A DNA stretch of 64,000 bases from Armatimonadota bacterium (GTDB lineage: Bacteria > Armatimonadota > Fimbriimonadia > Fimbriimonadales > Fimbriimonadaceae), in NCBI GenBank assembly GCA_016125185.1, contig WGMG01000006.1, positions 1,116,001 to 1,180,000 of the forward strand, in the 5' to 3' direction. Both the position numbers and the translations under genes were made by a program. Of the stretch, positions 1-64,000 are shown piece by piece. The notes under the pieces are model-generated. The model saw only the letters and a program-made list of their open reading frames with translations, did not search any database and was not told the origin of the DNA. Each line of letters starts with the position of its first letter. Positions within the stretch are counted from its first letter, which is position 1.

Positions 1-2
1 TG

Positions 3-611
3 GCCGGTTGGCTCCGCGAGATCGGCGCGCCAACGATCCGGCTTCGGGAGCACGGCCAAGCTCCAATGGAGGACGCCGAAGGACGGCCGAAATTCCTCAA
101 AATGCTCCTGACCGCCGAGGACGGGCGTAAGGTCGTCATGACCGATGGTCGGCGTCTGGCCCGCATCTGGCTGGGTGAGTCCCCCGACAAGGACCAGGCG
201 ATCTCCAAGCTGAGCCGAGACATGTACCTCGACCTACCGACGGCCGAGGAAATCCACGCGAAGGTCGTCAAGAAGAGTGCGCCGATCAAGGCCATTCTGC
301 TCGATCAGGCCGTGTTTGCTGGGGTCGGCAACTGGATTGCCGACGAAGTGCTGTACGTGGCCGGGATTCGACCTTCACGGCTCGGAAACTCGCTCAGCCT
401 CAAGGAGACCGCTAAGCTCCGCGAGGCGATTCGATTCGTCCTCGACCACGCGGTGAGTGTTGGCGCCGACAAAGAGCAGTTCCCGGATACTTGGCTCTTT
501 CACTACCGCTGGGGCGGCACGAAAGGCGATGATCTGATCGAAGGTCAGCCGATCGTGAGAGAGCAGATCGGTGGCCGCACCACCGCGTGGGTGCCTTCGC
601 GGCAGAAATAG
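3..611 (+). CDS. Formamidopyrimidine-DNA glycosylase family protein, 5'-truncated by window edge, zincless finger
   Basis: This is the C-terminal two thirds of an Fpg/Nei family base-excision glycosylase, which removes oxidised bases and nicks the abasic site. The reading frame is open to the left edge, so the N-terminal catalytic proline lies outside the window. The helix-two-turn-helix segment is clear (IKAILLDQAVFAGVGNWIAD, followed by EVLYVAGIRPS). The end of the protein (PIVREQIGGRTTAWVPSRQK) aligns with the family's zinc-finger hairpin and keeps the DNA-contacting GGRTT, but all four zinc cysteines are absent. It is therefore a zincless finger, as known in NEIL1 and plant Fpg proteins. 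Which oxidised bases it prefers cannot be told from this fragment. Confidence 0.88.
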   Translation, partial: AGWLREIGAPTIRLREHGQAPMEDAEGRPKFLKMLLTAEDGRKVVMTDGRRLARIWLGESPDKDQAISKLSRDMYLDLPTAEEIHAKVVKKSAPIKAILLDQAVFAGVGNWIADEVLYVAGIRPSRLGNSLSLKETAKLREAIRFVLDHAVSVGADKEQFPDTWLFHYRWGGTKGDDLIEGQPIVREQIGGRTTAWVPSRQK

Positions 612-612
612 C

Positions 613-642
613 TTTACAAGTAGGTGAGCTTCCAGCTAATCT
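613..642 (+). promoter_or_regulatory. Promoter with leaderless geometry
   Basis: TTTACA at 613-618 and TAATCT at 637-642 are separated by 18 bp. The -10 element ends 6 nt before the GTG start at 649, so the expected transcription start falls on the start codon itself. Confidence 0.5.
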
Positions 643-648
643 GATGGC

Positions 649-1458
649 GTGCAACCGCCACAAAATTACGCCCAGTACCCACGAGGTCATGGTGGACCAG
701 GGCGACCGTATCGCGGACCAGGCGTCTACCTCGACTACATCACCGAATCTTTCCAGATCGTGACGCGAAACGCAGGCGTTTATGTGCTTGGCTCGTTGAT
801 TATCATAGCTATCGTCTACGCCATCAATATTCCAGTTAGCCTACTCAGCAATACGATTGCATATGGATCGCCGCTGGGAACGCCCCGAGCCACAAGACTA
901 GAAGACTTTTTACCGATGATGGCAAAGGCACTTCCGATCAGCATGGTGGCGTCAATCATTCCTGGCGCGATCATGCAGACTCTCTCGACTGGTATCGCTT
1001 TATGCGCCATCGAAGAAGCCGACACCGGAACAACAACCTTCGGAACTCTATTCTCAGGATTCAAGTGCTTCGTACCCCTTATCGGGACAAGCTTCATCTT
1101 TCAGATACTTTCGCTCGTTGGGTTTTGCCTCTGCATTGTTCCGTTCTTCTTCATTGCAGGACTACTTTGCTTTGCTCCTATAATCGTCGTGAAAGAAGGA
1201 TTGGGCCCTATCGCCGCCGTCCAGCGCTCTGTACAATTGTTGGGTCCATTTTGGCTCGCGATGGGCGGATTCTACTTCTTGGCCAGTCTTGTTGGCGGAC
1301 TGGGCATTTGCGCCTGTATAGTCGGGTTCATCTTTACCATGCCGGTCCTCTACGTGTGCATCGGCCTGCATTATCGAGAATTCCGAGGCCCACTGAATCC
1401 AGGATTCCAAGTCGGATACCCAGCAGCTCCGCCCTATGATCAGCCACCGGGACGATAG
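649..1458 (+). CDS. Integral membrane protein, unknown function
   Basis: This encodes a 269-residue membrane protein with a Pro/Gly/Tyr-rich cytoplasmic N-terminus (residues 1-25, PPQNYAQYPRGHGGPGRPYR) and about six hydrophobic segments between residues 40 and 245. The overall architecture resembles DUF975/glycerophosphodiester-phosphodiesterase membrane-domain proteins, but no motif allows a firm family call. The start is a GTG; an overlapping ATG at 644 is out of frame. The gene begins 37 bp after the glycosylase, has its own promoter-like sequence and is followed closely by the convergent murQ gene. No function is assigned. Confidence 0.75.
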   Translation: MQPPQNYAQYPRGHGGPGRPYRGPGVYLDYITESFQIVTRNAGVYVLGSLIIIAIVYAINIPVSLLSNTIAYGSPLGTPRATRLEDFLPMMAKALPISMVASIIPGAIMQTLSTGIALCAIEEADTGTTTFGTLFSGFKCFVPLIGTSFIFQILSLVGFCLCIVPFFFIAGLLCFAPIIVVKEGLGPIAAVQRSVQLLGPFWLAMGGFYFLASLVGGLGICACIVGFIFTMPVLYVCIGLHYREFRGPLNPGFQVGYPAAPPYDQPPGR

Positions 1459-1461
1459 AAG

Positions 1462-2232
1462 TTAGACTTCGACCTTCTTCAGCGCTTCGAGGGCGGCTCG
1501 AATGTTGTAATCACACTTTTCGAGCTGCTCTCGGGCTTCGTCCTTGGTGGCATTCGACAATTCGCACACGATGCGTACGCACCGTTCGCGGAGCTTCTTG
1601 TTCTTGGCCTTGACATCGATCATCAGATTCTCGATGACCTTTCCGTTGAGGACCATCGCCCCGGTTGAAATTCGGTTTAGCGCCAGCTTTTGCGAGGTGC
1701 CGGCCTTGAGCCTGGTCGAGCCCGTAAGGACCTCGGGGCCGGTATCCAGGAGGATGCCGAGGTCGGCGGCTTCCAAAAGTGGCGTGTTCTTGTTGTTCGA
1801 GATTCCGCAGGTCCACGACCCCTTTTGGCGGGCATGCTTGATCGCCGACACGACGAACGCGGTGGAACCGCTGGCGGCCAGGCCAATAACCACGTCTCGC
1901 GGGCCAACGCCCATGAGGTTGAGAATCTGGATCGACGCCGTCGGGTCATCTTCGGCGTCTTCGACTGCCTTCTCAGTGGCGGCAGAGCCACCCGAGACGA
2001 TGGCAATGAATCGATCCGGCTCGATACCGAATGTCGGCGGCATTTCGGCCGCGTCGGCGGTCGCGATCCGGCCGCTGGTACCCGAGCCGATGTAGAAAAT
2101 TCGTCCACCCTCGGCAAACGCCTTCGCCACGTGCTCCATCGCCTCGGCAATGCCCTCTTGGGCTCCCTGCATGGCGCGGAAGACATGATATTCCTCCTCA
2201 TCCATCAGGCGCACGATTTCGCGCGCGTTCAT
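1462..2232 (-). CDS. murQ: N-acetylmuramic acid 6-phosphate etherase
   Basis: MurQ cleaves the lactyl ether of MurNAc-6-phosphate to give GlcNAc-6-phosphate and lactate during cell-wall recycling. The SIS domain is recognisable (YIGSGTSGRIATADAAEMPP near residues 47-66, GLAASGSTAFV near 118, and LKAGTSQKLALNRIS near 176). The coordinates use the first ATG, giving 256 residues against a usual length of about 300. The frame carries clear MurQ homology further upstream (TEARNPRSYGLDQ before MNAREIVRL) as far as 2280, where an in-frame TGA lies at 2283-2281. No ATG, GTG or TTG exists in that stretch, so initiation is unusual (see findings). It follows the sugar kinase gene directly, which supports a MurNAc-recycling operon. 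Confidence 0.93.
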   Translation of the reverse strand: MNAREIVRLMDEEEYHVFRAMQGAQEGIAEAMEHVAKAFAEGGRIFYIGSGTSGRIATADAAEMPPTFGIEPDRFIAIVSGGSAATEKAVEDAEDDPTASIQILNLMGVGPRDVVIGLAASGSTAFVVSAIKHARQKGSWTCGISNNKNTPLLEAADLGILLDTGPEVLTGSTRLKAGTSQKLALNRISTGAMVLNGKVIENLMIDVKAKNKKLRERCVRIVCELSNATKDEAREQLEKCDYNIRAALEALKKVEV

Positions 2233-2266
2233 CTGATCCAGGCCGTATGAGCGTGGATTCCGAGCT

Positions 2267-3163
2267 TCAGTTGCGATGATTCATCTCCTTTGCTAATTCA
2301 ACTGCGCCGTAAAGCGGCGGCTTTGTAAGCTTTCTAATATCGAACTCGACATGCGGCAGTTCGGTTTCAAGAATCTGCCGAAACGTGTCCTTAAACATGC
2401 TGGATGACTTCCAGACTCCGCCGCTGAGCGAGACGGTAAGAGTCCGGCTGGTCGCGTGGTGCTCCTGCACGTGCTTGACGAAAATCTTGGCCAACTGGCC
2501 GGTGTGCTTCTGCACGCACTCCAGCGCATAGGCGCGGCCTTCGGTGGCATCGTGCCCCAGAGCCTTCACCAATCGGGCGAGAATGGTCGCTGGAGAGGGC
2601 GCTTTGTAGATGCCGGTGATGATGGTGGTTTCCTCAAGCGAGCCAAACACCTCTTCGATGTTGCGCTTTGCAGCCTCGCTGAGTGCATCCGGGTTATGGA
2701 GGAACGTCAGAATAACTTCACGGCCAAATTTGTACCCAGACCCTTCGTCGCCGAGAATATAGCCGCGTCCACCGCTTTTCACGATGCGACCGTTGTCTCG
2801 GGAGCAGATCAGAGAACCGGTCCCGGCGATGACGCAGACGTCGGCGGCATCGGAAGCGAACAGGGCGGCTGTGTAATCCGGCTCGGCGCGAAACGAACGA
2901 GAGTCGGGAAACGTGTCCCGCAGAATGCCGATTCCTCGGTCGCGGACGCTGTCGTTGATGAGCCCAGCGAAACAGCCGCAGACGTAATCGGGAACCGGAC
3001 AGCCTTTGGTGGCGTTCGTCAGGTTCTTTCGCAGACGTCCTTCCGGGGTGCTGACAAGGTTTGCCGCGCCGCTTTGACCTTGAAATAGAATCTTGCCGCT
3101 ATCGTCGACTGCAAGGACTCGGCTGGACGATCCCCCGCAATCGAGACCAACGTAGATGCTCAT
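2267..3163 (-). CDS. BadF/BadG/BcrA/BcrD-type N-acetylhexosamine kinase (MurK/NagK-like)
   Basis: This 298-residue protein belongs to the actin-fold ASKHA sugar-kinase group. The N-terminal phosphate-1 motif is GLDCGGSSSRV (residues 6-16), the second phosphate loop is VCVIAGTGSLICS (about 110-122) and a glycine-rich adenosine motif is SLSGGV (about 247). Relatives phosphorylate N-acetylglucosamine or N-acetylmuramic acid. Because murQ lies immediately downstream, a MurNAc or GlcNAc/MurNAc kinase feeding the etherase is the likely role. That substrate assignment is inferred from context only. The 3' end carries the AAGGAG-type ribosome-binding sequence that would serve murQ. Confidence 0.88.
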   Translation of the reverse strand: MSIYVGLDCGGSSSRVLAVDDSGKILFQGQSGAANLVSTPEGRLRKNLTNATKGCPVPDYVCGCFAGLINDSVRDRGIGILRDTFPDSRSFRAEPDYTAALFASDAADVCVIAGTGSLICSRDNGRIVKSGGRGYILGDEGSGYKFGREVILTFLHNPDALSEAAKRNIEEVFGSLEETTIITGIYKAPSPATILARLVKALGHDATEGRAYALECVQKHTGQLAKIFVKHVQEHHATSRTLTVSLSGGVWKSSSMFKDTFRQILETELPHVEFDIRKLTKPPLYGAVELAKEMNHRN

Positions 3164-3196
3164 TTAGGACTAAAATGTTACCTTGAACACTTCGAT

Positions 3197-4867
3197 ATGA
3201 TGCGGCTTTTCGCTTTCCTGCTCGGTCTTCTCCTCGCGGCAGGGGCGGCGTTCGCTAATCGCGCTATCGTGTTCATCTCACCCAGCGACGCCGGACCGGC
3301 GGTGAGCCCGGAGACGGTGACGCATCCACTATGGGTGCTTTGGCCCGCGGCCACCGATGGCAGTGGAGTCAATCAGCTCGCGGCGATCGCCACCAAGAGT
3401 TCGCCTTCGGTGTCGGTAGAGAACTTCCGATTCAGCCCCGATGGCCCGGATCGGTTCGTTAATCGAGTCAGTGACTCGCTGGCGCGGTTTGGCTTGCCGC
3501 TAGATCGCAACGACGACCACCTGCAGGTTCTGTCGGCTACCAACGAAGGGGTGGATCAAGGCATTTTGGCGATGGGTGCCTGCCTTGGTCAATCCGTCGA
3601 ACTCGCCCACCTACCGGACGGGAAAGGTGTGACCTATCTTGCGCATGTGCGCTCATGGAACGATGTGGCCGAGCTCTCGCGCAAATTAACGGATCGAACC
3701 TTAGTGGTCGAGTTTCCACCGCCCTACAACCGGCGCTACAGCCGCCTTTGGATCTATGAACGAGGGAAGGCTGTAATCGATCTGCCGGTTGGGGTCATCG
3801 AGGCGAAGAATCTCACAACCATGCCGCCGAGGGAAGTCGCACAATGGCCAGAGGTGAAAAATCCGGGTGAATCCATGCATTCTGGGGCGCCAGACCGGTG
3901 GCTGGCTGTTGGCGAGATCGAGCCGTACGTACGGGTTGGCGTCTACGTGCTGATTTGGATCGCCTCGTTCGTGTCGCTTTGGTTCTTGTCGCAGGAAAAG
4001 TCCGGGACTGCCTCGCGCATCCCGTTCTACTTGGTTTTCAGCCTCTTCTTCGCGTTCGAGGCACTTCATCTCGTACTCCCTTGGACGGGCATTGGTCTCT
4101 GGTGGCTGTGGACTCCACTCCTGACGGCTGGCTGGACGGGCTTGCTGATCTTGGCCGACAGCAAACTTGGTACCGAAGATCAGAACATATTTGTCGGCAT
4201 CGTAGCGTTCTCGTTGATCGCCTTATCGCTGTTCCAAAGCGAAGGATCGCCGTTTTCCGAGCTTTATTCGCAGGGGCGAGACTTTACGGTCGCCTTAGAA
4301 TCCTTTCAGCTTTTCGCAGCTTCGGCGATCTTGGTCACCATGAGGGGACGAAGTGGTCCGGCTTGGACGCTGTCCTTCCTGGCTTTGCCCCTGATCATGG
4401 TTCGCGCCATTGCTCCAAGTCAATTCGTTTTGTTAGTCGTAGGGATTCTCTGTCTCACTGTGATCATTGGCCGAGCTTGGTCATACGTCGGCGGCGGTCT
4501 GCTGACACTGACGTACTTCATCGGCATTGGTCTTGCGGGCGGGCATCCGGTTTGGAGAACCTACGTGCCAGTTACCAGCGGTCCACAGCCTCTCAACTAC
4601 TTCGAGATCGTGCATCAACTCTTCAAGCCGGAGTTCGGTATCGCGATCCTGGCTTTGCTATTCGGAATCGTGTTCGCGTCGCGATTCGGAGCTCACCGGC
4701 TCCGCAAGGCTTGGTACGACCTACCGACGATTCGGCCACTCGTGCGAATCCTTCCGGCCACGTTGGTAGCGGCGTTCCTAATCCCAAGCGCCATCGCGGT
4801 CCTACCGTGGATGGTCGCTTTCCTGTATCTGTTCTGGACCCAGGAAGCGCTTCGCCAGTTAACTTAG
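3197..4867 (+). CDS. Signal-peptide-bearing polytopic membrane protein, unknown
   Basis: This is a 556-residue protein. Residues 1-20 form a signal peptide ending AGAAFA. Residues 21 to about 230 form a soluble, presumably periplasmic domain. About eight to ten hydrophobic helices occupy residues 235-550 (for example VGVYVLIWIASFVSLWFL and the final AVLPWMVAFLYLFW). The layout, an extracytoplasmic domain followed by a membrane block, resembles polysaccharide-handling or DUF5693-like proteins, but no diagnostic motif was found. It is divergent from the sugar-kinase gene, with 33 bp between the two start codons, and ends convergent with the M61 peptidase gene with a 4-bp overlap. Function unknown. 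Confidence 0.75.
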   Translation: MMRLFAFLLGLLLAAGAAFANRAIVFISPSDAGPAVSPETVTHPLWVLWPAATDGSGVNQLAAIATKSSPSVSVENFRFSPDGPDRFVNRVSDSLARFGLPLDRNDDHLQVLSATNEGVDQGILAMGACLGQSVELAHLPDGKGVTYLAHVRSWNDVAELSRKLTDRTLVVEFPPPYNRRYSRLWIYERGKAVIDLPVGVIEAKNLTTMPPREVAQWPEVKNPGESMHSGAPDRWLAVGEIEPYVRVGVYVLIWIASFVSLWFLSQEKSGTASRIPFYLVFSLFFAFEALHLVLPWTGIGLWWLWTPLLTAGWTGLLILADSKLGTEDQNIFVGIVAFSLIALSLFQSEGSPFSELYSQGRDFTVALESFQLFAASAILVTMRGRSGPAWTLSFLALPLIMVRAIAPSQFVLLVVGILCLTVIIGRAWSYVGGGLLTLTYFIGIGLAGGHPVWRTYVPVTSGPQPLNYFEIVHQLFKPEFGIAILALLFGIVFASRFGAHRLRKAWYDLPTIRPLVRILPATLVAAFLIPSAIAVLPWMVAFLYLFWTQEALRQLT

Positions 4868-6573
4868 TTCGGAATCGTGAGCCATTCCTTCAGGCGTTGC
4901 TTTTCTTCTGGTGTGGCAAATGGATTCGGTCGAAGTCGATAGTCGCTGGCTCGATAGGTTCGCCCCGGCAGGATGAACGTCAGCTTCTTGCCGTCGCGAT
5001 CCACATGGACCTCGACGTTGCGTTGTTCAGTCAATTTCGCATACTCCACCAAGTCGCCGTCTCTCAATCCTTCGTCGAGATTCGAAGGCGTCGCGTTTGT
5101 TACTCGGTCGTTGTCGTCCACCAGGTACAGCGGATCGGTGTAGGTTTGGTCCGGCACCGTCAATCGAAGACCAAGCATCTTGACGAGGTCGTAGGGTAGC
5201 GCTAATGTGGAGCGGACCATTCCGTCATAGATCGGACCGTACTTATCGGACGTCAGCTCAATGATTCCTTGCTTGATCGCGTCGTCTTGGAAGCCTGGAT
5301 TCGGGAGCTTATATTTGGCGTAAAACGACCGCATGAGGTCATCCAGCGAGTGTTTGCCTTGGGTCGTGCCGCGAATGTAGGCATCCGAAAGAAGGCCGAC
5401 AATCAGGCCTTTGTTGTAATACGAAAGATCCCCGTAGCCGAAGCCGCCGCCTTCCCACGTCTTGCGACAAACTTCTTCAAGCGTCAACTGCGTGCGAGTG
5501 CGGCTGTTCTGCACATCCTCGATCTGGTTGGCGTACTCGTCCAGTAGCTGAGAGCGGGAGAGGAATCCGGCTTGGTAGGCGTGAAGCTGAGCGTAGTAGT
5601 CGGTGACGCCCTCGCTGAACCAAATGTTCGGGCTCCGCTGTTCCTTGGTGTAGTCGAACGGACCAAGAATCCATGGCCGAATCTGCTTGACGTTCCACGC
5701 GTGGAAATATTCGTGGGTGGCCAGCGCGTCGAGGTGGATCGTCTCGGTGTTGGCCACCGCGATGACGTTGCAAGCACGGTGCTCGAGACCACCGGCAAAG
5801 TCGCCAACTTCGAGGTGCACGAAGTAGATGTACTTCTTGAAGCTCGCTCCACCAAACATGCGAAGGGCGGGAAGGGAACCGCGCTTCAGCCGCTCGGTCT
5901 CCGCGTCGATGTCGCACTTCGGGGTCGGATCTGCCACCCAAATCACTTCATAGGGAATGTTGTTGACGGTGAAGTGCTTGCGGATGAACAGACCCATCTG
6001 AATCGGGTTATCGATGAATTCGTCGTAGCCATCCGCGGAGTAGGTCCCCTTGCCATCCGTTGTCATGGCGGTGGCCAAATCCCAACCCTCAGGAAGGTCG
6101 AACGTTGCCCGGCACGGGTCCTTCAGGTGACCCTCGGCAAACATGAAGGCCGACGCGCCATTGATAAAGCCCAGATTCGCCCGCAAATGGGACCGGAAGA
6201 AGCCGAGGCCCGCGTCGTTCGCGCGGATACGATAGCTGATCGTGATCGGCTTTTGGTCAGGATCGTCAATCTTGTATCCCCGCGAATCGACCTTTTGGAC
6301 CTTCAACTGATTGCCGTCCGAGTCGTACGGGTGGAAGTCGTAAAGCTGCTTGTCGTAGTCGAGAATGAAGTAGAACCCCGGGCACCAAGCCGGAATTCGC
6401 ACCGTCTCCGTCTTCTGCGGGTTGGTGATCGTCATCCGAATCGCGAAGGACTTGGAGGCCGGATTCGGTTTGACGTTGTACTCGATGTCGGCGTGCGCGA
6501 TCGCGCTGGAGATCACCGCGAATGCGACTAGGAGTACCTTCGTCAGGGATGTAGATTTCATTCTTCCGCTCAT
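4864..6573 (-). CDS. M61 family metallopeptidase (glycyl aminopeptidase-like) with PDZ domain
   Basis: This is a secreted zinc aminopeptidase-like protein of about 569 residues. A signal peptide (KSTSLTKVLLVAFAVISSA) ends near AHA. A beta-rich N-terminal domain is followed by the thermolysin-fold catalytic site HEYFHAWNVKQIRP, and the third zinc ligand is the glutamate of WFSEGVTDYY about 30 residues later. A PDZ-like region lies near the C-terminus (RDGDLVEYAKLTEQRNVEVHV contains the core). M61 enzymes prefer N-terminal glycine or alanine. The ATG at 6573 is chosen because a TAGTAT -10-like element lies 8 nt upstream; ATG at 6561 is also possible and would still keep the signal peptide. Confidence 0.9.
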   Translation of the reverse strand: MSGRMKSTSLTKVLLVAFAVISSAIAHADIEYNVKPNPASKSFAIRMTITNPQKTETVRIPAWCPGFYFILDYDKQLYDFHPYDSDGNQLKVQKVDSRGYKIDDPDQKPITISYRIRANDAGLGFFRSHLRANLGFINGASAFMFAEGHLKDPCRATFDLPEGWDLATAMTTDGKGTYSADGYDEFIDNPIQMGLFIRKHFTVNNIPYEVIWVADPTPKCDIDAETERLKRGSLPALRMFGGASFKKYIYFVHLEVGDFAGGLEHRACNVIAVANTETIHLDALATHEYFHAWNVKQIRPWILGPFDYTKEQRSPNIWFSEGVTDYYAQLHAYQAGFLSRSQLLDEYANQIEDVQNSRTRTQLTLEEVCRKTWEGGGFGYGDLSYYNKGLIVGLLSDAYIRGTTQGKHSLDDLMRSFYAKYKLPNPGFQDDAIKQGIIELTSDKYGPIYDGMVRSTLALPYDLVKMLGLRLTVPDQTYTDPLYLVDDNDRVTNATPSNLDEGLRDGDLVEYAKLTEQRNVEVHVDRDGKKLTFILPGRTYRASDYRLRPNPFATPEEKQRLKEWLTIPN

Positions 6574-6627
6574 TCTGACGGATACTAATCGACTGGGATA
6601 CCCCAAAAGGTTCCCAATCGCGAGATT

Positions 6628-7437
6628 TTAGGCGAAGTAGGTCTTTAGATTGGCGATGGCCTGCTTGTAGTCGGCGGGTTCAAAATCGCGGCACTCGAGG
6701 CTGACGCGGTCATCATAGCCGAGCTCGAGTAGACGAGCGAAGAAACCTTCCAGCATGGAGTCGTTTGGCTGGGGAAAGCGGCGACCTTCCAACTGGGCGA
6801 GGTGAAGGTGGGTCGGTTTGTGCGGCAGTTGGTCCGCCCAAAACTCCTTGCTCGGCGTATCGAGGCCGCCCTCACGACCATTGGTGTCCCACTCGTGGAG
6901 GATATGGAAGGCGTCGGCGGTGTAGCCGATCTTGTGCTTGGCCAAAACGCGGGAAAAGGTGGCGCAGTCGGTACCGACGTTTGTCTCGGACCTCTCCAGG
7001 GATTCGGGAGCTGGAATAGGGGTTCGATACTGAGTTGCGTAGTCAAAAAAGGTCATGTACCGAGCGAAGACTTCCTCCGGAGAGTCGGCTCCTGCCCAGG
7101 TATCGACCAAGGCGGAAGATTCGAAAGGGAAGTGGATGTCGTCGGGACACCGACGCTGATTCCCGCTCCCAATCACGGCCACCTGAACTCCGAGTTCGTG
7201 GAGCCTCGGTTTGGCAATGTCGAAATAGGGAATGATCAGGCTACGGAGTGCATGATCGAACATGCGGAAGTGGCCGGGAAAGAAAAGGTTACACGCCTCG
7301 ATTGGCAACCCTTGGTACGGCGTCGTGTCCCACGGGTCTCTGGTCGCAATTTCGGAGACCGAAAGCTCGACGTAGTCGAATCCAGCCTCGACGGCAAGGG
7401 GCGCTTTCTCCAGTGAAATGCAAATCCCGACTTTCAT
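6628..7437 (-). CDS. Sugar phosphate isomerase/epimerase family protein (xylose isomerase-like TIM barrel)
   Basis: This 269-residue protein has the xylose-isomerase-like TIM barrel layout. It starts MKVGICISLEKAPLAVEAGFDYVELSV in typical fashion (metal-site glutamate in YVEL), has an Asp/His segment YTADAFHILHEW, the His pair THLHLAQ, and ends with VSLECRDFEP, the expected final metal-binding glutamate strand. Members interconvert sugars or sugar acids, or act on inositols; the exact substrate cannot be deduced. It is monocistronic in context. A TAACAT -10-like sequence lies 10 nt upstream of the start. Confidence 0.82.
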   Translation of the reverse strand: MKVGICISLEKAPLAVEAGFDYVELSVSEIATRDPWDTTPYQGLPIEACNLFFPGHFRMFDHALRSLIIPYFDIAKPRLHELGVQVAVIGSGNQRRCPDDIHFPFESSALVDTWAGADSPEEVFARYMTFFDYATQYRTPIPAPESLERSETNVGTDCATFSRVLAKHKIGYTADAFHILHEWDTNGREGGLDTPSKEFWADQLPHKPTHLHLAQLEGRRFPQPNDSMLEGFFARLLELGYDDRVSLECRDFEPADYKQAIANLKTYFA

Positions 7438-7468
7438 CTTTTGGGCGATGTTACCATTGCTTATCGAA

Positions 7469-7520
7469 CCCCTCCCCTTTTCGCGAAGCTAAAGGGGGAG
7501 GGGCAGGGGTGGGGGTCACC
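7469..7520. repeat. Left G/C-rich hairpin and inverted-repeat arm of the DUF559 unit
   Basis: CCCCTCCCCTTT (7469-7480) pairs with AAAGGGGGAGGGG (7491-7503). The adjoining sequence to 7520 (GGGGTGGGGGTCACC) is an imperfect inverted copy of the sequence at 7928-7954 on the other side of the DUF559 gene. The stop codon of that gene lies inside this arm (7516-7518). Confidence 0.7.
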
Positions 7521-7923
7521 AGTGATCGGCCAATTCTTGTCCCCGCTGAAGAGCCCGCGAATCGCAAATGATGCGGAGTCGAGACACCCACTCATGAACT
7601 CCAACCCCGCTCTCATCGAAGAGTTCGAGACTTGGGATTCGGATTGTAAGGATGCCTTTTTCCAGGAGAAACTCATCGCGCCGTCTGTCGCGACTGCGAG
7701 TCAAAGAATGTTGTTCGCCGTCGACCTCGATGCAAAGCCTGAGCTTAGGGCAGTAGAAGTCAAGGGCATAGGGGCCAAGTGGGTGTTGTCGCCTGAACTT
7801 AAAGCCGATGGCCTTGTCCGAAAGGTACCGCCACAGAAGCTTCTCCGATTCACTCATTTCCGAGCGCAATTTGCGCACTCGCTCAATGTTTTCGGGATTG
7901 AGATTTCGTTCCTTTTCCCTCAT
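7516..7923 (-). CDS. DUF559 domain protein (very-short-patch-repair-like endonuclease fold)
   Basis: This 135-residue protein carries the DUF559 domain, a restriction-endonuclease-like fold related to Vsr. Typical elements are the N-terminal RKLRSEMSESEKLLWRYL, then IGFKFRRQHPLGPYALDFYCP (the PD-(D/E)xK strand with the catalytic Asp) and LCIEVDGEQH (the glutamate strand). The function of the family is not established experimentally as far as I know. The start is the ATG at 7921-7923, because the upstream codons lie in repeat sequence. The gene fills the space between two inverted G/C-rich arms, with the stop codon inside one and the start 4 nt from the other. It therefore looks like a compact mobile or hitch-hiking unit rather than a normal resident gene. 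Confidence 0.85.
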   Translation of the reverse strand: MREKERNLNPENIERVRKLRSEMSESEKLLWRYLSDKAIGFKFRRQHPLGPYALDFYCPKLRLCIEVDGEQHSLTRSRDRRRDEFLLEKGILTIRIPSLELFDESGVGVHEWVSRLRIICDSRALQRGQELADHW

Positions 7924-7927
7924 GGCC

Positions 7928-7974
7928 GCTGACCCCCATCCCAACCCTTCCCCCTAACACATAAAGGGGAAGGG
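7928..7974. repeat. Right G/C-rich hairpin and inverted-repeat arm of the DUF559 unit
   Basis: GCTGACCCCCATCCCAACCC begins an arm (7928-7954) that is an imperfect reverse complement of 7495-7520. Nested within it, CCCTTCCCCCT (7945-7955) pairs with AAAGGGGAAGGG (7963-7974) to form a hairpin matching the one on the left side. Confidence 0.7.
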
Positions 7975-7984
7975 CAAACGGTTC

Positions 7985-9250
7985 CTACAAAGCCACGGTC
8001 ATAACCGCGCGCATAACTTCATCGGGAGTCGTCCAGCCGGACATCGCTTTGGCTTTTCCATCGTCGAGCATTGTTCGGTGACCCTGTTTGCGAGCGACTT
8101 CGGCCAGCACCGCAAAGGTCGGATTCTCGGCAATAGCCGCTTTGAATTCCGGCGTGCCGATGATGATTTCAAAGATGCCAATTCGGCCCTTGTAGCCGGT
8201 GTTCTTGCACTCGGCACACCCTCGGCCCTTCATAAAGGTTCCTTTCTCTAGTTCCTCGGGCGTGAACTTCAGTGCGGCAATTTCGTCCTCCGTCGGCTTG
8301 TACGGCTGGCGGCACTTCGCGCAGTTCAGACGAACCAGGCGCTGGGCGAGGATCGCCAAACAAACACCGGCGATCAGGTACGGCTCAGCCTCCATATCGA
8401 CCATACGTCCGATGGTCTCGATGGCGTTGTTGGTGTGGAGCGTGGACAGCACCAAGTGCCCGGTCAGACCAGCCTGAATACCGATAGCCAGCGAGGCAGG
8501 GTCGCGCATTTCACCAACGAGCATGACGTCGGGGTCTTGTCGAAGGAAGGAGCGCATGACGCGGGGGAAGCCCATTTTCTCGGTGACCTGCACCTGTGCG
8601 ATGTTCTTCTCGTATTCGTACTCGATCGGGTCCTCGACGGTGACGATGTTGCGCGTCTTCGCGTCCATGACGTTCAGCGAAGCGTATAGCGTGGAGGTCT
8701 TGCCAGAACCAGTCGGGCCAGTAACCAGGATAAGGCCATACGGCGCGTTGATCGCCCGCGACCACTTTTGGTAAATATCATCCGGCATGCCTAGCTTCGT
8801 CAGGTCGACCTTCATCGCATTCGGGTCGAGAATACGCATGACGAGCTTTTCACCGTTGAGAGAGGGCAGACACGAGGCACGAGCGCTGAGGCGGCGGCCC
8901 ATGTACTCCATGTCGATACGGCCGTCCTGAGGCTCGCGCTGTTCGTCGATTCTCATTCCGGCGGCCAGCTTCAAACGGGCAAGAACGTTCGGCGCCTGCT
9001 CCAGCGGGAGTTCACCGGTGGAGTGGAGAATGCCGTCCTGACGGTAGCGGATGCGAAGCTGATCTCGCTCGGGCTGGAGGTGGATGTCGGATGTTCCGGT
9101 CTCCAAGGCATTCATGAAAATGTTGTCAACGATACCGACGGCGATCGACATATCATCGCCACCCATTTCGCGAGACTGCCCACCTTCCCGAATAATCAAT
9201 CGAAATCGCTTGGCGGCGCCAAAGTTTGTCTGTGCGTAATCCGTGTTCAT
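7985..9250 (-). CDS. GspE/PilB family type II secretion/type IV pilus assembly ATPase
   Basis: This is a 421-residue secretion ATPase that powers pilin or pseudopilin assembly. The N2E-like domain (residues about 35-150, including SDIHLQP) is followed by Walker A GPTGSGKT (178-185), the Asp box, Walker B with DVMLVGEMRD (241-250), a His box (TLHTNN) and a tetracysteine zinc motif C310-x2-C313 with C345-x2-C348. It lacks the N-terminal MshEN/N1 domain common in longer PilB proteins, so it is at the short end of the family. No other pilus gene is adjacent, but a prepilin-like gene lies at 22.3-22.9 kb. The start is supported by a TATGAT sequence 11 nt upstream. Confidence 0.93.
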   Translation of the reverse strand: MNTDYAQTNFGAAKRFRLIIREGGQSREMGGDDMSIAVGIVDNIFMNALETGTSDIHLQPERDQLRIRYRQDGILHSTGELPLEQAPNVLARLKLAAGMRIDEQREPQDGRIDMEYMGRRLSARASCLPSLNGEKLVMRILDPNAMKVDLTKLGMPDDIYQKWSRAINAPYGLILVTGPTGSGKTSTLYASLNVMDAKTRNIVTVEDPIEYEYEKNIAQVQVTEKMGFPRVMRSFLRQDPDVMLVGEMRDPASLAIGIQAGLTGHLVLSTLHTNNAIETIGRMVDMEAEPYLIAGVCLAILAQRLVRLNCAKCRQPYKPTEDEIAALKFTPEELEKGTFMKGRGCAECKNTGYKGRIGIFEIIIGTPEFKAAIAENPTFAVLAEVARKQGHRTMLDDGKAKAMSGWTTPDEVMRAVMTVAL

Positions 9251-9265
9251 GCCGTGAGGGAATCA

Positions 9266-9271
9266 TACTAT
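9266..9271 (+). promoter_or_regulatory. -10 element, leaderless geometry
   Basis: TACTAT ends 6 nt before the ATG at 9278. The opposite strand of the same stretch gives TATGAT for the divergent secretion ATPase gene, so the two promoters overlap. Confidence 0.45.
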
Positions 9272-9277
9272 GACTTG

Positions 9278-10183
9278 ATGCCCAGACCCAACCCTTTTTT
9301 GCTCGTTACGATGCTATTCTGGGGTTTCAATTTCATTTCTTTGAAGGTTCTGTATCCCGTCATGGAGCCCGGGGCTATCATGTTCTGGCGCTACTTCGTG
9401 ATGGGGGGCGTGCTCGTCCTCGTTTGCAAGTTCACCGGACACTCGCTGAAGATTCCGACCGAGCACCGAAACCGTATCCTTTTTGCCGGACTCAACTCGA
9501 TGGGGATTTACATGATCCTCTTCATGGAAGGGGTGAAGTTCACCTATGCCGCTGAGGCGGCGATCATCCTGGCTTCGAACCCAATCATCGTGGCGATTTG
9601 GATGATGGTTCTGAAGCAGGAGCCGAAGTCGTACGCCAAAGTTTTGGGCGGGATCATCGCCCTCGGCGGTGTTGCGGTGGTCATCTTGGGTCGTCCCGGC
9701 ATGATGTCCGGCTCGGTGGATGCGCTCAACCGCATCAAGGGCGACCTATTGATGCTTCTTGGAGCGATCTCTTGGTCGTGGTCAGTAGTGCTGTGCAAAC
9801 CGATCTCCAGCGAGATCAAGCCTCTCCCGCTTTTCACCATGTCGATGCTGGGCGGTCTGCCTGTGATCTTTCTCTTCGGTTTGATGCCTGCTCTCCAGGT
9901 CCATTGGGGCGACCTTTCGCATTGGCAATGGGCGAACTTCGCGCAGATCTCGTTCGGCTCCGGCGTAATCGGCATGGTGTTCTATTACAAAGGCATCTCT
10001 CAGCTTCCGGCGAGTGTGGCGACCCTCCACCAGTTTTTGGTGCCGATTCTCGCGACCGGCTTCGCCTCTTTGGTCTTGGGTGAGCATCTAGCTTGGATTC
10101 AGGCAGGCGGGCTCTTGATCGTGATCGCAGGCGTCGCGGTTGCCAATGGTCTTATTCGCTCAACTCGAGCGATAGCGGCATAA
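9278..10183 (+). CDS. EamA/DMT superfamily transporter
   Basis: This 301-residue inner-membrane protein has ten predicted helices arranged as two EamA repeats, each of about 140 residues (the first begins PFLLVTMLFWGFNFISLKV, the second GDLLMLLGAISWSWSVVLC). Family members export amino acids, metabolites or drugs; the substrate cannot be read from the sequence. The start at 9278 is preferred over longer in-frame possibilities because those overlap the divergent secretion ATPase gene, and because a -10-like TACTAT sits 6 nt upstream. Confidence 0.88.
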   Translation: MPRPNPFLLVTMLFWGFNFISLKVLYPVMEPGAIMFWRYFVMGGVLVLVCKFTGHSLKIPTEHRNRILFAGLNSMGIYMILFMEGVKFTYAAEAAIILASNPIIVAIWMMVLKQEPKSYAKVLGGIIALGGVAVVILGRPGMMSGSVDALNRIKGDLLMLLGAISWSWSVVLCKPISSEIKPLPLFTMSMLGGLPVIFLFGLMPALQVHWGDLSHWQWANFAQISFGSGVIGMVFYYKGISQLPASVATLHQFLVPILATGFASLVLGEHLAWIQAGGLLIVIAGVAVANGLIRSTRAIAA

Positions 10184-10219
10184 CCCTCATAAACCTGGTA
10201 AGACTACCAGTACTTTCCA

Positions 10220-10329
10220 TTTGTACAATTTATAGCAACTTTGTATAATGCGTGAACAACGGATGTACAAATGTCAATCGATTTGTACAATTCGAAGATT
10301 TTTGTACAATCACAGAGGATTTTGTACGA
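10220..10329. promoter_or_regulatory. Array of six TTGTACAA-type palindromes at about 20-bp spacing
   Basis: TTGTACAA occurs at 10221, 10283 and 10302, with one-base variants TTGTATAA at 10241, ATGTACAA at 10263 and TTGTACGA at 10322. Start-to-start distances are 20, 22, 20, 19 and 20 bp, about two helical turns, while the sequences between the sites are not conserved. The array lies in the 193-bp gap between the EamA gene and the PEP-CTERM gene at 10377. It looks like a set of phased operator sites, or less likely iterons. No regulator is assigned. Confidence 0.7.
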
Positions 10330-10376
10330 AATTAAGGCGGCCATCGAATGGCTGCTTTCTTTTTGAGAGAAAACAA

Positions 10377-11105
10377 ATGAACAAACTTTCTATCCTTTTG
10401 GCCGTCAGTGCGGCCTCAATCGGTACGGCCCAAGCCCAGACCATCGGCATCAACTTCTCGGGGGGCGGACTTTCGATGGGCTCAGGTGATGAACCCGGCG
10501 TCGTCAGCGGTGCCAACTGGAACAATCTCACGACCGGGAGCGGATCGGGCGTGGCGCTGATGGACAGCAGCGGTGCCATGACTTCCGCTTTACTGAGCTT
10601 CTCAGCGGCGGGAACCTATGACGAGTTCAATAAGCCGTCGACCGCCAACTCAGCTACAAACCGTCTTTACGGCGGTGGTCTTTATGGAGACCCAACGCAG
10701 GCCGAGATTCGAGTCTCCGTCTCCGGCATCACTTACGCCGACTACGACGTATACGTGTATGCATCCGCTGACACATCGCATACTAACACCCTGTCTATCT
10801 CTGATGGCTCGACGACCTTCTACTATGCTAGCCCGGGCAGTGTGAATTCAGGTGCGTCCAACCTCCTTCTGACAACAAGCACGTCGTCGGCTAGCCCGAC
10901 GGTCGGCAAGGCTCAATATCAGGTCTTCCACGAACATGGCTCTTCGTTCACGTTGAACACCTTCGGCTCAGCGGCTGGAGTTCTTAGCAACAATGTCTTT
11001 GGACTGCAGATCGTTGCGACGCCGGTCCCAGAACCAGCGAGCTTCGCCGTTCTTGGACTTGGAATTCTTCCCCTGGTGCGACGACGCAAGCGAAATCGCG
11101 TCTAA
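10377..11105 (+). CDS. PEP-CTERM sorting domain-containing secreted protein
   Basis: This 242-residue exported protein has a signal peptide (MNKLSILLAVSAASIGTAQA), a Ser/Gly/Thr-rich beta-sheet-like body and a C-terminal PEP-CTERM signal: VPEPASFAVLGLG followed by the hydrophobic stretch and RRRKRNR. Such proteins are processed by an exosortase and are usually exported to the envelope or extracellular matrix. No exosortase gene is present here. The ATG at 10377 is chosen because it directly begins the signal peptide; an in-frame upstream codon at 10248 would place coding sequence in the TTGTACAA array. The array and the downstream terminator suggest a separately controlled single-gene unit. 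Confidence 0.88.
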   Translation: MNKLSILLAVSAASIGTAQAQTIGINFSGGGLSMGSGDEPGVVSGANWNNLTTGSGSGVALMDSSGAMTSALLSFSAAGTYDEFNKPSTANSATNRLYGGGLYGDPTQAEIRVSVSGITYADYDVYVYASADTSHTNTLSISDGSTTFYYASPGSVNSGASNLLLTTSTSSASPTVGKAQYQVFHEHGSSFTLNTFGSAAGVLSNNVFGLQIVATPVPEPASFAVLGLGILPLVRRRKRNRV

Positions 11106-11127
11106 TCGACGAAACCATTTGCGACTC

Positions 11128-11166
11128 AGATGGAGCCAAGGTGTACGCCTTGGCTCCATCTCTTTT
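11128..11166 (+). terminator. Rho-independent terminator after the PEP-CTERM gene
   Basis: AGATGGAGCCAAGG (11128-11141) pairs perfectly with CCTTGGCTCCATCT (11148-11161) around a 6-nt loop and is followed by CTTTT. Confidence 0.85.
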
Positions 11167-11220
11167 AGCCTGACGGTTACCGGCTTGAGTCAGGCTCCGG
11201 CAGGTAAACTGAGCCGAACA

Positions 11221-11766
11221 ATGAATGAGTCTGAGACTCCGATTGAGGAAACCGTAAACCAAGAGGAAACCGCCGAAGCGGGAGCCGACCTGCTAGAGGG
11301 CGACCTTCAGCTTCTCGATGACCAAGTTTCCAAGCTCACGACCGAGAAAGAGCAGATTCACGAGCAGCTTCTGCGGACGATGGCCGACTTTCAGAACTTC
11401 CGAAAGCGGACCCAGCAGGAGCAGGGCCTGATTCGCCAGTATGCGACCGAGTCGCTGGTCCTCACGCTTCTGCCGGTCATGGACAATTTCGAGCGCACCG
11501 TTCGCGCCTCCGAGGCTGGCGCGCCGATCGAATCGCTGATCACCGGTGTTAAGGCCACCGAGAAGCAGTTCCGGTTCATCATCGAACAACAGGGCGTCTC
11601 GCGAATCGACTCGGTCGGCAAACCGTTCGATTCTGACCTGCATGAGGCCCTCGGCACGGTCGAGACCGACAAATATCCGTCGGACACTGTCGTCGAAGAG
11701 ATCGAGCCAGGTTACAAGATGGGTGAGAAGGTCATCCGTCACGCCAAAGTCCGCGTCGCGAAGTAA
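11221..11766 (+). CDS. grpE: Nucleotide exchange factor GrpE
   Basis: GrpE releases ADP from DnaK. The 181-residue product has an acidic N-terminal tail (residues 1-35), a long coiled coil with the characteristic LLRTMADFQNFRKRTQQEQ (about 51-69), and the C-terminal beta domain (VGKPFDSDLHEAL, then GYKMGEKVIRHAKVRVAK). The ATG at 11221 is the first sensible start after the upstream terminator. dnaK is not in the window, and the dnaJ-like gene is 34 kb away with its own repressor. A single CTTGAGT half-site occurs at 11184-11190, but no second half makes it a full HspR operator. It is followed 2 nt later by glmM. Confidence 0.95.
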   Translation: MNESETPIEETVNQEETAEAGADLLEGDLQLLDDQVSKLTTEKEQIHEQLLRTMADFQNFRKRTQQEQGLIRQYATESLVLTLLPVMDNFERTVRASEAGAPIESLITGVKATEKQFRFIIEQQGVSRIDSVGKPFDSDLHEALGTVETDKYPSDTVVEEIEPGYKMGEKVIRHAKVRVAK

Positions 11767-11768
11767 CC

Positions 11769-13151
11769 ATGAGCCGAAAGCACTTTGGGACCGACGGCAT
11801 CCGTGGAGTCGCCAACAAAGGGTTGAAGCCCGAACTAGCGATGGCCCTTGGCCGCGCCGCAGGACGCTGGCTCCGCGAGCAATCCGGCGGCGTTCCTCGC
11901 ATCGTCGTTGGCCGTGATACCCGAAAGAGTGGCCCCATGCTCGGTATGGCCCTTTCCGCCGGATTCAACTCAGCAGGTGTTGACGTTGTCAGCCTTGGGG
12001 TCGCACCGACGCCAGCGGTATCGTTCGTGGCTCGCACCGGCGAATTTGGCCTCGGAGTCATCATTTCTGCGTCCCACAATCCATTTCCCGATAACGGTAT
12101 TAAGCTGGTCGGTCACGACGGACGAAAACTGCCCGACGAGGTCGAGGCGGAGATCGAGTCGTTCATGGAGACCGACGAAGAGCGTCCGATCGGCGGCTCA
12201 ATCGGTTCGCTGACCCAAGACGCGGGCTTGTTGGAAGACTATCTCTCGTTCCTCGAAAAGATCATTCCCGGCGGGCTAAGGGGCATTTCCGTCGCCGTGG
12301 ACTGCGCGCATGGCGCGGCGTACGACTTGGGACCCGAAATTCTTCGTCGCCTGGGTGCGGAGGTCTTCGTGGTCGGCGATGCCCCGGATGGCGTGAACAT
12401 CAATGAGCTTGGCGGTGCGACCAAGCCCGAGACAATCCAGGAGTTGACGAAGTCGACGGGCGCAACCCTCGGAGTCGCGTTCGATGGCGATGCGGACCGA
12501 GCCGTGTTTTCTGATAGCCGAGGTCGCCTTATCAACGGAGACCGCACTATTGGCCTGTGGGCCTCGCACGAACTGAAGATGGGGCGGCTGAACCCTAAAG
12601 CTGTTGTGGGCACGGTGATGAGCAACGGCGGCTTTGAGCACTTTGTCGCCAGCAAGGGCATCCACCTTGAGCGTACGCCAGTCGGCGATAAGTACGTCTC
12701 GCAAAAGATCACGGCGTTGGGCGCTCAGATCGGCGGTGAGCAAAGCGGCCACATCATCTTTCCCAAGCACGGTCCAACCGGCGACGGCTTGGTCACCATG
12801 CTCGAAGTCCTGCGCGTGATCAAGGAGTCGGGGCGAGACGCGGCGACGATTTACGAAGACTACGAGTCCTGGCCGCAGATCCTGGTCAACATGGAAGTCG
12901 CTGACCGCTCAACCTGGAACGACGGAGAACTGGTGCAGACCGCACTGGAACAGGCTACGAAGGACCTCGTCGGCCACGGACGCATTAACGTACGCGCGAG
13001 CGGCACACAGCCCATCGTCCGCGTGATGGTCGAAGCCGACACCTACGATCTTCGCGACCTGGTAGCCGCTTCGGTCGTGGGCGCGATCACCAAAGAGGCC
13101 GGCGGGAAAATTTACAGCCGGGTTGATTTGACTCATGCGCTGGGCGACTAG
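11769..13151 (+). CDS. glmM: Phosphoglucosamine mutase
   Basis: GlmM converts glucosamine-6-phosphate to glucosamine-1-phosphate for UDP-GlcNAc synthesis. The 460-residue protein starts MSRKHFGTDGIRGVAN, has the phosphoserine loop SASHNP with catalytic Ser102, the metal-binding DGDADR (239-244), the sugar-binding GEQSGHIIFP near 325 and the C-terminal phosphate-binding RASGTQPIVRVMVE. Length is normal for the family (about 445-460). It starts 2 nt after the grpE stop, suggesting cotranscription, and may be translated by coupling because no strong ribosome-binding site is visible. Confidence 0.97.
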   Translation: MSRKHFGTDGIRGVANKGLKPELAMALGRAAGRWLREQSGGVPRIVVGRDTRKSGPMLGMALSAGFNSAGVDVVSLGVAPTPAVSFVARTGEFGLGVIISASHNPFPDNGIKLVGHDGRKLPDEVEAEIESFMETDEERPIGGSIGSLTQDAGLLEDYLSFLEKIIPGGLRGISVAVDCAHGAAYDLGPEILRRLGAEVFVVGDAPDGVNINELGGATKPETIQELTKSTGATLGVAFDGDADRAVFSDSRGRLINGDRTIGLWASHELKMGRLNPKAVVGTVMSNGGFEHFVASKGIHLERTPVGDKYVSQKITALGAQIGGEQSGHIIFPKHGPTGDGLVTMLEVLRVIKESGRDAATIYEDYESWPQILVNMEVADRSTWNDGELVQTALEQATKDLVGHGRINVRASGTQPIVRVMVEADTYDLRDLVAASVVGAITKEAGGKIYSRVDLTHALGD

Positions 13152-13162
13152 CGCTACAAGGG

Positions 13163-13168
13163 TAGATT
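13163..13168 (+). promoter_or_regulatory. -10 element, leaderless geometry
   Basis: TAGATT ends 6 nt before the coaX ATG at 13175. No -35 box or ribosome-binding site is evident. Confidence 0.4.
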
Positions 13169-13174
13169 TCTCTC

Positions 13175-13936
13175 ATGCTCCTCGCGATTGACGTCGGAAA
13201 CAGCCACTCGGTGTTCGGTATCTGGGACGGCGCCCGTTGGATCGCCACTTGGCGGCACCAGACGGACGTCGAAACCACCGAAGACGAACTCGCGGCCTGG
13301 CTATTCGAAATGATGCGTGTGGCAGGGGTGACACAGAATCCGACGAAAGTAGCCTGCGCCAGCGTGGTGCCGGGCATGAACCGAAACCTGTCGCTCATGG
13401 CGAGCAAGTTCTTCGGCGTCGAAGTTGAATTCCTAACCGGATCGTCCAACCACGGCGTCGTGGTGGACTACAATCCGCCGACCGCGGTTGGAGCAGACCG
13501 CATCGCGAACGCAATAGGCGCCTTGGCTCGGTACTCCGCGCCGATCATCGTGGTCGACTTTGGCACTGCCACCACCTTCGATGTGATCGATGCCAACAGC
13601 GTTTACGCCGGTGGTGCGATCATGGCTGGCCCGATGACCTCCATGCAGGCGTTGGCGAATAAGACGGCCAAACTGCCCGCTATCGACCTGGTCGCACCGG
13701 AAACCGCAATAGGGAAACATACGACGCACTCGATACAGAGCGGCGTGATGTTCGGCTACGCCGGGGCCATCGACGCGATTGTGCGAAGGATTGAAGGCGA
13801 GCTTGGCTCGAAGCCTAAGGTCATCGCGACGGGCGGCCTCGGAGAAATCTTCACCCAGATGTGCGAGACCATCGAGAGCTACGACGCGATGCTCACCCTC
13901 GATGGAGTCAGGCTGTACGCTGAGAAAGCTATTTAG
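13175..13936 (+). CDS. coaX: Type III pantothenate kinase
   Basis: CoaX phosphorylates pantothenate in the first step of coenzyme A synthesis, using an ASKHA fold that is not feedback-inhibited by CoA. The 253-residue protein shows the phosphate-1 motif MLLAIDVGNSHSVFGIW (catalytic Asp6), PTAVGADRIANAIGA (about 104-118), the phosphate-2 motif VVDFGTATTFDVI and the adenosine segment IATGGLGEIF. It lies 23 nt after glmM and ends in an 8-nt convergent overlap with the cytochrome gene that follows. Confidence 0.96.
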   Translation: MLLAIDVGNSHSVFGIWDGARWIATWRHQTDVETTEDELAAWLFEMMRVAGVTQNPTKVACASVVPGMNRNLSLMASKFFGVEVEFLTGSSNHGVVVDYNPPTAVGADRIANAIGALARYSAPIIVVDFGTATTFDVIDANSVYAGGAIMAGPMTSMQALANKTAKLPAIDLVAPETAIGKHTTHSIQSGVMFGYAGAIDAIVRRIEGELGSKPKVIATGGLGEIFTQMCETIESYDAMLTLDGVRLYAEKAI

Positions 13937-14696
13937 CGTTCGAGATCAGCGCCGCCACGTAACCGATCGGCTTGCCTTTCTCGATGTTGCTGTGGCACTT
14001 GTAGCACGAATTCACGCTCGCATGGACCGCTTTCGCCACAATCCACGCGTCCTTGCCGTTGATCGAAACTTTCTGTGTGTCTTCCTCGACGCCCTTGCGA
14101 CGGATATCGATAGCGAACTGCTCCAGCGCCTTCGATTCGTTCTCCCATCGAGTGTTCGACTGGTCCGTGCCGTCGTCGTAGTTCGGCATGACATAGTGCA
14201 CATCGCTGAGGCGAATCTGAGAGAGGGGAGAAGAGTCGGCCCTGACGCCGTTCTCTGTTTCGACTTCGAGATCCTTTGCGCCCTTTTGAACCGGTTGAAG
14301 TCCAAGCACCGCCGACCGAATATGCACTTCTCCATCGAGGGAGCGAATGGCATCGTAGGCGGTCAAATCTTCAGAGTCCTTGCCGTGAAGTGTCGGGATG
14401 CGGTCACTGCCGAACACGCCGTCGCGAGGCGGGGTCTGGAGGAACTTCCGCATCGCATCGATATAGTTCTCGATATCTTCCTGATGGGGCGCAACGGGAG
14501 GGGCTTCCTTCGAATCGGCCTTGCTCAACTCCTTGGAAAGCTTCTCGAACTTCTCCTTCAAATGAGAGTCCACTTTCTTGCTTTCCATTTTTGGCGCGAC
14601 GGCGCGACTGAGGGTTGCGTAACTGATCGCGGCGGCGACGCCCACGAATCCCAGCGAGAGAACGGCGATGCTCAACTTCGATTTGATGATTTTCAC
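13929..14696 (-). CDS. DUF3365 (Tll0287-like) c-type heme protein, copy 3 of a tandem trio
   Basis: This 255-residue exported protein begins with an uncleaved or cleaved signal helix (KLSIAVLSLGFVGVAAAISYA), has a middle PAS-like region and ends with the single heme motif CYKCH followed by GKPIGYVAALISN. The architecture matches the DUF3365/Tll0287-like family of extracytoplasmic single-heme proteins, thought to be redox or ligand sensors. It is the last gene of three head-to-tail paralogues (about 2 nt from its upstream neighbour), so they probably form one transcript. The acidic, Lys-rich linker at residues 38-60 is unique to this copy. Confidence 0.82.
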   Translation of the reverse strand: MKIIKSKLSIAVLSLGFVGVAAAISYATLSRAVAPKMESKKVDSHLKEKFEKLSKELSKADSKEAPPVAPHQEDIENYIDAMRKFLQTPPRDGVFGSDRIPTLHGKDSEDLTAYDAIRSLDGEVHIRSAVLGLQPVQKGAKDLEVETENGVRADSSPLSQIRLSDVHYVMPNYDDGTDQSNTRWENESKALEQFAIDIRRKGVEEDTQKVSINGKDAWIVAKAVHASVNSCYKCHSNIEKGKPIGYVAALISNAK

Positions 14697-14698
14697 GG

Positions 14699-15445
14699 CT
14701 ACTTCTTCTTGATCAGGAAGGTCATAACATGCCCAATGGGCTTGCCATATTTGATGTCGCTATGACAGTTATAACACGACTTTTCCTTCGGTGTGATCGA
14801 CTTTATGAGCACCCATCCATCTTTCCCGTTAACGGTCACCTTGTCGGAGTAGGTTTCGTAGTCTTTGTGGTCAAGTTTGTTGGATAGTTGAACCACCAAA
14901 CGCCCGACATCAGCGGCCAAAGCCTTCAAACCTTCCTTTCTCACTTTCGTATCGGTTGGCTTTACCGATCGGTCAAAGGCGAGCCCCGTCATGGTTGGAT
15001 TGAACCAGTCACCTTCGTCATAGAGCCGCATGAAACAGGTCGCGCGAACATTCGGATCCTTGAGGAAGTCCGGCGGCAACTTGGTTAGCAGGTCAACCAT
15101 TTTCCCCGTGTCTCCCCCAATATGATCTGGCTTTTTCGGTTCCTTCTTCTCTCGGCTTTCGATCAGCGAATAGACTCGGTAGTCCTTGGTGAGGTCCTTA
15201 ATCTCTTGGTAACCTTCGACTTGATGGGCAAAGACAAGGTGGATCGACGGAGCACGATTGCTGCCAAAGCGGCCGTCGGTGGGTTGCTCTAGCAGACTCT
15301 TTTGCACAGCCGCAGTGTAGGTCTCGATGACCTTGTCATGAGGAAAGGACACAGTCTTGGTGGAGGCGTCGCCCGATAACCTAACCGCCGCCAAGCCACC
15401 GCCGGTCAAAGTAACGAATCCGATCAATAAAGTTGTGGGTTTCAT
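14699..15445 (-). CDS. DUF3365 (Tll0287-like) c-type heme protein, copy 2
   Basis: This 248-residue paralogue of its two neighbours shares the layout: signal sequence (MKPTTLLIGFVTLTGGGLAAV), a segment beginning VSFPHDKVIETYTAAV, the conserved GRFGSNRAPSIH, and the C-terminal heme motif CYNCH followed by KYGKPIGHVMTFL. The heme would be attached outside the cytoplasm. It sits between the other two copies with gaps of 2 and 9 nt. Which electron donor or ligand it serves cannot be told. Confidence 0.82.
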   Translation of the reverse strand: MKPTTLLIGFVTLTGGGLAAVRLSGDASTKTVSFPHDKVIETYTAAVQKSLLEQPTDGRFGSNRAPSIHLVFAHQVEGYQEIKDLTKDYRVYSLIESREKKEPKKPDHIGGDTGKMVDLLTKLPPDFLKDPNVRATCFMRLYDEGDWFNPTMTGLAFDRSVKPTDTKVRKEGLKALAADVGRLVVQLSNKLDHKDYETYSDKVTVNGKDGWVLIKSITPKEKSCYNCHSDIKYGKPIGHVMTFLIKKK

Positions 15446-15454
15446 CTAGGTCTC

Positions 15455-16174
15455 CTAAGGTGCTTTTTCGATCAGAGCTGCCATCACATAACCGATGGGC
15501 TGACCTTCTTTGATGTTGGTGTGACAGGAGTAGCACGTCTTGTCGCTCGCCCGCACCGCTTTCGCCATGAGCCAAGCGTGATGACCTGCAACATCAAACG
15601 ACGTCGAGTAGTCCTCGTAGTCTTCTTTCATGCACTCGGCATCGAGGTCGGTGACTCGCTTTCGGACTTCGGCGGCGATGGTCTGCGATTCTTGACGTCG
15701 GTCTGCGCCTTCGAGGAAGGTCATGTGCACCGGCGTCACGCGGTAGTGGGGAACTTGCCCAAGGAATCGTCCTTCTTTGGCCGACTTTTCGTAAGCCGCG
15801 ATGACCTCATCGGGCATTTTGCCTACTACAAACGAATTGATCATGTACTTGTCCGCGGCGAGATCCTGAACCTCTTTATAGCCCGGAATTTTCTCTCCCG
15901 TCGCACCGTGCAAGGTCGGCACCCGGCTAGCCCCAAACAGCCCGTTTCGAGGGGGAACTAGCATAAAGCTTCGCACTGAGGTGAGATAGGTGTCGATGTC
16001 TTTGTCGTGAGCGAACTTGACGGTCTTCGACTTCTTTTCGCCCGAAGTTTTGTGGTTCTTATCCAAGTCTCCATCGCCGCGCGGCACGCTGGTGGCATAC
16101 GTTAGCGAACAAATGGATGCGACCAATGTGGCCGATATTCCCCAAAACGCGATTTTCGATGTATAAGGCTTCAT
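15455..16174 (-). CDS. DUF3365 (Tll0287-like) c-type heme protein, copy 1
   Basis: This is the first gene of the cytochrome trio, 239 residues from the ATG at 16174. A GTG four codons upstream (16186) is an alternative. It has a signal peptide (KPYTSKIAFWGISATLVASI), the shared NGLFGASRVPTLHG segment, and the heme motif CYSCH followed by KEGQPIGYVMAALIE. The three copies share their start, middle and end blocks but differ widely elsewhere, consistent with old tandem duplication and functional divergence. The VanZ-like gene upstream is on the same strand. Confidence 0.82.
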   Translation of the reverse strand: MKPYTSKIAFWGISATLVASICSLTYATSVPRGDGDLDKNHKTSGEKKSKTVKFAHDKDIDTYLTSVRSFMLVPPRNGLFGASRVPTLHGATGEKIPGYKEVQDLAADKYMINSFVVGKMPDEVIAAYEKSAKEGRFLGQVPHYRVTPVHMTFLEGADRRQESQTIAAEVRKRVTDLDAECMKEDYEDYSTSFDVAGHHAWLMAKAVRASDKTCYSCHTNIKEGQPIGYVMAALIEKAP

Positions 16175-16219
16175 CGCAATCCCCACTTACACGAAACGGA
16201 CGCGCCAGTTACTCGCTAG

Positions 16220-16945
16220 TTACGACAGAATTTTGTGATTTTTGAACCCCATCCACAAGAGTACAACCGTCGCCGCCGACATATCTAAAATGACGTCGGC
16301 GTAAGACCCAACTCGGTTCGGCATAAAGCTTTGTCGGAACTCGTCGCATATCGAAATGCAAAGCGGGAAGGCAAATGCTGTTAGCATCGCTCGCCGCCGG
16401 TCATCGACCACCCGCGACAGGTAGGTGCCGAAGAGCGCCATGAGCGTTCCGTAAAAGGTGACGTGGATGATTTTGCGAATCCAGATCACGAGTCGAATGA
16501 TTTGTTCGGATGTCAGGCCAAGGAACGTGAACCACGGGTGCATCTTGTCAGCTCCACCGGTCGAGGCGCTGAAATAGGCCACCGACCAGTTAAGCAGGAT
16601 CGCAGTCACCAGCCACAGGTCTTCCTTTTTCAGCCGCTTGTTCGCTAAAAGAACTGAAGTTCCTATTCCCGCCAAGGCGATCTCAATCATGAGCGAGATC
16701 GGACTAATGTCTCGTCCGTCTCGACGCTCGCTAATTAGCCAAAACAAACCAAGAGGTCCGAGCCAGAAAAGAAGCAGAGATTCACCATTTGGGCGCCTTC
16801 GTAGCTCGGGGCAGACAAGGAACAAAGCTCCTAATCCGAGAATTTCGCATACCACCGGCAACAGGTATGGCGAATCGTTCGTGCGGAAAATCGCCAACCC
16901 AAGCACGACTAAGATGGGACTGGCGTACTTTGCAACTTCCCGCAT
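16220..16945 (-). CDS. VanZ-like family membrane protein
   Basis: This 241-residue protein has about seven membrane segments. The C-terminal half carries the VanZ-like signature: a helix, then ISICDEFRQSFMPNRVGSYA and DVILDMSAATVVLLW, which corresponds to the DExxQ...PxR...D pattern of the family. The N-terminal half (residues 1-110) is an extra set of three or four helices with no match I recognise. VanZ relatives affect teicoplanin sensitivity in enterococci, but most bacterial members have no known role. It is divergent from fba with 17 bp between start codons. Confidence 0.75.
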   Translation of the reverse strand: MREVAKYASPILVVLGLAIFRTNDSPYLLPVVCEILGLGALFLVCPELRRRPNGESLLLFWLGPLGLFWLISERRDGRDISPISLMIEIALAGIGTSVLLANKRLKKEDLWLVTAILLNWSVAYFSASTGGADKMHPWFTFLGLTSEQIIRLVIWIRKIIHVTFYGTLMALFGTYLSRVVDDRRRAMLTAFAFPLCISICDEFRQSFMPNRVGSYADVILDMSAATVVLLWMGFKNHKILS

Positions 16946-16949
16946 GAGA

Positions 16950-16955
16950 TACCAT
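16950..16955 (+). promoter_or_regulatory. -10 element, leaderless geometry
   Basis: TACCAT ends 7 nt before the fba ATG at 16963. No ribosome-binding site is visible in the short gap. Confidence 0.4.
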
Positions 16956-16962
16956 TACTATT

Positions 16963-17982
16963 ATGCCGGTACCAGACGCAGCAACTTTTGCGCGCATGCT
17001 CGACGCTGCCCAAAAAGGCAACTACGCCCTCGCTTCGATCAACGTGACTTCGAGTACGACCCTCAATGCGGCGTTGGCTGCGTTTGCAGAGACCAAAACG
17101 GATGGCATCATCCAGTTCAGCACGGGTGGATCGGAGTTCGCCAGCGGACCGATCAAAAGCATGTCTGAGGGTGCGATCGCGCTGGCCGAGTACACGCACC
17201 GCGTGGCCAAGGACCTGCCCTGCTATGTGGCGTTGACCACCGACCACTGCGTCCCGCCGAAGGTCGATGCGTTTGTCCGTCCGCTGATCGCAGAGAGCAA
17301 ATCCCGTGTCGACAAAGGTCTGCCGCCGCTATTTAATGGCCATATGTTCGACGGATCCGAACTGAACCTGAAGGACAACATGACCACGGCCAAGGATCTT
17401 CTCGCGGCAATGGCCCCTCTCGGCATCATCCTGGAAGTTGAAGCTGGTGTGGTCGGCGGCGAAGAGGACGGCATCGACAACACGGGTGTGGGCCACGAGA
17501 AGCTCTACACCACCCCGGAAGACATGCTGTACGTGTACGACCAACTGAGCCCGATCGGCCGCTTCACGCTGGCCGCCACGTTTGGCAACGTGCATGGCGT
17601 TTACAAGCCCGGCAACGTCAAGCTCAATCCGGAAATCCTGCGCGAAGGCAACGAGGCGATGAAGGCCAAATACGGCAAGATTCTCGACCTCGTGTTCCAC
17701 GGCGGAAGCGGAAGCCTGCTTTCCGAGATTCACGCCGCAGTAGACTACGGCGTCGTGAAAATGAACGTGGATACCGACTGTCAGTACCACTACTCGCGCC
17801 CGGTCGTGGACCACGTGATGAAGAACTACGACGGCATGCTGCGCATCGATGGGGAAATGGGCGACAAAAAGACCTACGACCCACGAAGCTACATGAAAAA
17901 GGCAGAAGCCGGCATGAAAGCTCGCGTCATCCAGGCCGCTACCGAACTGCGAAGTGTTGGTATTTCGTTAGTGAATGGCTAA
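16963..17982 (+). CDS. fba: Class II fructose-bisphosphate aldolase
   Basis: This 339-residue zinc aldolase interconverts fructose-1,6-bisphosphate with glyceraldehyde-3-phosphate and dihydroxyacetone phosphate in glycolysis and gluconeogenesis. Catalytic Asp94 and zinc ligand His95 lie in LTTDHCVPP, further ligands are in ILEVEAGVVGGEEDG (about 157-170) and at His211 (FGNVHGVY), and the phosphate loop is FHGGSGSLL with His246. The length and spacing match the longer class IIA (E. coli FbaA-like) branch. It appears to be transcribed alone or with the following small gene. Confidence 0.96.
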   Translation: MPVPDAATFARMLDAAQKGNYALASINVTSSTTLNAALAAFAETKTDGIIQFSTGGSEFASGPIKSMSEGAIALAEYTHRVAKDLPCYVALTTDHCVPPKVDAFVRPLIAESKSRVDKGLPPLFNGHMFDGSELNLKDNMTTAKDLLAAMAPLGIILEVEAGVVGGEEDGIDNTGVGHEKLYTTPEDMLYVYDQLSPIGRFTLAATFGNVHGVYKPGNVKLNPEILREGNEAMKAKYGKILDLVFHGGSGSLLSEIHAAVDYGVVKMNVDTDCQYHYSRPVVDHVMKNYDGMLRIDGEMGDKKTYDPRSYMKKAEAGMKARVIQAATELRSVGISLVNG

Positions 17983-18018
17983 GAGCTAGAGCGGAGTGGT
18001 AACCTATCGGGAATTCTT

Positions 18019-18195
18019 ATGATCATCAACGAGATCATTGGGCATAAGGTGGTGGTCCATGTCGAGAATGGCACCCAGGTCGTCATGCACCGAGGCGTGC
18101 TGGAACAGGCGGATTCGCTCTTTATTCGACTGAAAAAGGATAATGAGACGATCTACTTCTGCCTGGTAAACGTCATCGCCATTCATCCGGTGTAA
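18019..18195 (+). CDS. 58-residue Sm-like (Hfq/LSm-type) small protein
   Basis: The product reads MIINEIIGHKVVVHVENGTQ, then a short stretch, GVLEQADSLFIRLKKDNET and IYFCLVNVIAIHPV. The pattern of alternating beta strands with ENGTQVVMHRGVLEQAD corresponds to the Sm1 motif (strand, VNG turn, G-x-I/L-x-x-F/A-D), and IYFCLVNVIAIHP to the Hfq Sm2 strand (YKHAISTVVPSRP-like). The stop codon overlaps the start of the next gene as TAATG, which is strong evidence that it is translated and coupled to it. It is too short for a usual Hfq (70-100 residues) and lacks the N-terminal helix. RNA binding is an inference from fold pattern only. Confidence 0.7.
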   Translation: MIINEIIGHKVVVHVENGTQVVMHRGVLEQADSLFIRLKKDNETIYFCLVNVIAIHPV

Positions 18196-19043
18196 TGCCA
18201 CGCGTCGCTTGCGTCCAGATGGACGTTACATACGGCGACCGCGACGGTAACACGCGTCGAATCAACGATCATATCCACGTCCTGAAGGCTCAGAACGTGG
18301 ATATCGTCGTTTTTCCCGAGTGCAGCATTGGCGGATATTGCGTCGAGACGCCCGAACAGCGATCAGAAGTCGCCGTTCCCGCTTACTCAAACCACTTGCT
18401 TCAGATTCAAGAAGCCGTCGACGTTCACGACATGATCGCAGTCGTCGGCTTCGCCGAGAGCGGGGAAGGGCACTGCTTTTACAACTCGGCCGCCCTCTTT
18501 TGCCCGGGCGAGAACCCTCGTGTCTATCACAAAACCCACCTCCCCGAGTTGGGCTATGACCGGTTTGTCACGCCGGGCGACGACTTTCCCGTTTTCGACA
18601 CCAAGCATGGACGCTTGGGCCTCCTCATCTGCTTTGATATCCGCTTCCCCGAGGCCGCTCGCATTCTGGCGTTAAAGGGAGCCGATGCGATCCTCCTTCC
18701 TACCAATTGGCCGACCGGTGCTGACATCAGCGCCGACCTGCTTGCGCTGGCTCGCGCGGTAGAGAACAAGGTCTACGTGGCGACGTGCAATCGAGTCGGC
18801 ACCGAGAAGGGCTTCACGTTCATCGGCAAGAGCAAGATCATCGATCCAATGGGTACGATTTTGGCTTCAGCAGGGGCGGATGAGAAGGTACTAATTGCTG
18901 ACTTGGACTTCGAAGTCAGCCGAAATAAACGCAATGTGACGGTGCCCGGCAAGCACGAAACGACAATCTTCGACAGTCGGCGGCCTGAACTTTATGCATC
19001 ATTTTTCGGGCATACTGTTCCAATTACTGTCGAAAAGCAGTAA
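18195..19043 (+). CDS. Carbon-nitrogen hydrolase (nitrilase superfamily) protein
   Basis: This 282-residue amidase-fold enzyme has the Glu-Lys-Cys triad: Glu42 (VVFPECSIGGY), Lys113 (YHKTHLP) and Cys146 (LLICFDIRFPEAAR). Relatives hydrolyse amides such as carbamoyl-putrescine, omega-amidated keto acids or deaminated glutathione; the substrate here is unknown. The ATG overlaps the stop of the Sm-like gene (TAATG), so the two products are probably made together. The C-terminus is extended by about 20 residues after RPELYASF. Confidence 0.9.
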   Translation: MPRVACVQMDVTYGDRDGNTRRINDHIHVLKAQNVDIVVFPECSIGGYCVETPEQRSEVAVPAYSNHLLQIQEAVDVHDMIAVVGFAESGEGHCFYNSAALFCPGENPRVYHKTHLPELGYDRFVTPGDDFPVFDTKHGRLGLLICFDIRFPEAARILALKGADAILLPTNWPTGADISADLLALARAVENKVYVATCNRVGTEKGFTFIGKSKIIDPMGTILASAGADEKVLIADLDFEVSRNKRNVTVPGKHETTIFDSRRPELYASFFGHTVPITVEKQ

Positions 19044-19075
19044 AGTACACAATCCCTGCGAGTGAGTTATTGACG

Positions 19076-20263
19076 ATGAAATTAGGCGGAAAAACGATTG
19101 TAGCGTTGGCTTGGGCTGGATTCCTTGCCGTCATCATCGGTTGCGGCGGCAGCAGCACCGATAGTGGAACAACCTCCACGACGGCGACGACCTCGACCTC
19201 GGCGACAACGAGCACGACCTCGACGACGAGCACAACTTCAACCACGAGTACGACCTCTACGACGTCGACCACCAGCACCACCTCGACCACGAGCACGACT
19301 TCGACGACCTCTACAACGTCAACAACTTCGACCACGTCTACGACGTCCACTACGGGCACGATGGGATCGCTCCCTCACGATTCGATCCTCTACACGATCG
19401 GCGACGGCACCTTCACCTTCCTGAAGTCCATCAAGTCGGACGGAAGCAACGACACTTCGCTCGCTTCGTTCGCAGTTGCGACTACCAAGGCGGTTGCTCC
19501 GAACCCGACGAAGACAAACCAGTACGCTTTTGCCAGCATCGACCAGAACACGTCGCAAATGACGCTCTATCTTGGCAACTCGGCTCTGAGCACCAGTTCC
19601 GCAACGCTTCTCACGTCGACTTCGTTCGTTGACATCGACGACATCCAGTTCACACCAGATGGAACCTACATCATCTTCAAAGCCGATTCGGGTCTTGGCT
19701 ACAAGATGTATCGAATCCCGGTCACCGGCGGAAACGAAGTCTCCCTGGACGACGTGTTTGAGTTCTCGGTTAGCCCGGTCAACGGAAGCCACCTGATCGC
19801 CTACTCCAAGCCGCTGGCCACGACCTCCGAGGTCTACACCATCGACTACACCACCGCCACTCAGACGCCGATCACTAGCCTCGGTGCCGACGTCTTCTAC
19901 CCGACTTGGTCGAGAGATGGAAGCACGATCCTGTTCGGCTACCTCGCCCCGTCCGCGGTCAACGCCGACCTGTATAAGGTCTCGTCCAGCGGCGGTACGG
20001 CCACTCAAGTTACGAACTCGTCCAATGTGTACGAGATCATGGGCTTCTTCAACGAGGACATGACGAAAATCGCCTCGGTTGGCTTCGACGCCTCGAACAA
20101 CCTGAATCTTTCCGTCATGGGTGCTGACGGATCGAACGTGAATTCGATCCTTTCCGACAACTCCCTCGGAGTCACCTGCTACTGGACCGACAGCAATGGC
20201 CGAGCCATCGCCGTCAACCTTCCGCACTTCCAGATCGGCCCGCGAAAGCGACGCGCCCACTAA
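19076..20263 (+). CDS. Lipoprotein with Thr/Ser repeat linker and TolB-like beta-propeller
   Basis: This 395-residue protein begins with a lipoprotein signal (lipobox VIIGC near residue 25), followed by a low-complexity tether of TST/TTS repeats (about residues 32-97). The C-terminal 290 residues contain TolB/WD40-like repeats, including DDIQFTPDGTYIIFKAD, YPTWSRDGSTILFGY and a Gly-Gly-Thr turn (SSSGGTATQVT). The propeller is probably held at the outer membrane away from the surface by the long flexible, possibly glycosylated linker. The partner is unknown. The start is the ATG at 19076, preceded in frame by a TTG at 19070. Confidence 0.83.
   Translation: MKLGGKTIVALAWAGFLAVIIGCGGSSTDSGTTSTTATTSTSATTSTTSTTSTTSTTSTTSTTSTTSTTSTTSTTSTTSTTSTTSTTSTTSTTGTMGSLPHDSILYTIGDGTFTFLKSIKSDGSNDTSLASFAVATTKAVAPNPTKTNQYAFASIDQNTSQMTLYLGNSALSTSSATLLTSTSFVDIDDIQFTPDGTYIIFKADSGLGYKMYRIPVTGGNEVSLDDVFEFSVSPVNGSHLIAYSKPLATTSEVYTIDYTTATQTPITSLGADVFYPTWSRDGSTILFGYLAPSAVNADLYKVSSSGGTATQVTNSSNVYEIMGFFNEDMTKIASVGFDASNNLNLSVMGADGSNVNSILSDNSLGVTCYWTDSNGRAIAVNLPHFQIGPRKRRAH
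19162..19360 (+). repeat. Low-complexity ACG/ACC/TCG tandem repeat encoding the Thr/Ser linker
   Basis: An irregular run of Thr and Ser codons (ACG, ACC, ACT, TCG, AGC) encodes a continuous Thr/Ser tract. Codons are varied rather than identical, so the protein composition, not a DNA repeat, seems to be selected. Confidence 0.75.
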
Positions 20264-20279
20264 GAAGGCAGAACCTTGA

Positions 20280-20311
20280 AAAGCCCGGAGAAAACTCTCC
20301 GGGCTTTTTTT
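20280..20311 (+). terminator. Rho-independent terminator
   Basis: AGCCCGGAGA (20282-20291) and TCTCCGGGCT (20296-20305) form a stem with an AAAC loop, followed by six Ts. It separates the lipoprotein gene from trmFO. Confidence 0.9.
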
Positions 20312-20330
20312 GCGCCACAATCTATACCTC

Positions 20331-21728
20331 GTGATAAGGATCGTTGGTGCAGGATTTGCTGGGGTCGAGGTGGCTTGGGCTTGCGTGTCCCGCTCCGTGG
20401 AGGTTGCGTTGTACGAGATGCGCCCTGTCAAGTCGAGCCCGGCTCATACCACCGACTACTTTGCCGAGCTCGTCTGCTCGAACTCGCTGAAATCAAAGCT
20501 CCCAACCAGCCCGGCTGGACAGTTAAAGGCCGAGATGGCCGCGCTGGGGTCGATCATTCTGCAGCTAGCCGAGGAGAATGCCGTGCCCGGCGGTGAGGCT
20601 TTGTGCGTGGATCGCAACGCGTTTGGTCGGGCCGTCACTCAGACTATTAGCGAACATCCATTGATCTCCGTGAGCAGGGAAGAGGTCACGCCTGCGATGG
20701 TCGAGGAGTGGCTCGCGCAAGGCGATCAGGTCGTCCTCGCCTCTGGCCCTTTGACTTCGCCTGCTTTGTCCGATTGGCTGGCCAAGAAGACGGGCCGTAG
20801 CCATCTATACTTCTACGATGCCGTCTCGCCGACGGTCGAGGCGTCCTCGCTGGATATGAGCGTCGTCTTTGCGGAGAGCCGCTACGGGAAAGGTGAAGGC
20901 AACGATTACCTCAACTGCCCTTTCAACAAAGAAAACTATGAGGCGTTTGTCGCGGCGCTGGTGACGGCTGAGCGGGCTCCATTCCATGCCTTCGAAGCCG
21001 GCGGCGTGCGGGGGGAGGTGGAAATCGACGAAGACTATAAGCTCCCCGGCGAGCACCAACTGCTCGAACAAATCAAATACTTCGCCGGATGCACTCCGAT
21101 CGAGGCGATTGCCGAGAAGGGCGCGCGGTCGCTGGCCTTTGGCAACTTTAAGCCGATGGGGCTGACCAATCCTGCTACGGGTCGCAGGCCGTGGGCCGCC
21201 CTCCAGCTTCGTCCCGAGAATAAGGAGAAGACGCTTTATTCGCTGGTGGCCTGCCAAACCCGGCTGAAGTTTGGCGAGCAAAAGCGAGTATTCCGTATGG
21301 TTCCCGGCCTAGAGAACGCGGAGTTCGTCCGCTATGGAGTTATTCACCGCAATACGTATATCGAAGCTCCTAAGGCCCTTTTGCCGAACCTAGAAATGCG
21401 CGACGTTCCGAACCTCTTCATCGCCGGGCAGTTGACCGGCGTCGAAGGATATGTCGAATCGGCGGCTATGGGCATCTTGGCGGGCCTCTGCGCCGTTGCG
21501 AAGGCGCAGGGCCGGGAAGTGCCCGTCGCTCCCCGAGAAACGGCGTACGGGGCTCTTCTGGCGCATTTGCAGGACGAGACGCCGCGCGAGTTCGCGCCGA
21601 TGAACATCAACTGGGGCATTTTGCCCGATCCCGACCCGGTTCCGCGGGATAAGAGTGTGAAGCGGGCAATGAAGATCGAAGCCGCGCAAGCGGGCCTGCA
21701 GTTTTGGCTGGAAGCGTTAGCGCTGTAG
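20331..21728 (+). CDS. trmFO: Methylenetetrahydrofolate-tRNA-(uracil-5-)-methyltransferase TrmFO
   Basis: TrmFO methylates U54 in the T-loop of tRNA using methylenetetrahydrofolate and FADH2. The 465-residue protein starts with the FAD-binding Rossmann motif RIVGAGFAGVEVAW, then YEMRP and the very conserved ELVCSNSLKSK, and near the C-terminus the second dinucleotide segment LFIAGQLTGVEGYVESAAMG. The start is the GTG at 20331, which places VIRIVGAG at the N-terminus; the region before it is the preceding terminator. The gap between the terminator and the start codon is only 19 nt, so the transcript probably has almost no leader (CAATCT lies 7 nt upstream). Confidence 0.94.
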   Translation: MIRIVGAGFAGVEVAWACVSRSVEVALYEMRPVKSSPAHTTDYFAELVCSNSLKSKLPTSPAGQLKAEMAALGSIILQLAEENAVPGGEALCVDRNAFGRAVTQTISEHPLISVSREEVTPAMVEEWLAQGDQVVLASGPLTSPALSDWLAKKTGRSHLYFYDAVSPTVEASSLDMSVVFAESRYGKGEGNDYLNCPFNKENYEAFVAALVTAERAPFHAFEAGGVRGEVEIDEDYKLPGEHQLLEQIKYFAGCTPIEAIAEKGARSLAFGNFKPMGLTNPATGRRPWAALQLRPENKEKTLYSLVACQTRLKFGEQKRVFRMVPGLENAEFVRYGVIHRNTYIEAPKALLPNLEMRDVPNLFIAGQLTGVEGYVESAAMGILAGLCAVAKAQGREVPVAPRETAYGALLAHLQDETPREFAPMNINWGILPDPDPVPRDKSVKRAMKIEAAQAGLQFWLEALAL

Positions 21729-22256
21729 CGGAAACTCCGCCACAACCTCGTAAGCGCCATCCGGCTTCGTGTTGAACAGCGTCACCGACTCAACCGTCCA
21801 CTCGATGTCTTCGGGTTTCGCCCCAGAGTGCATGAAGTCGCGCAAGCGATGACCTAGCTTCGTCGAAGCCGGTTTCATACGACCCAACGTAATGTGTGGC
21901 ACAAACCCCTCACGATCGCCCGGCAGAACCGCCGATAGAGCCTCGTACAGCGCGTTCAGATCGCCTTTGACGCTCTCCACGCCCAGCCACAACACGCCAG
22001 GACGCTTGTGGTCAGGAAAAGAGTCGATGGAGCCAACCCGCAGCCGAACCTCCTTTGCGCCTGTCAGCGCCTGGGCTGCCAACTCCCGAACCGCCTCGAC
22101 ATCTTCGTCACCCAGAAATACCAGAGTCACGTGCCACTTCTCGGCCGAAACCCATTTTAGCCCTTGCCGATCCAGCTTCGTCTGAACCTTGGGAACATAC
22201 TCGGACAGAGCATTGCGGGCAATCGGAGACAGGTCGAGTGCGAAAAAGAGCTTCAT
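21717..22256 (-). CDS. thpR: RNA 2',3'-cyclic phosphodiesterase (2'-5' RNA ligase family)
   Basis: This 179-residue 2H phosphoesterase has both HxT motifs: H42-V-T44 ([11 protein letters not shown]) and H121-I-T123 (FVPHITLGR). Family members hydrolyse 2',3'-cyclic phosphodiesters and can ligate tRNA halves in vitro. The ATG at 22256 overlaps the TGA of the upstream prepilin gene as ATGA, indicating translational coupling. It ends convergent with trmFO with a 12-nt overlap. A second, catalytically degenerate member of the family lies at 41.1 kb. Confidence 0.92.
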
Positions 22257-22924
22257 GGATTCGTGCGAATATCGCGCATCCATTTTGCATGAAAATCGAG
22301 GAAAAGGCGATTGCGACCGCCAGCATGGGCAGTTTTTCCTTTCAAGTCGGCCGAAACTGAGGGAATGGTTTTCGGAAAATAAGGATCGACCAAGAGCTCG
22401 ACATCGGCCACACCCTCGGGATGTCCCACAATCGGATCATTCGCCGTATTCAAGTCATCGATCGCCTGCTCCACCGACTTACCCCAGAAGTCCTCGATGT
22501 TGACCGGATCATCGGGACGGTCGAACCGCCACATCCAGTACCGCACATCGCCTTGCTTCACCTGAATGGCCTCGCCTACCGGCGTATTGATCGTACCGGG
22601 ACACGACCAAATGTCGTTGTTCTTGAGATAGGGGCCAATGATCACCTCGGCCCATTCGCATCGGGGGTCAGAGGGAGGCCACGTGGTCCATGGACGATAG
22701 CCAAGCGTCGTCTTGAGATCGCGCCTGTCCGGCATCCGATCGTCGTAATCCGACATGTAGAGCGCAAACCCGGTGCCGATCTGCTTCTGGTTGGAGAGGC
22801 AGGCCACACGTTTGGCCGCCGCCTTCGCCTGGCTAAAAACCGGAAACAGAATAGCGGCCAGGATCGCAATGATGGCGATCACGACCAGGAGCTCAATCAA
22901 GGTAAATGCAATCTTTCGGTTCAT
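22253..22924 (-). CDS. Type II secretion/type IV prepilin-like protein
   Basis: This 223-residue protein has a class III signal peptide with the motif [18 protein letters not shown], so prepilin peptidase would cleave before Phe. The usual Gly at -1 is Ala, which is tolerated in some prepilins. The following segment ([20 protein letters not shown]) and a body with [13 protein letters not shown] and a final [16 protein letters not shown] resemble the DUF1559-like pseudopilins that are abundant in planctomycetes and armatimonads. In vivo role unknown. It is probably assembled by a GspE-type ATPase such as the one at 8-9.25 kb. Translationally coupled to thpR. Confidence 0.87.
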
Positions 22925-22973
22925 TCGAATCAAATGCAAATCGGCAAGCCCGACATTGGTACATTTTAGCAAC

Positions 22974-23573
22974 ATGAAATTCGCTTCCGCCGTTCGCTCT
23001 GTCACAAATCCTATGGCGACACTCGTTTTGATGCACGGTCTAGGGAGCGACGAGCAGGACATGCGCGGCTTTGCCGACATGCTCGACGGCCGTTTCGACG
23101 TTGTCTGCCTGCGGGCGCCTCAACGGTACGGACCTGGCTATGCGTGGTTCGACATTCAGTGGACAGTTCGTGGCATCGAGATCGACCCAGACCAGTATTG
23201 GCAGTCCGTCGAGGCGGTAGCCGAGTACCTGAAGGAGCAGAACTTCGAAAGGCTGATCCTCGGCGGATTCAGCCAGGGAGCGATGATGTCCCTCGGCGTT
23301 ATCACCAAGCACCCCGATCTCGCCAAAGGTGCCGTACTCTTGAGCGGCCGTGGCATAGACGACATTTGCCCAGCCTTTGACGGTCCGGTTTTCCACGCTC
23401 ACGGCGCGTTCGACGATGTGATTTCCGTCGAATATGCCTACGTCCTGCGCCAAAATCTGAGCCAACTAGGCGACCGATACGAGTTCCACGAGTACGAAAT
23501 GGGACATTGGATCAACGAAGAAGAGGTCGCCGACCTCAACCGTTGGCTAGCTCGGTTTCTCGAGATCGAATGA
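22974..23573 (+). CDS. Phospholipase/carboxylesterase-type alpha/beta hydrolase
   Basis: This 199-residue serine hydrolase of the dienelactone-hydrolase/YtpX-like group has the nucleophile elbow GFSQGAM with Ser100, an acid in HGAFDDVIS (Asp147/148) and the base in MGHWI (His178). The oxyanion loop is [11 protein letters not shown]. Relatives are short-chain esterases or lysophospholipases. The start at 22974 avoids overlap with the divergent prepilin gene. It overlaps the convergent membrane-protein gene by 27 nt at the 3' end. Confidence 0.88.
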
Positions 23574-23939
23574 AACGGGGTTGAAGTACTCTCGGACTTC
23601 CTTCGAGTTCCACTTGATCGCCAGGGGGATACAAAGCGGCGCCAAACAGCATGTTGAAATACCCACGCAGATATTGATGAAAGCCCCCATCCACCACTTA
23701 TGCGTTCGCTGAGGTTTGAGGATCGCTAAATTCATAGCGAAGAGGACCCAAGAGTAGATTCCGAGGAAGATCAGCGAGCCGCGGAGCATCGAAATTTGGT
23801 CCGGTGGTATTTGAGAGAGGTCAACCGTACCTTCGCGAAGGACTAGGACTAAAGTCACTGACATCAGAACCAGTACGCAATACCAAACAAGATTGAGAAT
23901 GCAGTAGATTCGATAATGCTTGAGGGCTCTTTCGACCAC
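23547..23939 (-). CDS. Small four-helix membrane protein, unknown
   Basis: This 130-residue protein has four hydrophobic segments (about residues 10-34, 52-74, 80-100 and 92-112) and a Trp/Lys-rich loop (KPQRTHKWWMG). No family was recognised. The GTG start at 23939 is supported by TTAAAT ending 5 nt upstream (leaderless geometry) and by lack of another start. Confidence 0.65.
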   Translation of the reverse strand: MVERALKHYRIYCILNLVWYCVLVLMSVTLVLVLREGTVDLSQIPPDQISMLRGSLIFLGIYSWVLFAMNLAILKPQRTHKWWMGAFINICVGISTCCLAPLCIPLAIKWNSKEVREYFNPVSFDLEKPS

Positions 23940-24012
23940 ACTCTATTTAAGCAGAAACTAGGAACGATGCTGGTGTTATAATCGTCTTCACTCGTTGGAG
24001 TTAGGAAAAGAA

Positions 24013-24552
24013 ATGATTCGAAAGTTCTTACCCGCAATATTGCTCGTCGTTGCGGCAGCCTTTGCGCATGCCGACAAGATTTCTGGATTCGTGAAGGGCG
24101 CGCCCTCCGGTCGTACTTTCCAAGTTGGTACCAGCAAAGGTACTTACACGGTTGACGCCAGCAAGGCGAAAGTCACGTTGAAAGGGAAGTTCTTTGCGCT
24201 CAGCGGTCTGACCGGTGGTTCGCAGGTCACCGTGGAAGGCACCCTGAAGGGAATGAACATGATGGCCAAGATGGTCAGCATCGGCAACCTTCGTGCTGCA
24301 GGCAAGCCGGTCGCCGCCACCATGAAGCCCGCTCCGAAGAAGATGGACTCGAAGCCTTCGAAAACGATGAAGCCAAAGATGGACGATAAGATGTCCAAAA
24401 CTTCGAAGACGATGAAGCCGAAGACCGACACCAAGACGACCAAGACCACTAAGTCGAAGACGGACACCAAGGCTAAGACCGACTCGAAGACTACCAAGAC
24501 GGACACCAAGAAGAAGAAGACCGATACTAAGACGAAGACCGGCGGAAATTAA
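24013..24552 (+). CDS. Exported OB-fold-like protein with Lys/Thr/Asp repeat tail
   Basis: This 179-residue protein has a signal peptide (MIRKFLPAILLVVAAAFAHA), a small beta domain of about 75 residues (ISGFVKGAPSGRTFQVGTSK to VTVEGTLKGMNMMAKMVSIG, resembling DUF5666-like OB folds), then a highly basic tail of KTD/KTK/KSK units from about residue 100 to the end. The tail could bind polyanions such as DNA, LPS or polysaccharide, but this is inference. TATAAT at 23976-23981 and a GGAGTTAGGAAAAG ribosome-binding region fit a conventional promoter and leader. Confidence 0.75.
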   Translation: MIRKFLPAILLVVAAAFAHADKISGFVKGAPSGRTFQVGTSKGTYTVDASKAKVTLKGKFFALSGLTGGSQVTVEGTLKGMNMMAKMVSIGNLRAAGKPVAATMKPAPKKMDSKPSKTMKPKMDDKMSKTSKTMKPKTDTKTTKTTKSKTDTKAKTDSKTTKTDTKKKKTDTKTKTGGN

Positions 24553-24569
24553 TCCCCTCTTCTCTAAGG

Positions 24570-24605
24570 AGACCTCTCGACTTCGCGGTCGAGGGGTCTT
24601 TTTTA
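24570..24605 (+). terminator. Rho-independent terminator
   Basis: AGACCTCTCGAC (24570-24581) pairs with GTCGAGGGGTCT (24588-24599) and is followed by TTTTTT. It ends the exported-protein gene and overlaps the 3' end of the convergent permease gene. Confidence 0.85.
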
Positions 24606-25799
24606 GTTTAGGTTCTGGATCGCCTTGACCGGGTCCATCTTCGCCGCACGAGCGGCGGGAAGGATGCCGAAGAACATCCCTGTCAGTAGTCCAGATCCGA
24701 TCGTCCCTAGCACCGTCAACACCGTCACAATCGGATGAATTGGGCTGAACCGATCCAACAGCCGACAGACCAGAAAACTGAATCCGAGCCCAACCATCAC
24801 TCCAAAGAGGCTGATGAGGACGCTCTCGGTCATGAAGAGCCGAAAGATTGCGCCACGATTCGCCCCTGTCGCTTTTCGAATCCCTATCTCCGAAGTTCGC
24901 TCGCCCACGCTCAACAGCATCACATTCATGATCCCGATGCCGCCGATGAACAGCGAAATGCCGGTAAGGCCCACCAACAGCCATTGCAGGATGTCGGTAA
25001 ATCGGTAGACCACTTTCAGCAAATCCTTTTGGGTGAGAAGATCGAATTGGTCGTCATCCAGGTTCTTCCGAAGGGTGGCACGCATGGCGTTCAGAACCTT
25101 TTCTGGTTCAATACGAGGATCGAGTTGAACCAGTATGCGGTCGGTTTGGCTCGCGGGCTCCGCTTTATGAAGTCCAGCATAGGGAATGTAGATGAGGTTT
25201 TGGAAACTGCCGAACGACATCAAGCTGGATTCTTGCGATTGATCGTGGGTGACGCCCACGACCTCGTACTGCTTGCCGTTGATCTTGATCGCCTTGCCCA
25301 CTGCGTCCTCGGTAGGGAAGAGGCTTTGTTTGGCAAGGGAACCGATGACGCAGACCATCTTATCGTCGTCGACCGGCATCAGCAGGCGGCCCGCCGAGAG
25401 GTCGAATTTCTTGATCTGAAACCATTCCGGCGTGGTCGCAACCAGGAAACTCGACGCCAAACGGTCCTTGTAGTTAGCCCCGCCGCCCACAAACGTCCAA
25501 CACGCAACCTTCTGAACCCCTTCGAGCCCTCGCAGATTCTCCGCGTCGCGTTCCTTCAGGTAGCTCGCGCCGCCCAGATTGATATTGGGAAACCCGCCAC
25601 TAATCTTGGCCGGGATGACGATGATCGTATTAACGCCGATATCTTCGACTTGGTCGGTGAAGTCTTTCCGAACGCCGATGGCGATGCTGGCCAACAAAAC
25701 GGTGGCGATCGTCGCGGCCATCACTCCGCTTGAAGTCAGCAGCGCACGTTTCCAATTTTCGCGGATATTGGAAAGTGCCTCGCGTAACTCTTCGACCAT
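24603..25799 (-). CDS. MacB/FtsX-family ABC transporter permease
   Basis: This 398-residue permease has the MacB-type layout: one N-terminal helix (about 20-42), a large periplasmic MacB_PCD domain (about 45-270), and three C-terminal helices with the conserved FtsX segment GGIGIMNVMLLSVGERTSEI followed by GIRKATGA. Such permeases pair with an LolD/MacB-type ATPase and drive extracytoplasmic work such as lipoprotein or peptide export. No ATPase or membrane-fusion gene lies next to it in this window, so the partner is elsewhere. Confidence 0.9.
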   Translation of the reverse strand: MVEELREALSNIRENWKRALLTSSGVMAATIATVLLASIAIGVRKDFTDQVEDIGVNTIIVIPAKISGGFPNINLGGASYLKERDAENLRGLEGVQKVACWTFVGGGANYKDRLASSFLVATTPEWFQIKKFDLSAGRLLMPVDDDKMVCVIGSLAKQSLFPTEDAVGKAIKINGKQYEVVGVTHDQSQESSLMSFGSFQNLIYIPYAGLHKAEPASQTDRILVQLDPRIEPEKVLNAMRATLRKNLDDDQFDLLTQKDLLKVVYRFTDILQWLLVGLTGISLFIGGIGIMNVMLLSVGERTSEIGIRKATGANRGAIFRLFMTESVLISLFGVMVGLGFSFLVCRLLDRFSPIHPIVTVLTVLGTIGSGLLTGMFFGILPAARAAKMDPVKAIQNLN

Positions 25800-25850
25800 C
25801 GTCGATTGAATTCTACGGTAATTCGGCCGAGATGTTCTCTTTGCTTGGTC

Positions 25851-26099
25851 CTAAGCCAGAATCCCAAGGACTTCGTAGACCCATTCTTGGGGCCGATTCG
25901 TGTGGTAGCAAATCCAGGCTTCACCGTACGGCATCCAGGTTGCTTCGAACTTTCCTCTTCGCTCGCCCTTCTTCTTAATGTGCCAGTGGATGGATTCGGG
26001 GCAGGCCGAGAGAGCATATTCCTCGACCACCTCGCAACCAATCTCCTCAAGAATGACTCGGAGTTCGTCGGGCGTATATTTGAGAAACTGTTGGCGCAT
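25851..26099 (-). CDS. Conserved small protein of unknown function
   Basis: This 82-residue soluble protein starts MRQQFLKYTPDELRVILEEI and is rich in aromatic residues (ATWMPYGEAWICYHTNRPQ). No family was recognised. The ATG at 26099 is chosen because AGGAA lies 6 nt upstream; a longer form from 26120 would lose this. A longer overlapping frame in the same stretch has Arg/Ser-rich, non-protein-like composition and is rejected. Confidence 0.6.
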   Translation of the reverse strand: MRQQFLKYTPDELRVILEEIGCEVVEEYALSACPESIHWHIKKKGERRGKFEATWMPYGEAWICYHTNRPQEWVYEVLGILA

Positions 26100-26200
26100 G
26101 TTTGTTCCTGCCAGGACCAAGGTAGTCCACCGATATAAATCGGTTCGATTCGCTCAGAAATTGACGCCAGATTATCAATTTTGGCTATCAACTGGGGGAA

Positions 26201-27505
26201 TTACGGGGCTAGCGCGGCGGCTTCCTTGCTCTTGATCGGACTCTTACCGTGTTCGATCCAATAATCGAACTCTTCCGGGAATTGTCGGATGAACGCCTTG
26301 ACCGGCCACGCGGCGGCATCGCCAAGGGCACAGAACGAGCGTCCTTCGATCTGGTTGGCGATATCGACCAACAGCTCTTTGTCTCCTGGTTGACCATTGC
26401 CCGCCACAATCCGGTCGAGAATCTGAATCATCCACCGGGTGCCTTCTCGGCAAGGTGTACACTTGCCGCACGATTCGTTAGCATAGAACTGCGCCGTGCG
26501 CCAGCAGAGCATCACCATGTCCGTGTGCTCATTGAAGAACATGCAGCCGCCTGAGCCGACCATCGACTTGGCCTCCATCATCTCCTCGTATCCGATGATC
26601 GCCGTTTCGATCGCGTCCGGCTTGATGACCGGCATGGACGATCCGCCGGGAATACAGGCCTTGATCTTGCCGCCACGAATTCCACCGGCAAGTTCCAAAA
26701 GCTCTCGGAGCGGAGTACCGAATTCGATCTCAAAGTTGCCGGGCTTGTTCACATGGCCGCTAACCGAGAAAATCTTGGTGCCACGGCTATTCTTCGTCCC
26801 TGCGCCAAGCGTGGCATACCATTCGCCACCCCGCTTGATGATGTGCGGTGCACAGCAGTACGTTTCGACGTTGTTGATCAGCGTTGGCTTCTCCCAAACG
26901 CCGCTTACCGTCGGAAGAGGAGCGTGTGGGAACTTCAGCCGCGGCATCCCACGCTCACCCATCAGCGACGACATCAGGGCGCTCTCTTCGCCACACTCAT
27001 ACGATCCCGCCCCGAGGTGGATGTGCAGATCGAACGAGAAATCTGTGCCAAGAATATTTTTGCCCAGTAGATTGTTGGCGTAAGCCTCATCGATTGCGCG
27101 TCGCAGGGCTCGTGCGCCGTCGATGAATTCACCACGAATGTAGACGTAGCCGACGTCGCCCTGAGTGGCGTACCCGGCAATCGTCATGCCCTCGACCAGC
27201 AAAAACGGGCAGGTTTCGAGGAGTTGTTTGTCCTTAAACGTCCCCGGCTCGCCTTCATCCGCATTGCACAGAATGTAGTGAGGACTGCGCTTTTCCTTGG
27301 GCAAACCATTCCACTTGATCCAGCTAGGGAAGCCGGCACCGCCGCGCCCTCGCAAGCCAGAGGTCTTTACTTCGTCAATAACGGCCTGGCGCTCCATTTT
27401 CAGAGCCTTTACCAAGCCTTCATAACCGCCCTTGGACTTGTAGCCTTTTAGCGTCTTGTAGGTGGGATCGTCGGTGTGTTCGAAAAGCAGTTTATATTCG
27501 GCCAT
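26201..27505 (-). CDS. nuoF: NADH-quinone oxidoreductase subunit F
   Basis: NuoF is the NADH- and FMN-binding subunit of respiratory complex I. The 434-residue protein has the Gly-rich NADH/FMN segment SGLRGRGGAGFPSW (about 50-63), CNADEGEPGTFKD, FMN-contacting YICGEESALMSSLMG-like sequence (here YECGEESALMSSLMGERG) and the 4Fe-4S cluster motif CGKCTPCREG plus a downstream Cys in SFCALGDAA. AGGAGG lies 8 nt upstream of the ATG. nuoE lies 13 nt upstream on the same strand; the other complex I genes are not in the window. Confidence 0.96.
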   Translation of the reverse strand: MAEYKLLFEHTDDPTYKTLKGYKSKGGYEGLVKALKMERQAVIDEVKTSGLRGRGGAGFPSWIKWNGLPKEKRSPHYILCNADEGEPGTFKDKQLLETCPFLLVEGMTIAGYATQGDVGYVYIRGEFIDGARALRRAIDEAYANNLLGKNILGTDFSFDLHIHLGAGSYECGEESALMSSLMGERGMPRLKFPHAPLPTVSGVWEKPTLINNVETYCCAPHIIKRGGEWYATLGAGTKNSRGTKIFSVSGHVNKPGNFEIEFGTPLRELLELAGGIRGGKIKACIPGGSSMPVIKPDAIETAIIGYEEMMEAKSMVGSGGCMFFNEHTDMVMLCWRTAQFYANESCGKCTPCREGTRWMIQILDRIVAGNGQPGDKELLVDIANQIEGRSFCALGDAAAWPVKAFIRQFPEEFDYWIEHGKSPIKSKEAAALAP

Positions 27506-27518
27506 GGTTCGATTCCTC

Positions 27519-28148
27519 CTAAGCGAGCGTCCCCTTACGCTCGGTTTCCATCAGTTGGACTTGCACGATCTGGTCGGCCATCTTGATGACCGTGTTTTCC
27601 TCGCTGTTGCGAAGCTTTTCGAGCAGGTCGTCGATGTACTTTTCGTCGACTGGCCCGTGGTAGTTATCGCCCACCTGCACCACCGGTGCGCGGTCGCAAG
27701 CGTTTAGGCATTCAACCTCTTCCAGCATAAACATGCCGTCCGGCGTCGTCTCCTTGTTGCCGATCCCCAGCTTCTTCGACACGTAGTCGCGAACCCGAAA
27801 AGCGCCGTTGAAGTGGCACGAAAGGCAAGTGCAAACCTCGATCTTGTGGCGACCCGGGTGATGCTGGGTGTTGTACATCGAATAGAACGTAGCCACGCCC
27901 TGAACCTCGGCCGCGCTTCTTTTCAGGCGGTAGGCGACCTCGGCGATGGCGGCATCGGTCAGCATTCCGCCGTACTCTCTCTGAGCGATCCAGAGACCCG
28001 GCAAAATGCACGCCTTCCAGTTTGGATAGTGGGTCTTGAGGGCGTCAAGCTCGGCAATGGCCTGCTCGCTAAATTGGAGTTCGAGATCTTCGGCTCGGGG
28101 CGGCATCGGACGCTCGTTTGGACTGCCGATTTGAAGGAGATCGCTCAC
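27519..28148 (-). CDS. nuoE: NADH-quinone oxidoreductase subunit E
   Basis: NuoE is the thioredoxin-fold 2Fe-2S subunit of complex I that sits next to NuoF. The 209-residue protein has the cluster ligands Cys106 and Cys111 (EVCTCLSC) and Cys147 and Cys151 (VECLNACD), preceded by the helical GMLTDAAIAEVAYRL and TFYSMYN segments. It is somewhat longer than usual (about 165-180) because of an N-terminal extension (residues 1-28) and a C-terminal tail after LLEKLRN. The start is a GTG with TAACCT ending 7 nt before it. Confidence 0.95.
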   Translation of the reverse strand: MSDLLQIGSPNERPMPPRAEDLELQFSEQAIAELDALKTHYPNWKACILPGLWIAQREYGGMLTDAAIAEVAYRLKRSAAEVQGVATFYSMYNTQHHPGRHKIEVCTCLSCHFNGAFRVRDYVSKKLGIGNKETTPDGMFMLEEVECLNACDRAPVVQVGDNYHGPVDEKYIDDLLEKLRNSEENTVIKMADQIVQVQLMETERKGTLA

Positions 28149-28155
28149 AAGCTGT

Positions 28156-28161
28156 AGGTTA
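28156..28161 (-). promoter_or_regulatory. -10 element, leaderless geometry
   Basis: TAACCT on the minus strand ends 7 nt before the nuoE GTG. The divergent gene at 28186 has TATACT at 28170-28175 on the plus strand. Confidence 0.35.
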
Positions 28162-28185
28162 CCCGGGGTTATACTTATCCGATCA

Positions 28186-28649
28186 ATGAAATCGTGTCCC
28201 CGATGCGGCAGACAGAACGAGGACGACGTCCGATTCTGCGGTCGTTGCGGTCTCGATTTGGTCGAATACGAACAGCATCAGGCTCGTCCGGCAACCGAGG
28301 ATACGATGTACTGCTACCGCCACCCGAAGGAGGCGACGAATCTCAGCTGTGGTCGATGTGGCAAGCCGATTTGTACAAAGTGTGCGGTCATTGGGCCGGC
28401 GGGACCAAGATGTCCCGACTGCGCAAAGCAAAACGTCACGGTGCGACCCGCGGCGGTGATTCATGAAGCCAAGCGCGCGGTGACCGGAATCGGGAGGCTT
28501 GGCCCGTACGGAATCTATATTGTGGTTCTCATCGCCATCAGCGCCCTTGGCGCGTTGCGCGGGTGCGCTTGCAACACCCAGCACGGCAGGATTCCCCAAG
28601 AATATTCTCGCCCGGACCAAGACGATGGCCCGAGCGAGACGAGGTCGAT

Positions 28650-28653
<4 letters not shown>
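28186..28653 (+). CDS. Zinc-ribbon and B-box zinc finger membrane protein
   Basis: This 155-residue protein has two metal-binding modules and one membrane helix. An N-terminal zinc ribbon (CPRCGRQNEDDVRFCGRCG, residues 4-22) is followed by a B-box-like finger (CYRHP, CGRCGKPICTKC, CPDC; about 43-80) and a hydrophobic segment IYIVVLIAISALGAL (about 110-124). Bacterial B-box-type fingers of this kind occur in rhomboid-associated and membrane proteins of unknown role. The last 30 residues are polar. Cytoplasmic fingers on a membrane anchor suggest protein-protein contact; no more can be said. Confidence 0.75.
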
Positions 28654-29732
<1,079 letters not shown>

Positions 29733-29739
29733 ACCGGAA

Positions 29740-29745
29740 ATCATA
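29740..29745 (-). promoter_or_regulatory. -10 element, leaderless geometry
   Basis: TATGAT on the minus strand ends 7 nt before the ATG at 29732, placing transcription start on or next to the start codon. Confidence 0.5.
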
Positions 29746-29963
29746 CAACTTTTACGGGTCGTTTCGTTCCTAGGCCAATCTGTTCTTACGTTGATCCTAG
29801 CCCGTAGAGCTTGCCTTTCTTTTAACATTAAACGATCTATTGGGCTATGGTATTTACTCGACTCATCGATTCGCCAAGAAACTTGCCCAAATCTTGAAAA
29901 AATGTGTAACCGATGTCTATTTTGAACTTCTGTATCATTGGACGAAATTCCTCAAGTGAATTA

Positions 29964-30013
29964 GTTCTCCTACAATCCCTCGCCCCGCCTGAACTCCGGG
30001 GCGACTTTTTTTT
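29964..30013 (+). repeat. Promoter-hairpin repeat, copy 1
   Basis: A conserved core containing TACAATCCCTC is followed by the hairpin CGCCCCG (29981-29987) and CGGGGCG (29997-30003), then a run of Ts. The TACAAT could be a -10 element and the hairpin plus T-run a terminator. A near-identical core recurs about 153 bp downstream. Confidence 0.65.
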
Positions 30014-30116
30014 GCATATTAGATGATGGAGAGATGAAATTCATGCAATCTTTGAAGCCGAAACAGGGTCATCAGCGTTATACAAAATGTAAGGCGCGTT
30101 TTCATCACTGTGACGC

Positions 30117-30163
30117 GTTCTTCTACAATCCCTCGCGCCCCGTCTGAACTCCGGGGCGTTTTA
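30117..30163 (+). repeat. Promoter-hairpin repeat, copy 2
   Basis: TACAATCCCTC (from 30124), then CGCCCCG (30136-30142) and CGGGGCG (30152-30158) with GTCTGAACTC in the loop, then TTTTACTT. It differs from copy 1 by a few substitutions and a 2-nt insertion. Confidence 0.65.
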
Positions 30164-30305
30164 CTTGACCAGAGAAGCCCTAGCGACCTAAAAGGCGGTC
30201 AAATATAATCGTTCCGATAATCTTTATTATGACTGTTTTCGATTTGGATGCCGGGAGAATCTCCTGAATATGGGGCTTGGCAACAAGAAACCACGTCCCT
30301 ACCTG

Positions 30306-30311
30306 TATAAT
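30306..30311 (+). promoter_or_regulatory. -10 element, leaderless geometry
   Basis: A perfect TATAAT ends 7 nt before the ATG at 30319. No good -35 box at 16-18 bp. Confidence 0.5.
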
Positions 30312-30318
30312 GCCCACA

Positions 30319-33300
30319 ATGTCGGCGGCATCACCGAGCCCTCAAATGTCTCGATTCAGGCGGCTTGGCCCGCGAGGATTATTTGCTTCCAGCCTGATGC
30401 TCGCGTTTTGGGGCGTGCAGGCCGTCCCTGGACCGATCCACCAGGATTCCTCCAAGCAGATGTCCAAAGACATGGAGGCGCTGTTCGAGTCGAAGGTTCG
30501 GCCCACGATTCAGACCAAATGCTACGGATGCCACGGTCCTAAACAGCAAATCGCCGATCTCCGGCTCGATAAGCCGTTGACGCCGGCCGAGGCCAAGCTC
30601 GTCGCCGAAGCCATTTCTTACACCGGCGATACCAAAATGCCGCCATCCGGCAAACTGCCGGTCGACGAACTTGCCGCCGTTCAAGCTTGGGCGAAGGCGG
30701 GTGCTCCTTGGCCCTCGACCAAAGCACCAGAGAAACCCAAAGGCAAATTCTGGGCGTTCGTTTCGCCAACCACGCCACCTCTGCCAACCGTGAAGGCAAA
30801 ATGGTGGGCGCAAAACCCAATCGACACCTTCGTCCTTGCCAAATTGGAAGAACACGGCCTCAAGCCGGCACCACCCGCCGACCGCCGAACCTTGATTCGG
30901 CGTGCGACCTTCGATCTCACCGGCCTTCCCCCAACGCCTAAAGAGATCGACGATTTTCTCAAGGATCAGCAACCAAACGCCTTCGAGCGAGTCATCGACC
31001 GGCTCATGGCCAGCCCAGCGTACGGTGAGCGATGGGGCCGCCATTGGCTCGACGTCGCCCGCTACGCCGATTCCAACGGTCTCGACGAGAATCTTGTCTA
31101 TCCCAACGCCTGGCGCTACCGAGACTGGGTGATCAGCGCCCTGAATGCCGACATGCCGGTCGATCGTTTTTTCCAGGAGCAGCTAGCCGGAGACCTGATG
31201 CCCAACACAGGTGACGACGGCATCGTCGCAACCGGATTCCTTTCTCTGGGCGGGAAAATGCTCGCCGAGGACGACCCGGTGAAGCAGGAGATGGACATCA
31301 TCGACGAGCAGGTGGACACCACCAGTAAGACGTTTATGGCGCTGACCGTCGGATGCGCTCGGTGTCACGACCACAAATTCGATCCCATTTCGGCCCACGA
31401 CTATTACGCCCTCGCCGGAATCTTCAAGTCCACCCGAACCATGCTCAATTTCAAAGTCGTTGCCGAATGGAACGAGCGAATGATCGGTCCGAAAGACGAG
31501 CAAGAGAAACTAACCAAGATTCAAGGCGAAATCAAAACCAAGAATGACGAAGCCACCAAAGAGCGAAAAGCGGCGAGCGAGGAACTTCTCAAGGCGTTGA
31601 ACCCCCGAACAAGCGACTACGAAAAGGCGGCCCGGACCTACCTCGAGGGTCAAAAGCGCCAAGTGACCCTTAATCCAGTCATCTCGACACCCGACGGTAA
31701 AGCCCCATCAGAGGCGATCGTCCATGAGGCCGAGGACTTCACGTCTGGCAACGTAAAGAAGGACTTCGACGGTTTTGGAAAGGGCATCGGCGTGTTGGTC
31801 AACATCGGCAACTTCCCTAACCGAACGGACTACGAAATCAACGTGCCGTCGGCGGGCACCTACCAACTCGATCTCCGCTACGCGGCGGGAGACGCTCGCC
31901 CGATTCGCGTCTATGCCAATGACGCGCTCGTCCTTTCGGAAGCCGCGGGCAAAGTCACCGGTGGATTCCAGCCCCAGCACCAGCAATGGCAGGCTGAGGG
32001 GATCATCCTCCTGAAAGCCGGCATCAACACCATTCGATTTGAGCGCGAAAGCTACTTTCCTCACATCGACAAATTCCTGCTGATCACCCGACCAGGCATG
32101 AGGCCAACCGAAAACCTTGGCACGCTGGCCAAGCAAAACGGCCTTATCCCCGAGTTGGTGAAAGCCGTTGCCGACAAGATCACTAACGGAGCTGAGGTCA
32201 AAATCGAGCTTCCTGAAGACCCCGATCACCTCTTCCCTGCTCCGGTCCAAGCGAGTTTGAAGGAGCTGAAAGGTGAAGTTGACGCGCTCGAAAAGTCAAA
32301 GCCCAATGTTCCGCTAGCAATGGCTGTTGGCGAAGGCAAGCCGACCGACCTCAAGCTCCACATCCGCGGCAACTATCTCACCCTCGGCGAGGACTGCCCC
32401 CGTCGCTTCCCTACCGTCGTCTCCGAGCCGAACCAGCCCGCTATTCCAACCGGCCACAGTGGACGTCTGGAACTGGCGCAATGGCTGACCAGCCCCAAGA
32501 ATCCGTTGACCGCTCGCGTGTTCGTGAACCGAGTTTGGCGGTGGAAATTCGGCCGAGGCATCGTCGGTTCGGTGGATAATTTCGGCGCCCTTGGCGACCT
32601 CCCCACCCATCCCGAGCTGCTCGATTGGCTGGCGACGACCTTTGTGAACGAGGACAAGTGGAGCCTGAAGAAGCTCCAAAAGCGGCTAATGCTCACGAAC
32701 ACGTACATCATGAGCGGCCAGTACGATGCCAAATCCGCCGAAATCGACCTCGACAACCACTTCCTCTGGCGATTCCCACGTCAACGATTGGAAGCCGAAG
32801 AAATTCGCGACAGCATTCTCGCCGTGGCCGGAACCCTCGACCGCAAGATGGGCGGAACTGAGATGAGCTTCAAGCCTCGCGCCTACGTGACGAGCACCGA
32901 AAGTTCGAACCCGCTCAAGTACGACAGCCCCCGACGCGCCATCTACCTGCCCGTCATCCGCGCCGCCGTCTACGACGTCTACACCGCGTTCGATTTTGGC
33001 GATCCGACCGTCATGAACGGAGACCGGTCCAGCACAACCGTCGCCCCGCAGGCGCTGTTCATGCTCAACAGCCCGCTCGTGCTCAGCGCCACCAAAACGC
33101 AAGCCGAGAAGCTGATGCAAGAGCCGGGACTGACCGATGCCGACCGCGTGAAGGAGTTGTACGTCCGTTGCTATGCTCGTACGGCATCCGACTCCGAAGT
33201 CGCTCGCGCCCTCGATTTTCTCAACAAATTCGAATCCGCCTACGCCCAAGCCAAGGACCCCAAGCTGAGCGCTTGGCAGAGCCTTTGCAAATCCATCATT

Positions 33301-33330
33301 GCCGCCAACGAGTTTATCTATGTGGAATAA
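30319..33330 (+). CDS. Planctomycete-type cytochrome c, DUF1549 and DUF1553 domain protein
   Basis: This 1003-residue exported protein starts at the ATG immediately after TATAAT. Domain order: N-terminal hydrophobic export segment (RGLFASSLMLAFWGVQA), a PSCyt1-type heme-binding domain with CYGCH near residues 68-72, a DUF1549 domain (PIDTFVLAKLEEHGLKPAPP, then AYGERWGRHWLDVARYADSNG, with a second CARCHDHKFDP), a carbohydrate-binding-like beta domain (about residues 480-600), and DUF1553 at the C-terminus (NPLTARVFVNRVWRWKFGRG, then RLEAEEIRDSILAVAGTLD). This architecture is abundant in planctomycetes and allied phyla and always found with DUF1501 proteins; its biochemical role is not established. 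It is coupled to the DUF1501 gene by an 11-nt overlap. Confidence 0.93.
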   Translation: MSAASPSPQMSRFRRLGPRGLFASSLMLAFWGVQAVPGPIHQDSSKQMSKDMEALFESKVRPTIQTKCYGCHGPKQQIADLRLDKPLTPAEAKLVAEAISYTGDTKMPPSGKLPVDELAAVQAWAKAGAPWPSTKAPEKPKGKFWAFVSPTTPPLPTVKAKWWAQNPIDTFVLAKLEEHGLKPAPPADRRTLIRRATFDLTGLPPTPKEIDDFLKDQQPNAFERVIDRLMASPAYGERWGRHWLDVARYADSNGLDENLVYPNAWRYRDWVISALNADMPVDRFFQEQLAGDLMPNTGDDGIVATGFLSLGGKMLAEDDPVKQEMDIIDEQVDTTSKTFMALTVGCARCHDHKFDPISAHDYYALAGIFKSTRTMLNFKVVAEWNERMIGPKDEQEKLTKIQGEIKTKNDEATKERKAASEELLKALNPRTSDYEKAARTYLEGQKRQVTLNPVISTPDGKAPSEAIVHEAEDFTSGNVKKDFDGFGKGIGVLVNIGNFPNRTDYEINVPSAGTYQLDLRYAAGDARPIRVYANDALVLSEAAGKVTGGFQPQHQQWQAEGIILLKAGINTIRFERESYFPHIDKFLLITRPGMRPTENLGTLAKQNGLIPELVKAVADKITNGAEVKIELPEDPDHLFPAPVQASLKELKGEVDALEKSKPNVPLAMAVGEGKPTDLKLHIRGNYLTLGEDCPRRFPTVVSEPNQPAIPTGHSGRLELAQWLTSPKNPLTARVFVNRVWRWKFGRGIVGSVDNFGALGDLPTHPELLDWLATTFVNEDKWSLKKLQKRLMLTNTYIMSGQYDAKSAEIDLDNHFLWRFPRQRLEAEEIRDSILAVAGTLDRKMGGTEMSFKPRAYVTSTESSNPLKYDSPRRAIYLPVIRAAVYDVYTAFDFGDPTVMNGDRSSTTVAPQALFMLNSPLVLSATKTQAEKLMQEPGLTDADRVKELYVRCYARTASDSEVARALDFLNKFESAYAQAKDPKLSAWQSLCKSIIAANEFIYVE

Positions 33331-34735
33331 GGAATTCATCTCCCGCCGCGACCTCCTCAAGGCCAGTGCCCTTGGGTTTGGAAACTTGGCGTTTCTTAGC
33401 CTCCTTGCGGATCAAGCATTCGCCCAGCAAGCGTTTGCCGATCCGAAAAATCCACTCGCTCCGAAGCCGCCAATGTTCCCTGCCAAGGCGAAGCGCGTGA
33501 TCTTCGTCTTCTTGCACGGTGGCCCCAGTCAGGTGGACACTTTCGACCCTAAGCCGCTTCTCACGCGTGACCACGGCAAGCCGTTTACCGGCGAGATGCC
33601 CCGAATCGTGTCCAGCCCAACCGGAAATCTGCTGAAGAGCCCCTGGGAATTCAAGCACTATGGTGAAAGCGGAATCGAAGTCAGCGACCTCTTTCCGCAC
33701 GTGGGATCGTGTGTGGACGATCTCTGTTTCATTAACTCCATGTACGGCTCCAATTCGCGCCACGGCGGGGCTCTACTGGAGCTTCACACCGGAAGCGACA
33801 CGTTTGTCCGTCCTTCGATGGGCTCTTGGGTCACCTATGGCCTCGGCACCGAAAACCAAAACCTGCCCGGCTTTTTGACGATCTGCCCCACTCTCAGCCA
33901 TGGCGGCGTTAACAACTGGAGTTCAGCCTTCCTGCCCGCCTACACGCAAGGGACGCCGATTGGCAACGCCAGCATCGACGCAGCGATGGCCAAGATTCCG
34001 TTCATCCAGAACAAGGAGACGCCGGTCGACGCCCAAAAGCTCGAACTGGAACTCCTCGAAACCCTCAGCCGCGACCAGATGGCGCACCAGGGCCCCGATC
34101 CCGCCCTTGAAGGCAGAATCAGTTCGTTCGAACTCGCCTTCCGCATGCAAATGGCCGCTCCCGAGATTCAAGAGATCACCGACGAGACCGAAGAGACCAA
34201 GAAGCTCTATGGCCTTGATGAGCCCAAAACGCGGAACTTTGGCCACCAATGTCTGCTTGCCCGGCGGTTCTCTGAGAAAGGTGTGCGCTTTGTCCAGGTC
34301 ACTCACTCCTACAAGTGGGACCAGCACAGCGACCTTCGGCGCGATCACGCCAGCAACGCCATGGAGGTCGATAAGCCGATCGCGGGCTTGATCAAAGACC
34401 TCAAGGCGAGAGGAATGCTCAAGGACACGCTGGTCATCATCAGCGGCGAATTTGGCCGAACGCCGGTGGCCCAAGGCGACGATGGGCGCGACCACAACCC
34501 GCACGGATTCACGACCATCCTCGCCGGTGGCGGCGTCAAAGCCGGATTCAAATACGGTGCGACGGACGATTACGGCTTCTTCTCGGTCCAAGATAAGTGC
34601 CACATCCACGACCTACACGCGACCATGCTTCACCTGTTGGGCATCGATCACACCAAGCTGACCTACTTCCATGGCGGTCGAAACTACCGCCTTACGGACG
34701 TCCACGGTGAAATTGCCACCGGCATCATCGCTTAG
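33320..34735 (+). CDS. DUF1501 domain-containing, Tat-exported protein
   Basis: This 471-residue protein has a twin-arginine signal (SRRDLLKASALGFGNLAFLS) and a DUF1501 domain in the alkaline-phosphatase/sulfatase fold: VIFVFLHGGPSQVDTFDPKP, then GSNSRHGGALLELHTGS and VIISGEFGRTPVAQGDDGRD with HNPHGF. The start ATG lies within the end of the preceding DUF1549/DUF1553 gene (ATGTGGAATAA), typical for this partner pair. DUF1501 proteins are presumed hydrolases acting outside the cytoplasm on a partner's substrate, but no activity has been assigned with confidence. Confidence 0.93.
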   Translation: MWNKEFISRRDLLKASALGFGNLAFLSLLADQAFAQQAFADPKNPLAPKPPMFPAKAKRVIFVFLHGGPSQVDTFDPKPLLTRDHGKPFTGEMPRIVSSPTGNLLKSPWEFKHYGESGIEVSDLFPHVGSCVDDLCFINSMYGSNSRHGGALLELHTGSDTFVRPSMGSWVTYGLGTENQNLPGFLTICPTLSHGGVNNWSSAFLPAYTQGTPIGNASIDAAMAKIPFIQNKETPVDAQKLELELLETLSRDQMAHQGPDPALEGRISSFELAFRMQMAAPEIQEITDETEETKKLYGLDEPKTRNFGHQCLLARRFSEKGVRFVQVTHSYKWDQHSDLRRDHASNAMEVDKPIAGLIKDLKARGMLKDTLVIISGEFGRTPVAQGDDGRDHNPHGFTTILAGGGVKAGFKYGATDDYGFFSVQDKCHIHDLHATMLHLLGIDHTKLTYFHGGRNYRLTDVHGEIATGIIA

Positions 34736-34802
34736 AGGAAAAGTTGGGCGAACAATCGATGGATTCCTGCGTATGAACCGCTAGGACCTCAAAATCCGCT
34801 TC

Positions 34803-34834
34803 AAAAAATAGAAGACCCCGGGGGCAACCGGGGT
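34803..34834 (-). terminator. Rho-independent terminator of the candidate ncRNA
   Basis: ACCCCGG and CCGGGGT pair around a 6-nt loop; on the minus strand the stem is followed by a T-rich tract (34803-34814). Confidence 0.7.
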
Positions 34835-34997
34835 GATCATTCAAACGAACCCGACGACGAAAGATGCTCTTGCGAGCACTTTCGGTCGGGTAATCGCGAC
34901 GAAGGCCGTCTGCAGCAACAACCCTCAAGGCCAATAGACGGCATTTGCCCTACCGAATGTTTCGCGTGAACCGTTAGTTCTAACAGAAAGCTAACGC
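34803..34997 (-). ncRNA. Candidate structured non-coding RNA
   Basis: Read on the minus strand, four hairpins follow each other. CGTTAG/CTAACG pair (34991-34996 with 34972-34977). GCCGTCT/AGACGGC pair (34936-34942 with 34905-34911). A long stem pairs 34874-34891 with 34849-34869 and is capped by a GCAA (GNRA) tetraloop. A final CCCCGG/CCGGGG hairpin (34815-34834) is followed by TCTTCTATTTTTT, a good terminator. The terminator works only in the minus direction, opposite to both neighbours. The RNA is not a recognisable tRNA, tmRNA, SRP, RNase P or 6S RNA. The 5' end is not defined. Confidence 0.5.
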
Positions 34998-35039
34998 ACT
35001 TCGGCCTGCCCTAGCCCCGCGAAGGTAAAATTAGGTTCT

Positions 35040-36305
35040 ATGTTCCTCGACGAGGCGATTGTCGAATTCTCCTCGGGTCGAGGAGGTTCGGGCGCAGTGG
35101 CATTCCACACCGAAAAGCACGTTCCCCGTGGCGGCCCTAATGGTGCCGACGGTGGCAAGGGCGGCGACGTCATCCTCATCGCTGATCGCGGACGACGAAC
35201 GCTTTACGATTTTAAGCTCCTCGACCACTACGAAGCCGAAAGCGGTGTTCACGGTCTTGGCAACAAACGCGGCAAGAACGGCAAAGACATCACCATCAAA
35301 CTCCCGGTTGGAACCGTCATTTCGGACGAAGCTACCGGCGAGTTGGTCGTCGACTTTACCAAGCACGGAATGAAGTTCGTCATCGCGAAGGGCGGACGCG
35401 GTGGCCACGGCAATCAGCATTACGTCAACTCGGTTCGACAGGCACCGAACTTCGCCGAAAAGGGCGGTCCATCCGAGCGAGTCAAAGTCAAATTGGAGCT
35501 CAAGCTGTTGGCCGATGTTGGCCTCATCGGCATGCCCAATGCCGGGAAGAGCACACTCATCAGCCGAATTTCGGCCGCCAAGCCCAAGATCGCCGACTAC
35601 CCTTTCACAACCATCGTGCCCAACCTTGGCGTCGTCTCCTTCCGAGACACGTCCTTTACGGTCGCTGATATGCCCGGCCTGATCGAGGGCGCGAGCCAAG
35701 GCATTGGCCTCGGCTATCAATTTCTCAAGCATGTCGAACGCACCCGCGTTTTGGTCCACGTGGTCGATGTCTTCCCTATCGACGAGTCGGACCCGCTCCA
35801 AAATTTCGAAACCATCGAAAACGAACTGAAGCAGTACTCCGAAGAAATCTTTGCGCGACCCCGGCTGATCGCCCTCAACAAAATCGACCTCGTGGATCGA
35901 TCCCAGCTTGGCGAATTGAAAGCGAAGTTCGAAGGATTCGGCTTTCCGATCTTCACGATCTCCGGTGTGTCTGGCGAGGGCCTGAACGAACTGCTCGACG
36001 CTGTGGCCAACATCCTTGAGGAAACCACGCCGAAGGAAGAAATTCCCGTGGTCATGCCCGCCATGCAGGTTCAAGGCGAGGACTTCTGGGAAGTGCTGGA
36101 GGAAGAAGAAGGCTACCGAGTGGCCGGCAAGCGCCTGGAGCGTATGGTCGCGATGACCGACCTCGAAAGCCGCGACGCCGTTCGCTATCTTCAGCGACGG
36201 CTTGACAAGATCGGTGTTTTTGACAAACTGAGGGATGCCGGAATCGAAGAAGGCGACTCGGTCGCCATCGGCGAATTCGAATTTGAGTACACGGACGAAC
36301 GATGA
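35040..36305 (+). CDS. obg: GTPase ObgE/CgtA
   Basis: Obg is an essential GTPase in 50S ribosome maturation and stress control. The 421-residue protein has the glycine-rich Obg fold (residues 1-158, with VPRGGPNGADGGKGGDV), the GTPase domain with P-loop GMPNAGKST (164-172), DMPGLIEG and NKIDLV, and a C-terminal OCT domain (about 345-421, beginning VVMPAMQVQGEDFWEVLEEE). The TAAAAT sequence 8 nt upstream suggests a very short leader. First gene of an obg-nadD-rsfS operon with overlapping ends, a common bacterial order. Confidence 0.97.
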   Translation: MFLDEAIVEFSSGRGGSGAVAFHTEKHVPRGGPNGADGGKGGDVILIADRGRRTLYDFKLLDHYEAESGVHGLGNKRGKNGKDITIKLPVGTVISDEATGELVVDFTKHGMKFVIAKGGRGGHGNQHYVNSVRQAPNFAEKGGPSERVKVKLELKLLADVGLIGMPNAGKSTLISRISAAKPKIADYPFTTIVPNLGVVSFRDTSFTVADMPGLIEGASQGIGLGYQFLKHVERTRVLVHVVDVFPIDESDPLQNFETIENELKQYSEEIFARPRLIALNKIDLVDRSQLGELKAKFEGFGFPIFTISGVSGEGLNELLDAVANILEETTPKEEIPVVMPAMQVQGEDFWEVLEEEEGYRVAGKRLERMVAMTDLESRDAVRYLQRRLDKIGVFDKLRDAGIEEGDSVAIGEFEFEYTDER

Positions 36306-36889
36306 GAATTGGAATACTCGGCGGCACCTTTGACCCGCCCCACCTTGGACACCTGAAGCTAGCCGAAGCGGCCATCGAGTCGCTCCAGCTCGACGAAGTC
36401 ATTCTGCTCCCCGCGAACACAAATCCGTTCAAGGGTCGCCAGCGGACCTCCTCGGCTAAAGACCGAGCCGCCATGACCCAACTTCTGCAAAAGCGAAACC
36501 CTAAACTGTCGTTCTCGGATATGGAGATCACGCGCGGCGGCGTCAGCTACACCGTCGATACCCTCGGAGAACTGCAGATGGTCCACCCGGGTGACTATTG
36601 GTTCATCATGGGTGCCGATGCCGTCAAGAACTTCGGCGAATGGAAGAACCCACAACGCATCCTGCGCCTCTGCCGATTGGCCGTCGCCGTTCGCCCACCG
36701 ACGACGAAAGAAGATTTGTCCCGCCAAATTCCTGCCGAATTTCGAGACAAGATTGATATCATTGACATGGCGACAACCGCCGAGTCCTCGACCGAAATTC
36801 GCGAACGACTTCAAAAAGGACAACCGATTCAGAACTTGACGATCCCCGAAGTTTCCGAATACATTAAGAAGAACAAGCTATACACATGA
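36302..36889 (+). CDS. nadD: Nicotinate-nucleotide adenylyltransferase
   Basis: NadD adenylates nicotinate mononucleotide in NAD synthesis. The 195-residue protein has the nucleotidyltransferase signature GILGGTFDPPHLGHLKLAEA (about residues 3-22), the central WFIMGADAVKNFGEWKNPQ, and the C-terminal STEIRERLQKGQ (the ISSTxxR motif). Its ATG overlaps the obg stop as ATGA and its own end overlaps rsfS in the same way. Confidence 0.96.
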   Translation: MRIGILGGTFDPPHLGHLKLAEAAIESLQLDEVILLPANTNPFKGRQRTSSAKDRAAMTQLLQKRNPKLSFSDMEITRGGVSYTVDTLGELQMVHPGDYWFIMGADAVKNFGEWKNPQRILRLCRLAVAVRPPTTKEDLSRQIPAEFRDKIDIIDMATTAESSTEIRERLQKGQPIQNLTIPEVSEYIKKNKLYT

Positions 36890-37230
36890 CTTCTGCTGAA
36901 AAAGTTGACCTTATCCGCGACGCTGCTGACGATATGAAGGCAGAAAGAATTGAGATTCTCGACGTCCGAAAGAAAACATCCATATCCGATTATTTCGTCG
37001 TTTGTAGTGGAACGTCGGATCGGCATGTCGATTCGATCGCTGATCGAGTTGCCGAAAAGATGGCCACCCTCAAGGTGAAGCCTCTGCGAACCGAAGGCGA
37101 ACGAAGCGGTTGGATTCTGCAAGACTATGGCGACGTCGTGTTGCACGTCATGAAGGAAGAACAGCGCCAGTTTTACGATCTGGAAGCGCTTTGGGAGTCC
37201 GTGCAGAATAATCCCGACCTGGAACTATAG
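36886..37230 (+). CDS. rsfS: Ribosomal silencing factor RsfS
   Basis: RsfS binds ribosomal protein uL14 and blocks subunit joining when nutrients are low. The 114-residue protein has the diagnostic KTSISDYFVVCSGTSDRHVD, GERSGWILQDYGDVVLHVM and YDLEALW motifs. It overlaps nadD by 4 nt (ATGA) and is followed 2 nt later by a hypothetical gene. Confidence 0.96.
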   Translation: MTSAEKVDLIRDAADDMKAERIEILDVRKKTSISDYFVVCSGTSDRHVDSIADRVAEKMATLKVKPLRTEGERSGWILQDYGDVVLHVMKEEQRQFYDLEALWESVQNNPDLEL

Positions 37231-37232
37231 CG

Positions 37233-38105
37233 ATGAACGCGGAACAGAAAGTAGCCGACCTCAAAGGCGAGATCGCCAGAATCCAAGCCAAGCGTTCCGC
37301 GTCGTCCGACAAAGATATTCAGGAAGCCCTCCAGTTCAAAGAGGATGCTCTGCGCGAGCAATTGAAGACGGCTGAGGCTGCGGTTCAAGCCGAGAAATCC
37401 CAAGCTGAGCAGCAAGCCACCATCGAAATTGAAGAACTTCCAGCCAAAGAAGTTGAAAACGAAGTCCGATTGGCGAGAGCCCACCTCGCGGGCGATCGAA
37501 AACCTGCGGCGCGAGATATCCTTTCACGCCTCGAAGTTCAGGCTCCAAATAACGTCGATGTTCTTGAGCTTAAAGCAGACATGCTGATCTCGGTGAAGGA
37601 CTACACCAATGCCTTTCCCTTCCTGAAGAAGGCTCACGAAATAGCGCCAACTAACGTCGGTATTGAAAAGAAGCTAGCCGAAGTCGCGTTCTTTAAGGGA
37701 TCGCTAGGCTCCATCGACGCTCAATTGCGAACGATGAGCGATTCTCCATTCATCGCGGAGGGAGATATGAAGGCTAACCCAACCGTGGGCACCATCCTTA
37801 GCGCGTTCATTCCGGGATCGGGACACCTTGCCGTTGGGATGACGAGGAAAGGACTCGTCTACCTGACTATTTGGGTGCTCACCGTGATTATCCTCATTTT
37901 CCTCGTGAAGGCAGAAGCTGGTGCGGCCAAACTCCAACACCGCTCGTTTAGCCCGTCGATGCCCATCATTGGGTTTGGATTTATCGCTGCGATGGATTAT
38001 TTCGTTGCCCTCTTTGAAGTTGCTGCGCTGGGTAGGGATAAGACCCTGTCCAAGCGACCGACGGTCGAGAGGCCCAAACCGCCAGTAGATCTTCCTTTTG
38101 AGTAG
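37233..38105 (+). CDS. Coiled-coil/TPR-like protein with two C-terminal membrane helices
   Basis: This 290-residue protein has an N-terminal coiled coil (about residues 1-70, QFKEDALREQLKTAEAAVQA), a helical repeat region (about 75-165; DVLELKADMLISVKDYTNAF suggests two TPR-like units) and two membrane segments (about 205-228 and 247-268, with GLVYLTIWVLTVIILIFLVK). The segment TVGTILSAFIPGSGHLAVGM is reminiscent of TM2-like or DUF5683 membrane domains. Function unknown; its place at the end of the obg-nadD-rsfS operon suggests expression with ribosome-biogenesis genes. Confidence 0.72.
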   Translation: MNAEQKVADLKGEIARIQAKRSASSDKDIQEALQFKEDALREQLKTAEAAVQAEKSQAEQQATIEIEELPAKEVENEVRLARAHLAGDRKPAARDILSRLEVQAPNNVDVLELKADMLISVKDYTNAFPFLKKAHEIAPTNVGIEKKLAEVAFFKGSLGSIDAQLRTMSDSPFIAEGDMKANPTVGTILSAFIPGSGHLAVGMTRKGLVYLTIWVLTVIILIFLVKAEAGAAKLQHRSFSPSMPIIGFGFIAAMDYFVALFEVAALGRDKTLSKRPTVERPKPPVDLPFE

Positions 38106-38148
38106 TTTACGAGCCCTCCACATATTCCACTCGCATTAGGGCGCACAT

Positions 38149-38189
38149 CATGAATTTGGACGCACGTTCCCTCTCCTTTCAGGAGAGGA
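38149..38189 (+). repeat. 41-bp direct repeat, copy 1
   Basis: Begins CATGAATTTGGACGCACGTT and ends in a CCTCTCC/GGAGAGG hairpin. An almost identical copy lies 209 bp downstream. Confidence 0.8.
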
Positions 38190-38357
38190 CCTTCCCGCGG
38201 GGCACGAGCATGTCGTTCGAACTCGCCGAGGGGAAATAACGCAAAACGGAATCGGGGAGAAGAGGTGAGGTAAGTATTGGGAATCCGCCTTCGATGGCTG
38301 AGTCCTCCGGCTTTAATCGATCGCTCGGCCAATGGCCTTCCGAATTCTACAACCAAC

Positions 38358-38398
38358 CATGAATTTGGACGCACGTTTCCTCTCCTTCCAGGAGAGGA
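38358..38398 (+). repeat. 41-bp direct repeat, copy 2
   Basis: CATGAATTTGGACGCACGTT again, with two or three substitutions in the following hairpin (CCTCTCC and GGAGAGG preserved). Confidence 0.8.
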
Positions 38399-38487
38399 AA
38401 CCGATTCTGCCATCAATCTCAATGGTAGGAGGCAGGCGAAAACCTTTTTCGTTCCAATCGTCCCTTCTGCGGCATAGAGACGGAAAA

Positions 38488-39102
38488 CTAGCTTCGCGCT
38501 TTCTTCAATTCCTCAACCAACTGCATCTGCGACGCCGTAATCGTCAGATCGCTTCGCGTACGCTCCAAAACCGCCCGCAAGGCATCGACCGTCCGACGCA
38601 ACCCGTTGGTCAACGAATCCGGAAAATCGAACGTGACCAGCTCTTCATAGATCGCATCCATGTACTCCATGATCCGCTCTGCCTCGTCCATCCTTCCCTT
38701 CCGAATCTCGTCGAGGGCAAACCGACGAACTTCGCTTGCCGCCTCCGCTGCCCCGTGCAGATACGCCATCGTCTGCGAACCAAGCTCGGCCTGTGACGGC
38801 AGATCGCGCGCCTGAACGATCGCCATCACACACGCCGCCTCAACCATCTCCTTTTCCGAGTCGTGCAGGTACGACAGGCTGATTTCGGGATAGGGCTCCA
38901 TCAGCTTGCGGACTTCTTTCGCCGTCGCCGACGCCTCGTCCAGCAATGCCTGAGACTCGACAAATTGGTGGCGATGCACGTGGCGAATCGACTTCGAACT
39001 GAGTTGCCCAAGCTTTCGGCACAGAACCAAAATCTGCTCCCGCGCCTCGTGCAGTTCTTTGGCGCGGCCACGGAGGTCGTCCCACCCTTGTGCGTTGATC
39101 AC
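38488..39102 (-). CDS. Translin-family protein
   Basis: This all-helical 204-residue protein matches the translin/TRAX pattern: an N-terminal helix with REQILVLCRKLGQLSSKSIR followed by HVHR, a middle segment, then YLHGAAEAASEVRRFALDEI, KGRMDEAERIMEYMDAIYEE and FPDSLTNGLRRTVDALRAVL followed by ERTRSDL. Translins bind single-stranded nucleic acid as octameric rings, and TRAX-type members are RNases (C3PO). They are well known in eukaryotes and archaea and uncommon in bacteria. The GTG at 39102 overlaps the radC stop (GTGA); a TTG at 39132 is an alternative. Coupled to radC, hinting at a nucleic-acid role. I could not confirm TRAX catalytic residues. Confidence 0.8.
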   Translation of the reverse strand: MINAQGWDDLRGRAKELHEAREQILVLCRKLGQLSSKSIRHVHRHQFVESQALLDEASATAKEVRKLMEPYPEISLSYLHDSEKEMVEAACVMAIVQARDLPSQAELGSQTMAYLHGAAEAASEVRRFALDEIRKGRMDEAERIMEYMDAIYEELVTFDFPDSLTNGLRRTVDALRAVLERTRSDLTITASQMQLVEELKKARS

Positions 39103-39758
39103 ATCAGTTTCTGACGTTTCAGACTGACCCAACGACGCTCGCCGATAATCACATGGTCCAAAACGTCTATGTCCAGCAGTTCGCCCGCCTCAACAATTTT
39201 CCGCGTGACCTGAATGTCTTCAGGCGAGGGCTCGGGATCGCCGCTCGGATGGTTGTGAGCCACAATTACTCCAACGGCTCCCTCCCGCACCGCCTCACGA
39301 AAAATCTCGCGCAATCCTACGATCGACGCGTTCGCCGTGCCGATGTGGATCGTCGCCACCCGCAGAATCACATTCTTCGAATCGAGATACACCGCCACAA
39401 AGTGCTCTTGCCGTTCATGTCTCAGGTCGTCCAACAAGGCCGCAATGTCTTCGGGGCCGTCAATCTGCTCGACCTCAACTTCCCCATTGCCCGAAACTCC
39501 CACCTTCTGACCCAGAATGAACATCGCCAGTAAGCGTTTCGCAGCTGGCTCATCCAGGTCAAAAACACGTTGAAGCTCCTCAACCGAAAGGTCCGAAAGA
39601 CCCCTCAGCTTTCGATTAGAGAGAATCAGTTCGCGGGCCACCGCCACCCAACGGTCGACGTCATCGTCGGTCTTCGAAACCGCGAGCGCCAACAGCTCGG
39701 TCGGCATCGCCGTCTTCAGCCCCAGTGTGCGGAGTCGGGCTAGAGTTTCGGAGGCCAT
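39099..39758 (-). CDS. radC: RadC family JAB1/MPN-domain protein
   Basis: This 219-residue UPF0758/RadC protein has a helix-hairpin-helix-like N-terminal part and a JAMM metal-binding domain with H168-N-H170-PSGDPEPSPED (Asp181) and an upstream acidic strand (RHERQEHFVAVYLDSKN). The old link of radC to DNA repair is not well supported; the biochemical activity of the family remains unknown. It overlaps the downstream translin gene by 4 nt, so the pair is probably made together. ispG lies upstream with a 7-nt gap. Confidence 0.93.
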   Translation of the reverse strand: MASETLARLRTLGLKTAMPTELLALAVSKTDDDVDRWVAVARELILSNRKLRGLSDLSVEELQRVFDLDEPAAKRLLAMFILGQKVGVSGNGEVEVEQIDGPEDIAALLDDLRHERQEHFVAVYLDSKNVILRVATIHIGTANASIVGLREIFREAVREGAVGVIVAHNHPSGDPEPSPEDIQVTRKIVEAGELLDIDVLDHVIIGERRWVSLKRQKLM

Positions 39759-39765
39759 CGGCGGG

Positions 39766-41043
39766 TTATACCACGGTCAGCGGCGTCGGCGGAATCTTTG
39801 CCTCTTCGGCGGGCTCGGTCCACTTCCCGTCCAGCTTCAACAAATTGATCAGTTCGGCCACACCCTGCTCCTGCGGAATCCCGTTCTTGACCACTTCCCT
39901 CTTCCGGTAAAGCGTAATCTTTCCGCCCGCTGCGCCCACATAGCCATAGTCCGCATCGGCCATCTCGCCGGGCCCGTTCACGATACAACCCATGACGGCG
40001 ATATCAAGTCCGACCAAATGCTTGGTCGCATCGCGCACCTCGCGCAGAACCGTCGGCAGATTGAACTTCGTACGTCCACACGAGGGGCAGGCGATGTACT
40101 CCACCTTGGTTTTGCGCAAACCAAGGGACTGCAGAATGTCGTAGCAAACGGGAATCTCGTTCTTCGGGTCTTCGCTCAGGCTGACTCGGATCGTGTCGCC
40201 GATCCCTTCCATCAAAAGCGTTGCTATGCCCGCCGTCGACTTGATCCGGGCATATTCCCCGTCTCCCGCCTCGGTTACGCCGAGGTGCATCGGGTAGGCC
40301 ATTCCCTCCTCCGCCATCCGTTTCACCATATGCCGATTGGCGGCAACCATGATGGGGACCCGCGAAGCCTTGCACGAGATATTCAGGTTTGTGTAGCCGT
40401 GTTTCTCGCAGAGCCGAAGGTATTCCATGGCCGACTCCACCATGCCCTCCGGCGTGTCACCGTAGGTCACCAATAGTCGTTCGGAAAGCGAACCATGATT
40501 CACGCCGACTCTCATCGCACGGTCATGCTTTTTGCAGGCTTCGATAACCGGAACCAAGCATTCTTCGATCGCGGCCAGCTCGTCAGTTTGTTCGTCTTCC
40601 GAATAAGCTAGTTCCTGCCGCAACTGCTCAACTTCGTCTCCTTCACGGCCTCGCATGTCGACATTCTTGCGGCTACCGTGCCGCTTAAAGACGAACAGCC
40701 CTGGGTTCAGCCGGACCTCGTCAACGTACTTCGCGGCTTCCACCGCGATATCCGTTCCCTGGTGGTGAACATCGGCCGTCAACGGAACATATTGGTACCG
40801 CTCGGTCACCTTTGCGCGAATCGCTTCAAGGCATTGGGCCTCGCCCAACGATGGAGTTGTCACCCTCACCAGCTCGCAACCGGTTTTGTGAAGGTCGATA
40901 ATCTGCTCGACGCAGGCTTCGATGTTGCGAGTCTCTTCGGTGATCATCGACTGGACCATCACATGATGGCCGCTGCCGATGGTGAGGTTCCCTATCCGAC
41001 AAGGGGACGTTTTGCGACGTGGATAGGTGTTCTCAAGGCTCAT
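39766..41043 (-). CDS. ispG: 4-hydroxy-3-methylbut-2-en-1-yl diphosphate synthase
   Basis: IspG (GcpE) reduces methylerythritol cyclodiphosphate in the non-mevalonate isoprenoid pathway using a 4Fe-4S cluster. The 425-residue protein has the barrel start ([17 protein letters not shown]), cluster ligands Cys319, Cys322 ([12 protein letters not shown]) and Cys353 ([20 protein letters not shown]), and the preceding Glu. It has a hydrophilic insertion of about 45-50 residues (118-165, [20 protein letters not shown] and following) between barrel strands, longer than the short E. coli type, as in several other phyla. First of an ispG-radC-translin gene run. Confidence 0.96.
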
Positions 41044-41141
41044 AACACACTTCTATTCTGACATACCTTTCTACGCATCCAAAACCAGAGGGTCTTGGTA
41101 ATCCGGCCCGACTTTTGATACAACTAGGTACCGAGCCCGCC

Positions 41142-41729
41142 ATGGATATGATCAATCGAACTTTCGTCGGCATCCGCGTTCCCGTGGAACTTCACGAAAC
41201 CATCGAACGAGCGGTCCTTCTCCTTAAGCGTAAACCGGGCATCCTCGACATGCGCTGGAACCAATCATCTGAGTACATGCTCAGCCTTGTTTCTCTTGGC
41301 GAACTCTCCATCCAAACCTTAAGCATGTTGAAGGATCCCGTCGCCGATGCCCTCAGAGGTGAACCGCCCTTCGAGGTCACCCTGGAGAAATTCGTCGGAG
41401 TCCCGAACATGATCCAGCCTCGATTCGCCGTGCTTCAGTTCGGTGGCGACAGAGCCGAGAACACGCGGCGTCTGGCGGAGAAGATCGACGTCGCCACGAA
41501 GCCACTGACACCTCTGCGTGAGGGCCGGCCTTTCCAACCACACCTGATCGTCGGCCGCCTCAAAACGGAAAGTGACCAAATGCGCGTCGCCCTTGGTCGA
41601 GCATTGAAATTCCCTGAGCACGAGCCATTCGGCACCTGGCGAATCACCGAGATTGAACTCCTCATCAGCGCAGCAAGCACCGCCGGCATAGGCTATAAGG
41701 CCGTCGAAACCTTCCCTCTTGAAGGCTGA
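41142..41729 (+). CDS. 2H phosphoesterase-superfamily protein with degenerate catalytic motifs
   Basis: This 195-residue protein has the fold pattern of 2'-5' RNA ligase/ThpR proteins (RTFVGIRVPVELHETIERAV at the start, FQPHLIVGRLK in the second half), but the catalytic HxT pairs are altered. The first is YMLSLVSLGE (M46, S48 instead of H and T) and the second is H134-L-I136. It is therefore probably not a normal cyclic phosphodiesterase and may be a binding or structural relative. A fully active-looking paralogue lies at 21.7-22.3 kb. The ATG at 41142 is chosen over a TTG at 41115. Confidence 0.72.
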   Translation: MDMINRTFVGIRVPVELHETIERAVLLLKRKPGILDMRWNQSSEYMLSLVSLGELSIQTLSMLKDPVADALRGEPPFEVTLEKFVGVPNMIQPRFAVLQFGGDRAENTRRLAEKIDVATKPLTPLREGRPFQPHLIVGRLKTESDQMRVALGRALKFPEHEPFGTWRITEIELLISAASTAGIGYKAVETFPLEG

Positions 41730-41762
41730 AGTAAGAAAAATCCACAAAATCCCCCAGATGGG

Positions 41763-41791
41763 TTGTCACGATTTCTTAACAGTCGTATTCT
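41763..41791 (+). promoter_or_regulatory. Sigma-70-type promoter for the EF-G-like gene
   Basis: TTGTCA (41763-41768) and TATTCT (41786-41791) with a 17-bp spacer. The following leader is about 68 nt and ends in AGGAGG, in contrast to the leaderless pattern of many neighbours. Confidence 0.65.
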
Positions 41792-41865
41792 GAGATTAAG
41801 ACGACGCCGTCTCCGAGCCTCTCGGTCTCGACGCCGCCTAACTTTGTTCTCAGGAGGAAATTTAG

Positions 41866-43965
41866 GTGCAGCGATATTCACCAGATAACATCAGAAATGT
41901 GGCCGTTGTCGGCCACGGCAGTTGCGGAAAGACCATGCTCATCGAGCATATGCTTTACACGGCCAGCGCGACGGAACGAGTAGGGACCGTCGAAGCCGGC
42001 AACACGCAAAGTGACTTTGATCCGCTCGAAATTAGGCGGAAAATCTCCCTCTCATCCAGCGTTCTCCCCATCGAATGGCACGGCTGTAAAGTCAACCTCA
42101 TCGACGTGCCGGGCTATCCCGACTTCATAGGAGAACTGCACTGCGTGGCTCGCGCCGTCGAGGCGTTCATTCTCGTGTGCGAAGCCAAGCGCGACCTCGA
42201 CGTAGGATTCGAATTGGCTTGGGAGATCGCAGAGGAGTACGGCCTCGCCAAGTGCATCTTTGTCAACAAACTCGAACGTGACAACGCGGACTATGAAGGC
42301 CTCATTGAGACCCTCCATGAGCGGTATGGCCGGTCCGTCGTCGGCGTTCAAATTCCTATTGGCCACCAAGCCGCCTTTTCCGGCGTGCTCGATCTGCTCG
42401 GCATGAAAGTCTATAAAGGCAAAGACCGGGGCGTCGAGATCGAAGACATCCCAAGCGGGTACAAGGAGGACGCCGAGTATCGCCGCGAAAAGATGATGGA
42501 TGCCGCCGCCGAAGGTGACGACGACCTCGCCATGAAGTACCTCGAAGGCGAAGACCTGACCGAGGACGAAGTCGAACACGGCCTTTTGGTCGGTGTGGAG
42601 CGCGGACGAGTTGTGCCCGTCATGGTCGGTTCGGCGATGAGCGGAATCGGCGTAGCGACCCTGCTAGATCGCATTTGCAAGGAGCTTCCATCCCCAACCG
42701 AGGCACCCAAGGATGCGAATGGAGTCTCCATCCACAAGAATGGCGACGATCCGATTCCATCCAACGACGAGAAGGGTTCTTTGTCCTCTCTTTGCTTCAA
42801 GACGACTGCGGACCCATTCGTTGGCAAGATCAACTATCTCCGGGTCTTCAACGGCTCGATCCATATCGACGACGTCGTGTCGAATGTCAACCGCGAGGTG
42901 GACGAGCGTCTGCACAACCTCTTCTATCCTCACGGCAAGACTCAAGAGCCGACGACCTATGTCGGCCCAGGAGACATCTGCGCGGTGGCTAAGCTCAGCA
43001 ATACGCACACCGGCGACACGCTTGCTGGATCTAAGAGCAAGATTCTGCTTGCCTCCATCGAAATGCCCGAGCCGATCTACCGCATTGCGATTCATCCAAA
43101 GACGAAGTCGGATGAAGACAAGCTCCCAGCCGCGCTGGAGCGACTAATGGACGAGGACCCGACCTTCCGCGCCTATCGAGACTCTTCGGCTCACCAGGAG
43201 ATCATCGAGGGCATGGGCGACATCCATTTGGATACGCTCATCGAGCGCCTGAAATCCAAGTTCGGCGTCGAAGTCGAACTGGAGGAGGCAAAGGTTCCTT
43301 ACCGAGAAACGGTACGGGGCAAGTCGAAGGCTCAGGGTCGACACAAGCGACAGTCTGGCGGTAAAGGCCAGTTCGGCGACTGCTGGATTGAACTCGAGCC
43401 GCTCAACCGAGGCGAAGGCTTCGTCTTTGAGAATAAGGTCGTGGGTGGCGCGATCCCGAGGAATTTCATTCCTGCAATCGAAAAAGGCATCCGCGAATCG
43501 ATGGAGCATGGCTTCATCGCGGGTTACCCGGCGATGGACTTCAAGGTCACGGTTTTCGACGGCTCATACCACGATGTCGACTCGAATGAAATGGCCTTCA
43601 AGACCGCGGGTGCGATCGCGATCCGCGCTGCGGTTGATAGCTCTGATCCGGTGATTCTTGAACCCATTCTCGAAGTCGAAGTCGATGTCGCCGACGACCA
43701 GGTTGGCGATGTGGTCGGCGACCTCAACGGACGCCGAGGCCAGCTACTGGGCATGGATCAGGTCGCAGCCGGAAAAACCCGCATCCGCGCCATGGTGCCG
43801 ATGGCCAATATGACTCGCTACGCGCTCGATCTTCGGTCGATCACTAAAGGACGCGGTCGCTTCCGACAGCACTTTGCCCACTACTCCGAGCTTCCTTATC
43901 CAGAACAGCAGGAGTTGATGTCGCAATACGCGAAGCATCGACAAGAGCTCGAAGCTCATCACTAA
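41866..43965 (+). CDS. Elongation factor G-like translational GTPase
   Basis: This 699-residue EF-G-family GTPase has G1 GHGSCGKT (16-23), G3 DVPGYPDF (80-87) and domains II-V of EF-G (RLMDEDPTFRAYRDSSAHQE, RETVRGKSKAQGRHKRQSGG, YHDVDSNEMAFKTAGAIAIR). G4 is NKLE (134-137) rather than NKxD, and switch I lacks the usual EQERGITI sequence (it has EIRRKISLSSSV). These are marks of the divergent EF-G2/FusA2-like group rather than the canonical elongation factor, whose gene is not in this window. The GTG start has an AGGAGG site 8 nt upstream. Confidence 0.9.
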   Translation: MQRYSPDNIRNVAVVGHGSCGKTMLIEHMLYTASATERVGTVEAGNTQSDFDPLEIRRKISLSSSVLPIEWHGCKVNLIDVPGYPDFIGELHCVARAVEAFILVCEAKRDLDVGFELAWEIAEEYGLAKCIFVNKLERDNADYEGLIETLHERYGRSVVGVQIPIGHQAAFSGVLDLLGMKVYKGKDRGVEIEDIPSGYKEDAEYRREKMMDAAAEGDDDLAMKYLEGEDLTEDEVEHGLLVGVERGRVVPVMVGSAMSGIGVATLLDRICKELPSPTEAPKDANGVSIHKNGDDPIPSNDEKGSLSSLCFKTTADPFVGKINYLRVFNGSIHIDDVVSNVNREVDERLHNLFYPHGKTQEPTTYVGPGDICAVAKLSNTHTGDTLAGSKSKILLASIEMPEPIYRIAIHPKTKSDEDKLPAALERLMDEDPTFRAYRDSSAHQEIIEGMGDIHLDTLIERLKSKFGVEVELEEAKVPYRETVRGKSKAQGRHKRQSGGKGQFGDCWIELEPLNRGEGFVFENKVVGGAIPRNFIPAIEKGIRESMEHGFIAGYPAMDFKVTVFDGSYHDVDSNEMAFKTAGAIAIRAAVDSSDPVILEPILEVEVDVADDQVGDVVGDLNGRRGQLLGMDQVAAGKTRIRAMVPMANMTRYALDLRSITKGRGRFRQHFAHYSELPYPEQQELMSQYAKHRQELEAHH

Positions 43966-43976
43966 AGGCGAGAACC

Positions 43977-44006
43977 AAAGCCCTCGAATGCAAGTTCGGG
44001 GGCTTT
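43977..44006. terminator. Bidirectional terminator between convergent genes
   Basis: AAAGCCCTCGAA (43977-43988) pairs with TTCGGGGGCTTT (43995-44006) around TGCAAG. It lies between the EF-G-like gene and the HDOD gene on the other strand, whose stop codon it touches. Confidence 0.6.
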
Positions 44007-44865
44007 AGGCTGCCTGAGCGACACCGTACGATTTTTCGGCCAGCGCTACCTCAGCAACGATCGTCGCCTCGATCTGCTCAATTTGATCCTGTGTGAGGCC
44101 AAGCTCCTTAAAGTGGATTCCGCCTTCATATTGGACTGGGATTTTGGCGATCGCGGGAAAGCCGCAGTTGTGGGCCAAATGATTAGCCCCAATCACAATG
44201 GCCGTCGCGAGCGACTTCTTCCCTTCCCCATCTGGATCGACATGGAATTGGATCGCGTTCTGAACCACCTCTGGCATCTTCCATTTTTCGGCTACCAGCC
44301 CGCCAACTTCGCAATGGTCATACTTCAAAAGGTTTCGTTCGGTGACGTGCAAAGGCACCTGCAGGTGCTGTGCTTGCTTGAACGCTAGGCAAAGCTTGGC
44401 TGGGCAAAAACGGTCGAGGGCGAGGATACCGACCTCGTGCATGAGCCCCGCGATGTAGAGTTCTTCGGCAATCGATGGGTCCATCATGGTTCCAATGGCT
44501 TTTGCTCCGACGGCCACAGCCAAACAATGACGTCCGAATACCGCTCGATCAAATCCAGCGCCAACCGCCTTACGGCTGAGGATTTCTTGGTAGGCGAGTG
44601 AGATCGCGATGGAACGAAGCGTATTGAGACCGAGAAAGCTGAGAGCCCGCCCGACGTTGTTGGCCGACTTGACGTTGTAAAGCGAGGAAGTCGCAACCCT
44701 TAAAACCTTCGCCGTCAAAGCTGGGTCCTGTTCGATGATGGTTTCCAACTGGCGCGAGGACGCATTATTCTCTTCGTACAAGCGAAGAATCTTGATCAGA
44801 ACCGTCGGTCTTGCCGTAAAGTTCTCCGTACGGCTGATCGCTAGCCCCAGCGAATTGAAATCCAT
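44005..44865 (-). CDS. HDOD-domain protein, paralogue B
   Basis: This 286-residue protein consists mostly of an HDOD domain: a PTVLIKILRLYEENNASSRQ start, LETIIEQDPALTAKVLRVAT, AGLMHEVGILALDRF and EVGGLVAEKW. HDOD proteins are divergent HD-domain proteins, usually without catalytic metal residues, that act as signalling adaptors near cyclic-nucleotide and two-component systems. The start ATG has GATAAT ending 6 nt upstream. It is adjacent to a paralogue about 55% alike by eye. Its partner kinase or cyclase is not adjacent. Confidence 0.88.
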   Translation of the reverse strand: MDFNSLGLAISRTENFTARPTVLIKILRLYEENNASSRQLETIIEQDPALTAKVLRVATSSLYNVKSANNVGRALSFLGLNTLRSIAISLAYQEILSRKAVGAGFDRAVFGRHCLAVAVGAKAIGTMMDPSIAEELYIAGLMHEVGILALDRFCPAKLCLAFKQAQHLQVPLHVTERNLLKYDHCEVGGLVAEKWKMPEVVQNAIQFHVDPDGEGKKSLATAIVIGANHLAHNCGFPAIAKIPVQYEGGIHFKELGLTQDQIEQIEATIVAEVALAEKSYGVAQAA

Positions 44866-44871
44866 AGTTCA

Positions 44872-44877
44872 ATTATC
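44872..44877 (-). promoter_or_regulatory. -10 element, leaderless geometry
   Basis: GATAAT on the minus strand ends 6 nt before the HDOD paralogue B start. The paralogue upstream shows the same arrangement. Confidence 0.4.
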
Positions 44878-44908
44878 GGGAGCTTAACTGGAACAATTCA
44901 GGTTCAAA

Positions 44909-45769
44909 TCAAGCTGCGCGCTGGGAGCCGTACGTCGAATCCGACTGGTCGACCTCCACCATGATCGAACTTGAAACCGCATCGATCTGATCTTGCGTAA
45001 GGTCGATGAGTTGCAGATGGAACTCACCGTTCGGGTCGCCGTTGATACCGGGCATGGAGGCGTATCCAGCCTTATAGGCCAGATAGTTAGCCGCAGCAAC
45101 GATACCGGTCGTAAGATTGTTGTTCTGGTCGGCCTCAGGATCGTGGTGGTATCGCACTGCGTCAATCAGCTCTTGAGAGAGATGCCACTTCTCAGCCAAA
45201 TAGCCGCCGACCTCGGCGTGGGTATAACCCAAAGTCTGTTGCTCGGCTTCGCAGATCGAAAGCTTCTGAGCGTGCGCCTTTCGGATTACGACGGTCAAAT
45301 CGTTGGGCATAAACCGATCGAGCGTCAGGATTCCGATGTCGTGCATCAGGCCGATGACATAAAGCTCTTCCATCGAGCTGGGCGCAATAAGGCGTCCAAT
45401 TGCTTTGGCTCCGACGCCAACGGCGAGGCAGTGACGCCAGAAGGCGAGACGATCGAAATCGGCGCCGACGTTGCGTTGCGACAGAATTTGCTGATAGGCA
45501 AGCGAGACGGCGATCGACCGTAAAGTGTTCATACCGAGGACGCTCAACGCTCGGCCAACGCTCGTAGCGGACTTCGCACCGTAAAGTGAAGAGCCGGCAA
45601 CCCGAAGAATCTTGGCGGTGAGAGCAGCATCCTGCTCGATGATCTTCTCAAGGGATCGAGGCGAGACGTTAGGATCCTCGTACAGCTTCAGAATCTGGAT
45701 GAGAACCGTTGGCAGAACGGGAAGGTTCTCACTTCGACTGATACGCAGGCACAAAGAATTCAAGTCCAC
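44909..45769 (-). CDS. HDOD-domain protein, paralogue A
   Basis: This 286-residue protein from the GTG at 45769 aligns end to end with paralogue B (DLNSLCLRISRSENLPVLPT against DFNSLGLAISRTENFTARPT; both end YGxxxAA). It has the HDOD elements PTVLIQILKLYEDPNVSPRS, LEKIIEQDAALTAKILRVAG, IGLMHDIGILTLDRFMPN and EVGGYLAEKW. Choosing the GTG is supported by this alignment and by a -10-like GATATT 6 nt upstream; longer in-frame starts would add unrelated sequence. Confidence 0.88.
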   Translation of the reverse strand: MDLNSLCLRISRSENLPVLPTVLIQILKLYEDPNVSPRSLEKIIEQDAALTAKILRVAGSSLYGAKSATSVGRALSVLGMNTLRSIAVSLAYQQILSQRNVGADFDRLAFWRHCLAVGVGAKAIGRLIAPSSMEELYVIGLMHDIGILTLDRFMPNDLTVVIRKAHAQKLSICEAEQQTLGYTHAEVGGYLAEKWHLSQELIDAVRYHHDPEADQNNNLTTGIVAAANYLAYKAGYASMPGINGDPNGEFHLQLIDLTQDQIDAVSSSIMVEVDQSDSTYGSQRAA

Positions 45770-45775
45770 ACTGGG

Positions 45776-45781
45776 AATATC
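45776..45781 (-). promoter_or_regulatory. -10 element, leaderless geometry
   Basis: GATATT on the minus strand ends exactly 6 nt before the GTG of HDOD paralogue A, mirroring GATAAT in front of paralogue B. Confidence 0.4.
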
Positions 45782-45903
45782 GGCACAGAATGGCACGGAC
45801 CTTAGGGAAAAACCGATAGAGATTTGGCAAGTTTTCCACGATGTAGGAACAAGAATGTGCGGATTTTTCCTCCAAATTTGGACGAATGAAACCAACCATG
45901 TAC

Positions 45904-45924
45904 CTTGAGCGTAATATACTCATG
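45904..45924. promoter_or_regulatory. HAIR operator (HspR-binding site)
   Basis: CTTGAGC-N7-ACTCATG matches the HspR inverted-repeat consensus CTTGAGT-N7-ACTCAAG at 12 of 14 positions. The spacer carries TAATAT, so a repressor bound here would cover the -10 region. It lies 21 nt upstream of the dnaJ-like start, and hspR is the next gene in the operon. Confidence 0.75.
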
Positions 45925-45944
45925 TAATTGAGCGTTTGACCATC

Positions 45945-46859
45945 ATGGCGGACTACTACCAAGTGCTCGGCGTCGCCCGAGGAGCGGACGAAAAAGAGAT
46001 CAAATCGGCTTATCGTAAGCTGGCGAGAAAGTATCACCCCGACGTGAATCCAGGCGATAAGAAGTCGGAAGCCAAGTTCAAAGAGGTCAGCGAAGCCTAC
46101 GAAGTACTCAGCGATTCTGACAAGCGGAAGCTGTACGATCAGTACGGCAGTCAGTGGGAGCACGCCAAGCAGGTTCAGGACCAGGGCGGCGACGTGGACT
46201 TTGGCAATGTCGGCTTTTCCAACATGGGTGGATTCGGCTCTATCTTCGAGCAGTTTTTCGGTGGCGGCCAGCAAGGCGGATTCCGAATCCAGGACATGGA
46301 GGCCTCACAGCCGCGAGACATCGAGCGAGAAATCGAACTTTCGCTCTCCGATGTCGATACTGGCTGTACGAGAACCCTAACCTATCAAACAATGGACGCC
46401 CAGCAGACTCGTGGCCAGATCGCCACGGTGCCGACAACAAAGAAGGTCGAGGTCAAGATTCCGGCGGGCATCGGCGACGGCAAAAAGCTTCGGGTTCCCA
46501 GCAAGGGCCACGCGGGCATCGGTGGAAAGGCGGGAGACCTTTATGTTGTCATCCGATGGGCCAAGCATCCGCAGTTCAAACCAGTCGGCGAAAATTTGGA
46601 GGTCGAGGTTCCCGTCTCCTTCGCGACGGCGGCGCTCGGTGGTGAAATTTCGATTCCGACGCTTCGCAAGAACGTCACGATGAAGATTCCGGCGGGCTCC
46701 CAATCGGGCCAAATGTTCCGGCTAGCCAACCAGGGCATTACCAAACTTGGCGGCGGTAAGGGCGACCTAATGGCTCGCCTAAAGGTCACAGTGCCGAAAC
46801 ATCTAACGCAGGAACAGCGCGACCTGCTGACGCGATTTCAGCAAACGGAGAAAGCATGA
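45945..46859 (+). CDS. DnaJ/CbpA-type J-domain co-chaperone
   Basis: This 304-residue co-chaperone stimulates DnaK-type ATPases. The J-domain spans residues 1-70 ([20 protein letters not shown], catalytic HPD at 31-33, [20 protein letters not shown]), a short Gly/Phe-rich linker follows, and the C-terminal substrate-binding domains include [20 protein letters not shown] and [19 protein letters not shown]. The zinc-finger cysteine repeats of class I DnaJ are absent, so it is a CbpA-like class II protein. It is followed with a 4-nt overlap by hspR and preceded by a HAIR site. Confidence 0.95.
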
Positions 46860-47260
46860 GACACGAAAACCAGCCAGTGTATATGATCGGAGTGGCGGCA
46901 CAATTGTGCAACGTCCACCCGCAGACTCTGCGCCAGTACGAGCGTCTTGGCCTCGTGATCCCTTCGAGAGTCGGCGCAAAGAACCGGCTTTACTCGGAGC
47001 TCGATATTCTCCGTGTTCGACGCATCCAGAGGCTGACCCAAGAGCTGGGCGTGAACCTCGCCGGTGTCGAGATCATCCTTCGCCTCCTCGACGACATGGA
47101 GGAGATGCGAACCGACATGGAAAAGCAGTTGGCGGACTATGTTGAAGAAGCCGAAAAGCGGATCACGTCGATGATGGAGAACCGAAACATCCTGCTTCGC
47201 AAGGACGAATCGCTCCTGCCTGTTCCCAATATCAAGATACGGAAATCGGCCCAGTTGTAG
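46856..47260 (+). CDS. hspR: HspR-type MerR-family heat-shock repressor
   Basis: This 134-residue MerR-family regulator has the HspR signature: [30 protein letters not shown] near the N-terminus, then [20 protein letters not shown] and [13 protein letters not shown], followed by a coiled-coil dimerisation helix. HspR represses chaperone genes through HAIR sites, often with DnaK as co-repressor. Its position after dnaJ and behind a HAIR site indicates autoregulation. Its last 29 nt overlap the convergent symporter gene. Confidence 0.93.
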
Positions 47261-48467
47261 CCGGATGATCGTCGATCACGATCGACGTCGTCATATCCGC
47301 CACCACGTTCGTCACCGACCGCATTCGGGCGATGATCCAGTCCACTGTCAGCAGAATCGGCAAGAGGACGTCGGCCGAGTAACCCAGCGTGCCCAAAATG
47401 ATCGCGAGCGAAATGATGCCCGCTTCGGGGACGCCTGCGATTCCGAGGGCCGTCAGAACGCACATCAGCGCAATGGTGATCTGCGACGAGAGCGAGAGGT
47501 CGAGGCCGATAGCCTGCGACACGATGATCACACCGAAGGCTTCGTAGAGCAGGATTCCGTCGTTATTGAGGTTCGTGCCGATGCACGCACCCATGCGCGA
47601 GCTCTCCTTCGAGATTCCCAAGTTATCGAGGGCTTTGAGCGTCAGCGGCAGAGTGGCGAGGCTGCTGTTGATACCGAACGCGTTGAGCACGGGCGGCGTA
47701 GCCTCCCGCCAAAAATCACGCAAGCTAACCCGCTTCTTGATGATCAGCCAGATGGGGTAGACAATGAACGTTTGAATGCAAAGCCCGAGGATGACGAAGC
47801 CAACGTACGGAATCAGCCCAAGCAGGTGAGCAAAGCCGTTCTCACCAACACTCTTGGCGATGACGGCGCCGATGGCTAGCGGCGTCAGCGACACCAGCCA
47901 AGTGATCACCTTTTCGGAGAGCCGATAGCCGCCATGAACGATCCGCTCCCAGTCAGCTACCCAAGGCTCGTTTAGATTCTTAAAGGATCTGAGGGCACAC
48001 CCGATGAGCACGGCCAGGAAGGCGACGCTAAGGATGTTGGAGGTCGCAAACGGCTCGACGATGTTCTTGGGCAACAGGTTCTCAATGAAGCCGAGGACAT
48101 TCACCTTGTGGCTTTTCGCGATCTCGCTGATGCTGGAATTCTGGACTTGTGCGCCGAGCACCAGGTGTTTGCCCGGCTTGAAGACATTGGCGATGGTCAG
48201 GCCGATGGTAGCGGCAATGGTCGTGTTGATGACGACGACACCGAGGAACCTCCGCGCCGACTTCCAGCGCACCTCGGATGAAACAATAGCATCAAGGATA
48301 GCAAAGAAGAGGAGCGGCGTAGCGACGGCCTTGATGAGGTCAATGTAGAACTTCCCTACGCTTCCCAGAGGTGCGGCGTTTTTCTGGAGGATGAGCCCAA
48401 TGACGATGCCCACGACGATGGACACCACGATGTACGCCGTAGAGCGAATGGCTTTTCCGGCGGACAT
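47232..48467 (-). CDS. Dicarboxylate/amino acid:cation symporter (DAACS family)
   Basis: This 411-residue protein of the GltP/DctA/GltPh family imports dicarboxylates or acidic amino acids with protons or sodium ions. It has eight transmembrane helices and two re-entrant hairpins; NSSLATLPLTLKALDNLG fits the Ser-rich hairpin HP1, the TM7/HP2 region includes IGTNLNNDGILLYEAFGV, and AGVPEAGIISLAIILGTLGY follows. The start is the ATG at 48467, in front of which TTGCCC-17-TATACT ends 6 nt upstream; a longer reading frame upstream would include repeat sequence. Substrate not determined. Confidence 0.92.
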   Translation of the reverse strand: MSAGKAIRSTAYIVVSIVVGIVIGLILQKNAAPLGSVGKFYIDLIKAVATPLLFFAILDAIVSSEVRWKSARRFLGVVVINTTIAATIGLTIANVFKPGKHLVLGAQVQNSSISEIAKSHKVNVLGFIENLLPKNIVEPFATSNILSVAFLAVLIGCALRSFKNLNEPWVADWERIVHGGYRLSEKVITWLVSLTPLAIGAVIAKSVGENGFAHLLGLIPYVGFVILGLCIQTFIVYPIWLIIKKRVSLRDFWREATPPVLNAFGINSSLATLPLTLKALDNLGISKESSRMGACIGTNLNNDGILLYEAFGVIIVSQAIGLDLSLSSQITIALMCVLTALGIAGVPEAGIISLAIILGTLGYSADVLLPILLTVDWIIARMRSVTNVVADMTTSIVIDDHPATTGPISVS

Positions 48468-48473
48468 GGGTGC

Positions 48474-48502
48474 AGTATACGGTTTCAGCGAAAAGAGGGC
48501 AA
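48474..48502 (-). promoter_or_regulatory. Promoter of the symporter gene, leaderless geometry
   Basis: On the minus strand TTGCCC (48502-48497) and TATACT (48479-48474) are spaced by 17 bp; the -10 ends 6 nt before the ATG. Confidence 0.6.
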
Positions 48503-48507
48503 GACAG

Positions 48508-48564
48508 TAGGCAGTTGGCAGTTGGCAGTCGGCACTTAATAGTTGGAAGTTTGGAGTTTGGAGC
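48508..48564. repeat. Heptamer-type short tandem repeats
   Basis: A run of GGCAGTT units (GGCAGTTGGCAGTTGGCAGT) is followed by variants including TTTGGAGTTTGGAG. The pattern resembles the short tandemly repeated heptamers known from cyanobacteria and other bacteria. The rest of the 48.5-48.7 kb gap shows no gene. Confidence 0.6.
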
Positions 48565-48714
48565 CTCAAGATTTCAGTGGATTTTCCCCTCCCGTCTCTA
48601 ACACAAGTCAGGAGACACCCTTCCACGTCGAAACTGCCTTTGTGGCAGTTCCAACCGCGGACCCTTCAGATTTCCTCTCGGAGAGTCTGGAGAGGGCACA
48701 AGTGAGTGCAAAGC

Positions 48715-48756
48715 CAAAAAGAAAAAGCCCCTCGATCCATTGGAGCCGAGGGGCTT
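48715..48756 (-). terminator. Rho-independent terminator of rpoBC
   Basis: On the minus strand AAGCCCCTCG pairs with CGAGGGGCTT (48756-48747 with 48734-48725), followed by TTTCTTTTT. It lies 17 nt past the rpoC stop. Confidence 0.85.
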
Positions 48757-48772
48757 GAGGCTTTTGTGTTAT

Positions 48773-51700
48773 TTAGATTTCGTCGTTGAGCCCTTCGAAT
48801 CCGTCCTCATCCGCCGCCATATCGCTGAGCGACGGGAAATTCAGAGACTCGAACTCTTCATCGAAGTCAATATCCTCCGACTCGACCAGAGCCTGGAGCG
48901 ACTGCTCGGCCCACGATCCGCGCTGGACGTTGACGTCGATTTCGCGGTACTGCTTGACGCCGGTACCGGACGGAATCAATCGACCAAGGATGACGTTCTC
49001 CTTCAGACCGATGAGGTGGTCGCGCTTTCCGCGGACCGCAGCTTCGGTAAGGACACGCGTCGTCTTTTGGAACGATGCGGCCGAGAGGAACGAGTCGGTG
49101 GCCAGAGACGCCTCGGTGATACCGAGAAGAATCCAGTTCGCCGTCGCTTCCTTCGGATCGCGCTCCACGTTCTCGCCGGAGATCGGGTCGACGTACTTGA
49201 TCTTGGTACCCGAGTGCAGCTTCTCGCGCACTCGCTCGTTGGCTCGCTGGAAGGCGAAGCGGTCCACGATCTGGCCCGGGAGGAACGGGGTGTCGCCCGG
49301 CTCCTTGACCTGTCGCTTTCGCATCATCTGTCGAATGATGACTTCAACGTGCTTGTCGTTGATGTCGACGCCCTGGCTCTTATAAACGCTCTGCAGGTTC
49401 TCGACGAAGTACTCGTGAACTGCGGCGGCACCAGCCAATTCCAGAACCTCGTGCGGATCGCGCGGGCCTTCGGTCAGGGGGTCGCCCTTGATAACCTTGT
49501 TGCCCTTTTCGACCGGCAGCTTACCAAGCGGCGGAACGAGGATTGGGTAGATGATGTTGACGTGCTCGACGTCGGCCTTGCGGAGCGAAGCTACCATCGC
49601 GGTCGTCAGCTTTTGGCCGACCACCTTGTGCAGACCGTTCTTGTACGTGCCGGTGTTATCGGACGGCCAAGACTGAACGTCGCTGATGTAGGCATCCTTG
49701 ATCGGCGCGGTCACCGGGACTTCGGCTTCGATGACGACGAATCGTCCAAAGCTCGACTCCTTGATTTCCTTGACGATACCGGAGACCGGACAAATGATCG
49801 CCTTACCACGCGGCTGACGTCGCGCTTCGAAGATTTCTTCGACGCGGACAATACCGGAGGATTCACCTGTCCAAGAGTAGAAGAACGTCTTTCTCGACTT
49901 CTCCCACATCTTGCGGCTGTCGCTGTCGCTCTTATCGGCGGCCTTCTGGGCGGCCTTGCTGGCTCGCTCAGCTCGCTTCTTCAGCTTCGGATCCTCAATC
50001 TCTTCGACGTTGTTGATCGTCAGCGGAGCGGTTTCCTGATTCTTGAAGAGCGATCGAACGATGGCCTCTTGGGTTTCCAACAGCTTGGTCGGGTCGAACG
50101 CCTTGAGGTCGGTATCGGTCGCGGACGCAAAGTCCTCCATGAACTGGCGGATGAACTTACCCGTCTTGTACTGGTTCGTACGAGCGATGGTAGCCGAACC
50201 AGCAACACCACCCGTGTGGAACGTACGCATCGTAAGCTGCGTTCCGGGTTCACCGATCGACTGAGCGGCGATGATTCCGACGGAGACGCCAACTTCGACG
50301 AGTTTGTTCGTCGAAAGGTCGATGCCGTAACAGTGCGAACAAACGCCCTGCTCGAGCACGCAGTACAGCGGAGATCGGACCTTCATGGCCAAGAGACCGT
50401 GGTCGGTGATCTCGAAACCAAAGCCTCGGTACTTCGTGTAGATCTTGTCCTTGGCCTTGTCGTCCTTCGCGCCATCAATCTCAGCGTAGAACTTCTTCTC
50501 GATCTGGTTCACTCGACCGGAGACTTCCTTGCTGATCGGCTCCTGGAACGTCGTCAGCGCCTCGCCCGAGTCGGGGTCGGTGATGACGGACAGCGCCAGT
50601 CGGTCGTGGATTCGGTCGCCGAGCGACTCGATCGCCTCACCCATCAGCACGATGCGGTGAGCAGTCATGCCTTCGGTGGTGCCGCAGTCGTCGGCCTTGA
50701 CGATGACGTCCTGAGCGACGTCGCAAAGGCGTCGCGTCAAGTAGCCCGCGTCAGCGGTTCGGAGAGCAGTGTCAGCCAGACCCTTTCGAGCGCCGTGCGT
50801 GGTCACGAAGTACTCAAGCATCGACAGACCTCGGTGGAACGAATTCTTGACCGGAAGTTCGTAGATCGTTTCGTTGAACTGGTTCAACATCAGGCCGCGC
50901 ATTCCCGAGAGCTGCGCAAGCTGCTTGATCGAACCACGAGCACCGGAGACAGTCGTGATGCTGAGCGGGTTGAACTGGGTCAGGCCCTTCACGATCTCTT
51001 CACCGATAACGTTATACGTTTCCTGCCAGAGTCGAACCAGGGTGCTCTGCATTTCGTTAAACGCGAGCATTCCTCGTCGGAACTGAGCCAGAACCTTGTT
51101 GGATTTGTCGTCTGCATCCTTCAGGATTTCGTCTCGTCGCTCCGGCGGGTCCATGTCGGTGATGGCAACGGTCAGACCGTATTTGGTCGCCCACTTGAAG
51201 CCGCTGTCCTTCATGTCATCGAGGAACTTGATGGTCGCACCGATGCCGGCTCGCTTGTGGATGACCAAGATCATGTCCGCGAGGGCCTTCTTAGAAAGCT
51301 CGACATTGACGTAGGCGTCGGAGAACTTGAGTGGCCACGGCAGAACGGCGTGGAAGATTAGCTGGCCTGGCGTAATCGCACGGACGACCTCTTCCCACTC
51401 CATTTCGTACGGCTGAAGCTCTTCGAATTCCTTGCCTTCGTCGTCGGTGGTGACAACCTTGTGGTATTCCTGACCGGTTGCGGTATCGCGGAAGGCGACT
51501 TCGCTGTCGGGTCGGAAGACCGGTCGGCGGAGACGAACCATGACCGGATCGTTGATGCCGATTCGCTCTTCGACGCCTGGGCTCTCGAAGTTGAAGATCA
51601 CTTCGTCCGGACAGGAGTACACGAACGGCGCAGGGTTCTTCTCAGCGTTCTTCTTGTGAGCTTCGGCTTTGGCCTCAAGCTTGGCTTTGCCTTCTCGGCT

Positions 51701-53500
51701 CATCATCGTCAGGGCGTAGTTACCAAGAACGATGTCCTGCACCGGCGCACAGGTCGGACGTCCGTCCGACGGCGTGAACAGGTTCTGGGTCGAGAGCATG
51801 AGGACTCGGGCTTCGGCCTGAGCTTCGGCAGACAGCGGAACGTGAACGGCCATCTGGTCGCCGTCAAAGTCCGCGTTGTACATGTTACAAACCAGCGGGT
51901 GAACCTGGATCGCCTTACCGTCCACGAGGATCGGCTCGAACGCCTGGATACCCAGTCGGTGCAGGGTTGGAGCGCGGTTCAGAAGTACCGGGTGCTCCTT
52001 GATGACCTCTTCCAGACCGTCCCAAACTGCCGGGTGCATTCGGTCGATCATTCGCTTGGCCGTCTTGATGTTCTGCGTGATGCGCTTTTCGACCAGCGTC
52101 TTCATGACGAACGGCTTGAACAGCTCGAGCGCCATTTCCTTCGGAATGCCGCACTGGTGCAGTTTGAGGTGAGGACCGACGACGATAACCGATCGACCAG
52201 AGTAGTCGACGCGCTTACCGAGCAGGTTCTTTCGGAATCGTCCTTCCTTACCCTTGAGCATGTCGCTGAGCGACTTGAGCGGTCGGGCGTTGGAGCCAAC
52301 AACCGGTCGTGCGCGGCGGCCATTGTCGATGAGGGCATCGACGGCTTCCTGCAGAAGTCGCTTTTCGTGGTTGATGATCGATTCCGGTGCGTGAATCTCG
52401 ATGATCTTCTTCAACCGGTTGTTTCGGTTGATGATTCGTCGATAGAGATCGTTAAGGTCCGACGTGGCGAAGCGGCCACCGTCGAGCTGGACCATCGGGC
52501 GAAGCTCCGGCGAGATGACCGGGATCACGTCCTGGATCATCCAATCCGGTCGGCTCTTGGAGCCGATCAGGGCTTCGACGACTTCCAGTCGCTTGATAGC
52601 GCGGGCTCGTCGTTGGCTGGTGGTCATGACGATCTCCTGTCGGAGTTCGCGAGCCAGCTTTTCGAGTTCGACTCGGTGCAGGAGTTCCTTGATCGCTTCG
52701 GCGCCGATGTTGGCGCGAACGAGCGGTCGAAGGTCGCGCTCCATGCGCATACCGACGCTGTCCAACAGCTTGGAAACGGCTCGGTACTTGTCTTCGTCGA
52801 TGAGCTGGTTCTTCTCCAGCTTGCCGAGGATTTCGACAGCGATATCGAGGTCCTTCAGTCGGTCGTCGGCGTCTCGGTATTCGGCCTTAATTCGGTCGTT
52901 AACTGCCTTCGATCGCTCGCGAACGTAGCCCTCGTCGTATTCGTCGCCGTTGTTCTTCAGGTCTTCGGCGAGGCGGGAAAGAGACTCCTCTTCCAGTTCG
53001 CGCATGCCAAGCTGAAGGTGCATCTTTTCGACTTCGACGGCCTTACGGATTTCCGGGAGGAGCTCCTGGATTTGGTCCTGGTCGATGTCGATGATGATGA
53101 AGCTGGCAAAGTAGATGACCTTTTCGAGGAGCCTCGGCGAAATGTCGAGGATCAGCGATAGGGGCGACGGAACACCCTTGAGGTACCAAATGTGGCAGAT
53201 CGGCGCGGCAAGTTCGACGTGGCCCATTCGCTCGCGTCGTACCTTGCTTCGCGTGACTTCCACGCCGCATCGCTCGCAAACGATGCCTTTGTACTTAATC
53301 TTCTTGTAGCGCCCGCAAGAACACTCCCAGTCCTTAACCGGACCGAAAATCTTCTCGCAGAACAAGCCGTCTCGCTCCGGCTTGAAAGTGCGGTAATTGA
53401 TCGTCTCCGGCTTTTTGACTTCGCCATGAGACCACGCCATCACGTCTTCCGGACTGGCGATACCAATTTTGATTTTGTCGAACAGACTTACTGCTGCCAT
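48773..53500 (-). CDS. rpoC: DNA-directed RNA polymerase subunit beta'
   Basis: This is the 1575-residue beta' subunit of RNA polymerase. The N-terminal zinc site is C60/C62/C75/C78 ([20 protein letters not shown]), the catalytic magnesium loop is NADFDGDQM (542-550), and the second zinc site ends CSHCYG. The trigger-loop and bridge-helix region ([20 protein letters not shown]) is present. It is longer than E. coli RpoC (1407); the excess includes the segment between the active-site region and the bridge helix (about residues 605-700, [20 protein letters not shown]) and the C-terminal half. It follows rpoB with an 84-nt gap. Confidence 0.99.
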
Positions 53501-53584
53501 TTCTTACCTTTGTTAATAATTCCCTTTCGTTGTTAACTGTCCGAATGTTGGGCCCTCTCGCCGTTGAACGGGCCCAAGAAAGAT

Positions 53585-56500
53585 TTAGTTGAAGAATCCG
53601 ACGGATCGGGCGAGTCGCATGTCGTCGCCGCCACCGAGTTCATCGAGATCCTTGAGCGGAAGCTCCTTGTTGTTCGCATCCTCGACGCTGACCTTGAGGC
53701 CAAGCGATCGAAGCTCGTTGACAAGAATCTTGAACGACTCCGGAATACCGGGTTCGGCCAAGCTTTCGCCCTTGACGATGCTCTCGTAGGCTCGGACGCG
53801 TCCCATGACGTCGTCCGACTTGATCGTAAGAAGTTCCTGAAGCGTGTAGGCCGCGCCATAGGCTTCCAGGGCCCACACTTCCATTTCACCAAATCGCTGG
53901 CCACCAAACTGTGCCTTACCACCCAGAGGCTGCTGGGTAACGAGTGAGTATGGGCCAATGGATCGGGCGTGGATCTTTTCGTCGACCAAGTGCTCCAGCT
54001 TCAACATGTAGATCATTCCGACCGTGATGTTGTTCGGGACCGTGTCGCCGGTGAGACCGTCGCGGATGGTCGACTTACAGGTGTTGGGATCGAAGCCAGA
54101 ACGCTTGAACACGTTGCCTTCGAGGTTCGCCAGCATCTGCTTGTAGTGGTCGTCCTTCGCCTTGTGCGGTTTCTCGTCGATTTCGAGTTCCAGGTCTTCC
54201 GGAACGAACTCGTCGATATCGACTTCCATGAGTTCGCCCACTGGCTTGACCGGGCCGACGGCGAGGATTCGCGAAATGCGCTCCAAACCGTTCGTGCCGA
54301 GCTCGCGGAACTTGGTTTCGACCTTACCGAGCATCGCTTCCAGATTGTCGTCCTTCTCGAAGCTGACGTTGAGGAGCAGTTCGCTCTTCACGTAGGCTTC
54401 CAGGGCTTGGCGTCGGAAGTGCTCGGCCAGTCGCTCCATCTCTTCGAGAACTTCGTGCTCGGTCGCGCCTTGGAAGGCAGGGCACTTGTACTCGATTCCG
54501 AGGTGCTTACCGGCGTAGCCGAGGTGCGTTTCCAGAATCTGACCGATGTTCATTCGGCTCGGAACACCGAGCGGGTTCAGAACGATGTCCACCGACGTAC
54601 CGTCTGCAAGGAACGGCATGTCTTCGACGGCCAGAACTCGGGAGATAACACCCTTGTTTCCGTGTCGTCCGGCCATCTTGTCGCCAACCATCAGCTTTCG
54701 CTTCTGGGCCACGTAGACCTGAACCGTCATGTTCGTTCCCGCTGGCAGTTCGTCCCCGGGGATTTGGAGCAGAGGCTCTTCCGTTCGGTCGCAGATCAGG
54801 CGATCGCGCTTCTTGGATTCCTTATAAACGTAGTTGATCGACGGCGACAGGTACTTGTAGCGGCTGAAGACTTTGACGTCCACGACCGTTCCCTTTTCGC
54901 CGTGCGGCAGTCGGAGCGAGACGTCGCGCGTCTCCTCCGCCTTCTTACCGAAGATCGCAATGATCAGCCGCTCTTCGGCGGTCATTTCGACCTGACCCTT
55001 CGGAGCGACCTTACCAACCAGAATGTCTTCCGGTCGAACTTCGGCACCGATGCGGATGATTCCGTTCTCGTCGAGGTCCTTCAGAGCATCCTCGCCGACG
55101 TTTGGAATGTCGCGAGTGACTTCTTCCGGTCCAAGCTTGGTATCGACTGCTTCGGTTTCGTACCGCTCGATGTGGATCGACGTGTACACGTCGTCCTTCA
55201 CCATTCGCTCGGAGATCAGGATCGCGTCTTCGTAGTTGTAACCGTTCCACGGCATGAACGCGACCAGCACGTTCTTACCGAGGGCCAGTTCAGCCTTGTC
55301 AACACACGGGCCATCGGCGAGCGGATCGCCCTTCAGCACGCGCTGGCCAAGGGCCACCACCGGTCGCTGAGTGAAACAAGTCGACTTATTCGACTGCACC
55401 ATGTGCAGCAGGTTGTACGACTCGGCCCCACCATCGTCTCGTCGGATGACGATCTCTTGCGAGGTGACGCTTTCGATGACGCCGTCGTTGAAGGCAACGA
55501 CCGCCGCGCCGGAGTCAACCGCCGCAACTCGCTCGTAGCCGGTGCCGACCAACGGCTTGTCGCCGCGAAGGCAAGGAACCGCCTGTCGCTGCATGTTTGC
55601 GCCCATCAGAGCGCGGTTCGCGTCGTCGTTCTCAAGGAACGGGATCAGCGAGGTCGCGACCGAGATGATCTGCGAAGGAGCAACGTCGATAAAGTGGATT
55701 TGGGCTCGCGGGACCGTCGGGTAGCTCGCTCCCTGAAGTACGCCACCAGCGCATCGAACCTGGATTCGCTCTTCAAGGAAGAGTCCGTTCTCGTCGGTTC
55801 GCGTGTCAGCCGGAGCAACGAGGATTCCCGTTTCTTCCTGCGCCGTCATGTAGACGACTTCTTCCGTCACGTGGCCTTCTTTGACGACTCGGTACGGCGT
55901 CATGATGAAGCCGAACTCGTCGACACGAGCATGGGACGTGAGCTGGGAGATCAGACCGATGTTCGGACCTTCTGGCGTCTCGATCGGACAGATTCGACCG
56001 TAGTGCGAACGGTGGACGTCGCGAACTTCCAGCTTGGCGCTGGTTCGCTGGAGACCACCCGGGCCAAGGGACGAGAGACGCCGCTTGTTGGTGATTTCCG
56101 ACAGCGGGTTCGTCTGGTCCATAAAGGTTGAAAGCTGGTTGCTGCTGAAGAAGCTTTTGATCGACGCGCTGATCGGCTTAACCGAAAGAATGATGCCCGG
56201 CAGGAGGTTCTCCTGGTCGGTCGAGGTCATTCGTTCGCGGGCGACCTTCTCCATTCGGACGAAGCCGAGTCGAAGCTGGCTCTGCAGAAGCTCGCCAACG
56301 GATCGGACGCGCTTGTTCTTCAGGTCGTCGATATCGTCGCGCTCCGCTTCGCGGTTCACGTACGGCTCCATGGCCAGCATCATGTGCGCCAGGTCTTCGG
56401 CCGTCAGGTTGCGGACGTTCAGCGGGATGTCAAGACCGAGCTTCTGGTTAAGGAAGCGTCGTCCGACCTTGCCGAGATCGTAGCGGCGGACATCGAAGAA

Positions 56501-57634
56501 CAGACCGTAAACGAGTTGCTTAGCGGCATCTTCGTTGGCGGCTTCACCCGGTCGCATCCGCTTATAGATGTCCAGAAGAGCTTCGCGGCTGTTGGCGGTC
56601 GAATCGGCGTCAAGCGTTGCTTCGACGAGCGGCGAGACGTGCGTCAGGTTGATGCTCGCAAGCGCCATCGACTCGATCTTCTTGGCCGTAGCCTGCTCGA
56701 TCTTCTGACCAGCGGCGATCACGAGTTCTTCGCCATCCATGATATCGGCGATCACTCGCTTACCGACGAGATCGTCAGCCGTTGGATTCTCAAGCGTGAT
56801 TTCTCGCGACAGAGCGGCGAGGATTTCCTCGTTGGTGCTCAGCGGCGTGACCGTGAAGACTTGGATCGCCTTCTGATCGTCATCCAATCCGGCGATGACT
56901 TCGGCGGTGATCAACGTGTTGACATCGAGCACGACTTCGCCGGTCGAGGCATCGATGGCCTTCTCGACCGTCTTCTTACCGAGTGCTTCGCCAAGCTTTC
57001 GCTTTCGCGCGCCGCGGCCGTCGGTCTTCATGTTGCCCTGGTCGTCGACCATGTAGAACGAGTAGAGGGCTTTGACCAGCTGAGTGATCGGAAGCTTCTT
57101 GGTCTGCGAAATTTGGGTTCGAACGACAAAGTTCGCGTCGGATTCGACTTCCAACCACGGACCTTCGTTCGGGATCACGCGGGCCGAAACGACGACCTGC
57201 ATGGAGGAATCGACGCCTTCCTCGAAGTAGAGGCCAGGGGATCGACTAAGCTGGGAAACGATGACACGCTCGCGGCCGTTGATAATGAACGTGCCCTTGT
57301 CGGTCATCAGCGGAAGGTCGCCGAGGTAAACCTCGGACTCGATCACTTCGCGGTCTTTTCCGCCGAAGCGAACGATGCCCTTGATCGGCGCTTCAAACGT
57401 GATATCTCGGTCGCGGCACTCCTGAATGGAGTACTTGGGTTCACCCAACGAAAAGCTGACGAGCTCGATGAAATTTGTTTGGGTGAAGTCATAGATTGGG
57501 CTGAATGTCCGGAACAACTCAGGCAAACCCTCTTCGAGAAACCAGCGGTAAGAATTAAGCTGTAGTTCAATCAGGTTTGGTACTTCGATGTGACGGTGAA
57601 TTCGCTTGGAGGACGCGTGAATAACTCTCATCAA
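53585..57634 (-). CDS. rpoB: DNA-directed RNA polymerase subunit beta
   Basis: This 1349-residue beta subunit has all the usual landmarks: the rifampicin-region motif [40 protein letters not shown] and [20 protein letters not shown], and the C-terminal [20 protein letters not shown] and [18 protein letters not shown]. Length is near the E. coli value, with an inserted segment of about 150 residues in the N-terminal half (about 230-390, starting [18 protein letters not shown]). The start ATG has GGAG 6 nt upstream. rplJ-rplL are not adjacent; three small membrane-protein genes lie upstream instead. Confidence 0.99.
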
Positions 57635-57721
57635 AACTCCAGGGGTAATCCGAGGAACATACAGTCTATCCCCTGGCGCCGCTATTTCACAACGCTTTGA
57701 ACCGCCAATATTGAGTTTTCT

Positions 57722-57994
57722 TTAAGAATTCTCAGTTATTCTCGCTTGGACGTTATTCGATGACCGAATGTCGTCCCGTAAATTGTCTATCGCGATTGCC
57801 TGCTGGTGCATCAATTCGCGAAGCTGTCGCACTTCCTCTCGCAGTTCCGAGGTGTCGTTCTGCACCTGCGGAAGATTGCCCTGACTGTGGATCAATTGTG
57901 TCATCTGAGCTTGATGTCTTGTCAAGATTTTGATGACCGGAATGCTGAGGGCCGCAATCGGCACCAAGATTCCTGCCATGTCACCCAAGCTCAT
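57722..57994 (-). CDS. Small membrane-anchored coiled-coil protein, paralogue 3
   Basis: This 90-residue protein has a membrane helix (about residues 6-24, GILVPIAALSIPVIKILTRH), then HQAQMTQLIH and a coiled-coil tail (ELREEVRQLRELMHQQAIAI, DNLRDDIRS). It shares with its two neighbours the core IPxxxILTxHQxxMxxLxH and the DNLxDxxxSxxNxQxRI tail. No known family recognised; PspB-like envelope-stress proteins have a similar size and layout but no matching motif. Last of three head-to-tail genes in front of rpoB. Confidence 0.7.
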   Translation of the reverse strand: MSLGDMAGILVPIAALSIPVIKILTRHQAQMTQLIHSQGNLPQVQNDTSELREEVRQLRELMHQQAIAIDNLRDDIRSSNNVQARITENS

Positions 57995-58063
57995 TTGTGC
58001 ACCCCTATTGTATCGCGGAAATGGTGGCGGAACGACCTTTTTGTCCCGAAAAGAAGGGATCGA

Positions 58064-58357
58064 CTACTGGTCAACACGGATTCTGTCCTGGACATTTTGG
58101 CCGGATCGGACCTCATCTTTGAGGTTGTCGACGGAGATGGTAAGCGCGGAGACCGTGTGTTGAAGATTGGCGATTTGTCGGCGAAGTTCGTCGATTTCGG
58201 CGCTGGGAAGACTGCTCTCCCTGCTGCCGTGCATCAGTTCCGCCATTTTCCGCTGGTGACTGGTGAGGATCGCCACAATCGGAATCATGAAGATGATGAT
58301 GGGGACCATCAGCGCCATTTGCCATGGCTCGATGCCCGCGATTGGAATCAATTGCAT
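58064..58357 (-). CDS. Small membrane-anchored coiled-coil protein, paralogue 2
   Basis: This 97-residue protein has the hydrophobic helix MALMVPIIIFMIPIVAILTS, the shared HQRKMAELMHG junction, and a coiled coil (EIDELRRQIANLQHTVSALT, DNLKDEVRSGQNVQDRIR). It lies 2 nt after the upstream paralogue, so the two are almost certainly cotranscribed. Function unknown. Confidence 0.7.
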   Translation of the reverse strand: MQLIPIAGIEPWQMALMVPIIIFMIPIVAILTSHQRKMAELMHGSRESSLPSAEIDELRRQIANLQHTVSALTISVDNLKDEVRSGQNVQDRIRVDQ

Positions 58358-58359
58358 CG

Positions 58360-58725
58360 CTATTCTCCTACCTTCATGCGATTTTGCAGGTCAGACTGTC
58401 GGTTCAACCGGTCATTCATATTGTCAATATTAATCGCAAGCGACGAGACCATTTCCCTTAATTGTTGAACATCTTGGCGCAGGGCGTAGATGTCGTTGCT
58501 CTGGGATTGGGAAAAACCGTGCGAGCCAGGAAGGTTCCCCAGATTCCCTTGTTGAAGGGGATTTCCCTGTGGAAACTGCCCGTCGTTGCGCATCAGCATC
58601 GCCATTTTTTGCTGGTGCTTCGTCAAAATCGCAACAATTGGAATCATCAGGAAGAAGACGGTCGCAATTAACGGAATGACCTCTTCCGGAAAACTCGCAA
58701 TCGGCAGCACACTTGAACTCACCAT
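58360..58725 (-). CDS. Small membrane-anchored coiled-coil protein, paralogue 1
   Basis: This is the longest of the three, 121 residues. An N-terminal helix (VIPLIATVFFLMIPIVAILT) is followed by KHQQKMAMLMRN, a Gln/Gly/Asn-rich linker (PQGNPLQQGNLGNLPGSHGF) absent in the others, and the coiled coil (DIYALRQDVQQLREMVSSLA, DNMNDRLNRQSDLQNRMK). First gene of the trio. The expected topology is N-out or N-in with the coiled coil in one compartment; no partner can be named. Confidence 0.7.
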   Translation of the reverse strand: MVSSSVLPIASFPEEVIPLIATVFFLMIPIVAILTKHQQKMAMLMRNDGQFPQGNPLQQGNLGNLPGSHGFSQSQSNDIYALRQDVQQLREMVSSLAINIDNMNDRLNRQSDLQNRMKVGE

Positions 58726-58767
58726 ATTCGTTTAACTACCCTCCTCTTCGAGGTTTGGTTTCAAGCC

Positions 58768-59373
58768 CTAATCAATTCGTCCTTTCGTCGAATTACCACT
58801 TCGGCGCTCCGCTTTTCGGGTTGCCTGCTCCAGCACACGGCCAAGGCCCTTAAAGATTGCCTCGATGATGTGATGGTCGTTTTCGCCTGAAATCTTTTTG
58901 ACGTGGATCGTGAAGCCAGCATTGGCCGAAAAGGCGCGCAGGAATTCCTTCACGTTCTCAGTCGCGAGTCCGCCAACGGTGTCGCGGGTGTAATGAACGT
59001 CGTAGAACAGGCCGCTTCGGCCGCTGATGTCGAGCGCGACCAAAACCAACGCCTCATCCATCACCATGTGGCACGAGCCGTACCTCTCGATCGGACCGCT
59101 GGACTCCAGCGCATCGCGAAAGGCTCGGCCAAGCACGATACCGGTGTCTTCCACCGTGTGATGGTCGTCGATATGCAGGTCGCCTTCGGCTTCGATCCCC
59201 ACATCGAACTGCCCGTGGTAGGCCATCAAGTGGAGCATGTGGTCGAAAAAGCCAATGCCAGTGGAAATATCCTGCTTCGTCCCGCCGTCGAGGTCGAGCA
59301 CGATATGGATGTTCGTCTCTTTCGTTTCGCGATCAACTTCGGCAAAACGCACGCCAGGGGCCGACTTACTCAT
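58768..59373 (-). CDS. hisB: Imidazoleglycerol-phosphate dehydratase
   Basis: HisB catalyses the sixth step of histidine synthesis, a manganese-dependent dehydration. The 201-residue protein has the two repeated metal-binding motifs: GFFDHMLHLMAYHGQFD with DDHHTVEDTGIVLG, and the C-terminal SGENDHHIIEAIFKGLGRVL. There is no N-terminal phosphatase domain, so it is the monofunctional type. The start is the ATG at 59373, next to an 18-bp palindrome. No other his gene lies nearby. Confidence 0.96.
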   Translation of the reverse strand: MSKSAPGVRFAEVDRETKETNIHIVLDLDGGTKQDISTGIGFFDHMLHLMAYHGQFDVGIEAEGDLHIDDHHTVEDTGIVLGRAFRDALESSGPIERYGSCHMVMDEALVLVALDISGRSGLFYDVHYTRDTVGGLATENVKEFLRAFSANAGFTIHVKKISGENDHHIIEAIFKGLGRVLEQATRKAERRSGNSTKGRID

Positions 59374-59374
59374 G

Positions 59375-59392
59375 GGTATGACATAACATACC
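59375..59392. promoter_or_regulatory. 18-bp palindrome at the hisB start
   Basis: GGTATG-ACATAA-CATACC lies one base from the hisB start codon, over the likely promoter. It could be an operator. No regulator is identified. Confidence 0.4.
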
Positions 59393-59436
59393 ACCGAAAG
59401 ATTGGATTCGTTTCCGTCGAAATGCGGTTCCGACAA

Positions 59437-59595
59437 AATTAAGATGGGGTCGCGACGATCAAGACCACGACCCCACAGGAGGTGCTAGAATCATCCGGCC
59501 ATCAAAGGCTGCAGCGCCTTCGTCTGCTAGACCATTCAGATTCAAGCCGCAAAGGCGGAAGGCTAAAGCATCGGAGCCAGGACGACTCACAAAGC
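59437..59595. other. Region between riboswitch and hisB, no gene seen
   Basis: Contains a possible hairpin (GGGGTCG with CGACCCC on the minus strand near 59450-59480) that might be part of the expression platform. It is followed by ATCTTAATTTTG, which is not a convincing T-run. A 32-codon minus-strand frame has no recognisable product. Confidence 0.4.
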
Positions 59596-59741
59596 ATTTC
59601 TTCTCTCGCACACCTACGGGGTTAGCTGACGGGTTCGGGCCAAGAGCTTCCCTAGAGTCCCAATTGACTCATTCACCCCAAAGTTTGGGTCCCCCGATGA
59701 AGACTCATTGCAAGTCTTCATTCGGCGTTGGCTTTGCAACC
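59596..59741 (-). ncRNA. Cyclic di-AMP riboswitch (ydaO-yuaA type)
   Basis: Read on the minus strand the sequence contains the conserved ydaO core in order: GGGGGACCC, TTTGGGGTGAAT, AGGGAAGCTCTTGG, and CCCGAACCCGTCAGCTAACC followed by CCGTAGG. A 5' hairpin (ATGAAGACT with AGTCTTCAT) precedes it. TATCAT (59753-59748) fits a -10 element with a start near 59741. Such RNAs bind c-di-AMP and usually turn off cell-wall hydrolase or potassium-transport genes. The next minus-strand gene is hisB, about 220 nt away, which is not a usual target, so this may be an orphan or a separate small RNA. Its ends are approximate. Confidence 0.85.
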
Positions 59742-59815
59742 ATTTCTATGATACACATCTTTCCCCATCGGCGTTCCGATTTTCGCCGAAAAATATCGGT
59801 AAAATTTGAAGCTAC

Positions 59816-60688
59816 ATGGCAGTCCTCGTCGACAAGAACACGAAGGTCATCGTCTGTGGGATGACTGGACGCGAAGGAGCTTTTCACACAGAACAAATGA
59901 TCGCCTACGGAACCAACGTTGTTGGTGGCGTCACTCCCGGAAAAGGAGGCCAGGAATTTCTTGGCAAACCGGTCTTCAATACCGTTCATGAAGCCGTCGA
60001 AGCCACAGGTGCAAACGCCTCGGTGATCTTCGTTCCGCCCCCCTTCGCTGCCGACTCGGTATTGGAATGCGAAGATGCCGGGCTTCCCTTCGTCACCCTC
60101 ATCACCGAAGGTATTCCGATTTCCGACATGACGCGCGTCGTCAACCGACTGCGGGCCAACGGCGTCACTCGTCTGCTGGGCGGCAACTGCGCCGGCATCA
60201 TCACTCCTGGCGAATGCAAAATGGGCATCATGCCGGGTCACATATTCGCTCCCGGCGACGTTGGTCTGGTTTCCCGCTCGGGCACCCTCACGTACGAAAT
60301 CGTTTGGGAACTGACGCGTGCTGGTCTCGGCCAGACGACTTGCGTCGGCATCGGCGGCGACCCGCTTCCGGGCACCCGCTTTGTCGAGGTCATGGAGATG
60401 TTCCAGAATGATCCTAAGACCAAGTCGGTTGTACTGGTCGGTGAGATCGGCGGCTCGGACGAGGAGACTGCGGCTGATTACATTCGCACCAAGATGACCA
60501 AGCCGGTCGTCGGCTTCATCTCGGGCCGGACGGCCCCTCCAGGAAAGCGAATGGGCCACGCCGGAGCAATTATTAGCGGCAAGATGGGAACGCCTCAGTC
60601 GAAGGTCGAAGCTCTGGAGGCAGCAAGGGTCCCGGTCGCCGATCGAACCTCGGACGTGCCGCATCTGCTGAAGAAGCTGATTTCGTAA
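59816..60688 (+). CDS. sucD: Succinyl-CoA synthetase alpha subunit
   Basis: This 290-residue subunit carries the CoA-binding domain and the phosphorylated histidine of the citric-acid-cycle enzyme that makes ATP or GTP from succinyl-CoA. Landmarks are [40 protein letters not shown], and the phosphohistidine loop KRMGHAGAI near residue 245. The partner sucC is not adjacent, which is unusual because the two normally form one operon. TAAAAT lies 10 nt before the ATG. Confidence 0.96.
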
Positions 60689-60699
60689 GGCTAATTGTT

Positions 60700-60907
60700 C
60701 CCCTCACCCGGTTCACAAAGTTCACCGGCCTCTCCATCCGGAGAGGCATCAATGCCTGACTCTTGCATTTGATCGACCTTGAGCAGCCACCTCTCAGAGT
60801 CCAGACGAAACATCATCGGTAAGACCAACTATTGCATGACGCCAGCTAGGATGCCTCGCCGGATGGAGAGGCCGGTGAATGAGCGTGCGAATGAACCGGG
60901 TGAGGGG
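60700..60907. repeat. 208-bp MITE-like element with perfect terminal inverted repeats
   Basis: The left outer arm CCCCTCACCCGGTTC (60700-60714) is the exact reverse complement of 60893-60907, and the 21 bases at 60721-60741 are the exact reverse complement of 60859-60879 (CCGGATGGAGAGG and following). The two arms are separated by 6 and 13 nt on either side. The middle 117 nt (60742-60858) has no gene. No target-site duplication is visible. The whole region 60689-60993 contains no protein gene. Confidence 0.75.
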
Positions 60908-60940
60908 TCGATTTCGCACTGCCACCAATGCGCCGGACCA

Positions 60941-60979
60941 AACAAAAAGAGCCTGGCAGTCGCTAGGCTCTTTTTGTTT
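60941..60979. terminator. Bidirectional terminator
   Basis: AACAAAAAGAGCC... pairs with ...GGCTCTTTTTGTT around a 9- to 11-nt loop (60941-60955 with 60964-60979), with A/T runs on both sides. It serves sucD-side and cytochrome-gene transcription. Confidence 0.75.
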
Positions 60980-60993
60980 ATGCAAGGCGCGGC

Positions 60994-61392
60994 TTAGTTG
61001 CCCGATCCGCCACCGTCGCCGTCTTTCTTCGGTTTCGGGAACGTCTTGTCTGCCCATTCAAGGAACGCTTTGCGCTCCGAATCCTTCATCGAGCCATTGC
61101 CCTTCGGCGGCATGTGACCCGCCTTCACTTCGCGGGCCGCCCGAGTCCAAAGCTTGGCGTTCTTCTTAGCGTCTTCCAGGCTCATCTTGTCAGGGAACGC
61201 CACCTTATGCTTGGCGTAGTCCTTGTTGTGGCAGGAGATACAGTTCGCCTTCACGATCGGAACGATGTCTTTCTGAAACTGGGCTTCGGCCTTCTTGTCG
61301 GCGTCCGTGTCTTGGGCGACCGAGAAGATCGGCATCAAGGCGAAAAGGGCCGCCGCTACGACGGAGAAAATGGGCAACAAGGATTTTCTCAT
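60994..61392 (-). CDS. Exported c-type cytochrome
   Basis: This 132-residue small cytochrome has a signal peptide (KSLLPIFSVVAAALFALMPI, cleaved near VAQ), the heme motif CISCH (about residues 50-54), and a likely distal methionine in GHMPPKGNG. The C-terminus is Gly-rich (KKDGDGGGSGN). It resembles the cytochrome domains found in PSCyt-type proteins. Start at the ATG 61392. Electron partner unknown. Confidence 0.85.
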   Translation of the reverse strand: MRKSLLPIFSVVAAALFALMPIFSVAQDTDADKKAEAQFQKDIVPIVKANCISCHNKDYAKHKVAFPDKMSLEDAKKNAKLWTRAAREVKAGHMPPKGNGSMKDSERKAFLEWADKTFPKPKKDGDGGGSGN

Positions 61393-61484
61393 TGGATTCA
61401 CTGACGAATAGATACGCAATTAGTTCACAAAACTGTATCAATGCATACAAAAAATGAGCCCGATGGTGGCGTCTCTTAAAGAAG

Positions 61485-61976
61485 ATGACTGACTATATCG
61501 CCCCGGCTCAGACCAGAATTGGCCACGTCCACCTCAAAGTATCCGACCTTGACCGCTCGCTCGACTTCTATACGCGGGTCCTCGGCTTCCAATTGGTCCA
61601 GCGCTACGGCTCCCAGGCCGCTTTTGTCTCGGCTGGCGGCTACCATCACCATATCGGCCTCAACACCTGGCAGAGCAAGGGTGGTACTCCGCCACCGCCC
61701 CGGACCACCGGACTTTTTCACATCGCCATCCTCTTCCCTACCCGGCGCGATTTGGCAGTCGCCCTCAAGAACCTGGTCGATAATGGAGTGACGATCGACG
61801 GAGTCGCCGACCACGGTGTAAGTGAGGCGATCTATTTCCGCGATCCCGACGAAAATGGAATCGAAATCTATTGGGATCGACCCGAAAACGAGTGGCCCCG
61901 AGACAGTGCCGGACAATTGGAGATGGTCACCGATCCCCTCGATGTTCAAGGGCTATTGGCAACCATCGAAGGCTAA
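61485..61976 (+). CDS. VOC-family (glyoxalase/extradiol dioxygenase-fold) protein
   Basis: This 163-residue protein has one complete VOC pair of beta-alpha-beta-beta-beta modules. It starts IGHVHLKVSDLDRSLDFYTR (a metal-ligand His) and later has FHIAILFPTR, then YFRDPDENGIEIYWDRPENE (the metal-site Glu). This resembles CatE-like catechol 2,3-dioxygenases and glyoxalase-type enzymes. Substrate unknown. It is divergent from the cytochrome gene. Confidence 0.88.
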   Translation: MTDYIAPAQTRIGHVHLKVSDLDRSLDFYTRVLGFQLVQRYGSQAAFVSAGGYHHHIGLNTWQSKGGTPPPPRTTGLFHIAILFPTRRDLAVALKNLVDNGVTIDGVADHGVSEAIYFRDPDENGIEIYWDRPENEWPRDSAGQLEMVTDPLDVQGLLATIEG

Positions 61977-62369
61977 TTACAGGCCAGATACCTTGTTGTC
62001 GGCAGCAGCTTTGGATTCCGAAGCGTTCGATTCGTCGGCCGGTGCCGGCTTATTGGCCCCGCTGATGGCTTCGGCTTTCTTCAAAGCACCCGCAACCGCC
62101 TGATTCTCCGTAGTCGACGAGGTCGCCGATGAGCTGGCGGGCGCGGGCGGTGGCGTCGAAAGCGCGAAGTAACCGGCGATCACAAACAGAAGGACCATCA
62201 CCACAGCAAACAGAAGGACCATAGGATTCGGTCCACCCGACGAGGCGACGGACGAAACGGAGGAAACCGAAGACTTAACGGACTCCACGACGGGCTGTTT
62301 CATCTCAGTGGCTTCTTCGACTTCTTTGACGTCGCCAACCGTGATGCGAACCGGCTTTTCGTTAGACAT
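61977..62369 (-). CDS. Single-pass membrane protein, Ser/Ala-rich, unknown
   Basis: This 130-residue protein has a cytoplasmic N-terminal part (1-48) with a Ser/Val-rich segment, one membrane helix (about 50-70, MVLLFAVVMVLLFVIAGYFA) and a low-complexity Ala/Ser/Pro tail outside. No homology recognised. TATATT ends 7 nt before the ATG. Confidence 0.65.
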   Translation of the reverse strand: MSNEKPVRITVGDVKEVEEATEMKQPVVESVKSSVSSVSSVASSGGPNPMVLLFAVVMVLLFVIAGYFALSTPPPAPASSSATSSTTENQAVAGALKKAEAISGANKPAPADESNASESKAAADNKVSGL

Positions 62370-62376
62370 TGAACCT

Positions 62377-62382
62377 AATATA
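62377..62382 (-). promoter_or_regulatory. -10 element, leaderless geometry
   Basis: TATATT on the minus strand ends 7 nt before the ATG at 62369. No ribosome-binding site in the gap. Confidence 0.4.
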
Positions 62383-62391
62383 GCAGAATTC

Positions 62392-62874
62392 TTACGCCAA
62401 ATGAACGTCGTCGATGGCCTTCATCATCATGAAGAGGCAGAGAATATCGTAACTCGAAATCGTGAGAGCAACGATCCCTGGCACGAGGTATAGCAGCAGG
62501 AACGGGATGAGGTTTGGCACGACAAGGAAGTAGATGATCAGCCGAGCGATGCACACCATTTTGGTCACCGACTGCATCCACTCGTTTTTGACGATGAGCA
62601 GTCCACCCTGGACCAGGGCGACCACGGCAGTGATCAGCATTCCGAGCATCGGCAAGTGGTACACGGCCCAACTGATGATGCCAACCGCCAAATAGATGAG
62701 CCCGAGCACCAGAAACGACCAACTGGCGAATTGGTAAATCGCGAGCGCTTTGGCTTTCTGGCCAGACGAAAGAATGGACCTGGGGTCCGTGACCTGAGTG
62801 CCACAGAACACGCACTTCCCTTGCTCGTTCGTAGCGCGTTCGCCACATCGGGGGCAGACGTCGGGAAGCGCCAC
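62392..62874 (-). CDS. Zinc-ribbon membrane protein
   Basis: This 160-residue protein has an N-terminal zinc ribbon (CPRCGERATNEQGKCVFCG, residues 7-25) followed by about four membrane helices (45-155). It is adjacent to another zinc-ribbon membrane protein with which it shares layout but little sequence. The stop-to-start distance to its upstream gene is zero, so the two are probably one operon. Function unknown. Confidence 0.72.
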   Translation of the reverse strand: MALPDVCPRCGERATNEQGKCVFCGTQVTDPRSILSSGQKAKALAIYQFASWSFLVLGLIYLAVGIISWAVYHLPMLGMLITAVVALVQGGLLIVKNEWMQSVTKMVCIARLIIYFLVVPNLIPFLLLYLVPGIVALTISSYDILCLFMMMKAIDDVHLA

Positions 62875-63411
62875 CTAATCCGTCTCGCCGATCAGGTAGA
62901 TCATAAACGCATTCATACAAATGCTAATGACGTTCTGGATCAGGCCAAGCACGCCGAGCATCCCAAAGGCGAGAATGCCTCCGAACGAACCAAGCAAATC
63001 GATGATCCCGAAGACGAGACTGATGCCGCACACGAAGTTAACGATTCCGCGGATAATCTCGATCTTGGCGAGAAGACCAAGGCCCATGATCACGCTGATC
63101 GCATCGAACACAAAGCCGATGTAAGTGAACATTCCGGGGTCGCTCATCTCCTTCTTGTTCATGAAGGTCAAGAGGGCGGCGAGCGCGCCGGAGAGCACAA
63201 AGTAGCTCGCCACGATGTAGTAAGCGGGCACGACCCAGTTCGGCTTTCCGCCGGTGTGCACCGGATCGTAGGAATCTTGATCGATGAAGATCGATTTTTT
63301 GCCGGGTGCCGGTGCCAGACCCCTGAGGTCTTGGCCGCAGAATTGGCACGTTGGAACGCCAGCGATTACCTGCCGGTTGCAGGTCGGACAGGTCATGAAC
63401 CCCGAACTCAC
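62875..63411 (-). CDS. Zinc-ribbon membrane protein
   Basis: This 178-residue protein starts with a GTG and has a zinc ribbon (CPTCNRQVIAGVPTCQFCG, about residues 8-26), a hydrophilic linker and about four membrane helices (60-175). TATGAT ends 6 nt before the GTG, supporting this start over the ATG at 63396. The downstream gene encodes a protein of the same design. Function unknown. Confidence 0.72.
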   Translation of the reverse strand: MSSGFMTCPTCNRQVIAGVPTCQFCGQDLRGLAPAPGKKSIFIDQDSYDPVHTGGKPNWVVPAYYIVASYFVLSGALAALLTFMNKKEMSDPGMFTYIGFVFDAISVIMGLGLLAKIEIIRGIVNFVCGISLVFGIIDLLGSFGGILAFGMLGVLGLIQNVISICMNAFMIYLIGETD

Positions 63412-63417
63412 GCCCCT

Positions 63418-63423
63418 ATCATA
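63418..63423 (-). promoter_or_regulatory. -10 element, leaderless geometry
   Basis: TATGAT on the minus strand ends 6 nt before the GTG at 63411. It overlaps the end of the rpsJ terminator T-run. Confidence 0.45.
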
Positions 63424-63425
63424 AC

Positions 63426-63459
63426 AAAAAAGGGACCTGATTTTCCATCAGATCCCTTT
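63426..63459 (-). terminator. Rho-independent terminator after rpsJ
   Basis: On the minus strand AAAGGGATCTGAT pairs with AATCAGGTCCCTTT (63459-63447 with 63442-63429), with the stem running into TTTTTT. Confidence 0.85.
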
Positions 63460-63480
63460 CGAACTTTTATTCTGTTCGGA

Positions 63481-63789
63481 CTACATTTTGATTTCGATAT
63501 CGACACCGCTCGGAAGGTCAAGGCGCATCAACGCGTCGATCGTCTTGTTGGTCGGCTCGTGGATATCGATGAGTCGGTTGTGGGTTCGCAGCTCGAAGTG
63601 CTCCATCGATTCCTTATCGATGTGCGGGCCACGGATGACGCAGAAGCGTCGGAGGTGAGTGGGAAGCGGCACCGGACCCTTCACTCGGGCGCCCGTTCGC
63701 TTTGCGGTGTCGACGATCTTTTCTGCGCTCTGATCGATCGACCGGTGGTCGTAAGAGCGCAATCGGATTCGAACTCGAATTCCTGCCAT
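63481..63789 (-). CDS. rpsJ: 30S ribosomal protein S10
   Basis: S10 is a 30S subunit protein that also takes part in transcription antitermination as NusE. The 102-residue protein is canonical: [54 protein letters not shown] and a final VDIEIKM. It is followed directly by a terminator and not by rplC, so it is separated from the usual S10 operon. AAGGAA lies 6 nt before the ATG, and TATAAT (63869-63864) gives a leader of about 70 nt with a TGCTGGC/GCCAGCA hairpin. Confidence 0.98.
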
Positions 63790-63863
63790 TTGATATTCCT
63801 TAGGTAACTTGCCGCGAATAACATGCTGGCGGCAGGCCAGCACCAACCTCTCGGCAACACAAG

Positions 63864-63869
63864 ATTATA
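63864..63869 (-). promoter_or_regulatory. -10 element of rpsJ
   Basis: TATAAT on the minus strand, about 75 nt before the rpsJ start. The leader carries a hairpin (63828-63846) that might be regulatory. The -35 is weak (CCTGAC-like). Confidence 0.5.
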
Positions 63870-63894
63870 CCATCAGTGCAGAAGGGTCAGGGCC

Positions 63895-63926
63895 GAAGAG
63901 CCTCTCGGTACACCGAGAGGCTCTTC
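63895..63926. terminator. Strong hairpin between rpsJ and the PEP-CTERM gene
   Basis: GAAGAGCCTCTCGG pairs perfectly with CCGAGAGGCTCTTC around TACA. No T-run follows on either strand, so it may act as a terminator only weakly or protect the 3' end. Confidence 0.55.
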
Positions 63927-63941
63927 CTGATGATCGGCAGA

Positions 63942-64000
63942 TTACTTTCGTCGACGTCGAGCGAAGACGGCCAGACCGCCCAGTAAGGCAAGGATCGAGG
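63942..64000 (-). CDS. PEP-CTERM protein, 3' end only (cut by window edge)
   Basis: The minus-strand frame ends SILALLGGLAVFARRRRK, a hydrophobic helix followed by the Arg-rich end of a PEP-CTERM-type sorting signal. The rest of the gene lies beyond the window. This is a second exosortase substrate in addition to the one at 10.4 kb. Confidence 0.7.
   Translation of the reverse strand, partial: SILALLGGLAVFARRRRK

Follow-up and report, generated by a model that had tools for sequence, protein, structure and literature searches.

The window, by which we mean the whole stretch of 64,000 nucleotides that was analysed, contains an array of short palindromes in the intergenic region between a transporter gene and a gene for a PEP-CTERM surface protein. 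The genes and hairpins around the array are as follows.

9278 to 10183, + strand: eamA, encoding an EamA-family transporter, upstream of the array and co-directional
10334 to 10358, + strand: terminator-like leader hairpin of 11 pairs with loop CGA, followed by CTTTTT, just 5' of the ribosome-binding region
10377 to 11105, + strand: PEP-CTERM surface protein gene, 242 aa (PF07589, 21.9 bits against a cut-off of 20.7)
11128 to 11165, + strand: strong terminator-like hairpin in the gap between the PEP-CTERM gene and grpE, 15 pairs then TCTTTT (z -6.5)
11224 to 11766, + strand: grpE, the downstream gene

The 242-aa protein has a signal-peptide-like start, a body without a named domain, and the C-terminal sequence VPEPASFAVLGLGILPLVRRRKR. 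Since eamA is co-directional and no divergent gene is present, the PEP-CTERM gene is the sole adjacent target; the divergent neighbour that an earlier, sequence-only reading of this DNA had offered as a second possible target does not exist, as eamA and the PEP-CTERM gene both lie on the + strand. Elsewhere in the window, positions 13929-16186 of the - strand encode three tandem related small proteins with signal-like starts and a C-terminal CxxCH haem-binding motif, and positions 45936-47260 hold a DnaJ-like gene and, after it, a MerR regulator of the HspR-like type.

The array spans 10221-10329: TTGTACAA occurs in it six times, three times exactly and three times with a single mismatch, at successive distances of 20, 22, 20, 19 and 20 bp. 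Number, quality and spacing of the sites are those that the sequence-only reading had reported, and that observation is confirmed.

10221 to 10228: site 1, TTGTACAA, exact; overlaps the -35-like hexamer of P1, the candidate promoter listed next
10221 to 10249, + strand: candidate sigma-70-like promoter P1, TTGTAC-17-TATAAT, a consensus match only
10241 to 10248: site 2, TTGTATAA, one mismatch; overlaps the TATAAT -10-like hexamer of P1 (10244-10249)
10263 to 10270: site 3, ATGTACAA, one mismatch
10283 to 10290: site 4, TTGTACAA, exact
10302 to 10309: site 5, TTGTACAA, exact; would supply the -35 for P2, a weak alternative promoter
10322 to 10329: site 6, TTGTACGA, one mismatch

Across the six sites T, G, T, A and the final A are invariant and C is present in five, which leaves a sharp 8-bp core flanked by T-rich, non-palindromic bases. 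The spacers are mutually unrelated, with 4-6 of about 12 bases in common, and Tandem Repeats Finder called no tandem repeat in the array; both results speak against a tandem duplicated repeat. Helical phasing, a further element of the earlier reading, is approximate: neighbouring sites keep to about two turns, but at 10.5 bp per turn the cumulative phase of sites 1 to 6 runs 0, -34, 0, -34, -103 and -137 degrees, so that it is lost along the full array.

Clustering and spacing both depart from chance. Shuffling the intergenic region 5000 times with dinucleotides preserved never gave more than three sites with one mismatch or fewer, and when six sites were placed at random over 101 bp, only 76 of 400,000 placements had all five gaps within 19-22 bp. 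As a control for post hoc choice of the motif, all 256 eight-base palindromes were scanned across the 64 kb window, and the TTGTACAA array was the sole cluster of at least five sites within 110 bp; post hoc choice therefore does not explain it. With non-chance clustering and spacing, unrelated spacers and a sharp core, the sites resemble selected, separate protein-binding palindromes rather than copies of a duplicated repeat, as had been proposed. Repeated palindromes, regular spacing, unrelated spacers and a place in a promoter region are what a multi-site operator array presents, and all four are found here.

Promoter positions at the array are predicted from consensus matches. The best sigma-70-like match lies over sites 1 and 2 (TGTACA-16-TATAAT in the scan output, 10/12 matches) and corresponds to P1, with sites 3-6 just 3' of the expected P1 start. 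We consider it somewhat more probable than all other readings together that the sites form a private cooperative operator array for a dimeric regulator, placed before one PEP-CTERM gene and over its best sigma-70-like promoter. A dimeric DNA-binding regulator would recognise the 8-bp palindrome, and six copies about two helical turns apart could support cooperative binding of dimers over some 110 bp upstream of the gene. The likeliest mode would be sharp cooperative repression, released by a signal; repression is also the simplest to propose, given that sites 1 and 2 fall on the probable -35 and -10 of P1. Alternatively, sites 1-4 may activate a weaker promoter at sites 5-6.

The main rival to an operator is a chain of overlapping tandem promoters, in which each repeat would serve as the -10 (TANAAT) of one promoter and the -35 (TTG) of the next, so that TTGTANAAT recurring at 20 bp yields a TTGNNN-17-TANAAT series running toward the PEP-CTERM gene. 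A step of about 20 bp is also what sigma-70 -35/-10 geometry predicts, since it leaves 17-bp spacers; a T follows four of the six sites (TTGTACAAT); sites 1/2 and 3/4 come up as sigma-70-like in the promoter scan; and a look-alike pair, TTGAAC-17-TATAAT, occurs elsewhere in this genome between a GntR gene and cysD. Such a chain nevertheless leaves unexplained why sites 3 and 6 lack the T, why one gap is 22 bp, and above all why position 6 is C in five of six sites where TATAAT would be preferred, whereas the palindrome accounts for this C as the mirror of the conserved G. On balance we regard tandem promoters as unlikely, though the strongest of the competing explanations.

The transcribed leader deserves separate attention. 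Many PEP-CTERM genes of this genome carry a hairpin just 5' of the ribosome-binding region (for example at loci L088, L114 and L120), and the mean folding z is -0.88 over 63 PEP-CTERM leaders, compared with -0.16 over 47 other genes (p 0.0026). The hairpin at 10334-10358 is the most stable among the 63 (z -4.8 against shuffles). The leader from 10256 to 10385 folds better than all 200 of its shuffles (z -4.45), in a fold where site 3 pairs with 4, site 5 pairs with 6, and the 10334-10358 hairpin is present. The array might act in RNA: sites 3/4 and 5/6 would form two hairpins that precede the terminator-like one, as an attenuator or mRNA-stability structure. However, a strong leader fold follows automatically from repeated palindromes, RNA pairing requires neither palindromic sites nor six identical ones, transcription from P1 would leave sites 1 and 2 out of the leader, and a search against Rfam returned no family match. 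We judge RNA-level control improbable. That all six sites share one palindrome favours an operator, because neither RNA hairpins nor promoter hexamers need one.

How far does the array extend beyond this gene? Genome-wide statements here draw on pattern searches, family searches and retrieved stretches. The genome has 64 PEP-CTERM genes, and the upstream 250 bp of the other 63 were compared (one with just 47 bp available): none (0/63) carries the array, and even with one mismatch allowed no region shows more than a single site. A PEP-CTERM-wide operator or general regulatory element, which the sequence-only reading had suggested looking for, is thereby rejected. So is a genome-wide regulon: exact TTGTACAA occurs 29 times versus 46 for the reversed control, 25 of the 26 copies outside the array lie within ORFs, and only four copies in the genome are non-ORF, three of them in the array. 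A search for further clusters with about 20-bp spacing found no second array of three TGTAY in the genome, none comparable in 60 relatives and, among 290 further genomes from the phylum, no comparable array of three exact TGTACA; no second target promoter for a TTGTACAA regulator was found in the genome. Being unique in its genome and in the relatives examined, the array is read as a local switch and not as a signal that controls PEP-CTERM genes at large. The sequence-only reading is, as a whole, partly supported.

Other candidate sites were followed up. A second pair at G000:C6:888844 turned out to be a GC-rich hairpin plus a nearby chance site. A GntR/LacI-type regulator gene at about 300500-301700 of G000:C1, whose promoter carries TTGAACAA and TTGTATAA at a distance of 20 bp, first seemed autoregulatory; it was ruled out because the pair reads as a plain promoter (TTGAAC-17-TATAAT) and the upstream regions of its orthologs hold no comparable array. 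In a relative of the same order, the intergenic stretch G042:C11:438495-438543 (L048, L122) carries TTCGAAGATTTTTGT and GAGGATTTTGTAC, both of which occur in the array in the opposite order. By a rough estimate chance is an unlikely source of this sharing; the genes around the two loci differ and no shared function was found.

Arrays of similar palindromes were also sought more widely, as three TTGTACA at 18-22 bp in GTDB genomes, and among the matches listed three classes are useful. The first comprises gammaproteobacterial promoters (L173, L186) of a gene that we take to be DUF523/YbgA-like. The second is positions 4825-4892 of L210 from Enterococcus avium, where CTTGTACA-like sites at 20-bp steps stand directly 5' of GntR-family and aldolase-like genes, which looks like an autoregulatory operator array. 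The third is made up of many, mostly intergenic arrays in Bacteroidota, with three to five TTGTACAA-like TGTACA palindromes at an exact 22-bp period (89 of 90 neighbouring pairs in the retrieved loci). These loci are L163, L190, L216 and L217 (Bacteroides luti); L174, L194, L196, L203, L205, L229 and L235; L161, L167, L170, L178, L179 and L182; L171, L202, L204, L211 and L225; L180, L206, L241, L253 and L259; and L198 and L245. In three Bacteroidota genomes, TGTACA pairs at 18-24 bp number 218, 163 and 95, against 14, 1 and 2 for the reversed-pattern control; we found no description of these 22-bp-period arrays in the literature consulted. Dense TTGTACAA clusters with 9-, 10-, 18- and 19-bp steps were further seen in Nitrospirales/Nitrospira (L165, L166, L175, L181, L209; three loci from one genome).

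The Bacteroidota arrays resemble the present one in having TTGTACAA-like palindromes two turns apart in intergenic DNA. They differ in their exact 22-bp period, in spacers that are related and partly palindromic, and in occurring in many copies per genome, whereas here a single array has steps of 20, 22, 20, 19 and 20 bp. The arrays in other bacteria show recurrence, not a common protein: two-turn TGTACA arrays turn up across unrelated bacteria, whether in light regulation of the LitR type or as the interspersed repeats of Bacteroidota. It would be a long shot to go further and propose a regulator new to the phylum that forms a phased filament or wrap on the six palindromes, works as an all-or-none switch of one PEP-CTERM protein destined for export, and is one member of a broader class, so far undescribed, that reads two-turn TTGTACAA arrays, including those of Bacteroidota.

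The history of the locus bears on a further alternative. In five relatives (G005, G006, G007, G012, G019) grpE lies close to eamA and the PEP-CTERM gene has no match there, so that the gene and its array look like a lineage-specific insertion. No ortholog of the gene was recognised, and the grpE neighbourhoods retrieved from 19 members of the genus contained no match; for want of a recognised ortholog, the array has no phylogenetic footprint. A mobile element could have brought the gene between eamA and grpE, the array being its remnant or a cluster of binding sites for its transposase, recombinase or replication protein. The position of gene and array between two otherwise close neighbours, the missing ortholog and the existence of two-turn TGTACA arrays as interspersed repeats in Bacteroidota are consistent with such an origin. 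Yet neither a transposase nor terminal repeats were noticed at the locus, a plasmid collection held no similar DNA, the phage match was weak and insignificant, and the array, unlike those of Bacteroidota, is single-copy with unrelated spacers. (Most viral contigs with three TTGTACAA proved to be coding or tandem-repeat sequence.) We give a mobile element little credence, about as much as control in the RNA.

The array is real, private to its lineage, operator-like and probably functional. For an operator count its place in the upstream region of the gene and over the best promoter match; against it count the phase drift, the missing phylogenetic footprint and the fact that neither a regulator gene nor a second target promoter was found. 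If the operator interpretation is right, six very short palindromes packed into a dense array would govern a PEP-CTERM surface protein of a lineage that has been little studied, which we take to be Fimbriimonadales-like Armatimonadota, and the array would be a clean bait with which to isolate the regulator.

Comparison with known regulators helps to place such an operator. A literature word search for TTGTACAA led only to unrelated plant work. AraR, a GntR-family regulator of Bacillus subtilis, is similar in its TTGTAC-type half sites and its cooperative binding to in-phase operators (PMC4218819), and differs in its 16-bp At(T/A)tGTaCGTAcaa(A/T)T box and in having no more than two operators per promoter; before the GntR genes of our genome, no array-like sites were found except one pair, explained as a plain promoter. 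CarH/CarA of Thermus, Bacillus and Myxococcales is a cooperative oligomeric repressor with repeated sites over -35 and -10 and a TnnACA core (PMC9304148). Its sites are tandem 11-bp direct repeats (nnnnTnnACAn), whereas the palindromes here are separate and 19-22 bp apart, and the sequence 11 bp past site 1, at 10233, is TAGCAA rather than TnnACA.

In Pseudomonas, the class II LitR proteins PplR1/PmlR2 bind TGTACA-N12-TGTACA at -35 and between the start site and the ATG, and binding is abolished when both TGTACA are mutated (PMC9758184). An operator for a LitR/CarH-type (MerR, B12-related) photoregulator would fit multiple TGTACA pairs over one promoter, and TGTACA is compatible with the CarH TnnACA motif; the Stutzerimonas (L173) and Thalassolituus (L186) arrays, at about N13-16 and 5' of the DUF523/YbgA-like gene, point the same way, with a MerR-type gene adjoining in L173. 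The spacers here, however, are N14, N16, N14, N13 and N14 instead of N12, and the only MerR-like matches in the genome, namely an HspR-like gene, a short gene and a MerR whose effector part is different, include nothing that resembles LitR/CarH. As the genome is rated 96% complete and no such gene was found in it, a LitR/CarH operator is mostly refuted, and we hold it to be the least probable of the alternatives by far. Class II LitR operators are the nearest tested precedent for the array: both have TGTACA palindromes about two turns apart, in more than one pair per promoter, over the -35, a predicted one in our case, and the leader (PMC9758184), with N12 pairs there and six sites at N13-16 before a PEP-CTERM target here, and this precedent for TGTACA pairs as operators favours reading the array as one.

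Follow-up and report, generated by a model that had tools for sequence, protein, structure and literature searches.

Cyclic di-AMP riboswitches are known to precede genes for potassium and amino-acid transporters and cell-wall and osmotic genes, as given in the part of a published account that was used here (PMC7266159). Riboswitches that belong to longer or trans-acting RNAs have been described in Listeria, where a B12 riboswitch at the 5' end of Rli55 decides whether the longer non-coding RNA is made, and where the terminated SAM riboswitches SreA and SreB act in trans on the prfA mRNA (both from excerpts of PMC8079631). Small RNAs that carry the anti-Shine-Dalgarno sequence CCUCCU, the csRNAs, have been described in streptococci (from excerpts of PMC4438229). 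The window analysed here (the whole stretch of 64,000 nucleotides) contains a locus that combines parts of these systems, namely a c-di-AMP aptamer followed by a non-coding body, an anti-Shine-Dalgarno motif, and an intrinsic terminator.

The predicted RNA and its distribution across the order

Comparison of the window with the Rfam models gave one match above gathering in 64 kb, to RF00379 (91.7 bits, E 3.1e-20; the gathering threshold is 38 bits), with an alignment that covers model positions 1-134 of 134 and is therefore full length. Both parts of the aptamer core, GGGGTGAAT and CCCGAACCCGTCAGCTAACC, were present. The initial annotation, which had been made from the sequence alone and had proposed a ydaO aptamer with this core on the minus strand at 59437-59760, was borne out by the ydaO-yuaA model scan, and its span agrees with the RNA delimited here. 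Three additional RF00379 matches and one c-di-AMP synthase (diadenylate cyclase) domain (PF02457, E 9.8e-39) were found in the same genome, so that c-di-AMP signalling is expected in this organism. The RNA is a predicted c-di-AMP binder with an aptamer of the ydaO/yuaA type.

By sequence, the aptamer stands at the 5' end of a predicted non-coding RNA of about 310 nt, which has its own -10 and an intrinsic terminator before hisB (Table 1). The TATAAT-like score upstream of the aptamer had a z of 8.2 over the 51 loci of the window's kind defined below and was reached by 0 of 400 shuffles, and TATAAT-like hexamers were not enriched in two control stretches. The stretch after the aptamer (body and terminator) folded at a z of -3.64 relative to shuffles, and in the predicted minimum-energy fold of the window copy the ACCUCC was unpaired, between body and terminator. 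No Rfam family was found for the body; with permissive settings the window region gave only RF00379 and one snoRNA match far below gathering, and six related loci scanned at gathering returned no known family for this part. The 5' hairpin may also pair over a long range with part of the body, but this is suggestive only. The pairing reached p <0.05 in 6 of 21 loci, with weak individual p values, and gave a combined p of 1e-5 that was computed on related sequences; in 13 hand-picked pairs of hairpin and body elements, 7-10 of 10 predicted pairs could form.

Table 1. Features of the predicted RNA and its flanking genes, in coordinates of the window.
Feature	Position	Strand	Basis or remark
sucD, divergent upstream neighbour	59816..60688	+	PF02629/PF00549
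-10-like hexamer TATCAT, predicted promoter of the RNA	59748..59753	-	TATAAT-like enrichment upstream of aptamers
5' hairpin GGTTGCAAAGCC, GCAA loop, abuts aptamer P1	59730..59741	-	possible alternative partner 59554-59546
c-di-AMP (ydaO/yuaA) riboswitch aptamer	59596..59737	-	RF00379, 91.7 bits
Structured non-coding body, ~110 nt	59485..59595	-	fold z-score; small ORF absent from two closest relatives
CTTTGCGGC, possible long-range partner of 5' hairpin	59546..59554	-	
CACCTCCTG, anti-Shine-Dalgarno mimic, putative seed	59476..59484	-	37/51 class b loci
Intrinsic terminator, then T-rich tail	59434..59476	-	13-pair stem 59476-59444 by scan
-10-like element of hisB, GGTATGTT	59385..59392	-	hexamer TATGTT ends 11 nt before ATG
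hisB, neighbour, probably not target	58768..59373	-	PF00475 (IGPD), E 1.3e-59

Each of the 113 genomes of the order was scanned for RF00379, and 84 gave a match. A total of 136 oriented loci were compared, consisting of the window and 135 matches; a partial match (G015:C20, 35 bits) was left out. Loci in which the aptamer is followed by a short leader and then by a small ORF with a Shine-Dalgarno sequence before it were designated class a (63 loci, an upper bound because the filter was mechanical). Loci of the window's kind, with non-coding body, ACCTCC motif, and terminator, were designated class b. A loose list of 59 loci having ACCTCC and a stable fold was reduced to 51 class b loci by a further pattern, leaving out L045 and L053, where ACCTCC falls inside a class a ORF, and L050, L070, L101, L152, L157, L161, and L188, which were assigned to class c. 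Eleven of the 51 also pass the filter for a Shine-Dalgarno sequence plus ORF and were kept, their ORFs looking spurious or running into hisB. Class b thus defined occurs in 51 of the 84 aptamer-bearing genomes, with exactly one copy in each. From elsewhere in the phylum 17 loci were collected, of which L282 and L286 were left out as mis-anchored; none of the remaining 15 had ACCTCC within the 330 nt examined, and the architecture therefore looks like an invention of the order.

A covariance model of the body (R1) matched 25 of the 113 genomes, at one place each, and by coordinates all 25 matches adjoin an aptamer on the same strand; 13 of them are members of the model. The window's own copy, which has a divergent body, was not matched by R1, so that it was placed in class b by its synteny, its motif, its terminator, and the order of its parts. 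Compensatory changes were found at 15 of 29 predicted pairs among 13 sequences and at 9 of 38 predicted pairs among 7 sequences of family f5, a sister family in the same order; these counts are moderate evidence for a structured body, as the alignments and the folds share the same data.

Several other kinds of aptamer locus were observed in the comparison. Class c (L070, L101, L152, L161, L168, L188, L050, L105, and L173) is a second, apparently non-coding kind that follows c-di-AMP aptamers; most of its loci have a GGAGG-like stretch directly after the aptamer and then AACCTCC, with TCACCACTGGGGCC in several, and the genomes concerned have no class b locus, as if one had replaced the other. 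In family f5 (L066, L071, L077, L082, L093, L100, and L102) the body contains invariant GTCAGG...CCTGAC stretches, which, if paired, would enclose the body and occupy part of the motif; the pair never varies. Other aptamers (L110, L103, L098, L051, L084, L061, and others), including L110 in the window's own genome, precede small proteins of about 90-135 aa that are uncharacterised, among them one that begins MLTEFEVRRR and another type that ends in PFMEFSS. No match above the Pfam cut-off was obtained for representatives of these proteins, and two had no NCBIfam match. In L056 and L108 the gene after the aptamer matches a methyltransferase weakly (in L056 a fragment, Pfam E 2.3e-5, below cut-off), and a TACCTC that lies upstream in L056 could sequester the Shine-Dalgarno sequence.

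Anti-Shine-Dalgarno motif and proposed mode of action

The motif is identical over 8 nt to the 3' tail of the 16S rRNA of the same genome, in which the tail sequence TGGATCACCTCCTT occurs once, and on this account it would be able to pair with strong Shine-Dalgarno sequences. The form CACCTCCTG was found in 37 of the 51 class b loci, CACCTCCTA in 6, TACCTCCTG in 4, and single variants in 4; ACCTCC itself was present in 50, and the remaining locus had GCCTCC. Terminators were scanned on both strands of the compared loci (2.1 Mb), those up to 330 nt downstream of an aptamer being counted as aptamer-near. ACCTCC preceded 35 of the 50 aptamer-near terminators by no more than 25 nt, as compared with 1 of 213 elsewhere. 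In the 300 nt that follow the aptamer, CACCTCCTG was present in 37 of the 136 loci, with 0 of 136 both in the 300 nt upstream and at 400-700 nt downstream; because the loci share descent, these counts do not amount to a probability. In the alignment of family f1 no other fully conserved stretch is as long as the motif, and in that of f5 the motif is among the most conserved. Its predicted accessibility is modest (about 0.48 unpaired versus 0.31 locally); with the aptamer included the mean was 0.40 and the window copy 0.44, figures that are uninformative since the pseudoknotted aptamer was left unconstrained. Homologous bodies in three genomes (G010, G013, and G014) match R1 yet lack the motif. 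Separately, the motif was considered as the Shine-Dalgarno sequence of a gene on the opposite strand and rejected, as no start codon stood at the right distance in some loci inspected by eye.

The initial annotation had left three options for the aptamer, which were control of histidine synthesis, a stand-alone regulator, and a lost target gene. The second is supported by the RNA's own -10, the non-coding structured body, the anti-Shine-Dalgarno motif, the terminator, the single copy per genome, and the variable neighbour. We put at about 0.6 the probability that the locus encodes a stand-alone regulatory RNA of about 310 nt, with its own c-di-AMP riboswitch, that acts by anti-Shine-Dalgarno pairing in trans and whose output is lowered by c-di-AMP. 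Transcription would start at the RNA's own promoter between sucD and hisB and stop at the intrinsic terminator before hisB. The body would present ACCUCCUG, a copy of the 16S anti-Shine-Dalgarno tail, and this segment would most likely pair in trans with the Shine-Dalgarno sequence of some mRNAs and lower their translation. Since the tail with which the ribosome binds mRNA is copied in the RNA, the latter probably tunes the translation of other genes, and c-di-AMP binding would reduce the output of the full RNA.

The direction of control is suggested by family f5, in which all 8 loci examined (seven of class b, plus L055, itself cut by a contig end) have an intrinsic terminator about 60 nt past the aptamer. 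The 5' arm of this terminator can pair with the P1 3' strand and the nucleotides that follow it, at -12.9 to -25.5 kcal/mol, values computed with no null model. Because a terminator with a competing P1 pairing is a ligand-OFF layout, c-di-AMP should switch the RNA off. In the f5 model P1 would form when c-di-AMP is bound and the RNA would stop early, and the full RNA with its anti-Shine-Dalgarno motif would be made when the ligand is absent. The window and five f1 relatives were examined and showed no such early terminator, and the OFF direction should be taken as an analogy drawn from the f5 terminator/antiterminator and not from the window's clade.

Target sites were sought in the genome. 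GGAGG-N4-9-ATG sites were about twice as numerous as in the reversed control (867 versus 409). AGGAGGTG-N-ATG was not commoner in this genome than its control (6 versus 11), and the extended seed complement CAGGAGGTGC occurred at 6 sites, one of which is the RNA locus itself, versus 7 for its control, so that it yields no target list. Class a mRNAs were considered as co-evolved targets with a negative result, pairing within a genome being no better than between genomes; in a permutation of the seed against class a leaders in 28 genomes the mean was -17.0 versus -17.7 permuted (p 0.94). A tentative extension, which we consider possible and rather doubtful, is that in this order the c-di-AMP riboswitch has become the sensor of a single-copy, ribosome-mimicking RNA, which displays the 16S anti-Shine-Dalgarno sequence and competes for mRNAs with strong Shine-Dalgarno sequences. 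In that case c-di-AMP would set the translation of the subset of genes led by Shine-Dalgarno sequences, including those of small proteins that have c-di-AMP riboswitches of their own.

With no target pairing signal beyond the Shine-Dalgarno core, and with a body that is structured and conserved beyond the motif, a stand-alone c-di-AMP-controlled RNA could instead have as its partner the ribosome or a protein (EutV in the case of Rli55) and not the Shine-Dalgarno sequences of particular mRNAs. We judge this unlikely, given that the most conserved stretch is an anti-Shine-Dalgarno sequence beside the terminator.

hisB and other readings of the locus

The next gene on the minus strand is hisB, with its ATG at 59373, 222 nt past the aptamer, which matches the distance of more than 200 nt first estimated. 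Beyond it, between hisB and rpoB, are three tandem small paralogous proteins of 121, 97, and 90 aa (58725-57722, minus strand), which match each other by tblastn and of which none is above the Pfam cut-off. The palindrome that the initial annotation reported at the start of hisB is present in the window (GGTATG-ttatgt-CATACC, 59392-59375); it is not conserved as a palindrome and contains the -10-like TATGTT. A -10-like hexamer before the hisB ATG had a z of 5.7 over 23 hisB loci, which was reached by 0 of 400 shuffles, and the best hexamer ended 6-11 nt before the ATG in 20 of the 23.

A conventional cis riboswitch, in which formation of the terminator ahead of hisB, and with it the expression of hisB, would depend on c-di-AMP, would suit the shared orientation, the terminator between aptamer and gene, and the presence of hisB within 420 nt downstream in 18 of the 51 class b loci. 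Over the whole comparison hisB starts within this distance of 23 of the 136 aptamers, the same 18 carrying the motif. The other 33 class b loci have no hisB within 420 nt, and in the synteny comparison the nearest homology-supported gene within 600 nt was on the same strand in 13 of these, convergent in 5, and absent in 15. Nine neighbours were scanned and comprised a uracil phosphoribosyltransferase (twice, convergent), a prolyl oligopeptidase, a GGDEF response regulator, a PPIase, an RNA polymerase beta subunit, a GNAT protein, a DUF2231 protein, and a sigma factor. The usual riboswitch context, in which the adjacent downstream gene is controlled, is therefore not what these loci present, as the downstream gene varies among homologous loci; sucD flanks 27 of the 51, upstream on the other strand. 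The gene and the RNA also occur apart. In Armatimonadetes bacterium Uphvl-Ar2 (HisB 58% identical to that of the window) hisB adjoins sucD with no RNA between them, and the genome has no RF00379 match. In Fimbriimonas sp. D15.bin.35 (69% identical; Fimbriimonas belongs to Armatimonadota, Fimbriimonadales) there is no motif before hisB, and the class b RNA precedes a peptidase gene. The aptamers of this genome (G292) are placed as in the same-genus genome G015, and the order of the window is probably Fimbriimonadales. Since hisB has its own -10-like box, is missing from 33 of 51 loci, and occurs without the RNA, control of hisB, and with it c-di-AMP control of histidine synthesis, is disfavoured and we regard it as improbable.

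We give the same low standing to a second cis arrangement, in which ACCTCC pairs with an earlier purine-rich GGAGG segment of the same RNA and acts within the switch. GGAGGTG does occur in the bodies of L043, L052, and L079, but in L060 and L073 this segment reads GGAAGAG, with ACCTCC invariant. That the aptamer is a decaying relic whose original target gene was lost would account for the lack of a downstream target gene, but it is highly improbable because motif, terminator, and promoter are conserved across families of one order and the aptamer still scores 91.7 bits. A small protein encoded between aptamer and hisB, suggested by a 31-codon ORF that starts at 59597 directly after a GAGAG stretch, is just as hard to credit, because in the two closest relatives (L034 and L035) its start codon is followed at once by a stop (ATG-TGA) and the longest complete ORFs from aptamer to terminator in the 51 class b loci are close to shuffles in length (mean 34.5 aa versus 31.2 +- 1.8).

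Comparison with known systems

If the stand-alone reading is correct, a nucleotide second messenger would be linked through a riboswitch to a trans-acting RNA. The order of Armatimonadota would gain a conserved single-copy regulator that is amenable to deletion and testing, and 'orphan' riboswitches without a target gene would have to be considered as possible heads of small RNAs. In the open-licence papers searched we recognised no description of a c-di-AMP riboswitch that heads a small RNA or of an anti-Shine-Dalgarno variant, and none in which Fimbriimonas and riboswitch were named together.

Like the described RF00379 riboswitches, the locus has a full-length aptamer far above gathering and a synthase domain in the same genome, but here the aptamer heads a non-coding RNA and not a gene. 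Rli55 shares a 5' riboswitch that gates a longer regulatory RNA, a layout into which the f5 terminator fits; it differs in that, according to the excerpts used, Rli55 sequesters EutV through ANTAR elements, whereas the conserved feature here is an anti-Shine-Dalgarno motif. SreA is likewise a riboswitch RNA that acts in trans on translation, as is proposed for the RNA here, but in the same excerpts it also controls its downstream operon in cis, and the present loci have no conserved downstream gene. The csRNAs share the CCUCCU-type anti-Shine-Dalgarno motif, the low similarity between members, and the terminator, and differ in being driven by CiaR and in numbering two to six per species, with no aptamer mentioned in the portion of the source used (PMC4438229). 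Riboswitch-controlled non-coding RNAs are already known, and what would be new here is a putative c-di-AMP-sensing member that bears an anti-Shine-Dalgarno motif and is conserved across an order.
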